A stretch of DNA of 64,000 nucleotides, taken from Acidimicrobiales bacterium. GTDB lineage: Bacteria > Actinomycetota > Acidimicrobiia > Acidimicrobiales > MedAcidi-G1. Below the pieces are notes generated by a model. The model was not told where the DNA came from and did no database searches. It saw nothing but the letters and a program-made list of their open reading frames with translations. Numbering within the stretch: the first letter of the stretch is position 1; each line of letters starts with the position of its first letter. Both the position numbers and the translations under genes were made by a program. This document shows positions 1 to 64,000 of the stretch, one piece after another. The DNA lies in the NCBI GenBank assembly GCA_029245675.1, contig JAQWOV010000020.1:1-64000 (forward strand), read 5' to 3'.

Positions 1-201
1 GAAACCGTTGTGATCGCAGAAGCAGAGCTAGAGACAAAAGTGTTAGTGACTGGTTTTCTTCCTGAAGATCAAACAGAAGTTAAGTTTGAAGTCGTCATAG
101 ACGAATCAGGAAAGACCCCAATTCTTTCTTGCGATAAAGCAGGAGAAACACCTACCAAATGGCAGACACAGTATGAGGTTAAAACAGTAGATGTCCAATA
201 A
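1..201 (+). CDS. C-terminal part of an unrecognised protein (partial)
   Basis: The reading frame is open from the first base of the window and stops at 199-201, so the gene most likely begins upstream. A GTG at 10 could also start a 63-residue protein. The visible piece is acidic and shows alternating hydrophobic residues suggestive of beta strands, with one cysteine and no motif I recognise. Its end overlaps the start of the dioxygenase gene at 191 by 11 bp, which argues that it is translated and in the same operon. Confidence 0.5.
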   Translation, partial: ETVVIAEAELETKVLVTGFLPEDQTEVKFEVVIDESGKTPILSCDKAGETPTKWQTQYEVKTVDVQ

Positions 202-1258
202 TCTTGACGTAGTTCTTCCTACAGAAGGCCTTTGGAGAGGAACCGAAACTCAGGGAATAGAAGATTTCACGATCAACCTTGACCCATCAGCCGCCTCAAC
301 ATTAGAACAAGCAGCTATTCGTCTCGCATCACAAGAAGGCGAAGTTACAGATGCAACGCAGCACGATCTTCCACTCGACGAACTCGAAGAAACTATAGAA
401 AAAGTTCGAAATGAAATCCTAGAAGGAACCGGCATGGTGCTACTCAAAGGATTTCCAGTTGACCGACTCTCATCTCGAGAAATCGCCTTCTTCTTCTGGG
501 GAATAGGACTTGGCCTCGGAACCGCAGTGTCGCAAAGCGTCATGGGGGAGAAACTTGGCCATGTGATAGACACCACCGACATTGACCCGCATGCTCGCGC
601 GTATCGAAATCGAACAGAACTCACTCCTCACACAGATCCAAGCGACATACTTGCATTCTTATGCATATATCCGGGAGCTACTGGCGGCATAAGCCACTTC
701 GTGAGCTCTTTAACGATCTATGAAGAAATAAGTAAAAATAACCCAGAAGTACTTGAAGTTCTCCAACGCGGGTTCCACTATCACCGTTTCGGAGAACAAG
801 AACCAGACTGTCCAGACATAACTCCATGGCGAATACCTGTCTTCAGCGTGAATCAAGGAAAATTGAGTTGCCGTTACGTCAAAGAGTTCATAGAAATAGC
901 AGCAGACGAAAACCCACAAGCAGTATTAAGCACAGAAGAAAAAGAAGCACTAGAAATTTTTGAAACTACTGCCCAACGTGAAGATCTACGAGTGACCTTC
1001 ACCCTGCAACCTGGAGAACTAATACTCGCAAATAATTACACGGTTCTCCACGCAAGAACAGCCTTCACGAACCACCCAGAGCGTAAACGCGAACTCCTAC
1101 GCCTTTGGCTTACCACTCAACCGACACGACTCGTAGTAAAAGAGATTTTTATTTATGAAAGAGCGTATAACGGCGGGGAACATGGAATAGTTCCACAACC
1201 CGGACAGAAACCTTCATTTGCAAGCAGATTTGACCAACGAAACTTATTAGACAAATGA
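191..1258 (+). CDS. TauD/TfdA-family Fe(II)/2-oxoglutarate dioxygenase
   Basis: This 355-residue protein has the layout of Fe(II)- and 2-oxoglutarate-dependent oxygenases of the TauD/clavaminate-synthase-like superfamily. The metal-binding H-x-D is at H147-D149 (PHTD), the distal histidine is probably H287 (TVLHARTAF), and an arginine about 17 residues later (RELLRLW) is placed to hold the 2-oxoglutarate carboxylate. A glycine-rich strand (PGATGG) follows the HxD motif, as in TauD relatives. The substrate cannot be told; no sulfonate transporter or other catabolic gene lies nearby. The ATG at 191 overlaps the preceding frame, and its stop overlaps the photolyase start by 4 bp (ATGA), so the genes are probably cotranscribed. 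Family assignment is firm, substrate unknown. Confidence 0.85.
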   Translation: MSNNLDVVLPTEGLWRGTETQGIEDFTINLDPSAASTLEQAAIRLASQEGEVTDATQHDLPLDELEETIEKVRNEILEGTGMVLLKGFPVDRLSSREIAFFFWGIGLGLGTAVSQSVMGEKLGHVIDTTDIDPHARAYRNRTELTPHTDPSDILAFLCIYPGATGGISHFVSSLTIYEEISKNNPEVLEVLQRGFHYHRFGEQEPDCPDITPWRIPVFSVNQGKLSCRYVKEFIEIAADENPQAVLSTEEKEALEIFETTAQREDLRVTFTLQPGELILANNYTVLHARTAFTNHPERKRELLRLWLTTQPTRLVVKEIFIYERAYNGGEHGIVPQPGQKPSFASRFDQRNLLDK

Positions 1259-2595
1259 CGGAACGCTCAATCGTTGTATTTACTCGTGATCTTCGAGTTA
1301 TTGATAATCCTGCTCTGTGTCTGGCCGCGGAACAAGGCGAAGTTTTTCCACTTTTTGTATTCGACCAAAAAATAGTTACGGCAAGCGACCTTGGCAACAA
1401 ACGCTTAACTTTTCTTCTCGAATCTCTTGAAGACTTACATTCTGGTTTACAAAAAATTGGGTCATCTCTTTTCCTAAGAGTTGGTAATTGGACAGAGGAA
1501 ATCATAAATTTCTGTAAAGAAAAAGAAGCACAAACTATTCATTTAGCTATTGATCACAGCAATCACTCACAAAAACGCTTAGAAGACTTACGAAAGAAAG
1601 CTCAACAGATAGGAATACAGGTAAAAGGACATCAAGGAATCGCAGTAGTTGAACCAGGAATGATTACGCCTGCCTCAGGCGAAGAATACAAAATGTTTTC
1701 CCCGTACTATCAGAAGTGGAAAGAAGCGACATGGAGAGATCTTTTGCCAGCTCCAAAAAATCTTTCTTCTTCTGAAAGAGATCAAAGAAGTTCAGAGATT
1801 TTCCATAATTTCAGACCAGAAGAAAACCATATTCGGATGAAAGGCGGAGAACGAACCGGTCGGGCAAATATGAAGTCTTGGATGGGTGAAGATCTCAAAA
1901 ACTATGCCTTTCTCCGAAATGACCTAGCATCCGATAGGACATCTCGGCTTTCTCCCTACCTGCACTTTGGTTGCTTGTCTCCTCTTGAAGTAGCAGTTTT
2001 ATCTCGTGACCACACTGACGATTCGTTTGTGCGACAGGTTTGTTGGAGAGACTTTTATTTACAAGTATTGAGCAGTCATCCAGAAGCCTCGGTTGCTGAT
2101 TACCGAACACGTGACTTTAAGTGGAGAAGTGATGTCAACCAATATGAAGCCTGGAAAGAAGGAAAGACTGGATACCCGATAGTTGATGCTGCCATGCGTC
2201 AACTACTTCATGAAGGTTTCATGCACAACAGAACACGAATGGTAGTGGCTTCCTTTCTGACCAAAGACCTTCATATGGATTGGCGTTTAGGTGCAAAACA
2301 TTTCATGGAACATTTATTGGACGGCGACGTGGCATCTAATCAACTTAATTGGCAGTGGGTTGCAGGAACTGGAACCGATTACAACCCACACCGCGTATTC
2401 AACCCAACACGCCAAAGTGAAAGATTCGATAAAACTGGAGAGTACATAAAGAGGTGGGTGCCAGAGCTCAGACAGTGTTTCGGTAAAGAAATACACGACC
2501 TAGGGCCGCTTTTAAGAGAAGAACTTGGATATCCGCAACCGATAGTGGATCACGGAGAAGCGATTAAAAAATACAAACAGGATTATGCTTCTTAG
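1255..2595 (+). CDS. phrB: deoxyribodipyrimidine photolyase (cryptochrome/photolyase family)
   Basis: This 446-residue protein repairs UV-induced cyclobutane pyrimidine dimers using light, with FAD as cofactor. The N-terminal alpha/beta antenna domain starts SIVVFTRDLRVIDNPAL. The C-terminal FAD-binding domain contains the family signature around residues 357-380, including LLDGDVASNQ and WQWVAGTGTDYNP, followed by RVFNPTRQS. Length is typical for class I photolyases. A DNA-repair role rather than a photoreceptor role is inferred from its likeness to actinobacterial photolyases. The ATG overlaps the TGA of the dioxygenase gene, a coupling arrangement. It converges on the SDR gene with only 3 bp between stops, fitting a compact genome in a sunlit habitat. 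Confidence 0.9.
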   Translation: MTERSIVVFTRDLRVIDNPALCLAAEQGEVFPLFVFDQKIVTASDLGNKRLTFLLESLEDLHSGLQKIGSSLFLRVGNWTEEIINFCKEKEAQTIHLAIDHSNHSQKRLEDLRKKAQQIGIQVKGHQGIAVVEPGMITPASGEEYKMFSPYYQKWKEATWRDLLPAPKNLSSSERDQRSSEIFHNFRPEENHIRMKGGERTGRANMKSWMGEDLKNYAFLRNDLASDRTSRLSPYLHFGCLSPLEVAVLSRDHTDDSFVRQVCWRDFYLQVLSSHPEASVADYRTRDFKWRSDVNQYEAWKEGKTGYPIVDAAMRQLLHEGFMHNRTRMVVASFLTKDLHMDWRLGAKHFMEHLLDGDVASNQLNWQWVAGTGTDYNPHRVFNPTRQSERFDKTGEYIKRWVPELRQCFGKEIHDLGPLLREELGYPQPIVDHGEAIKKYKQDYAS

Positions 2596-2598
2596 GCT

Positions 2599-3333
2599 CT
2601 AACTTAAAGTCAAGCCACCATCTACAACGACTATGTCTCCTGTTTGATAAGTATTTCTCAATATTCCAATTACTGCTTCAGCGCAGTCTTCTGCTGTTGC
2701 AGAACGACGCATCGGAGATCGAGCGGCTACAGCTGCATGAAGGGTATCCCAAGACTCGGTCCAAGGAGTTTCAACCAACCCCGGCGCTACTGCGTTCACA
2801 CGAATTTCCGGCCCAAGCACATTGGCCATGAGTTGGGTCATTTGATTTACGCCAGCTTTAGAAATTGAGTAAGGGATTGAACTGCCTACTGGTCGAAGTC
2901 CTGCGATCGAGGAGATGTTCACGATGCTTCCTGAACCGCTCTCTTTCAATGCGGGTACGGCAGCTCGACTCAAGTACCACGTACCGAAAATGTTTACATC
3001 AATGATTCTTCGAAATACTTCTTCGGTTACACCATCTAAATCGGCATGAGGGATCACTGAAGTAAAACCTGCATTATTCACCAAAACATCCAGTCGGCCA
3101 AAAGTTTCGATCGTCGCATCAACTAATTCTTTGCATTCGTTTTCGCTGCTTATATCTGCTTGATGATAGGAAGCACCTTCTAACTCTGAAGCTAACCTTT
3201 CTCCCTCACTACTACTGGTTGAGGAATTAAGCATCACTTTCGCTCCAAGTGCAACAAGACGCTTAGCGGTAGCCTCTCCGATCCCACTCGTGGATCCAGT
3301 AACAAGAGCAACCCGATCTGAAAACTCTCCCAT
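2599..3333 (-). CDS. short-chain dehydrogenase/reductase (SDR family)
   Basis: This is a classical NAD(P)-dependent SDR of 244 residues. The cofactor motif TGSTSGIG is at residues 12-19, NNAG at 86-89, a catalytic serine at about 141-142 (NISSIAG), and the Y155-x3-K159 pair in YSISK. The C-terminal VDGGL is typical of FabG-like enzymes. I chose the ATG at 3333 because GAGGAG lies 9 nt upstream; a GTG at 3342 is also in frame but sits only 2 nt from that Shine-Dalgarno. The substrate is unknown: 3-oxoacyl-ACP reductase or a dehydrogenase of another alcohol are both possible. It appears to be monocistronic. Confidence 0.85.
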   Translation of the reverse strand: MGEFSDRVALVTGSTSGIGEATAKRLVALGAKVMLNSSTSSSEGERLASELEGASYHQADISSENECKELVDATIETFGRLDVLVNNAGFTSVIPHADLDGVTEEVFRRIIDVNIFGTWYLSRAAVPALKESGSGSIVNISSIAGLRPVGSSIPYSISKAGVNQMTQLMANVLGPEIRVNAVAPGLVETPWTESWDTLHAAVAARSPMRRSATAEDCAEAVIGILRNTYQTGDIVVVDGGLTLS

Positions 3334-3412
3334 ATGCAACACATCTCCTCAATTCTGTATCTAATGTTACTTCAACGGCCACATTGTTTCTTTAGCGAGG
3401 CAGAATACTGAG

Positions 3413-4945
3413 ATGAGAGAAGTGAAGAAAAACTTATTAAAAGAAAAGAATTTATTACTAGTAGCACTATCTTTCTTCATTGTCTTAAGTGCTTGTGGAA
3501 GCAAAGACAATTCCAATTCTGACAACACAGTCGAAGTGCCTTCAACGACCACTCAACAAGTCGAGCTTGCTGCAGTAGAAGAGCCCACATTTTCACCAGC
3601 AGATATCTACGACTCCGTATCGTCTTCTATCGTCTATATAGATACGCCGGACGGAACAGGAAGCGGCATCATCCTGCCGAACGGTTATGTGCTAACAAAC
3701 GCACACGTAGTTTCTCTACATTCGGCAGTCCGAGTCTGGTCTAATGGTGGAAATCACGCTTCGGTTCCTGTCCACGCCAGAGACTGGGTTAGAGATCTTG
3801 CTTTGGTGGGTCCCTTCCAGACCAACCTCCCTAGCCTTTCTTTAACATCTAAAAAAATGAATCCAGGAGACCAAGTATTCCTCATTGGATTCCCGGGAGA
3901 GAGCGAATCTCAGCCAACTGCATCTATAACGTCAGGACTAGTGAGCCGGACACGGAGTAATCGATGCTCAGGGCTTGAATTCTTTCAAACGGATGCACTT
4001 ATTGCCGGCGGTCAAAGTGGCGGAGCTTTGGTTGATATTGAAGGAGACCTTATAGGCATATCCGGCCTCGGAGGATTCACCGAAGCAAACTTTGCTTTCG
4101 TGCTTTCTGCCGCAGACGCGTTAGAAGGCCTACGAGAATTAGAAATGGGGACACTACCTTTGATTGGAATTTCAGACGGTTTACCTACCGATCAGAAGGT
4201 ATTTATTGATTTTAGTAAGCCAACCGAATTTTCAACAATACAGCCTGGCCAGTTTTTACTCACGATAGATCAGCCCCAGACCGTATTTGAAGCGACAGCA
4301 ACCCCGACACAGAATGCAGATCTTTGGATTGAAGTAACTACTCTTTACGGAGAGACACCCTTAACTGACTTGGGAATAGATTCTTACGACTATTTAGAAG
4401 AAGAATCAGAGAACTACTCGGAGTCAAACGCATCAGGTTATTTTGTTGATGAATATTACGATGGTCCTGAAACATTGGAAGTACGGCTAGATCCGGGAAC
4501 GTACTTCGTCAACGTTGGAGTGGCACCAGAAGCATCCGAATCAGAAATACGTTTAACCTCATCTCTACCACTTACCCCAATTTTAGATACTCATGGAGTA
4601 AAAGAAATTGACTTAGGGGCATCTGCATCAGGAACGTTTTCCTCTCAAGATAAAGACCATTTCAAAATCAATTTGACTGCTGGCTTAGACGTACGCATTC
4701 GTGTGGATTCGATTTCTGATCCTTTGATGAGTGTTTATTACGACGATGCGTTGGTCGCTTCTAATGATGATTCGGGGAGTGGTCTTTACGGAATGGCTTC
4801 TGAAGTTAATTTCACTCCTAACGAAACAGGCGATTATGTCATTGCTATTACTTCATGGGCACTAGAGGTAGATGGGTACACCTTGACGGCTGATCTTGCC
4901 TCCTCAGAATCTTTCTGCGGAAATGATTGGTGGCCACGCGAATAA
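3413..4945 (+). CDS. trypsin-like serine protease lipoprotein with C-terminal beta domains
   Basis: This is a 510-residue exported protein. A basic N-terminus and hydrophobic stretch end in the lipobox LSAC, so C28 should be lipidated and the protein anchored outside the membrane. Residues 60-240 form a trypsin/HtrA-like protease: H98 in TNAHVV, D128 in RDLALVG and S202 in GGQSGGAL make a complete catalytic triad. No PDZ domain is visible. Residues 260-500 hold two beta-rich segments resembling bacterial pre-peptidase C-terminal (PPC) domains, for example KDHFKINLTAGLDVRIRV. A role in envelope protein quality control or extracellular proteolysis is inferred. A GTG at 3422 is an alternative start. 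Confidence 0.8.
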   Translation: MREVKKNLLKEKNLLLVALSFFIVLSACGSKDNSNSDNTVEVPSTTTQQVELAAVEEPTFSPADIYDSVSSSIVYIDTPDGTGSGIILPNGYVLTNAHVVSLHSAVRVWSNGGNHASVPVHARDWVRDLALVGPFQTNLPSLSLTSKKMNPGDQVFLIGFPGESESQPTASITSGLVSRTRSNRCSGLEFFQTDALIAGGQSGGALVDIEGDLIGISGLGGFTEANFAFVLSAADALEGLRELEMGTLPLIGISDGLPTDQKVFIDFSKPTEFSTIQPGQFLLTIDQPQTVFEATATPTQNADLWIEVTTLYGETPLTDLGIDSYDYLEEESENYSESNASGYFVDEYYDGPETLEVRLDPGTYFVNVGVAPEASESEIRLTSSLPLTPILDTHGVKEIDLGASASGTFSSQDKDHFKINLTAGLDVRIRVDSISDPLMSVYYDDALVASNDDSGSGLYGMASEVNFTPNETGDYVIAITSWALEVDGYTLTADLASSESFCGNDWWPRE

Positions 4946-4968
4946 AACCTTTAAAAATAAGGGTTTTT
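4944..4968 (+). terminator. probable rho-independent terminator after the protease gene
   Basis: An inverted repeat, AAAACCTT at 4944-4951 and AAGGGTTTT at 4959-4967, forms a short stem with one bulged G and ends in a run of five T. It overlaps the stop codon of the protease gene and precedes the next lipoprotein gene. The stem is AT-rich, so strength is uncertain. Confidence 0.4.
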
Positions 4969-5012
4969 AGGGGCGAGTCGCCACGGGGCACTTTCTCTGG
5001 CAGACTATTGAT

Positions 5013-5543
5013 ATGAAACGTCTTCTATTATCTCTGACCATACTTCTCGCACTGGTTGCTTTACCGACAGGATGTGGCCTCTTTTCTTCGAACGATGGAG
5101 AGATAGAAACCCTGCGTTCTGAGGTCGCGATTCTGACAGAAGAGATCGTTGACCTTAAATCAGATGTTGCAGCTCTTGAGAGTTCCCCGGCAGTGGTGGA
5201 GACAACTACAACTACAACTACTACTTCTGAGGCTCCTTCTGAATCTGTGACTACACCACCAGAAAATTTAGAAGACGAAGTAGTTGATGAAGAAGCAATT
5301 CTTTTAGCCACTTATGCATGGGGCCCAAGTGACGAGACAGTGGCTTTGCAAGAAGTTCTTGGGATAACTGCAGATGGTTGGTACGGGGGTGGGACACAAG
5401 CAGCCCATATCGCCGAATTAGAAGTACGTGGCTTGAGTGTAGATAATGTGCCTACAGCTCCTCCAACTACAACCACAACCACTGAAGCGCCAACGGAAAG
5501 CACTACGACAGCTCCTCCAACTACAACCACGGCTGCCGAGTAG
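5013..5543 (+). CDS. lipoprotein with coiled coil, Thr-rich linkers and a peptidoglycan-binding-like segment
   Basis: This 176-residue exported protein starts with a signal peptide ending in the lipobox LPTGC, so it is probably lipid-anchored. Residues 30-57 carry heptad-like hydrophobics (IETLRSEVAILTEEIVDLK) and may form a coiled coil. Two Thr-rich linkers (about residues 64-75 and 150-170) flank a short domain containing VALQEVLGITADGWYG and GTQAAH, which resembles one repeat of the PG_binding_1 fold. A structural role bridging membrane and cell wall is inferred. It directly follows another lipoprotein gene and converges on the aminotransferase gene with 2 bp between them. The function is not established. 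Confidence 0.7.
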   Translation: MKRLLLSLTILLALVALPTGCGLFSSNDGEIETLRSEVAILTEEIVDLKSDVAALESSPAVVETTTTTTTTSEAPSESVTTPPENLEDEVVDEEAILLATYAWGPSDETVALQEVLGITADGWYGGGTQAAHIAELEVRGLSVDNVPTAPPTTTTTTEAPTESTTTAPPTTTTAAE

Positions 5544-5545
5544 GC

Positions 5546-6715
5546 CTAAAGAGCAGGCAGCCCTTCTACCATTTGGTCGATCATTTGGTTGAGAACTTCT
5601 GAAGAGGTTCCAAAAGTTAGACGTAAATGTCCAGAACCCTCTGATCCAAAATTAAGGCCATTCTGTCCTGCCACACCCGTTAGGCCACGCATCCATGTCG
5701 CGGGACGTTCTCCTGGTTCATAGTTTGATAGATCTAACCAGGCGACAAAAGTTGATTGTGGTAGGTGCATGTTAATCGCTGGCAACTCCTTATTTAGTCG
5801 ATCGAAAAGGAGATGACGATTTGAATCTAAAGTATTTTTCATCTGATCCACCCAACCTTCTCCGGTATCCCACGCAGTGATTGAGGCTTCAGCACCCATG
5901 CGGTTAGCGCCACCTAAGAGGGCTGAGGGCACGGTACTTAGTTGATCAAAAATCTTTTTGCTACCTGTTTGAGCTACTGCACACCGAATACCTCCAAAGG
6001 CGAAGGTTTTAATACCGGAAGTGACAGTCACGGTACAATCATCTGCTCCAGGAATAGAGAGCAGTGGGATATGAGTAGCTCCTGGATGAACAAGGTCTCC
6101 ATGTATTTCGTCAGAAACAATAATCAAGTTATAGCGATGCGCTATATCAACAAGAAGAGAAAGTTCTTCTTCTGTTAAGACTTTTCCGGTTGGATTATGT
6201 GGATGACAGAGGACCATTAAACGAATACCAGAATCGGATTGAAGAAGATTTTCTAACTTCTCAAAGTCATAATGCCAGCCATCGTCATCGTGAGACATAG
6301 ACCACTCAACAGGCCGCCGATTTGTGGTAGGCCCAATATTGAAGAAAGGTGGATAAATAGGAGTAGAGAAAAGAACACCATCTTCTGGTTCTGTAAAAGC
6401 TTCAACACATGCCCAGATGCCTTGAATCACATTTACGGTAGTAATTCCTAGTTCAGGGTTTGGAGTCCACTTATGACGTACTTCTGACCAGCGGGCGAAT
6501 GAATCAAGAACTCGTTCGAATTCGTAGTAGTAACCGAAAGCCCCACCGTTTACGAGCTCTTCAAGTCTCGAATAAACAGCGGGTGGAGCTCCAAAGTCGT
6601 GCTCAGCTACCCACGCTGCTAAAGCATCGCCATAACGATTCCATTTAGCTAGACCCATTTGCCGACGCCCTTCTGGCGTCAGATCTAAAGCAGAGGGAAA
6701 AGTTTCGTTAGTCAC
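5546..6715 (-). CDS. PLP-dependent aminotransferase / C-S lyase of the MalY/PatB family
   Basis: A fold-type I PLP enzyme of 389 residues. HPHNPTGKV (residues 171-179), the cofactor aspartate D202 in SDEIHGD and the Schiff-base lysine K236 in TSGIKTFAFGG are all present. The SDEIH motif and the lysine context match the MalY/PatB cystathionine beta-lyase-like branch better than standard aspartate aminotransferases. It may cleave C-S bonds in cystathionine or related thiols, or act as an aminotransferase. The start is a GTG with no Shine-Dalgarno; a TAACAT -10 box ends 6 nt upstream, so the mRNA is probably leaderless. Confidence 0.85.
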   Translation of the reverse strand: MTNETFPSALDLTPEGRRQMGLAKWNRYGDALAAWVAEHDFGAPPAVYSRLEELVNGGAFGYYYEFERVLDSFARWSEVRHKWTPNPELGITTVNVIQGIWACVEAFTEPEDGVLFSTPIYPPFFNIGPTTNRRPVEWSMSHDDDGWHYDFEKLENLLQSDSGIRLMVLCHPHNPTGKVLTEEELSLLVDIAHRYNLIIVSDEIHGDLVHPGATHIPLLSIPGADDCTVTVTSGIKTFAFGGIRCAVAQTGSKKIFDQLSTVPSALLGGANRMGAEASITAWDTGEGWVDQMKNTLDSNRHLLFDRLNKELPAINMHLPQSTFVAWLDLSNYEPGERPATWMRGLTGVAGQNGLNFGSEGSGHLRLTFGTSSEVLNQMIDQMVEGLPAL

Positions 6716-6721
6716 AATGTG

Positions 6722-6727
6722 ATGTTA
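6722..6727 (-). promoter_or_regulatory. -10 box of a leaderless promoter for the PatB-like gene
   Basis: TAACAT on the minus strand is followed by exactly 6 nt and then the GTG start at 6715. This fits the actinobacterial TANNNT -10 consensus with transcription starting on the first base of the start codon. There is no Shine-Dalgarno in between. Confidence 0.55.
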
Positions 6728-6808
6728 TGCACATAGCGGAGGAAAGTGACATCTGACCGTTAGTAAGATAGAGACTCCGCTAAGGAGAACAAGTATTCTT
6801 TAATTTAG

Positions 6809-6830
6809 TTAGAAAAGAAATCTTTTCTAA
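6809..6830. repeat. perfect inverted repeat in a divergent intergenic region
   Basis: TTAGAAAAG and CTTTTCTAA form a 9-bp perfect stem with a 4-nt loop. It lies between the divergent PatB-like and PPOX genes, about 50 bp before the GC-rich terminator-like hairpin. It may be part of a small RNA, an operator or an mRNA leader; the sequence alone does not decide. Confidence 0.5.
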
Positions 6831-6879
6831 TGCAAAACAAGTACTTAGTTTGAAACTTTAGATTCAGGCTAAATATCTA

Positions 6880-6920
6880 ACACGTCCCGCCGACTCCCCC
6901 CCAGGCGGGATGTGTCATTT
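6880..6920 (+). terminator. strong terminator-like hairpin upstream of the PPOX gene
   Basis: ACACGTCCCGCC (6880-6891) pairs with GGCGGGATGTGT (6904-6915) as a 12-bp stem with one G-U pair and a C-rich loop, followed by CATTTTT. No plus-strand gene ends upstream, so it would stop a transcript starting within 6720-6870, either an unannotated small RNA or an attenuated leader of the next gene. Confidence 0.6.
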
Positions 6921-6965
6921 TTCAGCCAAGATAGCCTTTAAGATACTCATAACGAAGGGGGCTAT

Positions 6966-7424
6966 ATGAATAAAAATCTTCGAGAAAAAGTACGTATGAG
7001 TGATGCAGAAATCGATGAGTTCATAGAAGAGCAAAAAAGTTTGCAAGTGGCAACACTAAACGGTGACGGATCTATTCATTTATCTACACTCTGGTTTGCT
7101 GTAGTTGACCAAAAAATTGTTTTTGAAACTTACACTTCTTCTCAAAAAATCGTTAATCTCAAACGCGATTCTCGTATCACTGTTCTGCTTGAAGACGGAT
7201 TGGACTACAACAATTTACGCGGGGTCATGATTAAAGGAACCTCAATATTGGCTGAGGAATCAGCAGAAGTTGAAAAAATAGCTCGCGAAGTAATAAAGCG
7301 AAATCAGCCTGAAGTCCCAGAAGAGATGCTTGATGATGCGGCAGCGAGCCTCGCTCGGAAACGAACGGTGGTGACGATAGTGCCAGAAAAAACAGTGTCT
7401 TGGGATCACGGAAAAATCTCTTAA
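6966..7424 (+). CDS. PPOX-class (pyridoxamine-phosphate-oxidase-like) flavin/F420-binding protein
   Basis: A 152-residue split-barrel protein. An N-terminal helix (MSDAEIDEFIEEQ) leads into a beta strand LQVATLNGDGSIHLSTLWF, then NLKRDSRITVLLEDG and GVMIKGTSIL. This is the pattern of PPOX-class proteins, many of which in actinobacteria bind F420 or FMN and reduce or oxidise small substrates. The cofactor and substrate cannot be assigned from sequence. AGGGGG lies about 7 nt before the ATG, a strong ribosome binding site. The terminator-like hairpin at 6880-6920 lies about 45 bp upstream. Confidence 0.75.
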   Translation: MNKNLREKVRMSDAEIDEFIEEQKSLQVATLNGDGSIHLSTLWFAVVDQKIVFETYTSSQKIVNLKRDSRITVLLEDGLDYNNLRGVMIKGTSILAEESAEVEKIAREVIKRNQPEVPEEMLDDAAASLARKRTVVTIVPEKTVSWDHGKIS

Positions 7425-7446
7425 AGGAAAGGTCTTCACTTTTCTT

Positions 7447-8187
7447 GTGGTACTGGCTTCAGTCTTGACCTACGATGACAGAGTGGAGTCCATATTTACA
7501 GTTCAAGAAGAAGACACTGTTCTGAGGCAGTTGCATCACCGCAGAGAGAATCTACCTGAAGCCGAGAAAGTAAACCGAATAGAAACAGAGTTAACAGAAC
7601 TATCCAATATGAAGCAACTGCTTTCCGTTCAGCAGCTTGAGATAGTGCAGCGCCAAAAGAGATGCGAACAAGAAGTAGGGGCGGTAGAGAGCCGAATTTC
7701 TGAACTGGATGGCAAGTTGTACGGAGGAATGATTACCTCTCCGAAGGAAGCAACAAGTCTCGAAACCGAAATACGACATCTTAAAGAGAGGCAAGACGGG
7801 TTGGAAGAAAAAATCCTTGAACTCATGGAAGAAGTCGAGCCACAAGAAAAAGAAATTGTTTCAATAAGCGGACGCATAGAGACAAGGCAAGCCGATTTAA
7901 TTACCGCAAGCGAAGAGCTCTTGGTAGCGGAATCAGAACTAGAAGAAACTTTAAAAGCTGCAGTAGAGCGAAGAGAACTGGCTGCTAATGGGACAGATGC
8001 AGAATTATTGAAACGTTACGAAAGTCTTCGTGGAGCTTTTGGTTCTAGTGTCGTCGTGAAATTTGATGGAAATAATTGCAAAGGATGTCCTTCAACCATG
8101 CCTGCTATGGAGTCCGATCGTTTAAAAAATACACCTGAAGGCGTTTTCTCTGATTGCACAGAGTGCGGTCGGATGGTTGTACGTTAA
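7447..8187 (+). CDS. coiled-coil protein with C-terminal C4 zinc ribbon (Rv2229c/CT398-like)
   Basis: A 246-residue protein whose first 200 residues are almost entirely charged, heptad-rich helix, expected to form a long coiled-coil hairpin. The C-terminus carries four cysteines, C211, C214, C237 and C240, as two CxxC pairs of a zinc ribbon. This architecture matches the C4 zinc-ribbon family that includes Chlamydia CT398 and mycobacterial Rv2229c; its molecular role is poorly defined. The GTG at 7447 has AGGAAAGG about 12 nt upstream; TTG at 7465 is an alternative start. In actinobacteria this gene often precedes a phosphatase of the histidine phosphatase fold, as here. Confidence 0.75.
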   Translation: MVLASVLTYDDRVESIFTVQEEDTVLRQLHHRRENLPEAEKVNRIETELTELSNMKQLLSVQQLEIVQRQKRCEQEVGAVESRISELDGKLYGGMITSPKEATSLETEIRHLKERQDGLEEKILELMEEVEPQEKEIVSISGRIETRQADLITASEELLVAESELEETLKAAVERRELAANGTDAELLKRYESLRGAFGSSVVVKFDGNNCKGCPSTMPAMESDRLKNTPEGVFSDCTECGRMVVR

Positions 8188-8195
8188 ATACTGTT

Positions 8196-8678
8196 GTGTT
8201 TTTCTGGTTCCTGACACTTTCAATAGTTGGTGTTGCCCTGGTATTTGACAGCCCGAATCTCGATTATCGACTAGTCGCCTTTGGTTCTCTCTTACCAATA
8301 ATTGAAATATTTTTCGGAGGGCCATGGATAGGGCATACTCTTATTTTCCCGGTGACAGTAATGACTTTCATCATGCTCGCAGCTCGCGGTAAACGTCTCG
8401 TCCAAAGAAGATGGTTAGGTTTACCTATCGGTTTATTCACTCATCTTGTTTTAGACGCGACTTGGGCTAGGACGAAAGTCTTCTGGTGGCCACTCATGGG
8501 TTTCGACTCTTTAGGCGGGTCAAGAGTTCCGGAATCAGAATGGTGGCCCATAAATTTAGTGCTGGAAATCATAGGGGTGCTAGTGGGATGCTGGTTATGG
8601 AAGAAATTCAGATTCAAAGATAAAACCTACCGCGAGGCTTTTCTTCGCGAGGGAAAATTAATCGAGTTGAGAAAATAA
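8196..8678 (+). CDS. multi-pass membrane protein, possibly YdjM/DUF457-like
   Basis: A membrane protein of about 160 residues with four hydrophobic segments. The sequence contains H in GHTLIF and an HxxxD-like THLVLDATW, loosely recalling membrane-bound metal-dependent hydrolases of the YdjM/DUF457 type. I chose the GTG at 8196, which gives MFFWFLTLSIVG; the frame is open back to a TTG at 8154 inside the previous gene. Proteins of this pattern occur beside zinc-ribbon and phosphatase genes in other actinobacteria, as I recall. Its stop overlaps the next ATG (TAATG). No function is established. Confidence 0.65.
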   Translation: MFFWFLTLSIVGVALVFDSPNLDYRLVAFGSLLPIIEIFFGGPWIGHTLIFPVTVMTFIMLAARGKRLVQRRWLGLPIGLFTHLVLDATWARTKVFWWPLMGFDSLGGSRVPESEWWPINLVLEIIGVLVGCWLWKKFRFKDKTYREAFLREGKLIELRK

Positions 8679-9241
8679 TGCTCCACATTGTGCGTCACGG
8701 AAGAACAGAGATGAATGCTTCAGGCAAGCTTTTAGGCCGCTTAGACCCCTCCCTTGACGATGTAGGAATTCATCAAGCAGAACGGCTAGCTGCATCATTT
8801 GGAAAAATCGATCTCCTCATTTCTAGCCCATTACTGAGAACCCGTGAGACAGCCGAAGCTTTCGGGATGCCTATCGAAATAGATGAACGTTGGGTAGAGA
8901 TGGATTACGGGGAACTAGACGGAGTTCCCATGAATGAGGTAGACCCTAAAATTTGGGAGAATTGGAGAAGCAATCTTGACTGGGCGCCAACTGGAGGAGA
9001 GTCACATCGCCAAGTTGGGAAAAGAATCCGAGAAGCATGCGAAGAATTATCTCCGCAAATAAAGAGCAAAGAAATTGTTGTTGTGTCCCATGTGTCACCA
9101 ATAAAAGCAGCACTTGCATGGACTCTTAATATAGGAGATGAAGTCGCGTGGAGAAGTTATGTTTCTCCAGCGTCAGTTATGACGATTGGATCTGGTCCGT
9201 CGTTAAGAAAATTCAACGATGTTAGCCATCTTGACAGTTAA
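8678..9241 (+). CDS. histidine phosphatase family protein (phosphoglycerate-mutase-like)
   Basis: A 187-residue protein with the RHG signature IVRHGRTEMN (catalytic H7), an arginine pair in SPLLRTRETAEAF, an acid in WVEMDYGELDG and the second catalytic histidine H138 in VSHVSPIK. It is a phosphatase rather than a mutase by length. Candidates include alpha-ribazole phosphatase (CobC-like) or the acid phosphatase domain found in mycobacterial Rv2228c; no RNase H domain is attached here. It overlaps the upstream membrane-protein gene by one base and converges on the APH-like gene, with a 4-bp overlap of their ends. Confidence 0.8.
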   Translation: MLHIVRHGRTEMNASGKLLGRLDPSLDDVGIHQAERLAASFGKIDLLISSPLLRTRETAEAFGMPIEIDERWVEMDYGELDGVPMNEVDPKIWENWRSNLDWAPTGGESHRQVGKRIREACEELSPQIKSKEIVVVSHVSPIKAALAWTLNIGDEVAWRSYVSPASVMTIGSGPSLRKFNDVSHLDS

Positions 9242-10323
9242 GGCATTAATTCGTCAGCATCAAGGTCTTCGATGGCGATACTGACACGATCGAACATGTC
9301 ATTTACAAGTTGAACCGCTCGTTCATTAACTAATTCAATGCCTCCAGCAGACTGGATTGGGTAGCAAATACAGAACAGAACAGCCCGTCGGTAGTCCGTC
9401 ATTAACTCGTCTGTTGGGTAATCAATTCCAGATAATGCCAGCGTTGATTGATAAAGATCTATAAGAGATTTTTCGTGCGCACGCCGATCTTCAACCGTGA
9501 GGCTTTGACTAAGAAAATAACCAAGGTCGTAGGCTCCACGAGTTCTGATACAGATTTGCCAGTCAATAACAGTTAGTTCTGATCCATTGAAAAATAGATT
9601 GTCTAGTCTGAAGTCTCCGTGTGAGAGAGTGGTTCCAGCTTCGGGATACTGCATCAACTCTGTAGTCACTGAGGGAAAACGTTCACACACTTTCCTTATT
9701 CGGTCTGAAATTCTGTCACCAAACATCTCTTGACAGATCGGCCAAGCATCTGCAACTCCTTGCTGAACTCCTTGCGGCATCGGTGGGTCCCATCCACGAG
9801 GAACCCAGGCTAAATCTTCTGAAAAGCGTGAGCTATCCCAGAATGCAGCATGGTGCTCCGCCAAGGCTTTTACTGCATATTCGGCTTGAGGGATTGGACA
9901 TCCATCAATTTGGCTATGAACCTCGCCACCGGTCAAATCCTCGAGAACAAGAACAAAGTCGTCACTTTCAGAATCATGGAAAGCGGCAAAACATTCCGGA
10001 GTACCGAGAGGGCTGCTGGTGGAAATATCGCGATAGAACCCAACCTCCTTTTCGTAGAACATAAAAGTTCGGGTTAGATGCCGGGTGTGTTCGTGTTGTA
10101 CGGGCAACTTGATTACAAGAGTTTTAGGAGAATTTGAAGAGTCAGCGGAGTAATTGAGGGTTACTCGGTACAGAAGGCCAAGAATACCTACTCCTTGGCC
10201 TATGAGCTCTGAGCCAAAACTTGTTATCTGACCTTCAGAGAGTGCTCCTGAATTTTGGAGCATTTGAGTAAGCCATTCTGGAGTTACTTCTTCAATGGTT
10301 GACGGAAAATCTTTTGAACTCAC
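9238..10323 (-). CDS. aminoglycoside-phosphotransferase-like small-molecule kinase
   Basis: A 361-residue protein of the APH / ecdysteroid-kinase-like fold. The catalytic loop SHGDFRLDN gives H235, D237 and N242, and the metal-binding aspartate is D254 in VIDWQ. An N-terminal nucleotide-binding lobe contains VIKLP with the likely lysine K72. Family members phosphorylate sugars, amino alcohols or acyl carriers; an antibiotic substrate should not be assumed. The GTG start at 10323 has GAGGAG 5 nt upstream. The gene stands alone on the minus strand. Confidence 0.75.
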   Translation of the reverse strand: MSSKDFPSTIEEVTPEWLTQMLQNSGALSEGQITSFGSELIGQGVGILGLLYRVTLNYSADSSNSPKTLVIKLPVQHEHTRHLTRTFMFYEKEVGFYRDISTSSPLGTPECFAAFHDSESDDFVLVLEDLTGGEVHSQIDGCPIPQAEYAVKALAEHHAAFWDSSRFSEDLAWVPRGWDPPMPQGVQQGVADAWPICQEMFGDRISDRIRKVCERFPSVTTELMQYPEAGTTLSHGDFRLDNLFFNGSELTVIDWQICIRTRGAYDLGYFLSQSLTVEDRRAHEKSLIDLYQSTLALSGIDYPTDELMTDYRRAVLFCICYPIQSAGGIELVNERAVQLVNDMFDRVSIAIEDLDADELMP

Positions 10324-10392
10324 TGGTTCTCCTCATATATAAATGGTAGTTCTAACGAAGGTAGTGTTTTAAAATAAATTCGTCTAGTTCAA

Positions 10393-11106
10393 TCATTCGT
10401 GATGAGTCACGCCACTTGAAGGTGGAGGCTCGAAATTTTCTGGCCATTGTGTAGATTCGTCATGGCGAGCACCTTCTAATTTGATGTCCTCAAAAAGAGT
10501 ATCAGACATGTCTACTCCTCCGAGATCCGCAAAAGAGAGATCTACGCTCACCAGTGAAGCTCCTCTAAAAATAGCGCCGGTTAGATTTGCAGCGCGAAAA
10601 GAAGTTCCCGAACATATGGAACTTCGGAAGTCTGCGCTCATAGCGAAGACCCCGGTAAAGTTTGTGTCCCTCAGGCATGTCCTAGATAAAGACGCCCCAG
10701 CTAGAGTTGCACCCCCGAACTGAGCCTCTGTTAGATCTGCACCGGTTAACCAGGCGCCTCCCAACTCTGTAGATCGAAAATCCGCTCCTGTTAAATTTGC
10801 ATTGCCGATCCAACTCCTACTTAGGACTGCGCCAACAAATTGCGCACCAGAGAGATCAGAGGACCAAAAATTAACATGATGAAGATCAGCATCATTGAAG
10901 ATAGTTGACCGACAAACAGTGTTACGTAAATCGGCACCAACGAGAAGAGCTTCTGAGAGGTCTGATCCTGTTAGTAACGCACCACCCATCCAAGAATCAG
11001 AGAGATCCACGCCTGCTAAATCTGCATCGGTTAAGTCAACTCCTGAAAGATCTTCTGGTAGAGATGCAAGTAGTTCCTTACCATCTCTCAACTTTTTTGG
11101 AGTCAT
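10393..11106 (-). CDS. pentapeptide-repeat protein
   Basis: A 237-residue protein built almost wholly of A(D/N)LXX-type pentapeptides, such as ADLAG VDLSD, ANLTG ADFRS and ADLGG VDMSD. This predicts a right-handed quadrilateral beta-helix, roughly 35-40 repeats long with a short non-repeat tail (QWPENFEPPPSSG). Some such proteins (MfpA, Qnr) mimic DNA and bind gyrase, but most have no known role and nothing here points to gyrase. No signal peptide is visible, so it is probably cytoplasmic. A TACCCT box ends 6 nt before the ATG, suggesting leaderless transcription. It lies immediately downstream of rnpB on the same strand. Confidence 0.8.
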   Translation of the reverse strand: MTPKKLRDGKELLASLPEDLSGVDLTDADLAGVDLSDSWMGGALLTGSDLSEALLVGADLRNTVCRSTIFNDADLHHVNFWSSDLSGAQFVGAVLSRSWIGNANLTGADFRSTELGGAWLTGADLTEAQFGGATLAGASLSRTCLRDTNFTGVFAMSADFRSSICSGTSFRAANLTGAIFRGASLVSVDLSFADLGGVDMSDTLFEDIKLEGARHDESTQWPENFEPPPSSGVTHHE

Positions 11107-11112
11107 ATAGGA

Positions 11113-11118
11113 AGGGTA
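11113..11118 (-). promoter_or_regulatory. -10 box of a possible leaderless promoter for the pentapeptide-repeat gene
   Basis: TACCCT on the minus strand lies exactly 6 nt upstream of the ATG at 11106. It matches TANNNT spacing seen at other genes in this window, though the inner bases are GC-rich. Confidence 0.4.
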
Positions 11119-11145
11119 GCAGAGAGGAAGTAGGCAAGTATGAGT

Positions 11146-11515
11146 GATGGTGAGCCGACAGTAGGCGGGGTTCTGTCCCTCGGTTCCTTACGGAAATCCG
11201 ACTGGGTGACCATCCATCTATGCAGCCCACCTTGGAGTCTCTACGGACGGACCGCCCTCTCCTAATTTGGCCTTGCTCCGGATGGGGTTTACCAAGCCAA
11301 TTAAGTCTCCCTAACTGCTGGTGCGCTCTTACCGCACCTTTTCACCCTTACCTGTTCTACAGCACGCTAGGTGTCATAGTCATCGGCGGTTTATTTTCTG
11401 TGGCACTTTCCTTCGAGTTACCCCGACTGGCAGTTAACCAGCATCCTGTCCTATGGAGCCCCGACCTTCCTCAACACAGCAAACCATGTTGCGGTCACCT
11501 TGTCGACTCACCATC
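11146..11515 (-). ncRNA. rnpB: RNase P RNA (bacterial class A)
   Basis: On the minus strand the RNA begins GATGGTGAGTCGAC and ends GTCGGCTCACCATC; these pair over 14 bp to form helix P1 (11502-11515 with 11146-11159). The conserved P4 5' segment GAGGAAGGTCGGGGCTCC lies at 11455-11472 and its 3' partner ACAGAACCCCGCCTAC at 11161-11176, just before the P1 3' strand. A length of about 370 nt is normal for class A. The RNA is the catalytic subunit that matures tRNA 5' ends. The plus-strand reading frame across this region is a shadow. The exact transcription start and terminator were not resolved. Confidence 0.95.
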
Positions 11516-11682
11516 TCTAACAGTCTGTCTTGATTTACCTGTAATCTGCAACGAAAATTTAAGAGTATTCGTAATTGAAGCTTTTCTCACTCAATTGGAA
11601 TGACATTTTGGGTTAGAATTCTTAAAACAAATAAATTGATCAGATTGCATAAATCAACAGAATCTTGTGCAGTGGAGTAGTT

Positions 11683-12711
11683 ATGACGTTAGAGAATTAT
11701 GGGGGATGGCCCGACCTCTTGACGCGACTTTGTGAAGGCAAAGAACTTAGCGCAGATGAAACAGAAGCTATTCTGACCGACATTTTGGCAGGAGAAGCAG
11801 ACCCAGTTCAGATAGCTGCTTTTCTGGTTGCACTTAAGATAAAAGGCGAGACAGTAGAAGAAACTACTGGCTTGGTTCGTGCAATGCTGGCAGTCGCTGA
11901 GCCCTTGAAAGTTCCAGAAGGGACTATCGATATCGTCGGAACCGGGGGAGGGAAAAAACGTCAAGAAGGCGCATTGAACGTTTCAACTATGGCTTGTTTC
12001 CTAGCAGCTGGAGCGGGAGCGACTGTTTGCAAGCACGGAAACCGTCGTGCTTCGTCAACCTCAGGTTCATTCGACCTTTTAGACCTTCTTGGAATAAATG
12101 TAGAACTAACTCCTCAAGAATTAGAAAATCAGATTGAAGAACATCAAATCGGCTTTGCTTTCGCACGAACATTCCACCCCGCGATGAGATTTGCCGGACC
12201 GGTTCGAGCAGGTCTTGGAATACCTACTGTATTCAATGTCTTAGGCCCGCTATCTAACCCCGGTCGCGTCCAAAGACAAATAGTGGGTGCAACTGACTTA
12301 AATCTTGCAAACCGAATGGTGAAAGTCCTTCAAGCAAACCATTCAGAACACACATGGGTAGTTTGTGGACATCAAGAAACAGATGAAATTAGTTTGACTG
12401 GAAACACAAAAGTGTTGGAGTTGCATGATGGGCAAATTCAAGAGTGGGACTTAGACCCTCGAGATTACGGGTTCTCTTTAGTTAAAGGCTCTGATTTGAG
12501 AGGTGGATCGCCAGAAGAGAATGCAAAAATAGCTTTTGCAATATTTTCTGGCGAAGAAACTGGACCTAAACGCGACATAGTTTTAATTAATGCGGCAGCA
12601 GGACTCGTAGTCGGAGGACAGGCCAAAGATCTTCACGAAGGAATAAAACTCGCTCAACAGTCAATAGATGATGGTAAAGCTCAACAAAAACTAGACACAA
12701 TTTCCCTTTAA
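11683..12711 (+). CDS. trpD: anthranilate phosphoribosyltransferase
   Basis: The enzyme joins anthranilate to PRPP in tryptophan synthesis. The 342-residue protein has the glycine-rich PRPP loop (GTGGGKKRQ) and VSTMACFLAAGAG, the KHGNRRASSTSGS motif binding anthranilate and Mg, and NVLGPLSNP. The usual GTGGDG loop reads GTGGGK here, a mild deviation. The ATG at 11683 has GGAG 6 nt upstream; an in-frame TTG at 11665 lies further up but lacks a site. It is separate from the other trp genes; trpE lies about 50 kb away at 61880, as commonly seen in actinobacteria. Confidence 0.92.
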   Translation: MTLENYGGWPDLLTRLCEGKELSADETEAILTDILAGEADPVQIAAFLVALKIKGETVEETTGLVRAMLAVAEPLKVPEGTIDIVGTGGGKKRQEGALNVSTMACFLAAGAGATVCKHGNRRASSTSGSFDLLDLLGINVELTPQELENQIEEHQIGFAFARTFHPAMRFAGPVRAGLGIPTVFNVLGPLSNPGRVQRQIVGATDLNLANRMVKVLQANHSEHTWVVCGHQETDEISLTGNTKVLELHDGQIQEWDLDPRDYGFSLVKGSDLRGGSPEENAKIAFAIFSGEETGPKRDIVLINAAAGLVVGGQAKDLHEGIKLAQQSIDDGKAQQKLDTISL

Positions 12712-12734
12712 ATACAAGGTTTTTTTGACTGTCA

Positions 12735-12749
12735 CATGCCATTGGCATG
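12735..12749. promoter_or_regulatory. 15-bp perfect palindrome, candidate operator
   Basis: CATGCCATTGGCATG has two 7-base arms around a central T. It lies just downstream of a TTGACT hexamer at 12725-12730 and ends 8 bp before the ATG of the small cysteine-rich gene. Its position would let a bound dimer block transcription. No regulator can be named. Confidence 0.4.
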
Positions 12750-12757
12750 ATGAATGC

Positions 12758-12997
12758 ATGAGAAATATAAAGCGTTTAATAAAAGATAAGAAAAATGAAG
12801 ACTTGATAATTAATTGCGACACTTGTGTCGCAAAGAATTCAAGTGTTTGTGAAGAATGCGTCGTGACTTTTATTTGTAATCGTGAGCCCGGCGAAGCCTT
12901 AGTGATTGACCTAGAAGAAGAACGTGCGTTGCGTTTATTGAACAAGAGCGGACTTGTTCCGCCTCTACGCCATTTAGAAGTCAAAGTTGACATCTAA
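12758..12997 (+). CDS. small conserved cysteine-motif protein of unknown function
   Basis: A 79-residue protein when started at the ATG at 12758 (MRNIKRLIKD); the frame is open to a TTG at 12725. It has two CxxC pairs (CDTC and CEEC, seven residues apart) suggesting a zinc site or redox pair, then VTFICNREPGEALVIDLEE and a hydrophobic C-terminal half. I recall similar short proteins in many actinobacteria near trpD and the PimB gene, but no function is known to me. It ends 3 bp before the queG start, so the two are likely cotranscribed. A perfect palindrome lies just upstream. Confidence 0.7.
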   Translation: MRNIKRLIKDKKNEDLIINCDTCVAKNSSVCEECVVTFICNREPGEALVIDLEEERALRLLNKSGLVPPLRHLEVKVDI

Positions 12998-13000
12998 AGG

Positions 13001-14071
13001 GTGGACCTTGCTCTATCTCCTGCGACGATAAAGAATGTGGAAGAAATAGACGAAGAGGTAGGGCAACTCTCTGAACGCTGTATAGAAGTCGGTATGAAAG
13101 CCGGCTTATCTTCAGTGGGGATTACGACGGCAGATCCATTCACCGAAGCCCAAGAAATTCTCATAGAGCGAAAAGAAGCTGGATACGCGGCAAATATGCA
13201 GTTCACTTATCGCAATCCTGAACGCTCTACAACTCCAACAAAAATTATTTCAGATGCACAGTCGTTAGTAGTTGGAGCATTGCACACTCCAGCTCCTCGT
13301 CTTCCCGAGTCCTCCGAAGGGGATTCTCGAATATCTGCTTACGCTCGTAAAGACTATTACTCCGACCTTCGAAACTCTTTGAAGTCAATTGCAGCACTTT
13401 TAGAGAGTGAAGGATGGAAAACTAGAGTGGTAGCAGACGACAATGCTCTAGTTGACAGAGCTGCTGCCGTTCGCGCAGGTTTGGGTTGGGTGGGGAAAAA
13501 TTCAAATGTTTTGTTGCCGAAGAAAGGAAGTTGGTTTGTTCTTGGTTCAGTAGTCACGAATGCTCCACTTATCCCAAATAAAGACGTTATTGAAGATGAA
13601 TGCGGCAAATGTACTCGTTGTATCGATCTTTGCCCAACAGGTGCAATAGTAGAACCTGGTGTTGTGGATGCCCGGCGATGCATTGCATGGCTAGTACAAG
13701 CCCCCGGCTCAATCCCTCTTGAATTTCGAGAAGCAGTCGGAAATCGGTTATATGGATGTGATGACTGTCAAGAGGTTTGTCCAGTGGGTCGACATGAGCG
13801 GGAGAAAGAAGAAATAGAGAACTCTTCTGCAGATATACCCGCTCTTGAACTACTTAGTTACTCAGATGAAGAGATTCTAGATCACTATGGTCATTGGTAT
13901 ATCGCGGAACGTAATCCAAAATATTTAAGAAGAAATGCTCTAGTAGTATTAGGGAACTCTAAAAAACAAAGTCCGGATATTGAGAAAGAGATAGCAAAGT
14001 ATCTTTCAGATTCTGATCAAGTACTCAAAGAACACGCAGAATGGGCATATAACCGACGGAGAACCTTATGA
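13001..14071 (+). CDS. queG: epoxyqueuosine reductase
   Basis: The enzyme carries out the last step of queuosine tRNA modification, reducing epoxyqueuosine with cobalamin and two [4Fe-4S] clusters. The 356-residue protein has the two cluster motifs CGKCTRCIDLCPTGAI and GCDDCQEVCPVG, and an N-terminal cobalamin-binding domain including RAGLGWVGKNSNVLLP. A C-terminal HEAT-like segment follows (AEWAYNRR). Length is typical. The GTG at 13001 is used here; GTG at 13037 is possible. Its stop overlaps the next ATG by 4 bp. No other queuosine gene is in the window. Confidence 0.9.
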   Translation: MDLALSPATIKNVEEIDEEVGQLSERCIEVGMKAGLSSVGITTADPFTEAQEILIERKEAGYAANMQFTYRNPERSTTPTKIISDAQSLVVGALHTPAPRLPESSEGDSRISAYARKDYYSDLRNSLKSIAALLESEGWKTRVVADDNALVDRAAAVRAGLGWVGKNSNVLLPKKGSWFVLGSVVTNAPLIPNKDVIEDECGKCTRCIDLCPTGAIVEPGVVDARRCIAWLVQAPGSIPLEFREAVGNRLYGCDDCQEVCPVGRHEREKEEIENSSADIPALELLSYSDEEILDHYGHWYIAERNPKYLRRNALVVLGNSKKQSPDIEKEIAKYLSDSDQVLKEHAEWAYNRRRTL

Positions 14072-15204
14072 GGCGACATCTTCTAGTCACAAATGATTTC
14101 CCACCTAAAGTGGGAGGGATTCAGTCATACCTTTGGGAGTTATGGCGCCGACTCCCGTCCGAAGACGTTCACGTGTATACGACCCCTTATGAGAACTTCT
14201 CTGCGTTTGATGCCGCGGAACCGTATAGGATCAAGCGCTCTATAGAGCCAGTTCTGCTACCTCACCCCTTTTTGCCAAGTCGGATCAAAAAGCTGTCCCA
14301 AAATTTCGAGGCAGAGATGGTGATCTGGGATCCAGCGTTACCAGTAGGTCTCTCCGCTATAAGCACAGGGATTCCATATGGAGTCATCCTTCATGGCGCT
14401 GAAGTCACCATCCCTGGAAGACTTCCTTTAACTCGCTCGCTATTAAGTCGAGTTCTTCGTGGCGCAGCTGTGGTCATTTGTGCAGGTAGTTATCCAGCGG
14501 CAGAAGCAGAAAGAGCAGCCCGACAAACTTTACCCACCCTGATCATTCCACCAGGAGTAGATATTGATCGGTTTAAACCTCTTACGCAAAATGAAAAAGA
14601 CGAGGTGCGAAGAAAACTCGACATTCCCACCGGAGTTCCTTTAGTGGTCAGTGTGAGCCGTCTTGTCCCTCGGAAAGGGATGGACACGCTGATTCGGGCA
14701 GCAGTAAAACTAAGAGAAACCATCCCAAATGTAGTTGTTGCCATAGCAGGCACGGGACGAGATGCAAAGCGGTTAGAAAACCTAATTGAAACAACTGGAG
14801 CTCCAGTTCGCTTACTTGGAAGGATAAATGATGACCTTCTACCCGGTTTATACGGAGCTGGAGATGTGTTCGCAATGTTATGTAGAAGTCGCTTAGGAGG
14901 ATTAGAACAAGAAGGGTTTGGAATAGTTTTCTTAGAAGCTGCTGCTGCGGGCGTTCCCCAAGTTGCTGGAAACAGCGGGGGTGCGGCAGACGCAGTGGAA
15001 GATGGAGAAACTGGAGTGATTGTTGATCCACCTAATGATCCGGATGCAGTAGCTTTTGCCCTTGAGAAGTTATTGATGAACGAAGAACTAAGACGCGAGA
15101 TGAGTATGAACTCTCGAAAGCGAGCAGAGCAACTATTCTCTTACGACTATTTGGCAAAAAAACTTGAAGATGGAATCTCTTCAGCCAAGATTAATCAGTC
15201 ATGA
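14068..15204 (+). CDS. pimB: GT4 glycosyltransferase, PimB-like phosphatidylinositol mannoside mannosyltransferase
   Basis: A 378-residue GT-B glycosyltransferase. The N-terminus LLVTNDFPPKVGGIQSYLWEL and the C-terminal EQEGFGIVFLEAAAAG, with its E-x7-E nucleotide-sugar motif, closely follow mycobacterial PimB' (Rv2188c). PimB' adds the second mannose to PIM1 on the cytoplasmic face of the membrane. The linker VSRLVPRKGMDTLI is the usual start of the donor domain. The context agrees: the next genes are a small membrane protein and an SRPBCC protein, the order I recall beside Rv2188c. The symbol is by homology; a related lipid mannosyltransferase is the alternative. It overlaps queG and the next gene by 4 bp each. 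Confidence 0.75.
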   Translation: MRRHLLVTNDFPPKVGGIQSYLWELWRRLPSEDVHVYTTPYENFSAFDAAEPYRIKRSIEPVLLPHPFLPSRIKKLSQNFEAEMVIWDPALPVGLSAISTGIPYGVILHGAEVTIPGRLPLTRSLLSRVLRGAAVVICAGSYPAAEAERAARQTLPTLIIPPGVDIDRFKPLTQNEKDEVRRKLDIPTGVPLVVSVSRLVPRKGMDTLIRAAVKLRETIPNVVVAIAGTGRDAKRLENLIETTGAPVRLLGRINDDLLPGLYGAGDVFAMLCRSRLGGLEQEGFGIVFLEAAAAGVPQVAGNSGGAADAVEDGETGVIVDPPNDPDAVAFALEKLLMNEELRREMSMNSRKRAEQLFSYDYLAKKLEDGISSAKINQS

Positions 15205-15620
15205 AAGGCATTTCAGAAAAATTAATCTTAGATACAGCAAGACGAGGAACAACGGTTTTCTTTGCCTTGGTTGTCGGTTCTGTATTCTTCGAAGGGCTAA
15301 TTAGAACTACTTCACTCGTTTTTAACCTTCTTCTTTTCGCAACAGGATGTTACGCATTTATGGCTGCCTTCGTTAGGGCAGTAAAGAGAAGTAGAACTGA
15401 GGCGATTGGAGTGGGAGGTCTTTATTTCCTCTCCGGTTGCGCTCCTCCTAAAATAAGACGCCAAATGATGGGTCTACTTTCGTTTCAGGTTGTCGCCTCA
15501 CTTACTGCAGCGTCACTTCGGCCATTTACCATTGTCGCTTCAGCAGTACTTGTTCCGGTATTTGGTTTAGGACTTTCTGGTCTCTGGGCAGCCAATCACG
15601 GAGATTTTGAACCAAGGTAA
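15201..15620 (+). CDS. small membrane protein of unknown function
   Basis: A 139-residue protein with four predicted membrane segments, at about residues 15-35, 38-58, 88-108 and 110-130. No catalytic motif is visible. Its ATG overlaps the stop of the PimB-like gene, so it belongs to that operon and may take part in lipid or envelope glycolipid handling; that is inference from position only. Confidence 0.65.
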   Translation: MKGISEKLILDTARRGTTVFFALVVGSVFFEGLIRTTSLVFNLLLFATGCYAFMAAFVRAVKRSRTEAIGVGGLYFLSGCAPPKIRRQMMGLLSFQVVASLTAASLRPFTIVASAVLVPVFGLGLSGLWAANHGDFEPR

Positions 15621-15682
15621 AATAAGAGAAAAACTCTTCTTGACTTCAAGTTAGAGGATAAGGTCAAGGTAAGGAGAAAAAA

Positions 15683-16174
15683 ATGACGGATCACGCGAGT
15701 CAAAGAATTTTAGTCCAAGCCTCTCCTGCGGAATGCTTCAAAGCTGTAATGGATGTCGAGAGTTATCCAGAGTGGATTGATGACATCAAAGAGGCAAAAG
15801 TTATTGCTTTTGATGACGAAGGCAGAACAGGTGATGCCACATTCCGAAGTGCGGCAATGGGAAGAAGCAGTAGTTACACGCTTCGATACAGTTACGGATC
15901 AAACCCGCTGCGCGTAGCATGGCGTCTTCTTGAGGGTGACATTATGAGACGAATGGACGGCGAATACGAGTTCGTAGCAGTAGAGGGTGAGCCTGGGGTC
16001 AGTCAGGTCCACTACCATTTAGAAGTAGACCTCCTAGTTCGTCTTCCCGGATTTGTGAAGCGACGTTTAGAGGCAAAGATTGTTCATAGCGCTGTAGACG
16101 ATCTTAAATCCCGAGTTGAATCTGGTGGTTCATCTCCAGAGAGTTTAGATAGTCAATCTCCACTAATAACTTGA
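15683..16174 (+). CDS. SRPBCC (START/Bet v1-like) family protein
   Basis: A 163-residue protein starting ASQRILVQASPAECFKAVMD followed by VESYPEWIDDIKEAKV, the standard opening of the polyketide-cyclase/SRPBCC lipid-binding family. It resembles mycobacterial Rv2185c, which also lies near the PimB' gene. These proteins have a deep hydrophobic cavity and bind or present lipids; the ligand is unknown. AAGGAG lies 6 nt before the ATG, a strong ribosome binding site. Confidence 0.8.
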   Translation: MTDHASQRILVQASPAECFKAVMDVESYPEWIDDIKEAKVIAFDDEGRTGDATFRSAAMGRSSSYTLRYSYGSNPLRVAWRLLEGDIMRRMDGEYEFVAVEGEPGVSQVHYHLEVDLLVRLPGFVKRRLEAKIVHSAVDDLKSRVESGGSSPESLDSQSPLIT

Positions 16175-16227
16175 TGGATGTTAAACGGGATACGACGCAT
16201 CCAGTAAGCACCTAAAGCCAGTTTTAC

Positions 16228-17085
16228 ATGCCTGTTCTATTTGCGGTTATTGCTGCCATATTTTATGGCGTAGGAGATGTGCTTGGGGGAGTTGGAGTTC
16301 AACGGTCAGGCCGCAAAGGTGCAGCTATTTCCATGGCTGCTGTCGCGAACATAACGAGTGTTGTTTTTCTTGGCGTAGTCCTATTGATTAGCCCTCCGGA
16401 AAGTGTTAATTCAGGAGACGTATTGTGGCCTGCATTAGCAGGTCTTTTGATGGCCGCAACCCGACCACTTTTATATGAAGGGATGGCTCGCGGTCCGATA
16501 ACAGTCTTTGCTCCAGGCTTCGGGTTGACGATGATTGCCGTACCTTCGCTAGCAGGTCCATTTATAGGTGAGAGCCTGTCAGCACTGGAAGCCCTTGGAT
16601 TGATTTGCGCTGTTCCGGCGGTAGTACTTCTTTCAAGTCAAGAAGGTCTACCTAAGTTAAATGAAATATTGAAAAGCAGAGTGATTGGACTATCGCTAGT
16701 GGTTGGAACAAATATTGGCTTAGCGGGAATATTTACGTCACGAGCTGATCCAGAAGCAGGTCAACTCCCTGTTCTGATTATTTTAGGAATGGGGGTACTG
16801 TTACTGACTCCTGCTGCTCGGATTCGATCCGGCTCTTTTTGGCCGGATGTCGAAGTTCGAAAATTTGGGTTGATGCTTGGTTGCACAAGCGGAATTGCTT
16901 TTGTTTTAAGTACTGCAGCATATATGAGGGGTTCAGTAGCGGTAATAACTGCTTTGATTGCATTATGTCCAGGAGTCAGCGTTGTTGTGGCTTGGAAATT
17001 CTTGAAAGAAAAAATATCAGCACTCCAAATATTTGGAGGAGTTTTTGGAGCAGTATCAGTAATATGTTTCGCAATGGGAGCTTGA
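16228..17085 (+). CDS. EamA/DMT-superfamily transporter
   Basis: A 285-residue, highly hydrophobic protein with about ten membrane segments in two similar halves, the arrangement of drug/metabolite transporters of the EamA family. FAVIAAIFYGVGDVLGG begins the first half and MLGCTSGIAFVLSTAAY the second; conserved prolines and glycines (ALCPGVSVVVAW) match the last helices. The substrate is unknown. A short gap of 6 bp separates it from the next gene, so they are probably cotranscribed. Confidence 0.8.
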   Translation: MPVLFAVIAAIFYGVGDVLGGVGVQRSGRKGAAISMAAVANITSVVFLGVVLLISPPESVNSGDVLWPALAGLLMAATRPLLYEGMARGPITVFAPGFGLTMIAVPSLAGPFIGESLSALEALGLICAVPAVVLLSSQEGLPKLNEILKSRVIGLSLVVGTNIGLAGIFTSRADPEAGQLPVLIILGMGVLLLTPAARIRSGSFWPDVEVRKFGLMLGCTSGIAFVLSTAAYMRGSVAVITALIALCPGVSVVVAWKFLKEKISALQIFGGVFGAVSVICFAMGA

Positions 17086-17091
17086 ATACCG

Positions 17092-17547
17092 ATGAATTAT
17101 GAACACACTCAGGAGGTATCAGCGGTTAGAGATTTTCTATGGTTCTCTCTCTTTTTTCTCGGGCCTCTGATTCCAGGATACATATGGTGGAGGTTTCCAA
17201 TATTTGTCTTGATAATAATGGTTCCTTGCCTATTGCTCACCTTCTTCCTTTCTGTATTTCCAATTTCACAGTCAACCATTTCCTTAACGAATGAGAATTT
17301 AGAGTTCAGATTCCGTTATAGGTGGCCAAAGTTGGTAGTCGATCTATCAGACATTTATTCGGTTGAAGTAAAAGAAGTCTCGCTTTGGCGAGGGTGGGGG
17401 ATAAACACAGATTATGTAAGGGGAAGAAAACTTTGGCGGGTGAGAGAACGTCAATGTATTGAGATCCTGAAGAAAGACGGCAAACGGATCCTTTTAGGAA
17501 CAAATGATGCTCAGACTCTAAGTATGTTTCTGTTAAGGGCAGTTTGA
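17092..17547 (+). CDS. membrane-anchored protein with PH-like C-terminal region, unknown function
   Basis: A 151-residue protein with two hydrophobic segments at about 16-36 and 38-58, then a soluble region containing STISLTNENLEFRFRYRW and IYSVEVKEVSLWRGWG. The pattern of a membrane hairpin followed by strands with a W-rich loop resembles small bacterial PH-like proteins, but I am not certain. It converges on glpK with a 1-bp gap. Confidence 0.6.
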   Translation: MNYEHTQEVSAVRDFLWFSLFFLGPLIPGYIWWRFPIFVLIIMVPCLLLTFFLSVFPISQSTISLTNENLEFRFRYRWPKLVVDLSDIYSVEVKEVSLWRGWGINTDYVRGRKLWRVRERQCIEILKKDGKRILLGTNDAQTLSMFLLRAV

Positions 17548-17548
17548 G

Positions 17549-19015
17549 TTAATTCCAGTTTTTACTTCGCTGAACCGCTTTCATCCATCTTTCGTAGTTG
17601 CTATCAACTAGTGACTCTTCTGTAGACGGAAACGCCGTTCTTTCAGCTGACCATAGTTCAGCTAGATCTTCGGTCGATCCCCAAACTCCTTCTGTTAGCC
17701 CTGCAAGCCATGCTGCTCCAAGAGCTGTAGATTCAGCGGTGGCAGAGCGAGTGACCGGAATTTTTAATTGATCAGATTGGATGTCCATTAAAAGGTCCAT
17801 AGTAGAGGCTCCGCCGTCAATTCTTAGGTCATTCACGGGATGTCCCTGTGCGCGCATTGCATCAATTACATCACGGGTTTGAAATGACATGGATTCAACC
17901 ACAGATCGAGCAATTTCTCCGCGACCAGTCCCTCTTGTTAAGCCAATGATCATGCCGCTAGCCCTAGGATCCCACCAAGGACTACCTAAGCCGTTAAAAG
18001 CGGGAACAGTGTAGACGCCTCCATTACCTGGAACGCTGAGAGCAACTTCTTCGAGGTCAGAAGCCTGATCAATGATTTTGAGTCCATCTCTGAGCCATTG
18101 AACAGTTGAACCAGAAGAGAAAACTGAACCTTCTAAGGCGTAAACGCAAGGTTGGTCTAACAATTTCCACGCAATTGTAGTTAAAAGTCCTTCTACCGGA
18201 TCAGGGAGGACGTTCCCAAGGTTGGCTAATACAAAGCCACCGGTGCCGTAAGTGTTTTTAGCTTGCCCCGTAGTAAAACAAGCCTGACCGAAGAGAGCCG
18301 CCTGCTGATCTCCAGCAATACCGCTTATAGGTATTCCAGAATCCATAGGGCTCTCTGGTCCTGTTTCTCCAAATCTCCCTGCAGAACTCATTACCTCTGG
18401 TAATGAGTTGATAGGTACAGACAGAAGTCCACAGAGTTCTTCAGACCATTCTTCACGAGCAATATCAAAGAGCATGGTTCTGCTTGCATTTGAAGGATCA
18501 GTGGCGTGAACCTTACCGCCGGTCAATTTCCAAAGTATCCATGAATCAACCGTTCCTAGACGCAAGTCAGAGTTATTCTTGACCCCTCCTTCGTTTAGAA
18601 GCCATGAGTATTTTGTTCCAGAAAAATACGGGTCTAATACAAGTCCTGTAGTTCTGCGAACAAGCTCTAAGTGATTGTTTTCAATAAGATCTTCACAATG
18701 GGCAATTGTGCGATTATCTTGCCAAACAATTGCTTTATGAAGAGGCTGTCCAGTTGATGCATCCCAAGCCACAACTGTTTCACGTTGATTTGTGATGCCG
18801 ATACCAATAATAGGTTCAGTGATTTTTGAACATACGTCGTGCAGAGTTTCTGATACAGCAGCCCATATTTCTTCGGCATCATGTTCAACCCATCCAGGGC
18901 GAGGAAAATATTGGGTTAACTCGCGTTGGGAGATATCTACTATCGAACTGCTCTCATCTATGACCAGACTTCTAACACTCGTAGTTCCTGCATCAATGGC
19001 TATTAAGTAAGACAT
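17549..19015 (-). CDS. glpK: glycerol kinase
   Basis: The enzyme phosphorylates glycerol to sn-glycerol 3-phosphate. The 488-residue protein starts with the ATPase loop DAGTTSVRSLVID, has GITNQRETVVAWD, the glycerol-binding WQDNRT, the KNTYGTGGFVLAN adenosine-binding segment and RIDGGAST near the C-terminus. All are conserved features of FGGY-family glycerol kinases. It lies 22 bp downstream of the lipoprotein gene on the same strand, so it is probably at the end of the mtrA-mtrB-lpqB transcription unit. No glpF or glpD is nearby. Confidence 0.93.
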   Translation of the reverse strand: MSYLIAIDAGTTSVRSLVIDESSSIVDISQRELTQYFPRPGWVEHDAEEIWAAVSETLHDVCSKITEPIIGIGITNQRETVVAWDASTGQPLHKAIVWQDNRTIAHCEDLIENNHLELVRRTTGLVLDPYFSGTKYSWLLNEGGVKNNSDLRLGTVDSWILWKLTGGKVHATDPSNASRTMLFDIAREEWSEELCGLLSVPINSLPEVMSSAGRFGETGPESPMDSGIPISGIAGDQQAALFGQACFTTGQAKNTYGTGGFVLANLGNVLPDPVEGLLTTIAWKLLDQPCVYALEGSVFSSGSTVQWLRDGLKIIDQASDLEEVALSVPGNGGVYTVPAFNGLGSPWWDPRASGMIIGLTRGTGRGEIARSVVESMSFQTRDVIDAMRAQGHPVNDLRIDGGASTMDLLMDIQSDQLKIPVTRSATAESTALGAAWLAGLTEGVWGSTEDLAELWSAERTAFPSTEESLVDSNYERWMKAVQRSKNWN

Positions 19016-19037
19016 ATAAAGAGTATTACCAATGTCT

Positions 19038-19679
19038 TCAAGATTTTAGTGGCAACAGCGGATCTTGCATGTAGGTCAGGTAGTTAGAGCAGCGAACAGC
19101 TTCTCCATCAGCAGGAGGTTCACCATCACTTACTGGGGCATTCACAGCAGTAGTTTGATCATCACGTCGAAGTAGTACTAACACTTGCTCTATTTCGATT
19201 CCCTTTAACAATTCGGTTGAGGTGCAAACTAACATTGCAAAAGCTAACTGATTACTGGCTGAATCATCAGTTGGAAATCCGTCCAGAGTGTCTAGATACA
19301 CCAGGAGAGTGGAGCCTTCAAGTGTGGTGCCAACTAAGGTGCTTCCTTCGGCGAAAGGTGACACTAATCCTCGTTCTTGTTCGTCTGCAGTAGGTCCATT
19401 TAGGATTTGTTCAAGAATGGGCTTTACTGAGCCATCAGGTTCGATCTCTCGTTCGACTGTTTCAAGCAGCATTGTTCCTTCTTCGGAATCTTTTGCGAGA
19501 AATATTTGGACTGTTTCAAGAATGGATGGCGCCTCTGTAGTAGTGATTGCTCCCTCAATCAAAGTATCTGGTAGCTCTGCAGAGAGGCTTCGAGGCTTAT
19601 CTTCTAACGCTATTCCGCAGGATGAAATCACAGAAATACAAAGAAAGAGAGAGATTAAGAAAAGGAGTTTCTTTATCAT
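19038..19679 (-). CDS. lpqB: GerMN-domain lipoprotein, short LpqB-like
   Basis: A 213-residue exported protein. The signal peptide ends in ISSC (C21 lipidated). Residues 55-170 form one GerMN domain: VQIFLAKDSEEGTML, then ILEQILNGPTADEQERGL, STLVGTTLEGSTLLVYLD and SNQLAFAMLVCTSTEL. In mycobacteria, MtrA and MtrB are followed by LpqB, a lipoprotein of nearly 600 residues with a GerMN domain and a beta-propeller, which modulates MtrB. Position and domain indicate the same role here, but the propeller is missing. The ATG overlaps the stop of the kinase gene (ATGA). Symbol by context. Confidence 0.75.
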   Translation of the reverse strand: MIKKLLFLISLFLCISVISSCGIALEDKPRSLSAELPDTLIEGAITTTEAPSILETVQIFLAKDSEEGTMLLETVEREIEPDGSVKPILEQILNGPTADEQERGLVSPFAEGSTLVGTTLEGSTLLVYLDTLDGFPTDDSASNQLAFAMLVCTSTELLKGIEIEQVLVLLRRDDQTTAVNAPVSDGEPPADGEAVRCSNYLTYMQDPLLPLKS

Positions 19680-21091
19680 TGGTCTAGTTCTCCTTCGGCT
19701 GTCATAGGAAGTTCAATAATGAAACGAGCTCCTGATTTTCCATCGCTTCGGTCTTCAACCCAAACTTGACCACCATGTAAACGTACGTCTTCACGTACCA
19801 TACTGAGCCCGAGTCCGCTGCCAGTATCATCTCCACGCTGACCCGCAGAAGCACCACGTGAAAAACGATCAAAAATTTTAGAACGCTCAGTAGTTGGAAC
19901 ACCGGGTCCTTCATCTTCGATAGCGATTCGGACCAATTGGTCTTCTGTGGATATAGACACAGAAGTAATGCCGCCTCCATAGTGGATGCCATTTGTTAAA
20001 AGGTTTGAAAGGGCTCGTCCTAAACGTCGTTTATCTCCGTTTACATGCAAATCAGAGACAGGTGTTAGTTCGTTGAGGATAGATGGATCAAGATGATGTG
20101 TTCTTAGCGCTGCGGATACAAGTGAATGAACTTTTATTGAAGAGTTTTCAAGAGCGGCAACACCCCCGTCGAACCTAGAGATTTCTAGTAGATCTTCTAC
20201 AAGCCTGCTAAAACGAGCAAGATCTATAGAGAGTAGATCTAGTGCCGTGCGTGACCGTTCAGATAATTCATTACGGCGAGCCTCTAATACTGCAACGCTT
20301 GAAGTGAGGGTGGTGAGTGGACTTCGTAGCTCGTGACTCACATCAGAAGCGAAACGGGCATCACGTCGGATCCGATCTTCAAGAGCTTCCACCATTTCAT
20401 TAAATGATTCTGTTAATACATCAAGGTCGGGATCATTTTGGTCATCTAGACGGGTATCAAGTTTTCCACCAGCGATTGCTGCTGCTGCTTCTCCAACTCT
20501 TCTCAACGGGCGGAGAGTTCTTCGGCTAGCCCACAAACCAATTAAGGCTCCTAAGAATGTGGTGAAGCCAGCTGCTCCACCAACGATTATTTGAAGTGTA
20601 TTTAAGGTGTCATCGACGTCACTTAGATCTACAACTTCGAAATAATCTGCATCAAACGCCACTAGTGGGATGCCGATTGTTAAGTATGGCCTTTCATCAA
20701 TAGAGGAACGTATTTGGCCAGGAGATCCGTCCGTGATTTTAGAAACCAAGGAGGTAGGAAGGTCAGCAACTCCGATTTCTGGACCTGGAAGCCAACTTGA
20801 GTTGAGCCTAACAATCGTCTGTGCTCCCTCAATTCGAGTTAAAGAGTCAACAATTCCGGGCACATCTTCAATGGTTGATTCTGGGGTTAGCTGGTTACTA
20901 AGGCGACTTGCGTTGTTGACTGCAATTGCAGCCGCGGAAGCTTCGCGATCATCAACGAGCTGTTGGCGGGCAAAAGTTAGAGTCACAGCAGCAAGAAGAA
21001 GAGAAATGGCTAATCCACCTACTGCGTACGAGAAAAGTATCCGTGTTTGCAGGCCGAAAGTGAAGACTCGCGGAGATTGTTTTTTACTCAT
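19676..21091 (-). CDS. mtrB: sensor histidine kinase, MtrB-like
   Basis: A 471-residue membrane kinase. Membrane segments lie at about residues 17-41 and 166-188, flanking an extracytoplasmic sensor region. A HAMP domain follows (about 189-241), then the HisKA motif DVSHELRSPLTTL with H253, and an HATPase domain with N box, DEGPGVP and GSGLGLSMV. The order response regulator / kinase / GerMN lipoprotein matches mtrA-mtrB-lpqB of actinobacteria, which coordinates cell wall growth and division. At 471 residues it is shorter than mycobacterial MtrB. The assignment to MtrB rests on this context. Confidence 0.82.
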   Translation of the reverse strand: MSKKQSPRVFTFGLQTRILFSYAVGGLAISLLLAAVTLTFARQQLVDDREASAAAIAVNNASRLSNQLTPESTIEDVPGIVDSLTRIEGAQTIVRLNSSWLPGPEIGVADLPTSLVSKITDGSPGQIRSSIDERPYLTIGIPLVAFDADYFEVVDLSDVDDTLNTLQIIVGGAAGFTTFLGALIGLWASRRTLRPLRRVGEAAAAIAGGKLDTRLDDQNDPDLDVLTESFNEMVEALEDRIRRDARFASDVSHELRSPLTTLTSSVAVLEARRNELSERSRTALDLLSIDLARFSRLVEDLLEISRFDGGVAALENSSIKVHSLVSAALRTHHLDPSILNELTPVSDLHVNGDKRRLGRALSNLLTNGIHYGGGITSVSISTEDQLVRIAIEDEGPGVPTTERSKIFDRFSRGASAGQRGDDTGSGLGLSMVREDVRLHGGQVWVEDRSDGKSGARFIIELPMTAEGELDQ

Positions 21092-21103
21092 TCCAAGTGG
21101 CCG

Positions 21104-21796
21104 TTATTCAGGTTGCAATTTATAGCCCATGCCTCTCATGGTGATTATGTATTGAGGCTTAGCTGGGTCGATTTCTACTTTGGTGCGAAGTCGTCTGACA
21201 TGAACGTCAACTAGTCGCCCATCACCGAAATAGTCGTAATCCCAAACACGTTGAAGGAGATCTTCTCGACTTAGGACTCGGCCTGGATTGCTGGCTAACT
21301 CAACGAGGAGGCGAAATTCTGTACGCGTTAGATGTATTTCGCGTTCGTCGACCAGTACGACCCCTTCTTCAGGGATTACCACAAGTCCCTTTATCTGAAT
21401 GCGGCTTGTTCCACTATCGCTTGATCTTGCACGTCTAAGCAAGGCTCGAATACGAGCTGAGAGTTCCTTAGGGGCGAAAGGTTTAGTTAGGTAGTCATCG
21501 GCGCCAGCTTCTAAACCGGCTACTACGTCGTGTGTATCATTTCTAGCTGTAACCATAATAATTGGAACGTCACTAGTTCTTCTGATGCTTCGGCAAACTT
21601 CAAATCCATCTATACCTGGAAGCATGATGTCTATTAGAACCACATCCGTTGGGTTGCGGGTAAAAGAGACGAGCGCTTCTTCCCCTGTGGATGCTTCGTC
21701 TACACCCCAGCCTTCTTCTTCTAAAGCTAAACGGACAGAGGTTCTAATCCGTTCGTCGTCTTCGACAGTAAGTATTTGAGTTTCTGAAACTGACAT
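21104..21796 (-). CDS. mtrA: OmpR-family response regulator, MtrA-like
   Basis: A 230-residue regulator: a receiver domain with D56 as phosphoacceptor (VVLIDIMLPGIDG), the acidic pair at ILTVEDDE and K105 in YLTKPFAPKEL, then a winged-helix domain ending DGRLVDVHVRRLRTKVEIDP. That recognition region is close to MtrA (RLVNVHVQRLRAKVE). It is phosphorylated by the kinase encoded 12 bp downstream. AAAGG lies just before the ATG. The upstream neighbour is an inositol-phosphatase-like gene 33 bp away on the same strand. Confidence 0.85.
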   Translation of the reverse strand: MSVSETQILTVEDDERIRTSVRLALEEEGWGVDEASTGEEALVSFTRNPTDVVLIDIMLPGIDGFEVCRSIRRTSDVPIIMVTARNDTHDVVAGLEAGADDYLTKPFAPKELSARIRALLRRARSSDSGTSRIQIKGLVVIPEEGVVLVDEREIHLTRTEFRLLVELASNPGRVLSREDLLQRVWDYDYFGDGRLVDVHVRRLRTKVEIDPAKPQYIITMRGMGYKLQPE

Positions 21797-21829
21797 TGCC
21801 TTTACCTGGAATGAGTTGTATCAAACAGT

Positions 21830-22621
21830 TTAGACCTCATCTGCTCTCAAAGTCTGCAGTAGGTCAAGAAGACGGGTATGAATGGTAGGAGAAGCGGCAA
21901 TAACGAAATCTCCAGAAGGGAAATTTCCCTCTAAGTCTGACACTTTTCCTCCTGCTTCTTGAACAATTATGAGACCAGCGGCTATATCCCAAATATTGAG
22001 TCCGTATTCAAAATATGCATCAACTTTTCCGCTTGCCACACAAGTCAGGTCATTGGCGGCACTCCCAGAACGCCTCATATCTCTTACCTTTGGGAGTATC
22101 TCTGCGAGTACTTTTCCTTGGTTTTCTCTTTTTTCTGGAAGGTAGCTGAATCCTGTAGAAAGCAAGGTTTCTGAAAGGTCTATAGGGGAATTGACGGCTA
22201 TTGGAGATCCATTACAGGTAGCACCTTCGTTAAGAGCAGCAGCATATTCCTCTTGAGCGAAGGGATTTATGATGACTCCGGCAACAATTTTCTCATCAAC
22301 TGCTACACCTATAGAAACTGTGTATCCGGGGAGCCCATAGAAAAAATTTGTTGTTCCATCAATGGGGTCAATGATCCATTTCACCCCAGACGTTCCCGTT
22401 ATGGTCGTTCCTTCTTCGCCGAGTATTTCGTCCTTGGGTCTTTTTGTTGTGATGAAATCTGTGATTTTCTTTTCCGACCATCTATCAGTGTCTGTGACTA
22501 AGTCAGTTGGGGAACTCTTAGTGTCGCGTTCTTTTATTTGGCCGGCTCGTAATTTGATTTCAGAAGAGACTAATCGTCCCGCCTCTAGGGCGAGGTCTCG
22601 AAACTCTGCTGCTTCGTTCAT
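21830..22621 (-). CDS. inositol monophosphatase family protein
   Basis: A 263-residue metal-dependent phosphatase. The active-site signatures are present: GEEGT for the first metal ligand, WIIDPIDGTTNFFYGLP, and NIWDIAAGLIIVQEAGG near the C-terminus. Family members hydrolyse inositol-1-phosphate, fructose-1,6-bisphosphate, histidinol phosphate or PAP. A PIM-type lipid pathway elsewhere in the window makes inositol phosphate a reasonable guess. A histidinol-phosphatase role is also worth keeping open, because the his cluster at 56-61 kb contains no histidinol-phosphate phosphatase. The gene abuts the one upstream with no gap. Confidence 0.83.
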   Translation of the reverse strand: MNEAAEFRDLALEAGRLVSSEIKLRAGQIKERDTKSSPTDLVTDTDRWSEKKITDFITTKRPKDEILGEEGTTITGTSGVKWIIDPIDGTTNFFYGLPGYTVSIGVAVDEKIVAGVIINPFAQEEYAAALNEGATCNGSPIAVNSPIDLSETLLSTGFSYLPEKRENQGKVLAEILPKVRDMRRSGSAANDLTCVASGKVDAYFEYGLNIWDIAAGLIIVQEAGGKVSDLEGNFPSGDFVIAASPTIHTRLLDLLQTLRADEV

Positions 22622-22933
22622 TTAGGATTCTTCAACTGGGTATCGATCTCGAAGTAATTTTTGTTGCTCGTTGGTTTTCCATTCTGTCATTGCACGCAAG
22701 GTCAGTACGCACACGATCCCGACACCTCCAGCGGCTAGTCCCGCACCAGCTAGACCAACACTTCCAGAAAGCGTTACGCAATCTCCAGAGCATTGAAGAT
22801 TGGTAACCGTATATCCGACTAGTCCACCACAGGCACCTGCTATCAAGATTGCTATAAATGAAAGTATTCGAGCGGAGCGAGAAGGCGCAGCGGACCTCAG
22901 TGGGCTTAACCGACTCTTTTTTGAAGATTCCAT
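22622..22933 (-). CDS. small membrane protein of unknown function
   Basis: A 103-residue protein with two hydrophobic segments at about 24-44 (ILSFIAILIAGACGGLVGY) and 58-80, a basic N-terminus and a basic C-terminal tail. Two cysteines (C49 and C53 region, LQCSGDCVTL) lie between the segments and would face outside if both ends are cytoplasmic. No family recognised. It abuts the inositol-phosphatase-like gene and is probably the first gene of that minus-strand unit. Confidence 0.6.
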   Translation of the reverse strand: MESSKKSRLSPLRSAAPSRSARILSFIAILIAGACGGLVGYTVTNLQCSGDCVTLSGSVGLAGAGLAAGGVGIVCVLTLRAMTEWKTNEQQKLLRDRYPVEES

Positions 22934-22985
22934 ATTTTAAGAGACTACCGTCGCCTAAAGGGGGAGAAGGTGCAAGAATAGATAA

Positions 22986-23522
22986 ATGAGTAAACCTAAG
23001 GAAAGGTATGTCGTTTGGGGTGTATTGGAAGACCCTAAGACTCAACGGATTTTAGTTGTAGCGAATCGACGACGGGGAGACAAAGTCAATTGGAGTTTAC
23101 CTGGCGGTCTTGTAGACAGAGGAGAATCTTACAGAGAGGCTTTAACTCGAGAGTTCAAAGAAGAAACCGGCTTACTTGTAGATGAAGATGATTGGTCCCG
23201 TCTCTATACCACCCGATTTAAACAGCGAAATCGGGCTAGCGATAAGAGGGATGTAAATTCTAATTTCGAAGTTTATTTTGGCACTAAATGGTCAGGAACT
23301 CTTGATTTCAGTAGCGACCCCGACCGAATTGTTGAGCACGGTCTTTTTGCTAAGAGATACCTTGTTCACAACCTTCTAAGAAGGAACACCGAGGCGGTGT
23401 ATGAGCCGTTAAGTGAATGGTTAGAAAGGCCTTGGCGGGGCGAAACTAAACATTTTCGTTATCGGGTTGAAGGCTATGGTTCAAAACGAAAAGTAACACA
23501 TGAGCAAAGTTGGCATGAGTAA
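22986..23522 (+). CDS. Nudix hydrolase
   Basis: A 178-residue protein with a full Nudix box, GGLVDRGESYREALTREF followed by KEETGL, meeting GX5EX7REUXEEXGU. These enzymes hydrolyse nucleoside diphosphates linked to another group, with Mg. The substrate is unknown; sanitation of oxidised nucleotides is possible given the overlapping DNA polymerase IV gene downstream. The C-terminal 40 residues are basic and lie outside the core fold. The ORF ends inside the start of dinB. Confidence 0.85.
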   Translation: MSKPKERYVVWGVLEDPKTQRILVVANRRRGDKVNWSLPGGLVDRGESYREALTREFKEETGLLVDEDDWSRLYTTRFKQRNRASDKRDVNSNFEVYFGTKWSGTLDFSSDPDRIVEHGLFAKRYLVHNLLRRNTEAVYEPLSEWLERPWRGETKHFRYRVEGYGSKRKVTHEQSWHE

Positions 23523-24762
23523 GGGGTCTTCCATTCTTCATGTGGATATGAACGCTTTTTTCGCAGCTGTTGAAGTTGTACAGAATCCCGAACTCAGAGG
23601 CAAGCCTGTTGTAGTAGGAGGGACTGGTAGAAGAGGGGTAGTAGCTGCAGCTTCTTATGAGGCCCGAATATACGGCATTCGTTCAGCGATGCCCTCCCAC
23701 GAAGCACAACGCCTTTGCCCTCATCTGATTTCCTTACCGGGGAATTATGGATTGTACGAAGAGGTGAGTCGTCGAGTAATGCAGATATTTAAGGATTACA
23801 CCCCATTGGTGGAACCGTTGTCCTTAGATGAAGCTTTTCTTGACGTATCGGGAAGCAAACGACTATTAGGCAACCCTTTAGATTTAGCTAAACAAATTCG
23901 AGAAAGAGTTTTTGAAGCTGAACATCTCATGTGCTCTGTCGGTATCGCACCTAATAAATTCTTAGCAAAGTTGGCTAGTGATGAGGCAAAACCACAGATT
24001 TTAGGCAAAGAGACCAAAATAGGGTCAGGTATTTGTTTAGTAACTGAAGAAAATACTGAAGATTTCCTATTCCCCTTGCCAGTTGGCGCAATATGGGGAG
24101 TGGGGCCACAAACTAGAAAACGTTTAACTCGACTTGGAGTAAAAACTGTCGGAGATCTAACAAAGATACCTGTGACAACTCTGACTACAGCTTTAGGGCA
24201 AGCCGCCGGGACGCAACTGTGGAGACTATGCAGGGGAATAGACGAAAGAATTGTTACGCCGAACCAAAAATCAAAATCCATAGGGCATGAAGAAACGTTT
24301 TCTCAGGATCGTCACGGTTTATCTGAATTAAATAAAGAACTTTCTCGAATAGTTGATGCAGTAGCGGGGCGTTTAAGAAAATCCGAAAAATTGGGAAAAA
24401 CTATAAATGTCAAATTGCGTTCTCCAGATTTCGTTACTACAAGCAGATCTCAAACTCTTTTAAACGCAACAAATACGAGTGCAGAGATATTAGCTATAGC
24501 GCGAGCTCTTCTAAAAAAAATGGATATTGCCGAAGGGGTGAGATTATTGGGGGTTTCAGTGAGTAATTTGCAGGATTCTGAAGTACGTCAACTTCAGTTA
24601 GGAGAAGATGATTACTCCATGCAAAGAGACGTAGATGAGGCAGTTGATGAAATCCGTGAACGTTTTGGAGGTGATGCCATTGGGCCGGGTTCTGCGGTTG
24701 GTCCAGAAGGGATCAAAGCAAAGAGAAAAGGAACTCAGCAGTGGGGGCCACAAGAAAATTAA
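23500..24762 (+). CDS. dinB: DNA polymerase IV (Y-family)
   Basis: A 420-residue translesion polymerase. It has the first catalytic aspartate in LHVDMNAFFAAVE, the YEARIYGIRSAMP fingers motif, the catalytic pair in LSLDEAFLDVS, and a helix-hairpin-helix region (IWGVGPQTRKRLTRLGV), then the little-finger domain. Near the end RQLQLGED could be a weak beta-clamp contact. An in-frame ATG at 23515 (MSKGSSILHVDM) is an equally likely start; either overlaps the Nudix gene. Tight coupling of a Nudix gene with dinB suggests a joint role in damage tolerance, though this is inference. Confidence 0.92.
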   Translation: MSKVGMSKGSSILHVDMNAFFAAVEVVQNPELRGKPVVVGGTGRRGVVAAASYEARIYGIRSAMPSHEAQRLCPHLISLPGNYGLYEEVSRRVMQIFKDYTPLVEPLSLDEAFLDVSGSKRLLGNPLDLAKQIRERVFEAEHLMCSVGIAPNKFLAKLASDEAKPQILGKETKIGSGICLVTEENTEDFLFPLPVGAIWGVGPQTRKRLTRLGVKTVGDLTKIPVTTLTTALGQAAGTQLWRLCRGIDERIVTPNQKSKSIGHEETFSQDRHGLSELNKELSRIVDAVAGRLRKSEKLGKTINVKLRSPDFVTTSRSQTLLNATNTSAEILAIARALLKKMDIAEGVRLLGVSVSNLQDSEVRQLQLGEDDYSMQRDVDEAVDEIRERFGGDAIGPGSAVGPEGIKAKRKGTQQWGPQEN

Positions 24763-24838
24763 ATAGAATAGGTAAGTTGTAGGTCTACTCTGATTATGTA
24801 ATGCTAAAAGTGTAGGTGCATGAAACTAAAGGATTGAA

Positions 24839-25225
24839 ATGCCGCTTTCAGAAGACGAAGAAAGAATTCTTAACGAAATAGAGGATCAACTTTATGAAAG
24901 TGATCCGGCGTTAGCACGCGAAGTTTCCGAAACTACGGTTTACACTCATCCGCTTAGGGTTCTGAAATGGTCTATTGCTGGGTTCATAGCTGCGGCAGTA
25001 GTTATGGTTCTGACTCTTTCTACGTCGTACATTCTTTCTTTTATAGGGTTTTTAGGAATGCTTGGATCTGCTTTGAGTCTTGAACGTAATGTTCGCCACT
25101 TAGGGAGAACTGGCATACAGCAGGCAGCGCAGTCAGGTAAAGGTTCTGCTTTTCGTCAGTCGTTCGGAAGCACTACAGCCAAGATGCGTGAAAGGTTTCA
25201 ACGAGGAGAACAAGGAAGACCATAA
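24839..25225 (+). CDS. DUF3040 family membrane protein
   Basis: A 128-residue protein starting MPLSEDEERILNEIEDQL, the hallmark opening of the actinobacterial DUF3040 family, followed by two membrane segments at about 44-62 and 65-85 and a basic C-terminal tail. Its function is unknown. In mycobacteria a DUF3040 gene lies just upstream of mraZ, and the same order is seen here. AAAGGA lies about 8 nt before the ATG. Confidence 0.8.
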   Translation: MPLSEDEERILNEIEDQLYESDPALAREVSETTVYTHPLRVLKWSIAGFIAAAVVMVLTLSTSYILSFIGFLGMLGSALSLERNVRHLGRTGIQQAAQSGKGSAFRQSFGSTTAKMRERFQRGEQGRP

Positions 25226-25321
25226 TGTTCTTCTGTCAGTCATGAATACGATTTATGGCTTAGAAAAATTGCTGAAGCGGAATGTCAACACTCGAGATAG
25301 ATAGACAAGAGTATTCGTTGT

Positions 25322-25579
25322 ATGAGATTTAAACTCTTGATTAAAGTAGCGGGACTTCTTTCTGTTAGGCCAGGGTTATGGGCCACGGCGTTCAGACAGT
25401 TATTTAGATTGGCTGAATCAGGTTGGTGGAAAAGACTTCCGTTTCTTCCCATTCCGAATCAAGAATTGATTGAATTTCGAAGCAAGACTCAATATGGGTC
25501 TCTTGAAACAGAAATAGAAGCAGTTGATGTGCTTGCTTGGTTGGTCTGGTCGAAAGAGTTTCAGCAGTTAAAAAATTAG
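25322..25579 (+). CDS. small hypothetical protein upstream of mraZ
   Basis: An 85-residue protein with a basic, amphipathic N-terminal half (KVAGLLSVRPGLWATAF) and an acidic C-terminal half (LETEIEAVDVLAWLVW). Codon use resembles its neighbours. I do not recognise a family. No clear Shine-Dalgarno is visible; the ATG at 25322 is the first start in frame. Confidence 0.55.
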   Translation: MRFKLLIKVAGLLSVRPGLWATAFRQLFRLAESGWWKRLPFLPIPNQELIEFRSKTQYGSLETEIEAVDVLAWLVWSKEFQQLKN

Positions 25580-25610
25580 CATTTCTCTTACAACGAAGTT
25601 CCAGTCATTA

Positions 25611-25641
25611 GGTCGGATGTTACTTATCTAGCGACCGTTTT
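25611..25641 (+). terminator. possible terminator before the dcw cluster
   Basis: GGTCG (25611-25615) pairs with CGACC (25632-25636), extended by GAT/ATC inside with a 3-nt bulge, and is followed by GTTTTTG. It lies 31 bp after the small hypothetical gene and before the mraZ promoter, a sensible place for a transcript end. The stem is short. Confidence 0.35.
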
Positions 25642-25737
25642 TGAATTGGCAGTTAGCCGCATTACTTCAGGACAACAAAAACTGTCTCTACCTCAAGACC
25701 CTTTTCCGCATATTTTCTTCTATTTTCCCACATCTAT

Positions 25738-25767
25738 TTGCAAAAGTGGGTAGTTAATGCATAAAAT
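25738..25767 (+). promoter_or_regulatory. probable promoter of the dcw cluster (mraZ)
   Basis: TTGCAA at 25738-25743 and TAAAAT at 25762-25767 are separated by 18 bp, a good housekeeping-sigma promoter. Transcription would start near 25775, leaving a leader of about 75 nt with a small hairpin (CTGGTG 25804-25809 with CACCAG 25820-25825). CCCAC at 25727-25731 and GTGGG at 25746-25750 flank the -35 as a loose inverted repeat, but the tandem TGGG boxes known for MraZ are not evident. Confidence 0.55.
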
Positions 25768-25851
25768 GGAGAGATATGGTGTAAAAGGGAGAGAAAATCT
25801 CTACTGGTGAATTAGTGTCCACCAGGTATAGATCCGGGAAAGGGAACAGTC

Positions 25852-26289
25852 ATGGCATTCGTTGGAACTTATGACCACACCCTTGATGCAAAAGGACGCA
25901 TTGTACTTCCATCCAAATTTCGTGGATATTTTGCAGACGCTGCATACCTTTCACCAGGAGATGGATGCGTTACCTTACGGACGCCCGATGAGTTTGAAGC
26001 AATGGCTGAAAGGTTTAAAGGCGAGGTAAAAGATGAGGTAAGAGACAAAGACACTGACCTAAAAGCGCTACGTGCTCTTGCCGCCATGTCCGAAGAAGTC
26101 CGCCCAGATACTCAAGGAAGGATCATGGTGCCTGTCCGACTTCAGCTATTTGCCGAACTAGATCGAGAGATTGTTGTATGTGGAGCCATTGACCGGATTG
26201 AAATATGGAATGCGGCCTCTTGGAACGAAATGGCAGAAGAGTTAGATCAATCTGTTGCCACCGCTTTCCGTCAAGGCGGCGGAATTTAA
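25852..26289 (+). CDS. mraZ: transcriptional regulator / division protein MraZ
   Basis: A 145-residue protein with two SpoVT-AbrB-like (MraZ) domains: YDHTLDAKGRIVLPSKFR at residues 5-22 and RPDTQGRIMVPVRLQ in the second half. The repeated DxxGRhxhP signature is diagnostic. In E. coli MraZ forms a ring and represses its own dcw operon; actinobacterial homologues have the same position. GGGAAAGGG lies about 8 nt upstream of the ATG. It is the first gene of the division and cell-wall cluster. Confidence 0.95.
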   Translation: MAFVGTYDHTLDAKGRIVLPSKFRGYFADAAYLSPGDGCVTLRTPDEFEAMAERFKGEVKDEVRDKDTDLKALRALAAMSEEVRPDTQGRIMVPVRLQLFAELDREIVVCGAIDRIEIWNAASWNEMAEELDQSVATAFRQGGGI

Positions 26290-26345
26290 GTTAAGAAGGG
26301 GGAGACGACCATTACTGAACTCAAGAAATAAGAAAGCCAGACGTT

Positions 26346-26452
26346 TGGATTGTTGACAGTCTCTCGATTAGCAGATGAGGGGCCCCTACTCCACCCGCTT
26401 TTCATCAATTTGGAAAACCAAATTCCTGATCGGGGGACTGTCAACAACCCAA
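26346..26452 (+). promoter_or_regulatory. extended RNA structure between mraZ and rsmH, candidate mraW RNA motif
   Basis: TGTTGACAGTC (26351-26361) pairs perfectly with GACTGTCAACA (26436-26446). The stem extends outward as TTGG(A)T with A-CC(C)AA. Inside, CGAT (26365-26368) can pair with ATCG (26429-26432), GATGA (26374-26378) with TCATC (26402-26406), and AATTTGG-AAAA-CCAAATT (26407-26424) is a perfect hairpin. The element ends 30 bp before rsmH. A structured mraW RNA motif is known in this leader position in actinobacteria; whether this fits its consensus I could not check. Confidence 0.6.
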
Positions 26453-26481
26453 GCCATTTTTTGAGTAAGAGCGTTTAAGTC

Positions 26482-27450
26482 ATGAATAGCCAAACAGCCC
26501 CTTTCCACTACAAACACATTTCCGTGATGACAGAAGAAATTTGTAATGCGCTCACTGACGTTCCGCCTGGAGTGATTTTAGATGCCACTGTCGGAGGTGG
26601 AGGCCACACGCAAGCCATTCTTGAATTAAGAGAAGACCTGACAGTAATAGGTATTGATAGAGATCAAAATGCCATAGAGGCAACTACTGCGAGACTTGCG
26701 AAACATAAGGAACGTTGTTCTTTTCGGCAATCAGATTTTTTAGATTTCGAAGATGTTCTGAATGACCTTGGAGTGGAAGCCCTTTCAGGATTCATCTTTG
26801 ATCTTGGCGTTTCTTCAACACAACTAGATCTAGCGGAGCGAGGCTTTAGCTATCAGCAGTCTGGCCCGCTGGACATGAGAATGAATGAAAATCAACCTTT
26901 GACTGCAGATCAAGTAGTCAACGAATACCCAGAGTCAGAACTATTTCAAATTCTGAAAAATTATGGAGATGAGAGATTCGCTCGAAGAATAGCTGCATCA
27001 ATAAGGAAGAGCCGACCAATAACAGACACGGTTCATCTCGCTGAAATTGTGAAGTCAGCAATTCCTGCTCGAGCAAGACGCACTGGTGGGCATCCCGCTA
27101 AGAGAACTTTTCAAGCAATCCGGATCGAAGTTAATAATGAATTAGAACAACTTTCTAAGACTCTTGGGGTAGCAATTAGTTGGCTGGTTCCTGATGGACG
27201 CGGAGCAGTTCTTTCATATCACTCTGGTGAAGACCAAATAGTAAAACATACTTTTCGAAATTCGGAGAGCGGAGGATGTACCTGTCCTCAGAAACTTCCG
27301 TGCGTTTGCCTAGCGAAACCCACCGGAAGGATCTTGAATAAAAAACTTATAACCCCTGCGGAAACAGAAATAGTCGCTAACCGCCGCTCATCTAGCGCTC
27401 GCCTTAGATTGATTCAACGTCTTCCAACGAATAGCGATGACAGCCAATGA
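26482..27450 (+). CDS. rsmH: 16S rRNA (cytosine-1402-N4)-methyltransferase
   Basis: A 322-residue SAM-dependent enzyme (MraW) that methylates C1402 of 16S rRNA. The SAM loop DATVGGGGHTQAIL is at residues 34-47, GFIFDLGVSSTQLD matches the family core, and GHPAKRTFQAIRIEVN and SYHSGEDQIVK are conserved C-terminal motifs. It sits at its standard place after mraZ and overlaps the next gene by 4 bp (ATGA). Downstream of a strong potential RNA structure that may tune its expression. Confidence 0.95.
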   Translation: MNSQTAPFHYKHISVMTEEICNALTDVPPGVILDATVGGGGHTQAILELREDLTVIGIDRDQNAIEATTARLAKHKERCSFRQSDFLDFEDVLNDLGVEALSGFIFDLGVSSTQLDLAERGFSYQQSGPLDMRMNENQPLTADQVVNEYPESELFQILKNYGDERFARRIAASIRKSRPITDTVHLAEIVKSAIPARARRTGGHPAKRTFQAIRIEVNNELEQLSKTLGVAISWLVPDGRGAVLSYHSGEDQIVKHTFRNSESGGCTCPQKLPCVCLAKPTGRILNKKLITPAETEIVANRRSSSARLRLIQRLPTNSDDSQ

Positions 27451-27854
27451 CCGCTATTAATTGGCCATTATGGGGTGGTATAACTCAACAAAAGGAACGA
27501 AAGAAATCACAGCCTGTTAGCCGACTCAAGCGTGTGAATTTAATTGTGGTTTTTTCAATAGTCGTTTTTGTTTCTCTAATTTTCCTTGTGGGGTTCCAAA
27601 ACATACTTATTCGTGAACAATATGGTTTAGATAAGTTAGATCAGCGACTAGTGAGTGCCATTGAACGTGAGCAAATACTACGTAGTGAGGTGGCACGACT
27701 AGAAAGCCCTGACCGTATTTTGAGTGAAGCTCAGGGAAGGCTAGGCATGGTGCCGCCTCCTGCTCGGATCTATCTTCCTGCTGTGATACCAGGCGACTCA
27801 TTGGAGCCTGTTCCTCCACCTACGCCGAATCCCTTTTCACGGTCTGGTCGATGA
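27447..27854 (+). CDS. ftsL: FtsL-like bitopic septum protein
   Basis: A 135-residue protein with a cytoplasmic basic N-terminus, one membrane segment at about residues 30-52 (LIVVFSIVVFVSLIFLV) and an extracytoplasmic coiled-coil region (LDQRLVSAIEREQILRSEVARLES). The proline-rich tail (PVPPPTPNPFS) is typical of actinobacterial versions. Position between rsmH and ftsI and this layout identify it as FtsL, although sequence identity in this family is always low. It would bridge FtsQ and the FtsW-FtsI synthase. Confidence 0.8.
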   Translation: MTAINWPLWGGITQQKERKKSQPVSRLKRVNLIVVFSIVVFVSLIFLVGFQNILIREQYGLDKLDQRLVSAIEREQILRSEVARLESPDRILSEAQGRLGMVPPPARIYLPAVIPGDSLEPVPPPTPNPFSRSGR

Positions 27855-29713
27855 AAAATACTCTAAATGGTCCAAAACGTAAGACAGTATTCAACCTTAA
27901 ATTGCGTGTATGGACAACCGGCACTCTCTTCGTTGGTGTAGCTGTTTGGTTTGCTTGGCGTTTAATCGGACTACAGGTATTAGACGAAGGTCAAAAATAT
28001 CAAGATTTCGCAAAAAATAAACGAATAGACCAGATAGTTCTACCTGCTGGGCGCGGAGCGATCGTAGATCGAAATAATGTTGATCTCGTATTAACAGTGC
28101 CGGCAAAAACGATAACGGCAGATCCAAGTGAAATTGAAGATCCCCGTAAAGCTGCAAAGGAACTTTCACTCATCCTCGATACAGACTTAGAGCTTTTAGA
28201 ACAACGACTTTCACAAAGCGATAGACGGTTCACTTACTTACAGCGACAGGTTAGTGAGGAAGTGGCAGAAGAAGTATCAAGATTGCGAATAAAAGGAATT
28301 TCAATAATAGATGAGGTAGCTCGTGTTAGACCCGGTCAAGAATTGGCATTAAATCTTCTCGGGCGAACGGATATTGATGGAAACGGCATTAGTGGGATTG
28401 AGAAAGCGTATGACTCTTTTCTGATTGGATCATCTGGACTAATGGAAGTGGAAAAGGGAGCCGGTGGTCTGACTATTCCAGGTGGAAGAAATGAAACAAT
28501 AAGCTCAAGCGAACATGGCCATACTCTTGTTTTAACAATTGATCGTTCAGTCCAGTTCGCAGCGGAACGGATACTCATTGATGGAGTAATCGCTGCTAAC
28601 GCGCAAGGCGGGACACTAGTGGCGATGCGGCCTTCTACCGGAGAAATTGTTGCTTCAGCAACTGTGAGTCGTAATAACGATGGCGTGGTTGAAGTTTCTT
28701 CTGATAACAGGGCAGTCACTTGGGCGTATGAACCAGGTTCAATAATGAAGCCACTTACTTTCGCAGGAGTCATAGAAGAGAAAGTTGGAGCCCCGTCGTC
28801 TGTAATGGAAATTCCTAATGCGATAGAGATTTGGGAAGAAGTGTTCGTAGACTCATTCGCTCATGACGCAGAAGAGTGGAGTATTGCTGAGATTCTAAAG
28901 AGGTCCTCAAATGTAGGAACTATTATGTGGGCTCAGGAATTAGGAGAAAAACGTCTATATGAGAGACTTGCCAGCTTTGGTTTAGGTCAGGCCACTGGTA
29001 TGGAACTACCAGGAGAGACAAGGGGTTCGTTGCCGGGGCAGTCACAATGGTCAGGTACGTCTTTACCAACGATTGCTATTGGCCAAGGTGTGGCGGTTAC
29101 CCCAATGCAGATGCTTGTGGCATACTCTGCAATTGCTAACGAAGGTAAACGCCCTGCGCCCAGTTTGGTACTAGGAGCTCGAGACAGTAGTGGACTTTTT
29201 GAAATAATGAACTCAGAATTGCCGGAAAGAATTTTTTCTGCTGAAACATCAGATCTGTTAATTGAAATGATGGAAGGTGTAGTGACGGTAGGAACAGGAA
29301 CCGGAGCTCAAGTGCCCGGTTACAGAGTTGCCGGCAAGACAGGAACAGCTTGGAAGCCTCTCGAAGGCGGAGGTTATGGTGATGAAACCGGCGAACAAAA
29401 GTATGTGGCGAGTTTTGCTGGATTCTTGCCGGCAGATGATCCAGAGTTATCAATCATTGTTGTGATTGATGAACCAGTGGGATCTACTTATTCCGGAGGA
29501 AAGGCTGCGGCTCCTGTTTTTGCAGAGTTCGCACAATTCGCAGTCCGGCAGCTACGTATACCTTCAGAAGCCGAACGACTAGGACTTGAACAACCTGGTC
29601 GAGTCATAGCAACAACTCCAGCGCAAGCAAGAGAAATAGCAGAAGCTGCAGCAGCTGCAGCATCGTTAGAAGAAGAGGGAACAGAAGAAGTCGCTGCTCC
29701 GTCAGTCGGTTGA
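27851..29713 (+). CDS. ftsI: peptidoglycan transpeptidase FtsI (PBP3)
   Basis: A 620-residue class B penicillin-binding protein acting at the septum. One membrane segment at about 20-40, a PBP dimerisation domain with GRGAIVDRN, and a transpeptidase domain with S297-x-x-K300 (GSIMK), SSN at 352-354 and KTG at 496-498. No PASTA domain follows. The final 40 residues form an unusual Ala/Glu-rich tail (QAREIAEAAAAAASLEEE) absent from most FtsI. It overlaps ftsL by 4 bp and is followed by murE after 1 bp. Confidence 0.95.
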   Translation: MKNTLNGPKRKTVFNLKLRVWTTGTLFVGVAVWFAWRLIGLQVLDEGQKYQDFAKNKRIDQIVLPAGRGAIVDRNNVDLVLTVPAKTITADPSEIEDPRKAAKELSLILDTDLELLEQRLSQSDRRFTYLQRQVSEEVAEEVSRLRIKGISIIDEVARVRPGQELALNLLGRTDIDGNGISGIEKAYDSFLIGSSGLMEVEKGAGGLTIPGGRNETISSSEHGHTLVLTIDRSVQFAAERILIDGVIAANAQGGTLVAMRPSTGEIVASATVSRNNDGVVEVSSDNRAVTWAYEPGSIMKPLTFAGVIEEKVGAPSSVMEIPNAIEIWEEVFVDSFAHDAEEWSIAEILKRSSNVGTIMWAQELGEKRLYERLASFGLGQATGMELPGETRGSLPGQSQWSGTSLPTIAIGQGVAVTPMQMLVAYSAIANEGKRPAPSLVLGARDSSGLFEIMNSELPERIFSAETSDLLIEMMEGVVTVGTGTGAQVPGYRVAGKTGTAWKPLEGGGYGDETGEQKYVASFAGFLPADDPELSIIVVIDEPVGSTYSGGKAAAPVFAEFAQFAVRQLRIPSEAERLGLEQPGRVIATTPAQAREIAEAAAAAASLEEEGTEEVAAPSVG

Positions 29714-29714
29714 A

Positions 29715-31103
29715 ATGAAACTTTCAACCCTATTGGACGGCGTTGGGTTCTCAGATCAAAAATACTCTTGTGATCCTGAAATTTTACGAATTGTTCACGA
29801 TTCACGTTTAGTTCAGCAGGGAGATCTTTTTTGTTGCATACCAGGGCTTCTTCATGACGGTCACGAATTTGCCTTAGACGCAGTTAAGGCAGGAGCGTCT
29901 GCTGTCGTAGCGGAGAAACCTCTCAATATTGAAGTCCCCTTGGTTGAAACAACATCTACTCGAAAATCTTTAGCTCTATTCAGTTCTTTTCACGCGGGAA
30001 ATCCAAGCCGGGACTTAGAAGTAGTGGGAGTCACTGGTACGAATGGAAAAACCAGCGTCGTTCATTTACTTGAGCAGATATTGCGTCATGCGGGACATGA
30101 AGTTGAATCTTCGGGAACTCTGACTGGGGAAAGAACCACACCCGAAGCTCCAGATTTACAAAATCGATTATCCAAATGGAGAGACAGGGGAGTTGACAGT
30201 GCTGTAATGGAAGTATCTTCACATGCGTTGAGTCAACACAGAGTAGACGGAACAGAATTTTCCGCTGTTGCTTTTACAAATCTTTCACGAGATCATCTCG
30301 ATTACCACAAATCAATGGAAGAGTATTTCAAAGCGAAAGAGCGCTTATTTGAACAATCCTTTAGCTCTAAAGCGGTTGTCGTAGTTGGACAAGAAGCAGG
30401 TGATCGTATAGCAAACACTTCTCAAAAGAATGGCCTTGAAGTAGTAGAGGTGGACGTAAATAGTGTCTCTTCCACAGGGTCATGGCATGGTCAAAGTCTA
30501 AAAATTCCATTCGAAGCTCAGTTCATGACTGTTAATACTCTTGTCGCTGCGGAACTAGCGTTACTTCTCGAAGTCCCTCCATCAAAAATAGCGTCAGGTA
30601 TCAGCCAACTGCAGGCTGTCCCGGGGCGCTTTGAAATTCTGAAGAGTGAATCAAGTCCTGCGATAGTAATTGATTACGCACATACTCCGGAAGCGCTGAA
30701 AACGACTCTCAAGTCTGCACGTGCATTAAAAGAAAAAGGGCGTGTCCTCGTAGTGTTTGGGTGCGGTGGTGGAAGAGACCAAGGGAAGCGACCTCTGATG
30801 GGTGCGATGGCTGACGTTGGAGCAGACTTTTCTGTAGTAACTTCTGATAATCCCCGTGGAGAATCTCCCATGAGCATTATTGAAGAAATAGTAAGCGGAA
30901 TGAGTACAGGAAATCACATAGTTGAAGAGAACAGAAAAGAAGCAATAAAAATTGCTCTGATGAATTCCGAACCTGAAGACGTAATTGTGATTGCTGGTAA
31001 AGGACATGAGACAACTCAAGAAATAGCAGGCCAGCTGTTCGATTTCGACGACAAAGAAATATCAAAAGGTCTTATTTTTGAATTATTTGAAGAAGAGGTG
31101 TAA
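29715..31103 (+). CDS. murE: UDP-MurNAc-tripeptide synthetase (meso-DAP adding)
   Basis: A 462-residue Mur ligase that adds the third amino acid to the peptidoglycan stem in the cytoplasm. The ATP loop GVTGTNGKTS is at residues 105-114, and the carbamylated-lysine region includes YHKSMEEYFKAK. The DNPR motif at 378-381 binds the side chain of meso-diaminopimelate, so the wall is predicted to be DAP-type. Downstream there is no murF; the next gene is mraY after an 84-bp gap holding a micro-ORF. Confidence 0.95.
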   Translation: MKLSTLLDGVGFSDQKYSCDPEILRIVHDSRLVQQGDLFCCIPGLLHDGHEFALDAVKAGASAVVAEKPLNIEVPLVETTSTRKSLALFSSFHAGNPSRDLEVVGVTGTNGKTSVVHLLEQILRHAGHEVESSGTLTGERTTPEAPDLQNRLSKWRDRGVDSAVMEVSSHALSQHRVDGTEFSAVAFTNLSRDHLDYHKSMEEYFKAKERLFEQSFSSKAVVVVGQEAGDRIANTSQKNGLEVVEVDVNSVSSTGSWHGQSLKIPFEAQFMTVNTLVAAELALLLEVPPSKIASGISQLQAVPGRFEILKSESSPAIVIDYAHTPEALKTTLKSARALKEKGRVLVVFGCGGGRDQGKRPLMGAMADVGADFSVVTSDNPRGESPMSIIEEIVSGMSTGNHIVEENRKEAIKIALMNSEPEDVIVIAGKGHETTQEIAGQLFDFDDKEISKGLIFELFEEEV

Positions 31104-31107
31104 TCAA

Positions 31108-31191
31108 GTGCTCATATTATTATTCTGCTTACTAACGCCCCTCATGAAGATTTCGTTCGACAATCATTTATACAGGCGGTCAGATAAGTGA
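31108..31191 (+). CDS. 27-codon micro-ORF in the place of murF
   Basis: A GTG at 31108, 4 nt after the murE stop, opens a frame of 27 codons (MLILLFCLLTPLMK then a polar tail) whose TGA overlaps the mraY GTG in the classic GTGA arrangement. It fills the whole gap where murF normally sits. It could be a coupling peptide, a small membrane peptide, a scar of a lost gene, or chance. There is no clear Shine-Dalgarno. Nothing in it resembles MurF. Confidence 0.3.
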   Translation: MLILLFCLLTPLMKISFDNHLYRRSDK

Positions 31192-32225
31192 TTGGCTTAC
31201 TGTTAGCTGCAGCAATAGCCATGATCGTTTCGCTTCTTGGAACACGGCTACTGATCGTGTCGCTTACAAGGCTTCGCATAGGGCAACCTATACGTAATGA
31301 TGGACCGAAAGGTCACGCCACTAAAGCAGGTACTCCAACCATGGGTGGTTTAGCGATAGTAGTAGGAGCTTTCATCGGTTACACAATAAGTAACCTATAT
31401 CGAGGAACCTACACACGAACTGGCATTTTTGTCATGCTTGCAATAGTTGGCGGTGGTTTAGTCGGTTTTATTGATGACTGGATAAAAGTAGTTCGTGAAC
31501 GAAACTTGGGTCTAAATAAAAGCGCGAAAATGCTTGGCCTACTTGCGGTGGCTCTCACGTTTGGACTATTAATGGTCAATTTCACTTCAATCCAAACGAC
31601 TCTTTCTTTCGTTAGATTCGACCAGCCAGGTTTAGAACTAGGAAAAGCTGTTTGGGTTATATGGGCAGTATTGCTAATCGTTGGATCATCAAATGCAGTA
31701 AATCTTACTGATGGCTTAGACGGCCTAGCTGCGGGTGCGGCTACTTTCGGATTCTCAGCTTTTGTTTTCATAGGATTTTGGCAGTTTAGAAATTTTGATA
31801 CCTATCAAGTAGCGCATGCCCTTGACCTCTCAATAGTCGCAGCAGCGATGGCAGGAGGGTGTATTGGTTTTCTCTGGTGGAATGCAGCCCCGGCGAGAAT
31901 ATTTATGGGCGATACTGGGTCACTAGCCATTGGCACTGGCTTATCTGCTTTAGCTCTCGCGACCAGCACTCATCTTCTTCTTCCAATTATTGCTGGATTA
32001 TTTGTAGCCGAAACCATTTCAGTGATCTTACAAGTAGGAAGTTTTCGCCTATTTAAGGGGAAAAGAATTCTGCGAATGGCGCCAGTCCATCACCATTTTG
32101 AGCTTGGAGGATGGCCTGAAACAACGGTAATAGTTCGATTTTGGATTATTTCTGGCCTATGCACCGCAGTAGGTCTTGGGCTTTTTTATGCAGACTCAAT
32201 TCGTGTCGGCGTTACAGGAGGGTGA
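31188..32225 (+). CDS. mraY: phospho-N-acetylmuramoyl-pentapeptide-transferase
   Basis: A 345-residue integral membrane enzyme with about ten helices that makes lipid I from UDP-MurNAc-pentapeptide and undecaprenyl phosphate. Signature segments are KAGTPTMGGLAIV, GFIDDWIKVVRERNLGL (D-D Mg site), NLTDGLDGLA and APVHHHFELGGWPE. Start is the GTG at 31188, overlapping the micro-ORF upstream. Standard dcw position before murD. Confidence 0.96.
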   Translation: MIGLLLAAAIAMIVSLLGTRLLIVSLTRLRIGQPIRNDGPKGHATKAGTPTMGGLAIVVGAFIGYTISNLYRGTYTRTGIFVMLAIVGGGLVGFIDDWIKVVRERNLGLNKSAKMLGLLAVALTFGLLMVNFTSIQTTLSFVRFDQPGLELGKAVWVIWAVLLIVGSSNAVNLTDGLDGLAAGAATFGFSAFVFIGFWQFRNFDTYQVAHALDLSIVAAAMAGGCIGFLWWNAAPARIFMGDTGSLAIGTGLSALALATSTHLLLPIIAGLFVAETISVILQVGSFRLFKGKRILRMAPVHHHFELGGWPETTVIVRFWIISGLCTAVGLGLFYADSIRVGVTGG

Positions 32226-32228
32226 TCC

Positions 32229-33542
32229 TTGACTGAGAAAACAGCCGTGCTCGGTTACGGGGTCACGGGCCGCGCTGTAGTATCCGCCCTTGCATCTCGT
32301 CAAAAAAAGGTTCGGATAATTGAAGAAAATCCAACTCAGAATCTCGAAGAAGCAGCTCAAGAGTCTGGAGTTGAAGTTGTTGACGTAGCTAAGGGATTCT
32401 CTTGGAGAGAAGCCTTGAAGGACTGTTCACAGATTGTTCTTAGCCCGGGTATACGAGATGATCACCCAATATTTGCATCTGCACGAGATGCTGCTATCCC
32501 TATTTTGGATGAATTTGATCTAGCTAGTCGTTGGGACAAACGACCTTGTAGTGCAATAACTGGAACCAACGGTAAAACGACCGTAGTTACTTTGGTCGTG
32601 GAAATACTTAACCAGTCTGGCATTAGAGCAGAAGCTGCGGGAAACACTGACATACCATTAGTTCAAGCTATAGATGATCCTAATGTAGAGCATTTTGTTC
32701 TTGAATCTTCCTCATTTCGTCTCGCTCACTCATTGAATTTTTCAGCATCTCCAGCAACTTGGCTGAATTTTGCTCCAGATCACTTAGATATTCATAGAAA
32801 TCTAGACTCATATGAACAAGCGAAATCAAAGATATGGGATGGGATCTCTAAAAATGAAGATGCAATCGCTAACTTATCTGACTCCGTGGTTGCTCGGTAT
32901 GCACCGAACGGATGTACGAGCTTTGGCACTACATCATCGACTTGCCGGGTACAAGAAGGCTTTCTTTTATTTCGAGAAGAGAAAGTCATTTCCTTAGATG
33001 ACGTGCGTAGAAAATTTCCTCATGATTTAGAAAATGCTCAGGCGGCGGTAGCAACAGCGCTTCGTTCTGGAGCGACCCAAGAAGCATGTGCTGAAGTACT
33101 AGCAAATTTTTCTGGTCTTCCACATCGAATGGAAGACCTCGGATTCGTTAAAGGCGTTCGTTTTATTAATGACAGTAAGGCAACCACGCCACATGCAACA
33201 ATTAGTTCAATGCGTGCTGTTTCGGAAGTTACTTTGATATTAGGTGGGCAGAATAAAGGACTGAATTTTGGGGATCTTGGAATTCTGAAACCAAACGGGG
33301 TTATAGCAATCGGTGAGGCTGCAGACCAGATAAATGAGGTTTTTCAGAGTATTTGCCCAGTTCAGGTTGCGAAAAATATGCAAGAGGCAGTTGAAAAGTC
33401 TGTCGTGATGACGCAATCAGGCGGAACGGTCTTACTTTCTCCCGGGTGCAGTTCTTTTGATTGGTATAACTCCTACAAAGAGCGCGGAGATGAATTTCGT
33501 TCGCTAGTGATGGAATACGGTAGGAAAACAAAAGATGAATAA
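32229..33542 (+). CDS. murD: UDP-MurNAc-L-Ala:D-Glu ligase
   Basis: A 437-residue Mur ligase that adds D-glutamate. The N-terminal Rossmann part has LGYGVTGRAV, the ATP loop is AITGTNGKTT, the central motif LESSSFRLAHS and the C-terminal VRFINDSKATTPHAT. The start is TTG at 32229 with GGAGGG 6 nt upstream, which decides the start despite the weak codon. It overlaps ftsW by 8 bp. Confidence 0.95.
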   Translation: MTEKTAVLGYGVTGRAVVSALASRQKKVRIIEENPTQNLEEAAQESGVEVVDVAKGFSWREALKDCSQIVLSPGIRDDHPIFASARDAAIPILDEFDLASRWDKRPCSAITGTNGKTTVVTLVVEILNQSGIRAEAAGNTDIPLVQAIDDPNVEHFVLESSSFRLAHSLNFSASPATWLNFAPDHLDIHRNLDSYEQAKSKIWDGISKNEDAIANLSDSVVARYAPNGCTSFGTTSSTCRVQEGFLLFREEKVISLDDVRRKFPHDLENAQAAVATALRSGATQEACAEVLANFSGLPHRMEDLGFVKGVRFINDSKATTPHATISSMRAVSEVTLILGGQNKGLNFGDLGILKPNGVIAIGEAADQINEVFQSICPVQVAKNMQEAVEKSVVMTQSGGTVLLSPGCSSFDWYNSYKERGDEFRSLVMEYGRKTKDE

Positions 33543-34707
33543 TCCGTTACAAGGGCGGTCCGGGAATACGTCAAAGAATGTTCTACCTTCTCAACTTCAA
33601 CCGCGCAAACCTCCAGGCAGCAGAAACTCTCGATTTCTGATATTGGGCATCGTTGGTATCGTGCTCTGCTTGTTAGGACTATTGATGGTTCTTTCAGCCT
33701 CGTCAGTAAATGATCTTCAGATATATGACAATGCGTGGCACCATATTCGTCGACAATCGATTTGGCTTTTTCTCGGGCTAGGGGCTTGCATCGCACTCAT
33801 TCAAATTGATTATCATCGGCTGCGTAGATTTTCGAACGTTTCTATTTGTGTGGCTGGATTTTTGCTTCTAATTGTATTGATACCAGGCGTTGGTATCGAA
33901 GTAAAAGGTTCTAGTCGATGGTTAGATTTTGGGCCTATAACTGTGCAGCCATCTGAGGTAGCAAAGTTAGCGATTATTTTGTTCTGTGCTGATCGTCTCT
34001 CTTTGAAAGGTCAAGAATTAGCTCTAACTAAAAATCCATTGAAGTTACTTCTAGGTGTAATAGTGACTTTTGTAGCACTCATCATGCTGGAGCCCGACTT
34101 TGGAACCACGTTAGTAGTTGTCGCTATTTTTGGTGCTTTGATATTTTTTGCAGGAACTCAAGCGAAAACTCTTGCGCAAATTTTCGGTGTAGCAGTTATT
34201 GGAGCGGTCGGACTTGCCCTTTCTGCGTCATATCGGCGCGATCGTTTAGTAGGACTACTTGATCCGTGGTCTGAACCCTTGGGGGCTGGTTGGCAACCTA
34301 TTCAAGCCGGAGCGGCTGTTGCAAATGGTGGAATTAGTGGAGTTGGATTTGGGGAAAGCACAGGCAAATGGGGGTGGTTGCCCGAAGCTCACACAGATTT
34401 CATTTATGCAATTATCGCAGAGGAAATGGGTCTGATCGGATCTTTGATTGTAATAGTTTTGTACTTGATTATCGGATTCACTGGTCTATCTACAGCTTTG
34501 AATGCACCTGATGCTTTTGGTCGTCTGTTAGCTGCCGGTACGACTACTTGGATCATGATTCAGGCATTTGTGAATATCGGAGCTGTATTAGGCTTATTGC
34601 CGATAACCGGTATCACCCTCCCGTTCCTTTCTTTCGGCGGTAATGCTTTGCTCTCCACATTGATCGCATACGGAATACTCTTAAATGTTGCAAGGCAGAG
34701 CAAATGA
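33535..34707 (+). CDS. ftsW: septal peptidoglycan glycosyltransferase FtsW
   Basis: A 390-residue SEDS-family membrane protein with about ten helices. Typical segments: SSRWLDFGPITVQPSEVAKL, MLEPDFGTTLVV, and the extracytoplasmic ANGGISGVGFGESTGKWGWLPEAHTDFIYAIIAEE holding the catalytic region; the C-terminus has GITLPFLSFGGNALL. It polymerises lipid II together with FtsI. The cytoplasmic N-terminus is about 38 residues. Overlaps murD and murG. Confidence 0.95.
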   Translation: MNNPLQGRSGNTSKNVLPSQLQPRKPPGSRNSRFLILGIVGIVLCLLGLLMVLSASSVNDLQIYDNAWHHIRRQSIWLFLGLGACIALIQIDYHRLRRFSNVSICVAGFLLLIVLIPGVGIEVKGSSRWLDFGPITVQPSEVAKLAIILFCADRLSLKGQELALTKNPLKLLLGVIVTFVALIMLEPDFGTTLVVVAIFGALIFFAGTQAKTLAQIFGVAVIGAVGLALSASYRRDRLVGLLDPWSEPLGAGWQPIQAGAAVANGGISGVGFGESTGKWGWLPEAHTDFIYAIIAEEMGLIGSLIVIVLYLIIGFTGLSTALNAPDAFGRLLAAGTTTWIMIQAFVNIGAVLGLLPITGITLPFLSFGGNALLSTLIAYGILLNVARQSK

Positions 34708-35825
34708 AGAAATTTAATAGACGTGAAATCGTCGTTTCTGGTGGTGGAACTGCTGGACACCTTTTACCGGGCTTAGCTTTAGCGCATGCACTTGTAGAAA
34801 AAGAAGTAGTGAAAGAATCAGAGGAGATACATTTCGTTGGAAGTAAACGCGGGATAGAGAAAAAACTTGTTCCACCCGAAGGTTTTAAATTAACTCAACT
34901 CTCCGGAGATGGCATTCAACGTACATTCAGCTTCAAGAATCTTGTTTCTATATGCGGCATCTTTTTGGGCTTAACCCAAGCACTGTTTCTTTTATTACAA
35001 CGAAAACCACGAATAGTTATATCCCTAGGGGGTTTTGCAAGCGTTCCCTGCACGCTGGGTGCAGTGATTCTCCGTATACCACTTTTAGTGATGGAACAGA
35101 ACGCAGCACCGGGTTTAGCAAATCGTGTTTTTGCCCGTTTTGCAAAGGCCACGGTGGTTGCTTTTGATAATACAGGTTTACCAAAAGCTATCAATCTGGG
35201 GAACCCGGTAAGAGAAAGCTTCATCACAAGAGCCGCAGAGAATAATCGTGAAGCATTACGTGCACGGTTAGGAGTTGATGAAGGACCTTCTTTTCTACTC
35301 GTATTTGGTGGCTCGCTTGGAGCACAACGAATAAACGAATCAATCAAAGAATTAGTTGAGTCTTGGGACGCAGAGTCAATAGTGGTCCATCATGTAGTTG
35401 GAGAGAGAGACTTTAACGATGAAAGATTCAAAGCTTCTACTCCAACTGATCGCGTAGATTACCGTCCGGTTGAGTATGAGAATGACATGCCAGAAGTAAT
35501 GGCGGCAGCTGATTTGGTTATTTGTCGAGCAGGGGCGACCACTGTTGCTGAAATTTCGATAGTGGGAGTTCCATCTATTCTCATTCCTCTTCCTAATGCT
35601 CCAGGGGATCATCAGACGAAGAATGCTAGAGCACTTTACGCTTGTGGCGGCGCCGTTCATCTACCGAATGATGAACTTAGTGGAAACCGCTTAAAAAATG
35701 AAGTAATCGAAATTCTTTCTGACAAAAAAGGCCTGCAAGACATGGCAATGGCAGTCAAACAGCAGGGACGCCCTAAGGCGGCATCAGATATTGCAAACCT
35801 AGTTGAAGAGCATGCCCGTGATTAA
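34704..35825 (+). CDS. murG: UDP-GlcNAc:lipid I N-acetylglucosaminyltransferase
   Basis: A 373-residue GT28 enzyme that converts lipid I to lipid II on the inner face of the membrane. The N-terminal GGGTAGHLLPGLALA loop, EQNAAPGLANR, GGSLGAQRINE and the donor-binding CRAGATTVAEIS with PLPNAPGDHQTKNA are all characteristic. Overlaps ftsW by 4 bp and murC at its end. Confidence 0.95.
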   Translation: MKKFNRREIVVSGGGTAGHLLPGLALAHALVEKEVVKESEEIHFVGSKRGIEKKLVPPEGFKLTQLSGDGIQRTFSFKNLVSICGIFLGLTQALFLLLQRKPRIVISLGGFASVPCTLGAVILRIPLLVMEQNAAPGLANRVFARFAKATVVAFDNTGLPKAINLGNPVRESFITRAAENNREALRARLGVDEGPSFLLVFGGSLGAQRINESIKELVESWDAESIVVHHVVGERDFNDERFKASTPTDRVDYRPVEYENDMPEVMAAADLVICRAGATTVAEISIVGVPSILIPLPNAPGDHQTKNARALYACGGAVHLPNDELSGNRLKNEVIEILSDKKGLQDMAMAVKQQGRPKAASDIANLVEEHARD

Positions 35826-37209
35826 AAAAGCACCAGACCTTTCTATAAAAAACAGAGTGCATGTATTAGGTATTGGCGGTGCTGGGATGAGTGCTATTGC
35901 TGAAGTACTAGCTTCTATGGGTCATTCCGTTACCGGATCTGACTTAAAAGAATCTGCAGGATTAGATCGTTTAAGAGCTCTCGGTGTCCAAATTACCGTT
36001 GGGCATGAGGCCAGTAATGTTGGAGACGCAGAGTTCGTAACTAGATCAACAGCGGTACCAGATCACAATGTTGAATGCCAAGAAACTTTAAAACGCGGCA
36101 TTCCGTTATTGAGTCGAGCAGAAATTCTCGCGGAAATATGTAAACAGAAATCAGCATTAGTAGTTTCTGGTACTCACGGTAAAACCACAACCTCATCAAT
36201 GTTGGCCTTGGTACTAAGGTCCGCAGATATGAAACCATCCTTTATTATCGGAGGCGATGTAAATGAAGTCGGGACCGGTGCTGTATGGGATGACGGATCA
36301 ATTTTTGTTGTGGAGGGAGATGAAAGTGACGGAAGTTTCTTGCTGCTGCCTCGAGATTATGCGGTAGTAACAAATGTTGAAGCAGATCACCTAGAACACC
36401 ATGGCGGGTATGAAGCGCTGGAAGAAGCATTTGAAAAATTCGTTGAAGAAACACGAGGCCCAGTAGTTGTTGGCATAGACGATGAGGGAGGAAAGAAATT
36501 AGCGAGCTCACAAAACGTCATAAGTCTCGGTATGGATCCTTCAGCCGAATGGAGAATCACTGAACTAGAGGAGTATTGGACGGGGGTGTCATTCAATTTG
36601 AAAGATCCCGATAATCATGAATTACTTGTGAAATTGCCAATTCCCGGTTTACATAACGCAAAAAACGCTGCTTGTGCTGCAGTCGCAGGAATAGTCGCTG
36701 GTGCTGATTCAAATGCAGTAGTTGAAGCATTAGAACGGTTCGGCGGTGTGGCTAGACGGTTTGAGCATCGCGGGCAGATAGCAGGAGTTACTTTCGTTGA
36801 TGATTATGCACACCTCCCTACAGAAGTTTCTGCCACTATTTCTGCGGCAAATACTGGAAGCTGGAGTCGCTTGATATCCGTATTCCAGCCTCATAGATAC
36901 AGCAGAACAGAAGCACTTTGGAGAACATTTCAAGATTCATTCCAAGGAACAGACCTTCTTTTTGTCACTGACGTTTATGCGTCAGGCGAAAAAGCACGAC
37001 CTGGAATTTCCGGGGCTCTCATAGCTGATGCAGTTTCATTATCTAATCCAACATTTGAAGTTCGTTATGTTCCACATCGGAGCGATTTAATAGAGGCTTT
37101 GGCTAGTGAGTTAAGAGAAGGGGATTGCTGTCTGACGATGGGCGCTGGAGACTTAACGTCACTGCCAGATGAGATACAGAACATAATGAGGGAATCAAAT
37201 GAACGATGA
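35818..37209 (+). CDS. murC: UDP-MurNAc:L-alanine ligase
   Basis: A Mur ligase of about 463 residues adding L-alanine to UDP-MurNAc. It has VHVLGIGGAGMSAIAEVL, SGTHGKTTTSSML (ATP loop), VEADHLEHHGGYE and DDYAHLPTEVSATI. I place the start at GTG 35818, which has GAAGAG 7 nt upstream; ATG 35812 and TTG 35803 are in frame but sit too close to that site. The GTG overlaps the end of murG. The end overlaps murB by 11 bp. Confidence 0.93.
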   Translation: MIKKAPDLSIKNRVHVLGIGGAGMSAIAEVLASMGHSVTGSDLKESAGLDRLRALGVQITVGHEASNVGDAEFVTRSTAVPDHNVECQETLKRGIPLLSRAEILAEICKQKSALVVSGTHGKTTTSSMLALVLRSADMKPSFIIGGDVNEVGTGAVWDDGSIFVVEGDESDGSFLLLPRDYAVVTNVEADHLEHHGGYEALEEAFEKFVEETRGPVVVGIDDEGGKKLASSQNVISLGMDPSAEWRITELEEYWTGVSFNLKDPDNHELLVKLPIPGLHNAKNAACAAVAGIVAGADSNAVVEALERFGGVARRFEHRGQIAGVTFVDDYAHLPTEVSATISAANTGSWSRLISVFQPHRYSRTEALWRTFQDSFQGTDLLFVTDVYASGEKARPGISGALIADAVSLSNPTFEVRYVPHRSDLIEALASELREGDCCLTMGAGDLTSLPDEIQNIMRESNER

Positions 37210-38110
37210 TCTCATTGCCAAACTTTTAGCCTCCTCTGATTTAAATAAAGAGGTAGCGGCATCGTATGACTCGAGTCAGTTATCAACTTACCGAGTTGGT
37301 GGCATAGCAAAGTTCTTTACTTGCATTTCAAAACTCACTTCCTTGGAGAAGATCTCTGAATTTATTACTGAAAGCGGCATAAAAGTACTCGTAGTCGGTA
37401 ATGGTTCAAACCTTTTGATTTCTGATTCTGGTTTTGATGGTTTAGTAATTCAATTGGGTGAAGATTTCGAAAATATATCGGTGGCAAATCAAGAGGTGAC
37501 TGCTGGTGGAGCTGTGAGCTTACCTATCCTTGCCCGGCACACCGTCAAAAATAGTTTATCTGGCCTCGAATGGGCTGTTGGTGTTCCAGGAACCGTGGGT
37601 GGGGCAGTACGCATGAATGCTGGAGGACATGGAGCATCGATTTCAGATTCGCTTTTGTCAGCAAGCATTTTTGATTTAGAGACAAAGAAATATAAAAATT
37701 TAAATGCTCAAGAGTTAAAAATGGAGTATCGCTCAACGGTAATTTCAAATTATGAAATTGTTGTTGAATCTAAGTTTTCACTTGATGTTGGAAACGCCGA
37801 AAAAGGTGAGGAAAGAATATCTGAAATCGTTAAATGGAGACGAGAAAATCAACCTGGTGGTCAAAATGCAGGATCGGTCTTCATGAACCCATTAGGAGAC
37901 TCAGCAGGAAGACTTATTGATGCTGCTGGTTTGAAAGGTTATGAAATTGGATCAGCGATGGTTTCAGAAAAACATGCGAACTTTATTCAAGTCAAACCGA
38001 ATGGTTCAGCTGATGACGTTTACAAGCTCATGAAGGTGATTCATTCGAGAGTTTTAGAAGAGACCGGGGTTTCTCTAGAAACAGAAACCGTCATGGTTGG
38101 TTTTGATTGA
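37199..38110 (+). CDS. murB: UDP-N-acetylenolpyruvoylglucosamine reductase
   Basis: A 303-residue flavoenzyme reducing enolpyruvyl-UDP-GlcNAc to UDP-MurNAc. FAD-binding segments include VVGNGSNLLISDSGFDG and GLEWAVGVPGTVGGAVRMNAG. The catalytic serine is in NAGSVFMNP and the C-terminus carries VSEKHANFI. The short central region between these motifs places it in the type II-like group, without the extra loop of the E. coli enzyme. Overlaps murC and ftsQ. Confidence 0.94.
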   Translation: MNDDLIAKLLASSDLNKEVAASYDSSQLSTYRVGGIAKFFTCISKLTSLEKISEFITESGIKVLVVGNGSNLLISDSGFDGLVIQLGEDFENISVANQEVTAGGAVSLPILARHTVKNSLSGLEWAVGVPGTVGGAVRMNAGGHGASISDSLLSASIFDLETKKYKNLNAQELKMEYRSTVISNYEIVVESKFSLDVGNAEKGEERISEIVKWRRENQPGGQNAGSVFMNPLGDSAGRLIDAAGLKGYEIGSAMVSEKHANFIQVKPNGSADDVYKLMKVIHSRVLEETGVSLETETVMVGFD

Positions 38111-38862
38111 CAATGAATTCAGAAGAAGTTGAAGCAGATAGTGAGTTACCGAAAAAGAAATCTTTACGGAAAACGTGGGTAGTTCTTGTCCTTCTCGTTC
38201 TCGGCGTTGGCGCTTATGCAACTACGAAGTCCTCCTTTTTCTCAGTTAAAGAGGTAGAAGTCGTTGGAACGGGGGACCGAGTGTCAGAAGACGAAGTGCT
38301 GGAAGCATCGGGCATCAACGACGGCTCATCAATGGTTGGCCTTAATGTTGAAGAAATTGATGAAAGGGTGACGGCTATTCCATGGGTGGCGCAAGTTGAC
38401 ATAGAAAGAAACTGGCCAGACTCGGTTCGCATTGTCTTAGAAGAACGAATTGCCTCACTTATAGCGGTAATCCCAAGTGGGCAAAAATTTCTACTCGATA
38501 GATCCGGAGTGGTTCTTGAGGAGGTCAGCGTGGATGGTCTTGAATTGCCCATTATTCGCGTTGATTCTGTTGGGGTGTTGGGTACAGGAATAATGGGGAT
38601 CACCCCGTTACTTCGCGCAGCCGAAGAGGTAACTCCTGACCTACAAGCCTGGATATTAGCTTTAGCGGCTACAGGCGGCGGCGTAAGAGCAGAGCTGGTT
38701 GGTGGAGTAGTGGCAGAGCTAGGGATAGGTGGCACAGATTTTCGTGACGAAATGCGCTCTTTGGCTACAGTCTTAACTCGGGTGCAACTTTCCTGTATCG
38801 AATTAATTGATGTTTCTATACCTCAAAACCCGGTTGTGAGTAGAACTCAGGGAAGATGCTAG
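38107..38862 (+). CDS. ftsQ: cell division protein FtsQ
   Basis: A 251-residue bitopic protein: a charged cytoplasmic N-terminus, one membrane segment at about 22-40 (WVVLVLLVLGVGAYATT), a POTRA domain (FFSVKEVEVVGTGDRVSEDEVLEASGI is its opening) and the FtsQ/DivIB C-terminal region, including WPDSVRIVLEERIASLIA. It links the FtsL-FtsB complex to the synthase. TTG 38107 overlaps the murB stop; ATG 38113 is the alternative start. Confidence 0.9.
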   Translation: MTMNSEEVEADSELPKKKSLRKTWVVLVLLVLGVGAYATTKSSFFSVKEVEVVGTGDRVSEDEVLEASGINDGSSMVGLNVEEIDERVTAIPWVAQVDIERNWPDSVRIVLEERIASLIAVIPSGQKFLLDRSGVVLEEVSVDGLELPIIRVDSVGVLGTGIMGITPLLRAAEEVTPDLQAWILALAATGGGVRAELVGGVVAELGIGGTDFRDEMRSLATVLTRVQLSCIELIDVSIPQNPVVSRTQGRC

Positions 38863-38896
38863 TTTTCTTTTAAAATAAGAAGTTTTCACCCACAGG

Positions 38897-38926
38897 TTGA
38901 CGTCAGTCAACTACAGAGAGTAGTAT
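38897..38926 (+). promoter_or_regulatory. probable promoter of ftsZ
   Basis: TTGACG (38897-38902) and TAGTAT (38921-38926) are 18 bp apart in the 140-bp ftsQ-ftsZ gap. Transcription would start near 38933 and give a leader of about 70 nt. This allows ftsZ to be expressed independently of the upstream wall genes. Confidence 0.6.
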
Positions 38927-38936
38927 CTAAAGTATT

Positions 38937-38982
38937 AGTAAAGGTTTACTATTCAAACTCTAAACCTCAACTTTAGGTTTAG
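38937..38982 (+). repeat. two inverted repeats in the ftsZ leader
   Basis: AGTAAA-GG-TTTACT at 38937-38950 and CTAAACCT (38960-38967) with AGGTTTAG (38975-38982, 7-nt loop) lie just after the predicted start of transcription and before the ribosome binding site AAGGA. The second can form a stable mRNA hairpin; the first, with a 2-nt centre, is more like a protein site. Confidence 0.5.
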
Positions 38983-39002
38983 ACCAAGATCAAGGAAAAA
39001 TA

Positions 39003-40076
39003 ATGGTTTCAAATCCACAGAATTATTTAGCAGTAATAAAAGTAATTGGAGTCGGTGGCGGTGGAGTAAACGCTGTTAACCGCATGATTGAATCTGGGCT
39101 TCGCGGCGTTGAGTTCATAGCAGTCAACACCGATGCTCAAGCACTTTTAATGAGCGATGCGGACGTCAAATTAGATATCGGTAGAGAGCTTACTCGCGGC
39201 TTAGGCGCAGGAAGCAATCCTGAAATAGGACGTCAAGCAGCAGAAGACCACAGAGCTGAAATTGAAGAGATATTGGAAGGTTCCGACATGGTCTTCATTA
39301 CCGCCGGTGAAGGTGGAGGAACAGGAACTGGTGCTGCTCCAGTAGTTGCAGAAATAGCAAAGTCAATCGGAGCTTTAACCATTGGCGTTGTCACTAGACC
39401 ATTTGGTTTCGAAGGTCGTCGACGTGCTGTTCAAGCAGAAAATGGAATCACTCAACTGAAAGAAAAAGTTGATACACAAATCGTGATCCCTAATGACCGA
39501 CTATTGAGCATCTCAGATGAGAAAACGGCATTACTTAATGCCTTCAGTATGGCTGATGAGGTTCTACTCCAAGGAGTTCAAGGAATCACTACTTTGATAA
39601 CTACTCCTGGTTTAATCAACACCGACTTCGCAGATGTGAAGATGGTGATGCAGGATGCCGGATCTGCCCTCATGGGTGTTGGGCAAGCCACAGGCGAGAG
39701 CCGTGCAGTCAATGCGGCTCGTAATGCTATCTCCAGTCCATTATTGGAAGCTTCTATTGATGGAGCTCGTGGAATTCTTCTCACTGTTGCAGGACCAAGC
39801 GATCTTGGACTGTTTGAAGTCAATGAAGCGGCAGAAATCATCCATGGTGTCGCTCACCCAGATGCAAATATAATTTTCGGAACTGTTGTTGACGATGAAA
39901 TGGGCAACGATGTTCGGGTAACTGTTATAGCAGCAGGGTTTGATCGCTGGGATGGTGAACGACCAAAACGTAAACAAAGTAAGTCTTCAATCACCTCTTC
40001 AATATCCGAGGTTTTTGATTCGTCTTCATCAACAGGTAGTGACGACGAATTAGACGTACCTAGTTTCTTAAAGTAG
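39003..40076 (+). CDS. ftsZ: cell division GTPase FtsZ
   Basis: A 357-residue tubulin homologue that forms the Z-ring. The GTP-binding motif GGGTGTG is at 104-110, with [16 protein letters not shown] at the N-terminus and the T7 catalytic loop around [15 protein letters not shown]. After a short linker (residues 318-348) the C-terminal peptide ELDVPSFLK matches actinobacterial DVPxFL-type tails that bind SepF. AAGGA lies 6 nt before the ATG. Confidence 0.97.
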
Positions 40077-40082
40077 AGCCTC

Positions 40083-40811
40083 GTGGCTCGAGTTCTGGCG
40101 GAAAGGCACTTAGCCTCCGGCCACACGGCTTGGGTCGCTATGTCTGAAATCACTGATGGCGATATGGCTATCAATGATCTAAAGACAAGGGAAAAATCAA
40201 TTCAAGAGGCATCCCTATCTCTTGTGGAACACAATGCTGGCTTGGTTGTACCGACAAGCCAGCATTGGTCTTTTTTGACCCAAGTTCACGGTTCCAAAAA
40301 TATTGAAGTCAAAGAAAATGGATCCGTTCTTGGATTAGAAGGTGATGCGCTTTTCACAGCTCAAGAAAGAAAAGTTCTAACTATTCAAGTTGCAGACTGT
40401 GTGCCCATTGCTCTTACTTCAAACTGCGGCGCTATTGCTTTAATTCATGCAGGGTGGAGAGGGCTGTTAAACGGAGTTATTGAGAACGCCTCTAAGGCAT
40501 TACAGAAGGAATTCCCAGGAGATCAATTAGCTGTTGTTGGTCCACATATAGGAGCTTGCTGTTACGAATATGGCCGTAAAGACTTAGATTCTTTCATAGA
40601 GATGTTTGGAACTTCAGTGGCTGGAGCCACGAACTCCTCAGCCGACTCTCTAGATTTAATGGCAATTGTTCGAGTTATCTTAGAGAAAAGAGGAATTGAA
40701 CTTGCATATAAAGACGGCTCCTGTACTTCGTGTGATTCAAATTTCTGGTCTTATCGTTCGAGTGGCACTCAAAAGAGACAGTCTTTGTTTGCGTGGATAG
40801 AAAAGAATTAG
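40083..40811 (+). CDS. pgeF: laccase-domain protein PgeF/YfiH (peptidoglycan editing factor)
   Basis: A 242-residue protein of the DUF152/YfiH family. The metal-site residues appear in QVADCVPIAL, HAGWRG and GPHIGACCYE. The E. coli homologue removes mis-incorporated L-Ser from UDP-MurNAc peptides; older names call it a polyphenol oxidase. It regularly follows ftsZ in actinobacteria. GTG start at 40083. Confidence 0.88.
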   Translation: MARVLAERHLASGHTAWVAMSEITDGDMAINDLKTREKSIQEASLSLVEHNAGLVVPTSQHWSFLTQVHGSKNIEVKENGSVLGLEGDALFTAQERKVLTIQVADCVPIALTSNCGAIALIHAGWRGLLNGVIENASKALQKEFPGDQLAVVGPHIGACCYEYGRKDLDSFIEMFGTSVAGATNSSADSLDLMAIVRVILEKRGIELAYKDGSCTSCDSNFWSYRSSGTQKRQSLFAWIEKN

Positions 40812-40814
40812 AAA

Positions 40815-41480
40815 ATGACATTTTCTGAAATGAATAAAAAAGAAATTCAAGAAAAAATCCATGAAGTTTCTGACTATGTAAAAAGCCGAAGTATGGGGCG
40901 CACCAAAATCATTGCAGTCACTAAAAGCTTAGATAAAGAAGCGGTAGTTATAGCAAAAGAAGCAGGCATACAAGCAGTTGGGGAAAATTACGCTCAAGAA
41001 CTCATTGAGAAGCATCAAACTCTTGGAGACTTAGAAGTTGAATGGCACATGATCGGAGCGGTCCAAAGAAATAAAATCCGAAAACTTTCTGGAATCCTTT
41101 CTCTTTGGCAGTCTGTTGATCGGATAGAAGTGCTTGAAGAGATAAAGAAGCGTGATCCTGCAGGAAAGGTATTGATTCAGATCAACCCATTAGGAGAAAT
41201 AGGTAAAGGTGGCTGCTCATTTCATGAGGCCGGGAGTTTGATTGAACACGGACTTGAAATCGGATTATCTGTTGAAGGAATTATGGCTGTAGGGGTCCAG
41301 GGAGATTTGGGAAAAACTTCAGACATATTCAGCAAGGTAGAGGCTTTGACTGATGAATTTGGGTTACCAGAACGTTCTATCGGGATGTCTGATGACATTG
41401 AAGTGGCTATAGATCACGGTTCAACAATGCTGAGAATTGGTCGCGCGCTCTTCGGCGAGAGGGCTTCAAAGAATAAATGA
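40815..41480 (+). CDS. yggS: YggS-family PLP homeostasis protein
   Basis: A 221-residue PLP-binding protein of the YggS/PROSC family, which buffers pyridoxal phosphate and affects amino-acid pools. The PLP lysine is in IIAVTKSL, followed by GENYAQELIEK, EWHMIGAVQRNK and, near the C-terminus, LSVEGIMAVG and GMSDDIEVAIDHGSTMLRIG. It lies in its usual place between pgeF and sepF. Start ATG at 40815, 3 bp after pgeF. Confidence 0.92.
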   Translation: MTFSEMNKKEIQEKIHEVSDYVKSRSMGRTKIIAVTKSLDKEAVVIAKEAGIQAVGENYAQELIEKHQTLGDLEVEWHMIGAVQRNKIRKLSGILSLWQSVDRIEVLEEIKKRDPAGKVLIQINPLGEIGKGGCSFHEAGSLIEHGLEIGLSVEGIMAVGVQGDLGKTSDIFSKVEALTDEFGLPERSIGMSDDIEVAIDHGSTMLRIGRALFGERASKNK

Positions 41481-41528
41481 TTGCCCTATGCACCCACAAT
41501 CACGTCTCGACCTATTACGGTTGGTGTC

Positions 41529-42029
41529 ATGTTTAAGAAATTAATGCTTTACCTTGGTCTGGGACCTGATGAAGCGTACGAAGAATATATGAATAATTCG
41601 ACAGAGCGTAGTCCTCTGAGTTCTGGTGATTTTTTAGAAGAGAGAGCAAATTCGGAAAAAGCTCCACTGTATTCTCCTCAAAGTTCTTTCGTCGAGAGTC
41701 CCATCCATCCATTAGCGCCAGCTGGTTCTGGTTCTGGCTTTGGAACGGTTCGACCTCTCCAGCCAGCTGCTACTTCTAAACCTCACCATGTAGAAGCAAA
41801 GGTGTTTGACGATGCTGTAGAAATTGGAGATCGGTTTCTAGCAGCGCAACCAGTAATAATTGATTTTCAAGGAGTTGACGCTGAACTTTCGCGAAGACTC
41901 ATGGATTTTGCAAGCGGCGTTTGTTACGCCTCGGGAGGTTCCATGAAGAAGGTCGGAACCCAAGTGTATCTCATGACACCTAGTGACGTCGAAGTCTCAG
42001 ACGAAGACCTAAAGGGTTATGAAACTTAG
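41529..42029 (+). CDS. sepF: cell division protein SepF (full length)
   Basis: A 166-residue membrane anchor for FtsZ. The N-terminal MFKKLMLYLGLGPDEAYEEY is the amphipathic, membrane-binding segment; a disordered Pro/Ser-rich linker follows (residues about 30-85) and the C-terminal SepF core contains PVIIDFQGVDAELSRRLMDF and ASGVCYASGGSMKKVG. I start at the ATG at 41529, which matches known SepF N-termini; the frame is open back to TTG 41481. A second, core-only SepF lies 300 bp downstream. Confidence 0.92.
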   Translation: MFKKLMLYLGLGPDEAYEEYMNNSTERSPLSSGDFLEERANSEKAPLYSPQSSFVESPIHPLAPAGSGSGFGTVRPLQPAATSKPHHVEAKVFDDAVEIGDRFLAAQPVIIDFQGVDAELSRRLMDFASGVCYASGGSMKKVGTQVYLMTPSDVEVSDEDLKGYET

Positions 42030-42037
42030 ATCGTTGT

Positions 42038-42043
42038 TAAATT
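42038..42043 (+). promoter_or_regulatory. -10 box of a leaderless promoter for yggT
   Basis: TAAATT ends exactly 6 nt before the GTG start at 42050, with no Shine-Dalgarno between. It fits the TANNNT pattern found at other genes here. Confidence 0.45.
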
Positions 42044-42049
42044 AGTTCT

Positions 42050-42304
42050 GTGCTTGAAATACTTTGTTATCTGCTCGGATTGTATGCACTGGTTCTCATT
42101 GTAAGAGTCGTGCTTAGTTGGTTTCCAATTAGCCCGAATGGTCTAGGAGCTACTGTTGCTGGCTTTATTTATCTTGTAACTGACCCTGTCCTAATTCCTT
42201 TGCGTAGGGTTATTCCCGCTTTGCGAATTGGATCAGTAGGGCTCGATCTTGCGCCAATGGCGGTTTTCTTCCTAATTACCCTTGTAAGGGGAATGATTTG
42301 CTGA
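42050..42304 (+). CDS. yggT: YggT family membrane protein
   Basis: An 84-residue protein with two membrane segments separated by the conserved TDPVLIPLRRVIPA loop, the signature of the YggT family. It is found beside sepF in many bacteria and in plastid genomes, with roles in division or membrane-protein organisation that remain poorly defined. GTG start at 42050. It separates the two sepF genes. Confidence 0.88.
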   Translation: MLEILCYLLGLYALVLIVRVVLSWFPISPNGLGATVAGFIYLVTDPVLIPLRRVIPALRIGSVGLDLAPMAVFFLITLVRGMIC

Positions 42305-42334
42305 CAACTTCTTTGATCAAGCAGGCCGGCTAAA

Positions 42335-42553
42335 GTGACTCCGTATTCAGAAATAACTCCGCGTTCATTTAACGATGTACAAGTAATTGCGGACCATTTT
42401 ATTGCTGGCCGGTTTGTGGCAATCAATCTTCAAGGAGTAGATGTAGAACTATCTCGGAGAATAATGGATTTCGCAAGTGGTGTCTGTTATGGCTTGGGTG
42501 GGTCAATGGAAAAAGTTGATTCACAGGTGTACCAAATGGCACCACTCAAGTGA
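42335..42553 (+). CDS. SepF paralogue reduced to the core domain
   Basis: A 72-residue protein that aligns with the C-terminal domain of the SepF encoded at 41529: both share GVDxELSRRxMDFASGVCY, then GGSMxKVxxQVYxMxP. It lacks the N-terminal membrane-binding helix and the linker, so alone it should be soluble. It could bind FtsZ, or form mixed dimers with full SepF and modulate it. GTG start at 42335; no strong Shine-Dalgarno. It lies between yggT and divIVA in a cluster of division genes, and its conserved residues argue against a dead remnant. Confidence 0.8.
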   Translation: MTPYSEITPRSFNDVQVIADHFIAGRFVAINLQGVDVELSRRIMDFASGVCYGLGGSMEKVDSQVYQMAPLK

Positions 42554-42580
42554 TTGACCACAAATGATCAGTTCAGAGGG

Positions 42581-42586
42581 TAATAT
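42581..42586 (+). promoter_or_regulatory. -10 box of a leaderless promoter for divIVA
   Basis: TAATAT ends exactly 6 nt before the ATG at 42593, close to the full TATAAT-like consensus, with no Shine-Dalgarno between. TTGACC at 42554-42559 is too far (21 bp) to be a canonical -35. Confidence 0.55.
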
Positions 42587-42592
42587 TTCCCC

Positions 42593-43405
<813 letters not shown>

Positions 43406-43463
43406 TTAGTCTTTTAGGTTTCTAAGTTGCTACTTGAGCTGGTTGACCTTAGCCTTAATTCGC

Positions 43464-43492
43464 TTGAGCACCGTATCGGTAGTTATAGATAA
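43464..43492 (+). promoter_or_regulatory. probable promoter of the DksA/TraR-like gene
   Basis: TTGAGC (43464-43469) and TAGATA (43487-43492) are 17 bp apart. The inverted repeat AGTGGG-TG-CCCACT at 43499-43512 falls on the predicted transcription start and could be an operator. A leader of about 60 nt ends with AGGAG before the ATG at 43560. Confidence 0.45.
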
Positions 43493-43559
43493 ACAGTGAG
43501 TGGGTGCCCACTTCATTGTTCAATTACCTATAGCATCTATCGTTCAATAGGAGATTGAT

Positions 43560-43997
43560 ATGGCGAGTCCAAAGAAACCTGCAGCAAAGAAACCTGCAGC
43601 AAAGAAACCTGCAGCAAAGACGCGTTTCGGTAAAGCATTTTTAGATAAACAAAAGGTCCTATTGGTTGAAGAAAGGGCTCGTTATTTAAAGAGCGCTGAC
43701 TCTCTTAAGGCTGAAGCCGATGCTTTATTAGAAGGCAGAGAGCCCGGAGACGTTCAGTTTGATGAAGAATCAGGAGAAGGGGACACTTTGGCAGTGGCCC
43801 GAGATCTTGATTTGGCACTTAGTGCACAAGCCCGAGATGCAGTAGAAGAAATTGACGCAGCCCTTGAAAGGATACGCAAAGGAACTTACGGGGTCTGCAT
43901 AAAGTCGGGAAAACCCATTCCACAAGAACGCCTAAAGGCAATCCCTTGGGCAGCAGAACGAGTGGAATACAAAGCTGGCGGCCTTGGGCGCCGTTAG
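43560..43997 (+). CDS. DksA/TraR-family protein with degenerate zinc finger and Lys-rich N-terminus
   Basis: A 145-residue protein. Residues 6-21 are three copies of a PAAKK-type repeat, a basic tail like those on mycobacterial HU. A coiled-coil pair follows (30-105). The C-terminal motif GVCIKSGKPIPQERLKAIPWA is that of DksA/TraR zinc-finger proteins, but only C113 remains of four cysteines: S116 replaces the second and arginine and tyrosine stand near 134 and 137. DksA relatives modify RNA polymerase through its secondary channel; the basic tail suggests nucleic-acid contact. AGGAG lies 7 nt before the ATG. Located just before lspA, a common actinobacterial arrangement. Confidence 0.82.
   Translation: MASPKKPAAKKPAAKKPAAKTRFGKAFLDKQKVLLVEERARYLKSADSLKAEADALLEGREPGDVQFDEESGEGDTLAVARDLDLALSAQARDAVEEIDAALERIRKGTYGVCIKSGKPIPQERLKAIPWAAERVEYKAGGLGRR
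43578..43622 (+). repeat. three 15-bp direct repeats coding PAAK(K/T)
   Basis: CCTGCAGCAAAGAAA occurs twice, followed by CCTGCAGCAAAGACG. The copies encode the lysine-rich N-terminal tail of the DksA/TraR-like protein and are identical at DNA level apart from the last two bases, which suggests recent duplication. Confidence 0.9.
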
Positions 43998-44030
43998 CTT
44001 CTTAAAGCCGTTTACATCAGCAGTTAGGAT

Positions 44031-44058
44031 TTAAGGTATATCTAGAGACCTTAAGGTA
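44031..44058 (+). promoter_or_regulatory. leaderless -10 box of lspA overlapped by inverted and direct repeats
   Basis: TAAGGT at 44052-44057 ends exactly 6 nt before the lspA ATG at 44064. The same region contains TTAAGGTA twice (44031-44038 and 44051-44058), and TTAAGGT (44031-44037) pairs with ACCTTAA (44048-44054). A regulator bound here would cover the -10 box; that is inference. Confidence 0.45.
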
Positions 44059-44063
44059 CTTGA

Positions 44064-44579
44064 ATGTTACAACCTTGGAAATCCAGCATAATAACGTCAT
44101 CGGGAATCATTCTTCTTGACCAGCTAACAAAATGGTGGGCTTTAGAACGCCTTGAGCAGGGTCAGATAGTAGAACTTTTTTGGACACTTCAATTCCGACT
44201 AGTCCGAAACACGGGGATAGCTTTTAGCCAAGGCGAGAATTTAGGCCCTGTATTTACAATCCTTATACTCTTCGTGATACTTCTCGTTATTCGACTTGGT
44301 GCTCAAATACAGTCAAAGGTTGGCAAAGTATCTGTAGGTCTTGTTATTGGGGGAGCAATAGGAAACTTAGTTGACAGAGTGTTTAGAGCAGAGGAAGGCT
44401 TCTTAAGTGGAGGAGTAGTTGATTTCGTAGATTTTCAATGGTGGCCAGTATTCAATATTGCAGATTCTGCAATAGTCGTAGGTGGGTTAATGATGTTTTG
44501 GGCCGGAATGAAATCAACAGAGCACTCTGAGGAAAAGATTGATTCTGACAGAGTAAGTACTGACTCATATGAGCAGTGA
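44064..44579 (+). CDS. lspA: lipoprotein signal peptidase (signal peptidase II)
   Basis: A 171-residue membrane aspartic protease with four helices that cleaves signal peptides of lipid-modified prolipoproteins. The catalytic aspartates are in GNLVDRV and FNIADSAI, with VRNTGIAFS as another conserved segment. It would process the lipoproteins encoded at 3413, 5013 and 19679. The C-terminus overlaps the rluD-like gene by 11 bp. Confidence 0.95.
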
Positions 44580-45483
44580 ATCAATACCAGAATCTCTGCA
44601 GGGGGAACGACTTGACCGAGTAGTTGCCTTCGTCCTTGACATGAGCCGCAACCGTGCCGGAAAACTTATTGACGAAGGAAAAGTCACATTGAACGGAAAA
44701 GTGGAGCAAGCGCGATCCAGGCGGGTTCAACTTGGAGAAATTTTGAGTATTTCTCAAGAAGAGCGAGAAGATGATGATGCTCCAGAACCTGAAGAAAATA
44801 TTGAAATTCCCGTTGTCTATGAGGACGAAGAAGTGCTTGTCGTAGATAAGCCAGCAGGACTTGTGGTACATCCTGGGGCAGGAAATATGACGGGAACAAT
44901 GATCAACGGCTTACTTGCGTCATGGCCAGATTTACGTGGAATAGGTTCAAAATCTCGACCTGGGATAGTTCATCGTTTAGACCGGGGAACTTCCGGATTA
45001 TTAGTTGTGGCTAGAACTCAAAAGGCCTATGACCATCTATCGGCACAATTATCAGACCGATCAATGGGACGCTGGTATACGGCTTTGGTGTGGGGGCAAA
45101 TGGATTCAGATACAGGGTCAGTAGATGCTCCAATCGGAAGATCTAAGAAAGATCGAATCCGAATGGCTGTTATTTCTGCTGGGCGCCCAGCCAAAACAAA
45201 TTATGAAGTGACTCAAAGATGGTCAGATCCAATAGTTTCTCTGATTCGCTGCAAGTTAGAAACAGGTCGAACTCATCAAATCCGAGTACACCTTTCCGCC
45301 ATAGGGCACCCTTTAATAGGTGACGAGTTGTACGGAGGAAAGAGAAGCGCCATTAAACTTGAACGCCCTTTTCTGCACGCTACGTTCTTAGAGTTTGAAC
45401 ATCCAGCGAGAAATGAGAGAGTTTCTTTTGAAAGCGAGATACCAAGTGACCTCAAGGGGGTGCTAAAAGACTTATCGGATTAG
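44569..45483 (+). CDS. rluD: RluD-family 23S rRNA pseudouridine synthase
   Basis: A 304-residue enzyme with an N-terminal S4 RNA-binding domain ([22 protein letters not shown]) and the RluA-type catalytic domain with D138 in [15 protein letters not shown]. The [23 protein letters not shown] segment is also typical. It follows lspA, the usual actinobacterial order. RluD modifies helix 69; another RluA-type specificity cannot be excluded. The segment [16 protein letters not shown] is a long acidic linker between the two domains. Confidence 0.9.
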
Positions 45484-45520
45484 TATTTAGTCGCTTTCTG
45501 AAATAACTCCTTCTCCGAAG

Positions 45521-45526
45521 TATTCT
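45521..45526 (+). promoter_or_regulatory. -10 box of a possible leaderless promoter (phosphodiesterase-like gene)
   Basis: TATTCT ends 7 nt before the ATG at 45534, with no Shine-Dalgarno in between. Confidence 0.4.
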
Positions 45527-45533
45527 TGTATAA

Positions 45534-46643
45534 ATGAAGAGCTCTGATTACATATCGCCAGTAGTCCCAGACTATGGAAGATCGTGCATAACTGAACTAG
45601 TTCCTACGCTGCTTGAAGCAGAAAAAGAACCTAGTTGGATCTCAGAAGATGTTCTAATGGCTCGTCAAGTCGTCCTCTTGGTTTTAGATGGACTTGGATG
45701 GGAGCAATTGCAAAGTCGCATTTCTGACCTTCCGACTTTCAAACAATTTAATGGAGAGTCAATAACTACTGTTGCTCCATCTACAACGGCGGCAGCTTTG
45801 ACTTCAATCACTACCGGAGTGCCACCTGGAGAGCATGGACTAATCGGGTATAGGATTCCTGTTCAAGATAAAATTTTAAACACCTTGCGTTGGTCAACAG
45901 GATCTGGTGACGCTCAGAAAGAGATCTCGCCAACGCTCTTTCAGCCTATTCAGCCATTCGGCGGTCAACGGCCGCCAGTGGTTTCTAATAAAAAGTTTCA
46001 AAATAGCGGATTCACTGCTGCTCATATGTCTGATGTCCGTCTCCACGGATACGAGAATCGAGATGAACTCATTTCTGAAACTGTGACCCTGGTCAACAAT
46101 GGAGAGCCTTTTATTTATGTTTATTGGGACGGTATAGATTTGACTGGTCATGAGTTTGGGTTTTCTGATCGCTACGAAGAAGAGCTCTTCTCGTGTGATC
46201 AGATGGTGAAAGAAATTCTTAATCGTGTAGGTCCTGAAGTGGCTCTATTTATAACAGCCGACCATGGACAAGTTTCAGTTGGAGACAATCTGGTTTCGCT
46301 TTCAAAAGAAATAACTTCTTTGATTGAGTTTCAAAGTGGAGAGCCAAGATTTCGTTGGCTGCATGCACGTCAAGGAACTAACCGAGAACTCTTTCAGGCG
46401 GCAAAAGAACAATTTGAGAACCTTGCATGGGTTGTGAGCGCCGATGATGTTATTAGTCAAGGTTGGTTCGGTCCGAAAGTTACCGAGGCGGCTCAGACTC
46501 GCTTTGGGGATGTAGCCCTAGTAGCGCGTGAGCCCGTCGCATTTTTAGATGCAGCAGAAGTGATGTCAATTGAACTGATTTGCCGTCACGGTTCTTTGAC
46601 AGCGGACGAGATGTATGTTCCTGCAATAAGCGTGGTCACGTGA
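45534..46643 (+). CDS. alkaline-phosphatase-superfamily nucleotide pyrophosphatase/phosphodiesterase-like protein
   Basis: A 369-residue metalloenzyme. The first metal aspartate is in VVLLVLDGLGWEQL, the likely catalytic threonine in TVAPSTTAAALTSITTG, the second-metal D and H in DGIDLTGHEFG, and the third set in FITADHGQVSV. This pattern is that of type I phosphodiesterase/nucleotide pyrophosphatases. No signal peptide is evident, so it is probably cytoplasmic. The substrate is unknown. Actinobacteria often carry this gene near the proteasome activator or division genes, but I draw no functional link. Confidence 0.8.
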   Translation: MKSSDYISPVVPDYGRSCITELVPTLLEAEKEPSWISEDVLMARQVVLLVLDGLGWEQLQSRISDLPTFKQFNGESITTVAPSTTAAALTSITTGVPPGEHGLIGYRIPVQDKILNTLRWSTGSGDAQKEISPTLFQPIQPFGGQRPPVVSNKKFQNSGFTAAHMSDVRLHGYENRDELISETVTLVNNGEPFIYVYWDGIDLTGHEFGFSDRYEEELFSCDQMVKEILNRVGPEVALFITADHGQVSVGDNLVSLSKEITSLIEFQSGEPRFRWLHARQGTNRELFQAAKEQFENLAWVVSADDVISQGWFGPKVTEAAQTRFGDVALVAREPVAFLDAAEVMSIELICRHGSLTADEMYVPAISVVT

Positions 46644-46666
46644 CTGCAATGACCATTAAAACAGCC

Positions 46667-46672
46667 TAGAGT
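46667..46672 (+). promoter_or_regulatory. -10 box of a leaderless promoter for bpa
   Basis: TAGAGT ends exactly 6 nt before the ATG at 46679. No Shine-Dalgarno is present. Confidence 0.5.
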
Positions 46673-46678
46673 CTGAGT

Positions 46679-47167
46679 ATGGAGCCGAACAGTCAAGAAG
46701 AAACGCAACAGCCCGAGGTTTTGGACTCAAGTTCACACACTGAAGACTCAGCAGAGTTAGAAATTTCCGAAGCAGTGGAACATCCCGCAAAAGTGATGCG
46801 GGTTGGGACAATGATGAAACAACTTTTAGAAGAAGTCCGTTCAGCGACTCTTGACGAAGCGAGTAGGGGCAGGTTGAAAGAAATTTTTGATACTTCTGTA
46901 GAGGAAATTGGATCTACTTTGACGGAAGACTTGAGAGAAGAACTGGATCGTCTTGTTATTCCTTTTGATGACGTGGCACCAAGCGCAGCAGAATTGCAGA
47001 TAGCTCATGCGCAATTAGTTGGATGGCTTGAGGGCTTGGTTCAGGGTATTCAAGCAACTCTTTTCGCACAACAAATGGCTGCTCAACAACAATTAGATGG
47101 CATGCGTCGAGGAGAAATTGGACCAGCTGGACCTGTTCCTGGGGATCAGCATGGCAACTACTTGTAA
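46679..47167 (+). CDS. bpa: bacterial proteasome activator (Bpa/PafE-like)
   Basis: A 162-residue protein matching the Bpa (PafE, Rv3780) family. A disordered acidic N-terminus (about 1-38) precedes a helical bundle with VMRVGTMMKQLLEEVR and AELQIAHAQLVGWLEGL followed by VQGIQATLFAQQM. The C-terminus ends GNYL, close to the GQYL motif that docks into the alpha ring of the 20S proteasome. Bpa makes a ring that opens the proteasome without ATP. Its presence implies a proteasome elsewhere in this genome. Confidence 0.88.
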   Translation: MEPNSQEETQQPEVLDSSSHTEDSAELEISEAVEHPAKVMRVGTMMKQLLEEVRSATLDEASRGRLKEIFDTSVEEIGSTLTEDLREELDRLVIPFDDVAPSAAELQIAHAQLVGWLEGLVQGIQATLFAQQMAAQQQLDGMRRGEIGPAGPVPGDQHGNYL

Positions 47168-47200
47168 AAAAGGCATATGGGCATCCGCATAATGTCTTTT
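47168..47200 (+). terminator. probable terminator between bpa and dnaE
   Basis: AAAAGGCAT (47168-47176) pairs with ATGTCTTTT (47192-47200) over 9 bp with one G-U pair, with a GC-rich loop. A-rich and T-rich ends could let it work in either direction. It starts right after the bpa stop. Confidence 0.5.
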
Positions 47201-47238
47201 CTATCACCAAGAGATAATTCGTTTCCTAGGCAGCGCTA

Positions 47239-50200
47239 ATGACATCTTCGTTTACTCACTTACATGTACACACTGAATATTCAATGTTGGATGGCGCGTC
47301 ACGTATATCCGACTTGGTTGCTGCTGCCGCTGCTGACGGACAGAAAGCTTTGGGAATTACAGACCATGGCAACATGTATGGAATTTTAGATTTCTATCAA
47401 GCTTGTCGTGACCAAGGAGTAAAACCAATTCTGGGAACCGAGGCCTACATGGCTTATGAATCAAGAGAGGAAAGGCCAGCGCGTACAGGTCGCCTTGATG
47501 ATTCTGGCGGCGAAACCATTAAAGGAAGGAAGCTTTACTACCACTTGACTCTTTTGGCTGAAAATCAAACTGGATACAAAAATTTAATCCAAGTTGCTAG
47601 TCGCGCTTTTATGGAAGGCTATTACTACAAGCCGAGAGTGGACTGGGAGGTCCTTTCTGAACATAGCGAAGGCTTAATAGCAACTTCTGGATGCCTAGGT
47701 GGACAGGTATTACAAGCTCTACTAGCGGACAACTATGAAGATGCAAAAGCGAAAGCCGCACGATTTCAGGACATCTTCGGCAAAGACAATTTTTTTATGG
47801 AGCTACAGGATCATGAAATACCTGAACAAAAGAAAACTAATCCACAGTTAATTCAAATAGGTCGAGAGATTGGCGCTCCACTGTTGGCGACTAATGACAG
47901 TCATTACACGCATCAGCATGACGCTGAAAGCCATGACGCTCTTTTATGTGTTCAAACTAATGCTCTCATGAGTGACCCAAATCGTTTCAAGTTTTCCGGG
48001 GATCAACATTACTTGAAGAGTGCATTAGAAATGAGAAATTTATTTTCCGAAATTCCTGAAGCATGTGACAACACATTATGGATAGCAGAGAGAGCAAATG
48101 TAGAAATTGAATTTGGGAATCCACAGCTTCCCGACTTTCCAATTCCAGAAACGTTTTCTGACGAATCCGAATATTTACGACATCTGACTTTAGAAGGAGC
48201 TAAAAGTCGTTGGGGCGAGAAATTCTCTGATGAAGTTGGTGACAGGCTGACTTATGAATTAGAGGTAATAAAAGGCTCGGGATTCTCTTCTTACTTCTTA
48301 ATTACTTGGGACCTCATAAGATATGCACGTGAGAGGGAGATACGAGTAGGTCCGGGGCGAGGCAGTGCAGCGGGTTGTGCGGTCGCTTATAGCCTGGGAA
48401 TTACAGATATTGATCCAATAAAATATGACCTGCTTTTCGAACGCTTCTTGAACCCTGGCCGCGCCTCAATGCCGGATATAGATATGGATTTCGATTCTCG
48501 GTACAGAGACGAATTAATTCGGTACGCCGCAAACAAGTACGGACGTGATCATGTAGCTCAGATCGTCACATTTTCTCAGATAAAAGCCAGAGCTGCGGTT
48601 CGAGATGCTGCACGAGTTTTAGGGTACCCATACGGGGTAGGAGACAGAGTCGCTAAAGCCATGCCTCCTTTGGTGATGGGTAGAGACACCCCGCTTGCAG
48701 CTTGTCTAGAAAAAGATGAACAACACCTAGATGGCTACAAGATGGCGAACGAACTACGAGAAATGTACAAGTTAGACAGTGATGTAAAGCGAGTAGTAGA
48801 TGTAGCACGTGGCCTTGAGGGGTTACGACGCCAAGATGGCATTCATGCTGCTGCGGTTGTGATTACTAAAGAGCCACTAACTGAGTATTTGCCGGTTCAA
48901 AGAAAGCCCGACTCAGGTCAGAATCCAGAAGATGCACCAGTTGTAACGCAGTATGAAATGCATGGAGTGGAGGATCTCGGCCTCCTGAAAATGGATTTTC
49001 TTGGCCTCAGAAATCTTGACGTGATTACCGACACGCTTGAAATCATTAGTAAAGTTCGAGGCGAAGAAGTTGATATAGATCAAGTTCCGCTTGACGATTC
49101 AGAGACCTTTGCTCTTCTTTCAGCGGGGGAATCAATAGGCGTTTTCCAACTCGAGTCCACTCCGATGAGGGCACTAATGAGGTCTCTAGCCCCAACGAGC
49201 TTTGAAGATGTGGCGGCTTTGGTAGCGCTTTATCGTCCAGGTCCGATGTCTGCAAACATGCATAACGATTACGCGGATCGAAAAAATAACCGCCAAGTTG
49301 TGAAGTACTTTCACGACGACGCAGAGGAGATCTTGGGAAGCACATATGGCCTAATGATTTATCAAGAGTCTGTTATGCGTGTTGCTCAAAAATTCGCAGG
49401 ATATTCCTTAGAGCAGGCTGACAATCTACGTAAAGCCTGCGGTAAAAAAGTTCGAGAGTTGATGGCTCAAGAAAAGGAAAAGTTTGTTCAAGGTTGTGAG
49501 GAAACAGGTTATGGAGCGGCCCTTGGGGAAGATCTATTTGCCATTATTGAAGGCTTCGCAGACTATGCATTCAATAAAAGTCACTCGTACGCCTATGGGT
49601 ACATCGCCTATCAGATTGCCTATTTGAAAGCCCACTATCCGGTCGAATACTTTTCTGCCTTGCTTACAAGTGTTAAGACAAATCTAGATAAAGCAGCAAT
49701 TTATCTAAACGAATGTCGTTCAATGAACATTGAAGTGGATGTTCCAGACATCAATCTCGCTCGTAGCCATTTCTATCCTGCTCAAGAGGATGCAGATAGT
49801 AAAGAGTTTACTCAGATCTCGTTTGGGCTTTCTGCAGTGAGAAACGTTGGAGAGAATTTAGTGAATCGAATACTGAAAGAAAGAGATCTTAATGGGCCAT
49901 TCCTGGATTTTTATGACTTTGCCGAACGTTGTGACTCAACTGTGCTGAATAAAAGATCTGTGGAATCACTAATCAAAGCCGGCTCATTTGACAGTTTTGG
50001 GTATCCCCGCCAGGGACTACTTGCAGCCTCAGAGTCAATAATTGACCACACATTGGCTCGGCGTAGAGAACATGAAATGGGAGTTATGTCTCTTTTCGGC
50101 GAAAGTGACGAAAGCCCTGTTTTTGATGAACGTGAGCCAATTCTCGATATTGAGTTTGACAAGATGACACGACTCGCATTTGAGAAAGAAATGCTGGGCT

Positions 50201-50781
50201 TATACATCTCGGATCATCCTTTGAAAGGAATTGAGGGAAGTTTAAGAAGAAGAACAGATATTGATATCACAGGAATCCTTGAAGAAGAAGAAGGAGCCTT
50301 CCGAACAGTTGGTGGAGTGATTTCTAACTTGGATAAAAGGTGGACTAGGGCGGGAAAACTAATGGCTTCATTCCACCTCGAAGATCTCGCTGGCTCAATT
50401 GAGGTAATGATTTTTCCGAAAACTATGGAGGAACACGGCCATAAGTTAGAAGATGATCAAATTGTGATTATTAAAGGCCGTTTAAACGAGAGAGAAGATT
50501 CTCCAAAACTATTTGCACAAGAAATTGATGTTTTTGTTCCTTCCGATGACGACGTAGTAAAACCTCTTCGAGTGAAGTTGCCATTGAACGATTCATTAGA
50601 AGATCGTATTGAAGAGTTAAAGAAACTTTTTGAAGAGCATTCCGGAGAAGCAGAAGTTTTTCTCGAGATTGGGCCTAAACAAGTACTGCGATTACCTAAC
50701 GAGTACTCCGTAGATACAACTGGAGGCTTAGTAGCAGAACTCCGAATCCTGCTTGGCATGAATTCTGTAGTCATTGGTTGA
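47239..50781 (+). CDS. dnaE: DNA polymerase III alpha subunit
   Basis: A 1180-residue replicative polymerase. The N-terminal PHP domain (THLHVHTEYSMLDGASR) comes first, then the palm with RVGPGRGSAAGCAVAY and the catalytic PDIDMDFDSRYRDELIRY. Fingers include FQLESTPMRALM and CGKKVRELMAQ. Then HhH and an OB-fold (GVISNLDKRWTRAGKLMASF). Its length is normal for the DnaE1 type. The ATG has no good Shine-Dalgarno; TAGGCA lies 6 nt upstream but lacks the final T. It is the only replication gene in the window. Confidence 0.97.
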   Translation: MTSSFTHLHVHTEYSMLDGASRISDLVAAAAADGQKALGITDHGNMYGILDFYQACRDQGVKPILGTEAYMAYESREERPARTGRLDDSGGETIKGRKLYYHLTLLAENQTGYKNLIQVASRAFMEGYYYKPRVDWEVLSEHSEGLIATSGCLGGQVLQALLADNYEDAKAKAARFQDIFGKDNFFMELQDHEIPEQKKTNPQLIQIGREIGAPLLATNDSHYTHQHDAESHDALLCVQTNALMSDPNRFKFSGDQHYLKSALEMRNLFSEIPEACDNTLWIAERANVEIEFGNPQLPDFPIPETFSDESEYLRHLTLEGAKSRWGEKFSDEVGDRLTYELEVIKGSGFSSYFLITWDLIRYAREREIRVGPGRGSAAGCAVAYSLGITDIDPIKYDLLFERFLNPGRASMPDIDMDFDSRYRDELIRYAANKYGRDHVAQIVTFSQIKARAAVRDAARVLGYPYGVGDRVAKAMPPLVMGRDTPLAACLEKDEQHLDGYKMANELREMYKLDSDVKRVVDVARGLEGLRRQDGIHAAAVVITKEPLTEYLPVQRKPDSGQNPEDAPVVTQYEMHGVEDLGLLKMDFLGLRNLDVITDTLEIISKVRGEEVDIDQVPLDDSETFALLSAGESIGVFQLESTPMRALMRSLAPTSFEDVAALVALYRPGPMSANMHNDYADRKNNRQVVKYFHDDAEEILGSTYGLMIYQESVMRVAQKFAGYSLEQADNLRKACGKKVRELMAQEKEKFVQGCEETGYGAALGEDLFAIIEGFADYAFNKSHSYAYGYIAYQIAYLKAHYPVEYFSALLTSVKTNLDKAAIYLNECRSMNIEVDVPDINLARSHFYPAQEDADSKEFTQISFGLSAVRNVGENLVNRILKERDLNGPFLDFYDFAERCDSTVLNKRSVESLIKAGSFDSFGYPRQGLLAASESIIDHTLARRREHEMGVMSLFGESDESPVFDEREPILDIEFDKMTRLAFEKEMLGLYISDHPLKGIEGSLRRRTDIDITGILEEEEGAFRTVGGVISNLDKRWTRAGKLMASFHLEDLAGSIEVMIFPKTMEEHGHKLEDDQIVIIKGRLNEREDSPKLFAQEIDVFVPSDDDVVKPLRVKLPLNDSLEDRIEELKKLFEEHSGEAEVFLEIGPKQVLRLPNEYSVDTTGGLVAELRILLGMNSVVIG

Positions 50782-50934
50782 TTTCAACAGAAGGTAATTA
50801 GAGGTTGGCAACTCAATGTCGACACGGCAGGCTGGATATCTACCTTTTTAACTTGATTAGCGCTTTATCCAAGATTGAAGAGGCACAGAAGTAGAAGCTC
50901 ATCGTTTATTGAGCAACAATCGGAGGTGGAGTCC

Positions 50935-51603
50935 ATGGCTATAGAGGTTGAGACAAAAGATTGTTCCATGCTGGGCGATGCCGAGATTGAAGAAATGGCT
51001 GCTCTGTGCGAAGAAGGAAATAATTCTTTCGGCATTGGTTTGCTTTCGAAACAAGCAGAAGCGTGGGTATTAGTAACGACTGCACGTGAAGGCGGTCGCC
51101 TGAAAGGGTTTTCATTCTCAACGCTTGAGAGAATAGGCGGGACACCAAGCGTGATAATTGGTGCTTCTTCGATACAGCCAAGTTCGCGTCGCAATACAGT
51201 GTTACGCGCCGTATTTACGGAATTGCAGAGACGTGCAGTTATGGCTTTCCCAGATGAGGACGTAGTTTTCGGATCAAGATTCAATGACCCAGGAGCACTA
51301 GAACTTTATAAACCTCTTTCCAGTTTGATTCCTCGTCCGAACCATCGGGCTTCAGGCGAAGAAAGAGCTTGGGGAAGACGATTTGTAAAGCGGTTTGGCT
51401 TATCTTCTTTGTCTTACGATGAGAAATCTTTTATGGCCATAGGTGATGGCTCGCAACCATGCGTCTTTGATCACACTTCGCTAAAACCCGAAGGTATCGT
51501 TGTGGAAACTAATGAACTATTTAAAGATTTAAACATGGAGCGAGGAGACACTGTAGTGGCTTGGGGTTGGGCCATGTCAGAGGATTTAGCAAAATTCGCT
51601 TAG
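50935..51603 (+). CDS. protein of unknown function downstream of dnaE
   Basis: A 222-residue protein when started at the ATG at 50935, which has GGAGG 8 nt upstream; the frame is open to 50875 but that part lacks a site. The middle region (KQAEAWVLVTTAREGGRLKGFSFSTLERIGGTPSVIIGASSI and RAVFTELQRRAVMAFPDEDVVFGSRF) resembles a GNAT-like or similar alpha/beta fold, and the C-terminus reads VVAWGWAMSEDLAKF. I do not recognise a family with confidence. It lies 4 bp before a nitroreductase-family gene, so they are likely cotranscribed. Confidence 0.7.
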   Translation: MAIEVETKDCSMLGDAEIEEMAALCEEGNNSFGIGLLSKQAEAWVLVTTAREGGRLKGFSFSTLERIGGTPSVIIGASSIQPSSRRNTVLRAVFTELQRRAVMAFPDEDVVFGSRFNDPGALELYKPLSSLIPRPNHRASGEERAWGRRFVKRFGLSSLSYDEKSFMAIGDGSQPCVFDHTSLKPEGIVVETNELFKDLNMERGDTVVAWGWAMSEDLAKFA

Positions 51604-51607
51604 AAAC

Positions 51608-52234
51608 TTGAAAAACGGGACTGAAAATTCTTCAAGTGTTACGCAAGTTCTAGCGGCACGTCGGAGTTGTCGTAACTATAAGGCAACACCTATTGATTCA
51701 AAAATTCTTGAGAACTTGATTGATCAAGCGAGAAGAACTCCAACAGCTGGTAATAGTCAGGGTGTTGAATTCTTAGTTCTCAATGGAGAAAAAGAAGTAG
51801 CGGCTTACTGGAATACAACCCTTGACAAGGACCGAAGAGATAATTTTCCATGGCCCGGGCTATTGCTAGCTCCAGTTTTAGTGGTTCCTTATGGAATTCC
51901 TGAGAGATACTTAAGTAGATATCAAGAAATTGATAAGAAGAAGAGTGGTCTTGGTGAAAGCATTGATGCGTGGCCTATCCCATATTGGATAGTAGATGCA
52001 GCTTCCGCATCTACAGCTTTACAACTTTTGGTAGTCGAAAGCGGAATGGCTTGCTGTTTTTTCGGTCAGTTCGAAAAAGAAGAAAAAATTTCTGAACGTT
52101 TCTCTGTTCCACAAGGAGCTCGAGCGATTGGAACTATTGCTATTGGTTGGGCTGCTGAAGAAGACCGATCAAGTATCTCAACTGCACGAGAAAGACGACC
52201 CTTAGGCGATGTCTTACATATGAGTGAGTGGTAA
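51608..52234 (+). CDS. nitroreductase family flavoprotein
   Basis: A 208-residue protein with the nitroreductase-fold opening VLAARRSCRNYKATPID and RRTPTAGNSQGVEFLVL, which bind FMN, and a central AASASTALQLLVVESGMACCFFGQF helix at the dimer interface. Start is TTG at 51608. In actinobacteria such enzymes act on F420-linked steps or quinone-like acceptors; the substrate is unknown. It lies between an unknown gene and menA. Confidence 0.8.
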   Translation: MKNGTENSSSVTQVLAARRSCRNYKATPIDSKILENLIDQARRTPTAGNSQGVEFLVLNGEKEVAAYWNTTLDKDRRDNFPWPGLLLAPVLVVPYGIPERYLSRYQEIDKKKSGLGESIDAWPIPYWIVDAASASTALQLLVVESGMACCFFGQFEKEEKISERFSVPQGARAIGTIAIGWAAEEDRSSISTARERRPLGDVLHMSEW

Positions 52235-52273
52235 ATAAGGACATTTATCCGCTATTCAATTTTAACTGGCAGA

Positions 52274-53140
52274 ATGTATAGCAATATGAACCACTGGATA
52301 CTAGGGGCGAGACCCCGAACTCTTTCAGCAGCAGTGATACCTGTAGTAGTAGGAACAGCCGCTTCCGGAGTAGGGATTATTTGGTGGCGTGCGCTTTGCG
52401 CACTTCTAGTTGCTGTATTTCTTCAAATCGCTACAAATTTTGCCAATGACTACTCTGATGGAACACGCGGAGTTGACGGCCTCGAGCGTTTAGGCCCGAA
52501 ACGTTTAGTAGGTAGCGGATTAGTCGCTCCACAACAGGTCAAAGCAGCAGCATTTCTTTTCTTCGGGCTAGCGGCGGTGGTCGGTTTCATTCTTTCAGTA
52601 GTGGTTAATCCTTGGCTATTACTTTTCGGGGTCGTAGCAATAGCAGCAGGATGGTTTTACACCGGCGGCTCTCAACCTTATGGGTACCGAGGCCTAGGCG
52701 AAATTTCTGTGTTCGTCTTTTTTGGCTTAGGAGCCACTTTAGGTAGTAGTTATGTCCAATCTGAGGAAATTACCGGCCTTGCTTTATTGGTGTCCGTATC
52801 AGTAGGCCTAATGTCATGCTCGTTGTTGGAGATAAACAACTTGCGAGACATAGCAGGAGATAAGGAGTCAGGTAAGAAGACTCTTGCGGTGATGCTGGGT
52901 GATCGCGGTACCCGAATTTTGTATGTCTTCTTCGTGGATGCTTCTTTGATAGTGGGTTCGTTAGCAGTGTTTTCTAAACCGTGGACTGTGCTGATTCTCA
53001 TGGCCGGCCTTGTCGCTTTTTCAGCAGTTAAATCTGTATTAAATGGCGCATCAGGAAAAGAATTAATACCGTTGCTTTCTCGAACGAGCCAGATTCAAAT
53101 AACTGCTGGATTTTTCTTGACGCTCGGACTTGTTGTTTAG
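52274..53140 (+). CDS. menA: 1,4-dihydroxy-2-naphthoate polyprenyltransferase
   Basis: A 288-residue UbiA-family membrane prenyltransferase with about eight helices that attaches the isoprenoid chain in menaquinone synthesis. The first Asp-rich motif is in NDYSDGTRGVD, the second in INNLRDIAGDKESGKKTLAV. WILGARPRTLSAAVIPV is the typical N-terminus. ATG 52274 or 52286. It converges on menG (4-bp overlap of ends), so the two consecutive late steps of menaquinone synthesis are encoded tail to tail. Confidence 0.9.
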   Translation: MYSNMNHWILGARPRTLSAAVIPVVVGTAASGVGIIWWRALCALLVAVFLQIATNFANDYSDGTRGVDGLERLGPKRLVGSGLVAPQQVKAAAFLFFGLAAVVGFILSVVVNPWLLLFGVVAIAAGWFYTGGSQPYGYRGLGEISVFVFFGLGATLGSSYVQSEEITGLALLVSVSVGLMSCSLLEINNLRDIAGDKESGKKTLAVMLGDRGTRILYVFFVDASLIVGSLAVFSKPWTVLILMAGLVAFSAVKSVLNGASGKELIPLLSRTSQIQITAGFFLTLGLVV

Positions 53141-53835
53141 TTTGTTGGTTTCGCCGCAGTAAGAACTTGCGCAACCCCGCTTGTTAACTTTTGTTTCTTG
53201 ATGTCAACAAATCCTGCAGATGAAAGCATTTCATTTAGTGCGTCAAATCCTGGTAAATATGCCACTGATTCTGGAAGATATTTATAAGCCTTACCATCGG
53301 AAAGAATGGATCCAAGAATTGGAACAATTTTGCCAAAGTGAAAGTTGTGCCCGAGTCTTATCAATCTATTCGAAGGTCTATCTACCTCAAGAAGAGCAAT
53401 ACGACCTCCTGGCCGTAAAACGCGATTCAATTCATTAAAGAAGGGAGGGAGGGAAACGAAATTCCTTAAAGCAAAACCACAAGTAACTCCGTCAATGGAA
53501 GCATTGTTTATTGGAAGAACTAATGCATCAGCGTTGACGAGCGGAGAAGTTGTTCTTGCAGAGGAAAGCATTCCTTGAGACAGGTCGATTCCAAAAGGTA
53601 TAAAACCTTCCTTTTTTAAATCTCTACAGAAATCTCCTGTACCGCAGGCAATATCAAGAACGATTGATTGATTTGGAAGAGATAAAGATCGAATTGACTT
53701 CCTTCTCCACTTTACGTCTAGACGAAATGTCATTAATCGATTCACGAGGTCGTATCGCGGAGCTATTCGATCAAACATTGCTGTGACGGTGGCTTCTTTT
53801 TCCTCTTCGGAAGGAAGGTTTTTTCCAACAGTCAT
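53137..53835 (-). CDS. menG: demethylmenaquinone methyltransferase
   Basis: A 232-residue SAM-dependent methyltransferase of the UbiE/MenG family. MFDRIAPRYDLVNRLMTF is the family signature, LDIACGTGDFCRDL is motif I, and NRVLRPGGRIALLEVDRP follows; the segment YLPESVAYLPG is also typical. With menA adjacent, the substrate is demethylmenaquinone. Its ATG overlaps the stop of the upstream gene by one base. Confidence 0.92.
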   Translation of the reverse strand: MTVGKNLPSEEEKEATVTAMFDRIAPRYDLVNRLMTFRLDVKWRRKSIRSLSLPNQSIVLDIACGTGDFCRDLKKEGFIPFGIDLSQGMLSSARTTSPLVNADALVLPINNASIDGVTCGFALRNFVSLPPFFNELNRVLRPGGRIALLEVDRPSNRLIRLGHNFHFGKIVPILGSILSDGKAYKYLPESVAYLPGFDALNEMLSSAGFVDIKKQKLTSGVAQVLTAAKPTN

Positions 53836-54170
53836 TACTTGAACCAGATTTTCTGATATTCGCGACTTGTTGGATGAAGAAGCAATGTTACTAATACGAC
53901 CGGGAAGATTAAAGCAAATAAAACATTCAATCCAAGTCCTATAGTCACCACTCTGATTGCTATAGCGATTAGAGAGGTGGCGATTCCTAGGGTCCAGCCG
54001 GTCTTCTTTTCATTAGCTATGAGGTAAGCAGCGGGAAACATCAGGACACCTACAAGTAGAAGAAGCTGGTTACCCCGGACCATATTGAAGAGGCCTTCAA
54101 TGTAGAGGAGCATGGTCCCTGTTACCAGTGTTTGGGGCTGATATCTATTGATCCAACGTCGTTCTTGCAT
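53835..54170 (-). CDS. small multi-pass membrane protein of unknown function
   Basis: A 111-residue protein with about four hydrophobic segments (LVTGTMLLYIEGLFN, LLLLVGVLMFPAAYLIA, LGIATSLIAIAIRVVTI and LFALIFPVVLVTLLL). It has basic ends and no recognised motif. Its stop abuts the menG start, so it is likely in the same transcript. Confidence 0.65.
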   Translation of the reverse strand: MQERRWINRYQPQTLVTGTMLLYIEGLFNMVRGNQLLLLVGVLMFPAAYLIANEKKTGWTLGIATSLIAIAIRVVTIGLGLNVLFALIFPVVLVTLLLHPTSREYQKIWFK

Positions 54171-54223
54171 GTCTTAGTTTCTCAAATAAGTCAGAGGAAC
54201 ACTCCAAAAATGAAGATGAATTC

Positions 54224-54970
54224 CTATCTTATAAATCTTTCGTAAGCTCGATTAGTGGTTTCGTGGTTGAAGCCAAGTGCACTATAAACACGGTTAGCAG
54301 GATGATTGTCTGACTCCACATAAAGCATTGCTTGGTTTATATCGTTGCCATGAATCCAATTTAAACCGGCGAGTACGAGTTCTGTTCCTGAGCCCTTACC
54401 TTGGAATTCTGGGTCAACTGCAATGACATAGATTTCTCCTTGGAGCGGCAAAAGGTCGTAATGGATTTTCGTCCAACAAAAACCTTGAATAACTCCATCT
54501 GATTCCCATATACGCAGACCATTTGGATCAAACCATGGTTCGTTCATGTTGTTTTCAAAATCTTCGATTGTTTGATCACTCCGCTCTGGGTGCCAAGAAA
54601 AAGCACGATTATTGATAGCAACTATTTCTGGAAGATCGTCAGTCGTGAAAGAACGAGTCACCAATTGGCTTCCTTTCGCAGGAAGAGGTCGAGAGAGCTG
54701 CCATAGATCGCGATAAGGGGTGTAGCCAGCAGCTAAAGGGATTTGATCGCAGTCATCTTGAACGCTCTCTATCCAGAATTCCAAGCGACCGCCTTCGCCT
54801 ATGGCTATTGCTTGAGCGACAGCTTCGAGGAGTCTTTTTTTATTTTCGTCTTTTCCTCCAGGGACATCAAGTTCAACTTTCCAGCCGTTACGCGCGAGGG
54901 AGAGAGTTGCGGAGTCGGTTCCGTCTGAGAGTAGTAATGTCTCGGGTTGGGGAAAGTCTTCTGACGACAT
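54224..54970 (-). CDS. mshD: mycothiol synthase (GNAT)
   Basis: A 248-residue acetyltransferase that would perform the last step of mycothiol synthesis, acetylating Cys-GlcN-Ins. The C-terminal GNAT domain has NNRAFSWHPE, EPWFDPNGL, FCWTKIHYD, GEIYVIAVDPEFQGKGSGTELV and LYVESDNHPANRVYSALGF, all matching MshD. The protein is shorter than the roughly 300 residues of mycobacterial MshD, with a reduced N-terminal domain. A TAGCCT box ends 7 nt before the ATG. Divergent from nth. Confidence 0.85.
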   Translation of the reverse strand: MSSEDFPQPETLLLSDGTDSATLSLARNGWKVELDVPGGKDENKKRLLEAVAQAIAIGEGGRLEFWIESVQDDCDQIPLAAGYTPYRDLWQLSRPLPAKGSQLVTRSFTTDDLPEIVAINNRAFSWHPERSDQTIEDFENNMNEPWFDPNGLRIWESDGVIQGFCWTKIHYDLLPLQGEIYVIAVDPEFQGKGSGTELVLAGLNWIHGNDINQAMLYVESDNHPANRVYSALGFNHETTNRAYERFIR

Positions 54971-54977
54971 GAAGCAA

Positions 54978-54983
54978 AGGCTA
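54978..54983 (-). promoter_or_regulatory. -10 box of a possible leaderless promoter for mshD
   Basis: TAGCCT on the minus strand ends 7 nt before the ATG at 54970. It pairs with a similar divergent element for nth 25 bp away. Confidence 0.4.
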
Positions 54984-55008
54984 TCGCCGAACTGGGCCCA
55001 AGTCAGGC

Positions 55009-55014
55009 TACTGT
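55009..55014 (+). promoter_or_regulatory. -10 box of a possible leaderless promoter for nth
   Basis: TACTGT ends 7 nt before the ATG at 55022; there is no Shine-Dalgarno. The divergent gap with mshD is only 51 bp. Confidence 0.4.
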
Positions 55015-55021
55015 CTTAAGT

Positions 55022-55663
55022 ATGGGCAGGCCGAGAACACCAAAAGGGCGGGCGAAGGAAACTCATGTGCGTTTAACTGACGAGTATCCAGAAGCCATTT
55101 GTGAACTTGATCATAAGAATCCGTTTCAGTTGTTAGCCGCAACTATTCTTTCTGCGCAATGCACAGACAAAAGGGTGAACATGGTGACCCCTGCCTTGTT
55201 CAAGCGGTACCCAACTCCAAAAGATCTTGCGGAAGCTAATCTCTCGGAACTGGAAGAGGTTGTTCGTTCTACCGGATTTTATGCTTCAAAAGCAAAGAAT
55301 TTGCTTGGAATGGCTCAGAGGCTAGTCGAGGTTTATGACAGCGAAGTTCCAGGCGCCATGGAAGATTTGACTTCACTCGCAGGTGTCGGAAGAAAAACAG
55401 CAAATGTTGTTCGCAGCGTCGATCTAGGGCTTCCCGGGCTACCAGTAGATACGCATGTCGGACGTCTTTCTCGCAGACTGGGATTGACTGAAGAGACAGA
55501 TCCAGTAAAAATTGAAATGGTTTTAAACCCTATGATTCCAGCAGATGAGAGGGGTTCGTTTAGCCTGAGATTGATTTTACATGGGAGGAGAGTTTGTCCA
55601 AGCCGTAAGCCGCGTTGCGAGGAATGCACTTTGAACGATTTCTGTCCCTCTTCTGAAGTCTAG
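55022..55663 (+). CDS. nth: endonuclease III
   Basis: A 213-residue base-excision repair glycosylase/AP lyase for oxidised pyrimidines. The helix-hairpin-helix LTSLAGVGRKTANVV contains the catalytic lysine, the catalytic aspartate is in VDTHVGRLSRRLG, and the C-terminal [4Fe-4S] cluster is C-x6-C-x2-C-x5-C (CPSRKPRCEECTLNDFC). Length is normal. Confidence 0.95.
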   Translation: MGRPRTPKGRAKETHVRLTDEYPEAICELDHKNPFQLLAATILSAQCTDKRVNMVTPALFKRYPTPKDLAEANLSELEEVVRSTGFYASKAKNLLGMAQRLVEVYDSEVPGAMEDLTSLAGVGRKTANVVRSVDLGLPGLPVDTHVGRLSRRLGLTEETDPVKIEMVLNPMIPADERGSFSLRLILHGRRVCPSRKPRCEECTLNDFCPSSEV

Positions 55664-55700
55664 TAGAGGCAACTTCAAGAGAAATTAGTACATCAGATCT

Positions 55701-55901
55701 TTAAGCTCTTTCATCCTTCATCAAACGATTGACTTCACGTCGGGTAGAGCGAAGGTGTCTTTCAATCTCGAGTAAACCTGCATTCTCATCAGTTCTATTT
55801 AAAGAAGAGGTTTCTAATATTTTCTCAACTCGACTTATCAGGTCATCAATCTGTGTTGAAATTGACGAGAGCTCTCCAGTAAAACGTTCATTGGTGTTCA
55901 T
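55701..55901 (-). CDS. small hypothetical coiled-coil protein
   Basis: A 66-residue, fully polar, helix-forming protein (ISTQIDDLISRVEKIL, then IERHLRSTRREVNRLM). No Shine-Dalgarno and no recognised family. It converges on nth with a gap of 37 bp and is divergent from hisD. Codon use is plausible; it could still be spurious. Confidence 0.45.
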   Translation of the reverse strand: MNTNERFTGELSSISTQIDDLISRVEKILETSSLNRTDENAGLLEIERHLRSTRREVNRLMKDERA

Positions 55902-55940
55902 TTTTTAAGTTTTACATGTATTTCAAATAACGCAACTTTG

Positions 55941-55961
55941 GAATGATTCAAATATTCATTC
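55941..55961. promoter_or_regulatory. inverted repeat upstream of hisD
   Basis: GAATGA (55941-55946) and TCATTC (55956-55961) with a 9-bp spacer lie 23 bp before the hisD -10 box in the divergent gap. This is a plausible operator position. No histidine-rich leader peptide or T-box is seen. Confidence 0.35.
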
Positions 55962-55983
55962 GGTCCTTGGGTGGAAAGCCCGC

Positions 55984-55989
55984 TAGCGT
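55984..55989 (+). promoter_or_regulatory. -10 box of a leaderless promoter for hisD
   Basis: TAGCGT ends exactly 6 nt before the GTG at 55996 and no Shine-Dalgarno intervenes. Confidence 0.45.
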
Positions 55990-55995
55990 GAAAAG

Positions 55996-57309
55996 GTGCT
56001 TAAAGAACTAGATGTGCGCGGAGATCTTGAAAAACCGGTATCTGAATGTTTGCCGCGCCCATTCTCTAAAGAAAATAATGAAGAAATATTGGCAGTGGTC
56101 AAAGGGATAATAGAAGAGGTTCGGGCAAGAGGAGACGAAGCTTTATATGAGATGACTGAGCGATTTGATGGATCTCGACCTAGAACTCTTTCTGTCGGGA
56201 GACAAGAAATGGAGAATGCTTTAGAGCAAATATCTCCAGAGCTTAGAGCTGCTCTCGAAAAAGCTGCAGAAAATGTTCGAACCTACTATTCAAAACATGA
56301 ACTAAGTAGGCATGAGATAACAAAAGATGGGATGTCTATAAAATCACGGCTACTTCCTCTGAGAAGTGCAGGATGTTATGTTCCAGGCGGAAAAGCGTCT
56401 TACCCATCTACTGTAATCATGACGGCTATTCCGGCAGAGATGGCAGGAGTGGAACGCATTGTAGTAGCGGTACCTCCGAACCCTGATGGAAGGATATCTC
56501 AATCAGTTCTAGCAGCCGCCGCTATTGCGGGAGTGCAAGAGGTGCACCCTATAGGCGGTGCACAAGCTGTAGCGGCACTTGCGTATGGCACAGAAGAAGT
56601 AGAACCGGTTGATGTCATAGTTGGGCCAGGCAACATTTACGTGTCTCTAGCTAAGCAAGAAGTGTCTGGAAAAGTAAGAGTACCGGCATCGTTTGCGGGT
56701 CCGTCAGAAGTAGTAGTGGTAGCTGATGAAACTGCTTCACCGGATTTAGTTGCCTTAGATCTGATTGTTCAAGCAGAGCATGGACCAGACGGCTTATCTT
56801 GGCTTGTTACTTGGGAAAAAGAATTCGCGGAAAAAGTTTATTCTGAGATAACAAAAATATTAGAAGGATCCATTAGGAAAGAAGAGATTGAATCAACACT
56901 TGCGCGTTCTGGTTATTGTGTTTTAGTAGAGGATCAAGAACAGGCTTTAGAGGTGGTCAATATAGTCGCTCCCGAGCATCTTCAAATAATGACTCGTGAT
57001 CCCGAAATTATGGCGGCAAAGGTTAAGAATGCTGGGGCGATCTTTTGCGGATCTTGGTCGCCTGCAACTCTTGGGGATTACATCGCAGGGCCTAGTCATG
57101 TTTTACCTACTGCAGGCACTGCAAGATTTTCCGGAGCTTTGAGTGTTTCTGATTTCTTGAAGGAAGTGCACGTGATAACAGCTTCAAAGGAAACGATTTC
57201 AACATTAGGAAAACATGTAGTTGTTCTGGCGGAAACTGAGGGTTTAGACGCCCATGCTGAATCAATACGTAGACGAATTCAGAAGATAGCGGAGGAAGAG
57301 AGTGAATAA
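55996..57309 (+). CDS. hisD: histidinol dehydrogenase
   Basis: A 437-residue enzyme that performs the last two oxidations of histidine synthesis. The family motifs GCYVPGGKASYPSTVIM, EVHPIGGAQAVAALAYG, and IVAPEHLQI (near the catalytic Glu-His pair) are present, as are the zinc-site regions AEHGPDGLSWLVT and GDYIAGPSHVLPTAGTARF. First gene of the his operon; GTG start at 55996. Overlaps hisC by 8 bp. Confidence 0.96.
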   Translation: MLKELDVRGDLEKPVSECLPRPFSKENNEEILAVVKGIIEEVRARGDEALYEMTERFDGSRPRTLSVGRQEMENALEQISPELRAALEKAAENVRTYYSKHELSRHEITKDGMSIKSRLLPLRSAGCYVPGGKASYPSTVIMTAIPAEMAGVERIVVAVPPNPDGRISQSVLAAAAIAGVQEVHPIGGAQAVAALAYGTEEVEPVDVIVGPGNIYVSLAKQEVSGKVRVPASFAGPSEVVVVADETASPDLVALDLIVQAEHGPDGLSWLVTWEKEFAEKVYSEITKILEGSIRKEEIESTLARSGYCVLVEDQEQALEVVNIVAPEHLQIMTRDPEIMAAKVKNAGAIFCGSWSPATLGDYIAGPSHVLPTAGTARFSGALSVSDFLKEVHVITASKETISTLGKHVVVLAETEGLDAHAESIRRRIQKIAEEESE

Positions 57310-58360
57310 CTTCCTCAAACCGCGTGAAGGAATATCAGGGTCGAGCGGATACTTCTCGCCACAAATAGATGTTTCGGTCCGTCTTAATGCCAACGAGGCA
57401 CCAGAAGCACCTTCTGAAGGCTTTACTGCTGGACACGAGTTGAATTTAAATCGTTACCCAGACCGGTCAGCGGAAAAACTTCGAGAAGAGATAGCTAAGA
57501 AATACGGAATATCTGCTAATCAAGTGTTCGCTGCAAATGGTTCCAATGAAGTGCTCCAAAACTTTCTCTTAACTTATGGAGGCCCGGAAAGGTCTCTGAT
57601 GGTTTTTAAGCCGACTTATGTCATGCATTCAAAGATTGCAGCGATCACTGGCACTCCGGTGATCGAAGGAGATCGTGAGATAGATTTCAGTCTTAATGTG
57701 GAATCTACTTGTGAAAAGATTCATAAATATAAGCCTTCCTTAATATTTTTATGCTCACCTAATAATCCAACAGGACTTCCAGAGCCAAAAGAGTTACCTG
57801 AAAGAATCTTGGAGATCCTTGAAACTTATGAAGGCATCTTGCTTGTAGACGAGGCCTATGGGGAGTTCGCTGATGCGTCGTTTCTTTCTTTACTTTCTGA
57901 GGATCGCCCACTTGTGATTAGTAGAACTTTTTCCAAGGCGTTGGGATTGGCAGGTCTTCGTCTCGGGTATTTACTCGGACCTTCTTGGTGTGTTGAAGAG
58001 GTTGGGAAAGTTTCGCTTCCATATCATTTAGGAACTCTTACTCAGGAATTGGGGATTGAGGCTCTAAAGGATTCAGTTTCGCTGGAAAAACGAGTCACGG
58101 ATATAATTAAAGAACGTGATCGAATAAGTGAGTTTTTGAGAAAGTTTCCGTTAGAAGTTTGGCCTTCAGAAACAAATTTTATTTTGTTCAAGGCGAAGAA
58201 TAAGGATGCCGGACAGATTTGGGAAGAACTTATTTCAAGATCGATACTTATTAGAGATTTTTCGATGGTTGACGGTTTAGAAGGTTGTTTAAGAGTGACT
58301 GTGGGTACGAGAAATGAAAACGATTTATTTATTGAAGCACTTGGAGAGATTCTGAAATGA
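57302..58360 (+). CDS. hisC: histidinol-phosphate aminotransferase
   Basis: A 352-residue fold-type I PLP enzyme converting imidazole acetol phosphate to histidinol phosphate. SPNNPTGLP, VDEAYGEFA (PLP aspartate) and SRTFSKALGLAGLRLGY (PLP lysine) are diagnostic of HisC. GTG start overlaps the hisD stop region; ends with ATGA shared with hisB. Confidence 0.95.
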   Translation: MNNFLKPREGISGSSGYFSPQIDVSVRLNANEAPEAPSEGFTAGHELNLNRYPDRSAEKLREEIAKKYGISANQVFAANGSNEVLQNFLLTYGGPERSLMVFKPTYVMHSKIAAITGTPVIEGDREIDFSLNVESTCEKIHKYKPSLIFLCSPNNPTGLPEPKELPERILEILETYEGILLVDEAYGEFADASFLSLLSEDRPLVISRTFSKALGLAGLRLGYLLGPSWCVEEVGKVSLPYHLGTLTQELGIEALKDSVSLEKRVTDIIKERDRISEFLRKFPLEVWPSETNFILFKAKNKDAGQIWEELISRSILIRDFSMVDGLEGCLRVTVGTRNENDLFIEALGEILK

Positions 58361-58941
58361 GAAAAGCTAATACAGAAAGATCTACAGCGGAGACCTCGGT
58401 AAGTATTGAAGTTTCTCTTGATGGGGGATCAGTTGATGTTTGTACCGGGATACCTTTTTTTGATCACATGCTGGATCAACTTGGAAGACATAGCGGCATT
58501 GGGCTAAATATCAATTGTGCTGGAGATTTGGCTATTGATGCCCATCACACGGTAGAGGACGTTGGAATCACGCTTGGAGAAACTTTTAAAGAAGCTTTGG
58601 GAGATAAAACGGGGGTTCGTCGGTTTGCCTCTATGAGAGTTCCTCTTGACGAAGCGTTAGTTGAAGTTGCTCTTGACCTTTCTGGAAGACCGTTCTTGCA
58701 CTACGAAGTAGATTTTCCTGGAGAGAAAATACTGGGAGATCCTCCTTTTGACCCTCAGCTAGTAGAAGAGTTTTGGCGAGCGTTTGCCACCACAGCTAAG
58801 GTCACTCTTCACATTTCTTTAGTCAGGGGTAAAAACACTCACCATATAGTGGAGGCAAGTTTCAAAGCTGTTGCGCGCTGCTTATGTGACGCAATCAAAA
58901 TAGAGGGCACAACTTTGCCGTCTACAAAAGGAACCTTGTGA
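58357..58941 (+). CDS. hisB: imidazoleglycerol-phosphate dehydratase
   Basis: A 194-residue manganese enzyme. Metal-binding segments FFDHMLDQLGRHSG, DAHHTVEDVGI and HISLVRGKNTHHIVEASFKA are complete. Only the dehydratase is present; the E. coli phosphatase domain is absent, so histidinol phosphate must be dephosphorylated by another protein. Confidence 0.96.
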   Translation: MRKANTERSTAETSVSIEVSLDGGSVDVCTGIPFFDHMLDQLGRHSGIGLNINCAGDLAIDAHHTVEDVGITLGETFKEALGDKTGVRRFASMRVPLDEALVEVALDLSGRPFLHYEVDFPGEKILGDPPFDPQLVEEFWRAFATTAKVTLHISLVRGKNTHHIVEASFKAVARCLCDAIKIEGTTLPSTKGTL

Positions 58942-59570
58942 CGGGAGTTCCACTAATAGCGGTTCTAGATTATGGGATCGGGAATCTTAGATCAGCACAA
59001 AAAGCCTTAGAGCATTTAGGTGCAGAAGCGTTATTAACAGACAATGAAGAGACTATTAATCGAGCTGATGCTTTGGTTTTACCAGGAGTTGGTTCTTTTG
59101 GTAGGTGTATTTCCGCCCTTGAAGAAACTGGATTGAGGGAATTGACTAAGGCAGCAGCGCAAGAAGCAGCAGAAGGTGGACGCCCGTTTCTTGGAATTTG
59201 TGTTGGATTGCAAATGCTGCATGAAAGAAGTGAGGAAACACCGGGACTTGAAGGTCTGGGAGTCATTGACGGAGAAGTTGAACTTATATCAGGCGTTGAC
59301 AAGTTACCTCAAATGCAGTGGAACCTATTAAAAACAGAGAGTCATCCGATGTTTGAAGGCAGCGAGCAAGAATCCTGGACATATTTTGTTCATAGTTATG
59401 CCGCCCCAATCAATTACAATACTGTTGCCACTTGTGTATACGGCACGGAAGTATGTGCAGCTATAGCGCAGAACAATCTCTGGGCCACGCAGTTTCATCC
59501 AGAAAAATCTGGAAAAGTAGGGTTACGGATTCTAGAAAACTTTGTGTCTTTAGCAGGTGTGGATTTATGA
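58938..59570 (+). CDS. hisH: imidazole glycerol phosphate synthase, glutaminase subunit
   Basis: A 210-residue class I glutamine amidotransferase supplying ammonia to HisF. The nucleophile is in FLGICVGLQML, the His-Glu pair in ATQFHPEKSG, and the oxyanion region in LPGVGSFG. GTG start at 58938 overlaps the hisB stop (GTGA). Its stop overlaps hisA. Confidence 0.95.
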   Translation: MTGVPLIAVLDYGIGNLRSAQKALEHLGAEALLTDNEETINRADALVLPGVGSFGRCISALEETGLRELTKAAAQEAAEGGRPFLGICVGLQMLHERSEETPGLEGLGVIDGEVELISGVDKLPQMQWNLLKTESHPMFEGSEQESWTYFVHSYAAPINYNTVATCVYGTEVCAAIAQNNLWATQFHPEKSGKVGLRILENFVSLAGVDL

Positions 59571-60301
59571 GTTTTAAAATATTTCCTGCTATTGATCTGC
59601 GTGGTGGAAATTGCGTGAGACTGTTACAAGGCGACTATTCCAAAGAAACCATCTATGAGATGACTCCGGTGAAACAAGCCACACTGTTTCAGGAGGCGGG
59701 TGCTTCGTGGGTTCATATCGTTGACTTGGATGCCGCACTTTCCGGAAATCCAGTCAATCGTTTGATCATTAAAGAGATTGCGGGAGTACTAGATATTCCT
59801 ATTCAGGTTGGTGGGGGAATTCGAACTCAGGAAGATGCGCGAAGCTTGTTTGATGCAGGGGTGGAGCGAGTAGTGATTGGAACTGTCGCAATTGAAAGCC
59901 CGGACGTAGTCTCTGAATCTTCACAATATGGACGTGTCGCAGTTGGTTTAGATGTTTCTGGAGAAGAGATAGCGACACATGGATGGACTAGGAGAACAGG
60001 AGTTTCATTGGGTGAGGGGTTGCAGAAGTTTTCTGAAGATGAAGTGGATGCTTTTATTGTCACTCAGATTGAACAGGATGGAACGATGAACGGGCCAGAT
60101 TTAGAAATTCTTCGGACTTCGTTAGAGGAAACGAGTGTCAATGTTGTGGCTTCGGGGGGAGTGGGCACAATTTGCGATATTAAAGACTTGAAGGAGTTAG
60201 AAGCTTCACGGAAGTCTTTAGAAGGTGTGATTATTGGAAAAGCGATTTATGAGAACGTCTTCAGTTTATTTGAAGCCCTAGAGCTTGAGGATGTTTCGTG
60301 A
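59567..60301 (+). CDS. hisA: phosphoribosylformimino-5-aminoimidazole carboxamide ribotide isomerase
   Basis: A 244-residue TIM barrel (ProFAR isomerase). I use the ATG at 59567 ([17 protein letters not shown]); the frame stays open 45 codons further up inside hisH. Motifs: [39 protein letters not shown] and [12 protein letters not shown]. Actinobacterial homologues (PriA) often also act as TrpF; here the HGW-TGVSL segment looks more like a HisA than a PriA, but I cannot exclude dual function. Confidence 0.93.
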
Positions 60302-61068
60302 AGTCAGTACGAATCATTCCGTGTCTAGATGTTGATAATGGTCGTGTTGTTAAAGGGGTAAATTTTCTAGATTTACGTGATGCTGGAGACCCGGTAGAAC
60401 TGGCTGCTCATTATGACAGTCAGGGTGCAGATGAACTTATTTTCTTAGATATAGCGGCTTCACCGCAGGCCCAACAAACAATGGTGGATGTTGTTCATAG
60501 AACAGCAGAGCAGGTGTTCATACCTTTTACGGTTGGAGGCGGCATTCGAAGCTTGGAAGATGCTAGAAGAATACTTCGTGCTGGTGCTGACAAAGTTTCG
60601 ATCAATACTGCAGCGATAGAGCGCCCAGAACTAGTTACGGAGTTAGCCGAAGAGTTTGGAAGACAATGTGTTGTTGTGGCAGTTGACGCTAAGCGCTCTG
60701 AGAAGGACTCTGGAAAGTTTGAAGTGTTCAGCCATGGTGGAAGAACAGCCACTGGTCTTGATGCGAAAAACTGGATTCAGGAGGTTGTGCAAAGAGGAGC
60801 GGGAGAGATTCTTCAAACCTCCATGGATAAAGATGGAACTCTGGATGGATTTGATTTAGAAATGCTTAGAGAGCTTGGAAGAGAATGCAGCGTCCCATTA
60901 ATTGCAAGCGGGGGAGTGGGAAATTTGGAACATCTTGTAGAGGGAGTGACAAACGGTGGAGCGGATGCTGTTTTAGCTGCTTCTATTTTCCATTTCGGCG
61001 ATCACACTATTCCTGAAGCAAAGAAGCATATGAAAGAAGCGGGTATTTTAGTTAGGCCGCATCGGTGA
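60298..61068 (+). CDS. hisF: imidazole glycerol phosphate synthase, cyclase subunit
   Basis: A 256-residue TIM barrel forming IGP and AICAR from PRFAR and ammonia. [52 protein letters not shown] and [15 protein letters not shown] are hallmarks; the catalytic aspartates are in CLDVD and SMDKDGT. GTG start overlaps hisA by 4 bp. Confidence 0.96.
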
Positions 61069-61078
61069 TTTCGTCCGC

Positions 61079-61084
61079 TACCGT
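61079..61084 (+). promoter_or_regulatory. -10 box of a possible leaderless promoter for the GroES-like gene
   Basis: TACCGT ends 7 nt before the GTG at 61092, with no Shine-Dalgarno. Confidence 0.35.
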
Positions 61085-61091
61085 TCAATGA

Positions 61092-61448
61092 GTGAGTGAA
61101 TCTGAAATTTATAATCTTCCGGGACCATCAGAAGAGGGTCTTCCTATCAAGATGCTAAACGACCGAGTTTTAGTAAGTATTGATGATGGAGAAGGAGAGA
61201 GGCGTTCGTCGGGAGGAATCCTTATACCTGCTACTGCTCAGTTGGGGAAAAGATTGACTTGGGCTGAGGTTGTGGCAGCAGGACCTAATGTTCGTGCAAT
61301 GGAAGTTGGAGATCAAGTTCTATTTAATCCAGAAGATCGGTATGAAGTTGAAGTCAGAGGATCTGAGTACATAATTCTTAGAGAGCGCGATGTTCATGCA
61401 GTTGCATCTCCACGACTTGAAGAAGGAAGCACAGGACTCTACCTTTAA
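61092..61448 (+). CDS. divergent GroES-like co-chaperonin
   Basis: A 118-residue protein of the Cpn10 fold: LNDRVLVSIDDGEG, the mobile-loop region RRSSGGILIPATAQLGKR, then WAEVVAAGPNVRAMEVGDQVLF and EYIILRERDVHAV. It is longer than GroES, with about 20 extra residues at each end, and the mobile loop reads GGILIP rather than the usual GGIVL. No groEL is adjacent. It may work with a GroEL encoded elsewhere or have its own role. It sits between hisF and hisI. GTG start at 61092. Confidence 0.8.
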   Translation: MSESEIYNLPGPSEEGLPIKMLNDRVLVSIDDGEGERRSSGGILIPATAQLGKRLTWAEVVAAGPNVRAMEVGDQVLFNPEDRYEVEVRGSEYIILRERDVHAVASPRLEEGSTGLYL

Positions 61449-61477
61449 ATACTTCGTGAGAGGTAGGTCATTCCCTC

Positions 61478-61483
61478 TAAACT
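61478..61483 (+). promoter_or_regulatory. -10 box of a leaderless promoter for hisI-trpE
   Basis: TAAACT ends exactly 6 nt before the ATG at 61490, with no Shine-Dalgarno between. It suggests hisI and trpE form a separate transcript from hisD-F. Confidence 0.5.
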
Positions 61484-61489
61484 AGAGTT

Positions 61490-61876
61490 ATGTCAGAAAC
61501 TGAAGAAAGTCCAATTCTAAATCCGATGTTCGCTTTGAGCGCTGAACAGGAAGAAATCATCACTTACAATGACGACGGCCTTGTTCCTGCAGTTATTCAG
61601 GAAAAAGGTACTGGTCAAATTCTTATGATGGCTTGGATGAATAAAGAGTCTCTGCAGAAGTCACTATCTACTGGTCGTACTTGGTTTTGGAGTCGTAGCA
61701 GACAAGAGTATTGGTGCAAGGGTGAAACCTCTGGTGATCGCCAGTACATCCAGGAAGCATTCTATGACTGTGATGGAGACACCCTTTTGTTTCAGGTAGA
61801 GCAAGAAGGCAAAGGAGCCTGCCATACCGGAGAATATAGTTGCTTCTTTCGTTCATTCAGTAAAGGCGACAGATAA
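61490..61876 (+). CDS. hisI: phosphoribosyl-AMP cyclohydrolase
   Basis: A 128-residue zinc enzyme opening the PR-AMP ring. The sequence [36 protein letters not shown], the Mg site [13 protein letters not shown] and CHTGEYSCF are all family hallmarks. No HisE (PR-ATP pyrophosphatase) domain is fused. It ends 3 bp before trpE. Confidence 0.95.
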
Positions 61877-61879
61877 AAG

Positions 61880-63394
61880 GTGTCCTCTCCAGACCGTCAG
61901 TCGTTTCATGACTTGGCAAAAAATCACAGCGTTATTCCTGTTTGGCGTGAACTTTTAGCAGACTTAACTACTCCGGTTTCTCTTTTTGCCAGATGCGTAG
62001 GAGAGGGAGAAGGGTTCTTATTGGAGAGTGTTGATCGTGGTGAATCATGGGGCCGTTGGTCTTTTATTGGCCGCAATCCACTGCTTACCTTGACCTCGCG
62101 CTCTCAGACTATTGATGTTGAAGGGTTGCTGCCTGAGGGCATAGATGTAAATAACGGGATATTGAAGGCTCTTGAAGATCTATTGGAACGTTATCAATCG
62201 CCTCAGATTGAGGGGCTTCCGCCTCTTCATGGTGGTTTGATCGGGTATTTAGGCTATGACGTAGTCAGAGAAATTGAAGTACTCCCGAATATTCCAGAAG
62301 ATGATCGAGGTTTCCCTGATGCGATTATGTCAATTATTGGAGATTTAGTAGCGATTGATCACTGGCGCCAACGTGCATTTCTTTTAGTTAATATTTTACT
62401 GCCTGAAGGATCAGATCAAGATGAAGTCGACCAAGCGTATGACGAAGCATTGAATCGTCTTGATTCTCTAGCTGCGGCTGGAGCTCTTCCTCTGGATGAG
62501 CCTTTAATGGAGCCACCTTCTGGAGAAGATGAAGTACCAGAAGTTACTTCCACTATGACGGAAGATGCGTACACTGGAGCGGTCGATGCGGCTCGAGATT
62601 ACATACTTAGCGGAGACATTTTTCAAGTTGTTTTATCTCAAAGGTTTGATGTTGGGTTAGAAGCGGAAGCATTTGATGTTTATAGAGTGCTTCGTCAAAT
62701 AAACCCCAGTCCCTACATGTATTTCCTTCGCTATGAAGAAATGACAGTGGTTGGGGCTTCACCTGAGCCAATGGTTCAACTCTTGGATAATCAAGTGATC
62801 TCTAGACCGATAGCAGGAACTCGTTGGCGAGGTAGATCAGAAAATGAAGATAGACGGATGGCAAGTGAGCTGTTAGAAGATCCAAAAGAGCGTGCAGAAC
62901 ATATCATGCTCGTGGATCTAGCCCGAAATGATCTTGGGCGAGTTGTTGAGTTTGGAACTGAATCGGTTGAAGAGTTGATGATGTTGGAGCGGTACAGCCA
63001 CGTAATGCATTTAACCAGTCAAGTAACTGGAAATCTTGCAGACGGGATTACGCCAATTGATGTTTTGAAAGCAACTCTGCCGGCAGGAACAGTTTCTGGG
63101 GCTCCAAAAGTTAGAGCGATGGAAATAATTGATGAACTAGAGCCAGTAAAAAGGGGCCCATACGCAGGGGTAGTTGGATATTTTGATTTCTCAGGAAATA
63201 TTGACACAGCGATAACAATAAGAACGATGCTGATCAAAGACGGGGTTGCTTCAGTTCAAGCTGGAGCTGGAATAGTGGCAGATAGCGACCCTCGACTTGA
63301 GTACCTTGAATGCCAAAATAAAGCAAAAGCCCTTTTGGTGGCTATACCTTCGGCTCGAAGAATGACTGAGTCACGCAGGAAAAAGAATGAATGA
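61880..63394 (+). CDS. trpE: anthranilate synthase component I
   Basis: A 504-residue chorismate-utilising enzyme forming anthranilate with a glutaminase partner. [18 protein letters not shown] carries the tryptophan-inhibition site (LLES), [42 protein letters not shown], and [17 protein letters not shown] complete the catalytic domain. GTG start at 61880 with AAAAGG immediately upstream. No trpG, trpC or trpBA follows within the window. Confidence 0.94.
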
Positions 63395-64000
63395 AAATCT
63401 ATTAATAGAAAGAGAACGAGATTTTATTGAGGTTTCTGGGCCAGAATCTCGCTCATTTCTACAAGGGCAACTTAGCCAAGACATAGAAAATTTAACTGAA
63501 CATTCGGGAGCCTGGTCTTTTCTGCTAGATCCATCAGGCCTAGTCACAGCTTGGTTAAGAGTGATCTGCGTTGAAGAAAACGGTTTCATTCTTGACATGG
63601 ACCCTGGTTTTGCTGAAGAAGTCAAGGATCAACTCAGCAGATTTTTGATACGCACAAAATGCTCAATAGAAATTTCGAAGTTGAACATGTACACATTTTT
63701 AGGCGAGAGAAATCAAGCGCCGAAAGAGCTTGAGGGCTTAAGATCAATAGTCCTTGATTGGCCGCCTTTAGAAGCTTTTGATTATTTCACGTCTACTGAT
63801 TTGACAGTCCCAGAGCTTCAATCTCCAGCCATCTGGGAGCAAATTCGAATATCAGCAGGTATGCCGGCGATGGGGCATGAGATCACAAATAAGACAATTC
63901 CAGCGGCAACCGGTTTAGTCGAAAGATCGGTATCTTTCGACAAGGGCTGCTACACCGGACAAGAGCTAGTGGCGAGAGTTGATAGCAGAGTTGCAGGACC
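63387..64000 (+). CDS. ygfZ: YgfZ/GcvT-like folate-binding protein (partial, cut by window end)
   Basis: An open frame from ATG 63387 runs to the window end without a stop (204 codons plus 2 bases). It starts with FIEVSGPESRSFLQGQLSQDI and contains GMPAMGHEITNKTIPA and the diagnostic FDKGCYTGQELVAR motif of YgfZ proteins, which support Fe-S cluster enzymes using tetrahydrofolate. The start overlaps the trpE stop. The C-terminal barrel is missing only because the window ends. Confidence 0.9.
   Translation, partial: MNENLLIERERDFIEVSGPESRSFLQGQLSQDIENLTEHSGAWSFLLDPSGLVTAWLRVICVEENGFILDMDPGFAEEVKDQLSRFLIRTKCSIEISKLNMYTFLGERNQAPKELEGLRSIVLDWPPLEAFDYFTSTDLTVPELQSPAIWEQIRISAGMPAMGHEITNKTIPAATGLVERSVSFDKGCYTGQELVARVDSRVAG

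What the first reader, a model, noticed from the sequence alone, without database searches (positions are those of the whole stretch)
26346..26452. Long-range RNA structure in the mraZ-rsmH gap
An 11-bp perfect stem, extended with bulges, closes a 75-nt region with at least two inner hairpins, one a perfect 7-bp stem with an AAAA loop. It sits in the leader of rsmH and the entire wall cluster. The position is that of the mraW RNA motif described in actinobacteria, whose function is not known; it may be that motif in a distant lineage or a different regulator.
Basis: partly seen in the sequence, partly recalled or inferred. Interest (0 to 1): 0.6.

Follow-up and report, generated by a model that had tools for sequence, protein, structure and literature searches.

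The report
rsmH leader RNA of marine actinobacteria
The gap before the rsmH gene encodes a real, widely conserved folded RNA that in many relatives hides the gene's start signal, and its most conserved loop copies the exact ribosomal RNA site that the RsmH enzyme modifies, so the enzyme may control its own production.

Summary
It folds at -58.5 kcal/mol (z -6.7) as a long stem P1, a hairpin P2 with a 13-nt C-rich loop, and a variable hairpin P3. A covariance model built from relatives finds it about once per genome in 157/248 genomes of the order and 119/198 of the class Acidimicrobiia. Only one weak hit, at a locus without mraZ or rsmH, was found outside the class. Nearly every locus checked lies between mraZ and rsmH. 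Covariation is overwhelming: 35 of 39 pairs have double changes, and no shuffle of 500 reaches it. It is not the mraW RNA (RF01746): no model hit even at E 10, a different loop and a different clade. No Rfam 15 family matches. In the short forms of other orders, the 3' arm of P1 holds the Shine-Dalgarno sequence and the in-frame AUG of rsmH, so it is a translational control element. The P2 loop, ACUCCGCCCG, is nearly invariant and best matches, in all of 16S rRNA, 1396-1405, the site RsmH methylates; the C1402 position is C in 98/98. I propose rsmH autoregulation by rRNA mimicry (about 0.4). The ligand is untested, and RsmH reportedly acts only on assembled 30S.

The parts
26342..26454 (+). 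Whole rsmH leader RNA (match to covariance model R1)
   Evidence: the genome search with R1: G000:C13:26342-26454:+, 97.7 bits, E 1.3e-21; fold
26343..26371 (+). P1 5' arm (6 + 22 paired bases, one bulge at 26349)
   Evidence: fold; covariation of the homologous helix, 25 of 27 pairs with double changes
26374..26383 (+). P2 5' strand GATGAGGGGC
   Evidence: fold; 8 of 10 P2 pairs with double changes
26384..26396 (+). P2 loop CCCUACUCCACCC, the most conserved part of the RNA class-wide; 26388-26397 aligns with 16S 1396-1405 (ACACCGCCCG), and C26394 is the C1402 equivalent
   Evidence: column conservation; C in 98 of 98 sequences; PSSM best site in 16S
26397..26406 (+). P2 3' strand GCTTTTCATC
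   Evidence: fold; covariation
26407..26424 (+). P3 hairpin, 7 bp with AAAA loop; variable in the family and absent from short forms
   Evidence: fold; alignments
26426..26454 (+). P1 3' arm; holds the Shine-Dalgarno and AUG of rsmH in short-form relatives but not in this window
   Evidence: fold; start-codon analysis in relatives
25852..26289 (+). mraZ, upstream gene
   Evidence: NCBIfam TIGR00242, E 2.7e-24, 85.7 bits, below the curated cut-off of 98.35
26482..27450 (+). rsmH (mraW), 16S rRNA C1402 N4-methyltransferase; the gene presumably controlled
   Evidence: NCBIfam TIGR00006, E 3.3e-94

Best explanation
It is a cis-acting leader RNA in the mraZ-rsmH part of the mRNA that sets how much RsmH is translated. 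Shown: a conserved P1/P2(/P3) fold on the sense strand, one copy per genome and found next to rsmH. In the short-form relatives the 3' arm of P1 contains the rsmH Shine-Dalgarno and start codon, so the fold hides them. The P2 loop is the most conserved element and matches 16S 1396-1405, the RsmH target, better than any other place in 16S. Inferred: the loop is bound by RsmH itself when free RsmH exceeds unmethylated 30S, which holds the start site closed (autogenous control by rRNA mimicry, as for ribosomal protein leaders). In the window's own lineage the rsmH AUG lies 27 nt beyond P1, so there the effect would have to act at a distance (blocking ribosome entry, or on mRNA stability or transcription).
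For: Covariation: A1 (22 sequences) 95.9% of cells paired and 23 of 39 pairs with double changes; A3 (66 sequences) 94.7%, 35 of 39 pairs, 538 double-change cells against 152 shuffled, 0/500, and sliding the partner by one column drops pairing to about 50%. Sense-strand RNA: G-U pairs 384 versus A-C 66. Gene specificity: of about 100 loci, all but one weak hit and one contig-end locus are flanked by mraZ and rsmH; no other copies in the window's genome. Start-site sequestration: AUG/GTG in the P1 3' arm in frame with rsmH in most short forms and many others (42 of 98 in all), preceded by GGGGGG or GGAGGG; unpaired probability 0.02 for the SD and 0.11 for the AUG in 20 short forms, versus 0.26 and 0.65 without the P1 5' arm. 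Loop: C1402 equivalent C in 98/98, CCGCCCG in 80/98, invariant in the 19-member short-form alignment; the 10-column PSSM scores 9.1 at 16S 1396-1405 against 1.4 for the next site; loop shuffles reach 9/10 identity in 0.07%. The gene is the C1402 methyltransferase (TIGR00006).
Against: Published work reports that recombinant RsmH acts on assembled 30S, not on protein-free 16S rRNA (PMC5053481), so binding to a bare hairpin is not a given. Position 1398 differs consistently (U in the leader, A in 16S) and the window's own loop has A for G1401. With 13 or 18 loop columns the RsmH site ranks only 4th or 3rd in 16S, so the 10-column choice is partly post hoc; the whole RNA has many chance 10-12-mer matches elsewhere in 16S. 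P1 is so stable that the default state would be off, which is awkward for simple feedback repression. Many long forms, including the window, start rsmH 27-60 nt after P1.
Confidence: 0.4

Rival explanations
1. Translational control leader whose loop binds another factor (a protein, an sRNA or a small molecule) that reports on cell wall or ribosome status; the 16S resemblance is chance.
For: The conserved loop and start-site sequestration stand without the mimicry argument; the element heads the wall cluster (ftsL, ftsI downstream); short forms have a second conserved stretch, GCCAGCGC, not explained by mimicry.
Against: No second copy before other wall or ribosome genes in the genome (about one match per genome); the invariant loop position coincides with the RsmH target base.
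Confidence: 0.35
2. mRNA processing site or structural insulator: the 20-30 bp P1 is cut by an RNase III type enzyme, freeing an rsmH mRNA with a new 5' end close to the AUG; or P1 brings the mraZ stop next to the rsmH AUG for translational coupling.
For: P1 is long and nearly perfect; in short forms the mraZ stop lies 4-39 nt before the RNA in all but one case; mapped mraW transcript 5' ends in corynebacteria lie inside or just after the mraW RNA, another long stem in the same place (PMC3890552; PMC5784534).
Against: Would not need an invariant C-rich P2 loop; no transcript data for Acidimicrobiia.
Confidence: 0.17
3. Divergent homologue of the mraW RNA (RF01746).
For: Same place (mraZ-rsmH gap), long stem, C-rich apical loop starting ACU.
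Against: No RF01746 hit on the window at E<=10; reverse model R1 scores mraW loci no better than the antisense strand or unrelated hairpins; loop similarity p 0.49; mraW loop does not match 16S 1396-1405.
Confidence: 0.15
4. Intrinsic terminator or chance inverted repeat.
For: A T6 run follows P1 in the window (26457-26462).
Against: The T run is absent in most relatives; the terminator scan does not report P1 (though its loop limit of 3-8 nt excludes it); covariation rules out chance.
Confidence: 0.02

Closest known systems
mraW RNA motif, Rfam RF01746 (Weinberg et al. 2010, PMC2864571)
   Same: Located between mraZ and rsmH/mraW in actinobacteria; long stem with C-rich apical loop; function unknown
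   Different: No model match either way; loop CUCCGCCC (13 nt) versus ACUUCCCC (9 nt); a separate P3 or conserved joiner; rsmH SD/AUG inside P1 in short forms; restricted to Acidimicrobiia, where RF01746 was not found
Ribosomal protein leaders that mimic rRNA binding sites (e.g. L20, S15, S4; PMC7247131)
   Same: Single-copy leader next to one gene of ribosome function, hiding its start site, with conserved loop bases resembling the rRNA target of the encoded protein
   Different: The encoded protein is an rRNA methyltransferase, not a ribosomal protein; binding not shown
Autogenous translational control of rRNA methyltransferases KsgA and ErmC (from memory; not found in the paper library)
   Same: An rRNA methyltransferase proposed to bind its own mRNA leader
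   Different: Different enzyme, clade and RNA

Membership tests
mraW RNA motif (RF01746) | Match to the covariance model at or above the gathering score (50 bits) | tested here: not met
   No match at gathering over the window nor at E<=10 on 26250-26520
mraW RNA motif (RF01746) | Apical hairpin with conserved loop ACUUCCCC | tested here: not met
   Loop is ACUCCGCCC; ACUUCCCC is constant in nearly all RF01746 loci read; similarity p 0.49
mraW RNA motif (RF01746) | Lies upstream of mraW/rsmH, after mraZ | tested here: met
   Window and about 100 relatives
mraW RNA motif (RF01746) | Found in Actinomycetales | tested here: not met
   R1 hits confined to Acidimicrobiia apart from one weak hit; RF01746 hits none of the Acidimicrobiia genomes sampled
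rRNA-mimicking autoregulatory leader | Single-copy conserved RNA in the leader of one gene for a ribosome-acting protein | tested here: met
rRNA-mimicking autoregulatory leader | Structure includes or controls the ribosome-binding site | tested here: met
   Met in short forms; not in the window itself, where the AUG is 27 nt beyond P1
rRNA-mimicking autoregulatory leader | Conserved bases resemble the rRNA site of the encoded protein | tested here: inconclusive
   Best 10-column match in 16S is exactly 1396-1405, but the choice of columns is partly post hoc and longer windows rank 3rd-4th
rRNA-mimicking autoregulatory leader | Encoded protein binds the leader and represses it | not testable with these tools
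   Needs binding and reporter assays
Intrinsic terminator | Stem followed by a U tract, conserved in relatives | tested here: not met
   T6 only in the AT-rich window lineage

The most novel reading that the evidence does not exclude
A class-wide regulatory RNA in which an rRNA methyltransferase feeds back on its own translation by recognising a hairpin copy of its rRNA target, the 16S decoding-site strand around C1402, at the head of the cell-wall cluster, tying ribosome maturation to expression of the division genes.
Probability: 0.35. Interest if true: 0.8.

Novelty: new variant of a known kind. Interest (0 to 1): 0.62.

Why it matters
rsmH sits at the start of the division and cell wall cluster in most bacteria for reasons not understood, and the mraW RNA in the same spot has had no function since 2010. 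A second, independent-looking RNA there, hiding the rsmH start site and bearing a copy of the RsmH target, gives a directly testable function and would extend rRNA-mimic autoregulation from ribosomal proteins to a decoding-centre methyltransferase.

Tried and rejected
Rfam scan of the window: only RNase P elsewhere. Permissive scan of the locus: only a spurious human lncRNA on the other strand. Repeated element: single copy in the genome. Terminator: see rivals. Homology to mraW by reverse model search without filters: hits not above antisense or unrelated stems. Similarity of the mraW loop to 16S 1396-1405: not found. 16S likeness of P3 (GGGGAGAMAUCC versus GGGGUGAAGUC) and of the GCCAGCGC joiner (515-530 region): noticed, but chance matches of that size are common in 16S, so not claimed. 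Loop pairing with the P1 G-run as a switch: set aside because the conserved purine at the 1401 position would mismatch and P1 is far more stable. The 2017 survey of 224 RNA motifs is not held, so an earlier description in papers not held cannot be excluded.

Full report
Observation. The 192-nt gap between mraZ (25852-26289) and rsmH (26482-27450) folds into P1 (26343-26371 with 26426-26454), P2 (26374-26406) and P3 (26407-26424) at -58.5 kcal/mol, z -6.7. The genome is close to marine actinobacterium MedAcidi-G2B (93% RsmH identity), i.e. the marine Acidimicrobiia. The RNA is single-copy.

Comparative evidence. The same structure lies in the mraZ-rsmH gap of 21 relatives. RNAalifold gives 39 pairs, 23 with compensatory changes. 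A covariance model (R1) finds the RNA in 157 of 248 genomes of the order, 119 of 198 of the class and, in a 396-genome phylum sample, only in the class apart from one weak hit (E 0.006) at a locus without mraZ or rsmH. Of about 100 hit loci fetched, all but that weak hit and one at a contig end have mraZ before it and rsmH after it on the same strand. On 66 long forms, 94.7% of pair cells are standard pairs, 35 of 39 pairs show changes on both sides, the covariation score is 0.618 against 0.256 in shuffles (0 of 500 as high), and sliding the partner by one column falls to about 50% paired. The MAFFT alignment A1, not fitted to the model, shows the same. G-U pairs outnumber A-C mismatches 384 to 66, so the functional molecule is the sense-strand RNA.

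Two forms. Long forms (about 112-135 nt; the window's lineage and most of the order) have P3, in many with a conserved GGGGAGAMAUCC. Short forms (about 95-106 nt, other orders of the class) lack P3 and have a conserved GCCAGCGC joiner. In nearly all short forms the only workable rsmH start codon is an AUG or GTG 11-12 nt before the end of the P1 3' arm, preceded at 6 nt by GGGGGG or GGAGGG. Both are paired: mean unpaired probability 0.02 for the SD stretch and 0.11 for the start codon, rising to 0.26 and 0.65 when the P1 5' arm is removed. Many long forms keep an AUG at that place, some in frame and some out of frame with the in-frame start 30-60 nt downstream; the window has none there and starts rsmH 27 nt after P1. 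The simplest reading is that P1 arose, or first served, as a start-site lock. Several genomes without the RNA have lost it together with the spacer.

The loop. The most conserved columns in the whole RNA are unpaired: the P2 loop, consensus CCCCUACUCCGCCCGCUU. Position by position it aligns with 16S 1396-1405 ACACCGCCCG: the C1402 equivalent is C in 98 of 98 sequences, C1399, C1400 and C1403 in 97, G1401 in 86 (A in 11, including the window), and 1398 is U in 95 (A in 16S). A 10-column PSSM of the loop scores 9.1 at 16S 1396-1405 of an Acidimicrobiales genome and 1.4 at the next best site. Loop shuffles reach 9 of 10 identity to that site in 0.07% and whole-RNA shuffles in 2.7%. Since rsmH encodes the C1402 N4-methyltransferase, this is the one 16S site that the gene itself points to. 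Cautions: the 10-column window was chosen after seeing the loop; 13- and 18-column windows rank the site 4th and 3rd; chance matches of 10-12 nt between such an RNA and 16S are common.

Mechanism. Shown: a sense-strand structured leader specific to rsmH that hides its start site in short forms. Inferred: RsmH binds the P2 loop as a decoy of its rRNA site and keeps rsmH translation low when unmethylated 30S is scarce. Against: RsmH is reported to need assembled 30S, not protein-free 16S rRNA (PMC5053481); the mitochondrial orthologue METTL15 is seen on the assembling subunit (PMC9200640); P1 is very stable, so something must open it, perhaps translation of mraZ ending 4-39 nt before the RNA in all but one short form, or cleavage. 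The window's lineage keeps the loop with one change but has moved the AUG out of P1, so there the effect would have to act at a distance.

Comparison. It is not RF01746: no hit at E<=10, other loop, other clade, no cross-recognition, loop similarity no better than shuffles. It shares place and general shape, and a common origin is not excluded. It works like a ribosomal protein leader with rRNA mimicry (PMC7247131), but for a methyltransferase; membership there needs binding data. No Rfam 15 family matches, and the held literature shows no description; papers not held could contain one.

Verdict. Observation confirmed; interpretation partly supported (leader RNA yes, mraW motif no). A new regulatory RNA family of Acidimicrobiia, with autoregulation by target mimicry as the leading and testable proposal (0.4).

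Noticed in passing
window 25743-25797: Three A-rich repeats about 20 nt apart upstream of mraZ (AAAAGTGGGTAG, AAAATGGAGAGA, AAAAGGGAGAGA) that look like MraZ binding boxes; the repeat finder at its settings did not report them.
   Followed up: partly
window 26457-26462: T6 run directly after P1, making it terminator-like in this AT-rich lineage only; one close relative (L003) has T7, others do not.
   Followed up: partly
L017, L019-L021, L023, L027, L028, L185, L186, L189, L192: Acidimicrobiia in which the RNA is missing and the mraZ-rsmH spacer has shrunk to about 100 nt or to a few bases.
   Followed up: partly
L169:about 1545-1640 (reverse strand): Tandem duplication of the RF01746 ACUUCCCC hairpin, suggesting that this hairpin is the binding module of the mraW RNA.
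   Followed up: no
short-form loci such as L128, L131, L137 (between P2 and the P1 3' arm): Conserved joiner GCCAGCGC in short forms, of unknown role.
   Followed up: no
window 11147-11510 (-): Bacterial RNase P class A RNA, complete match.
   Followed up: no
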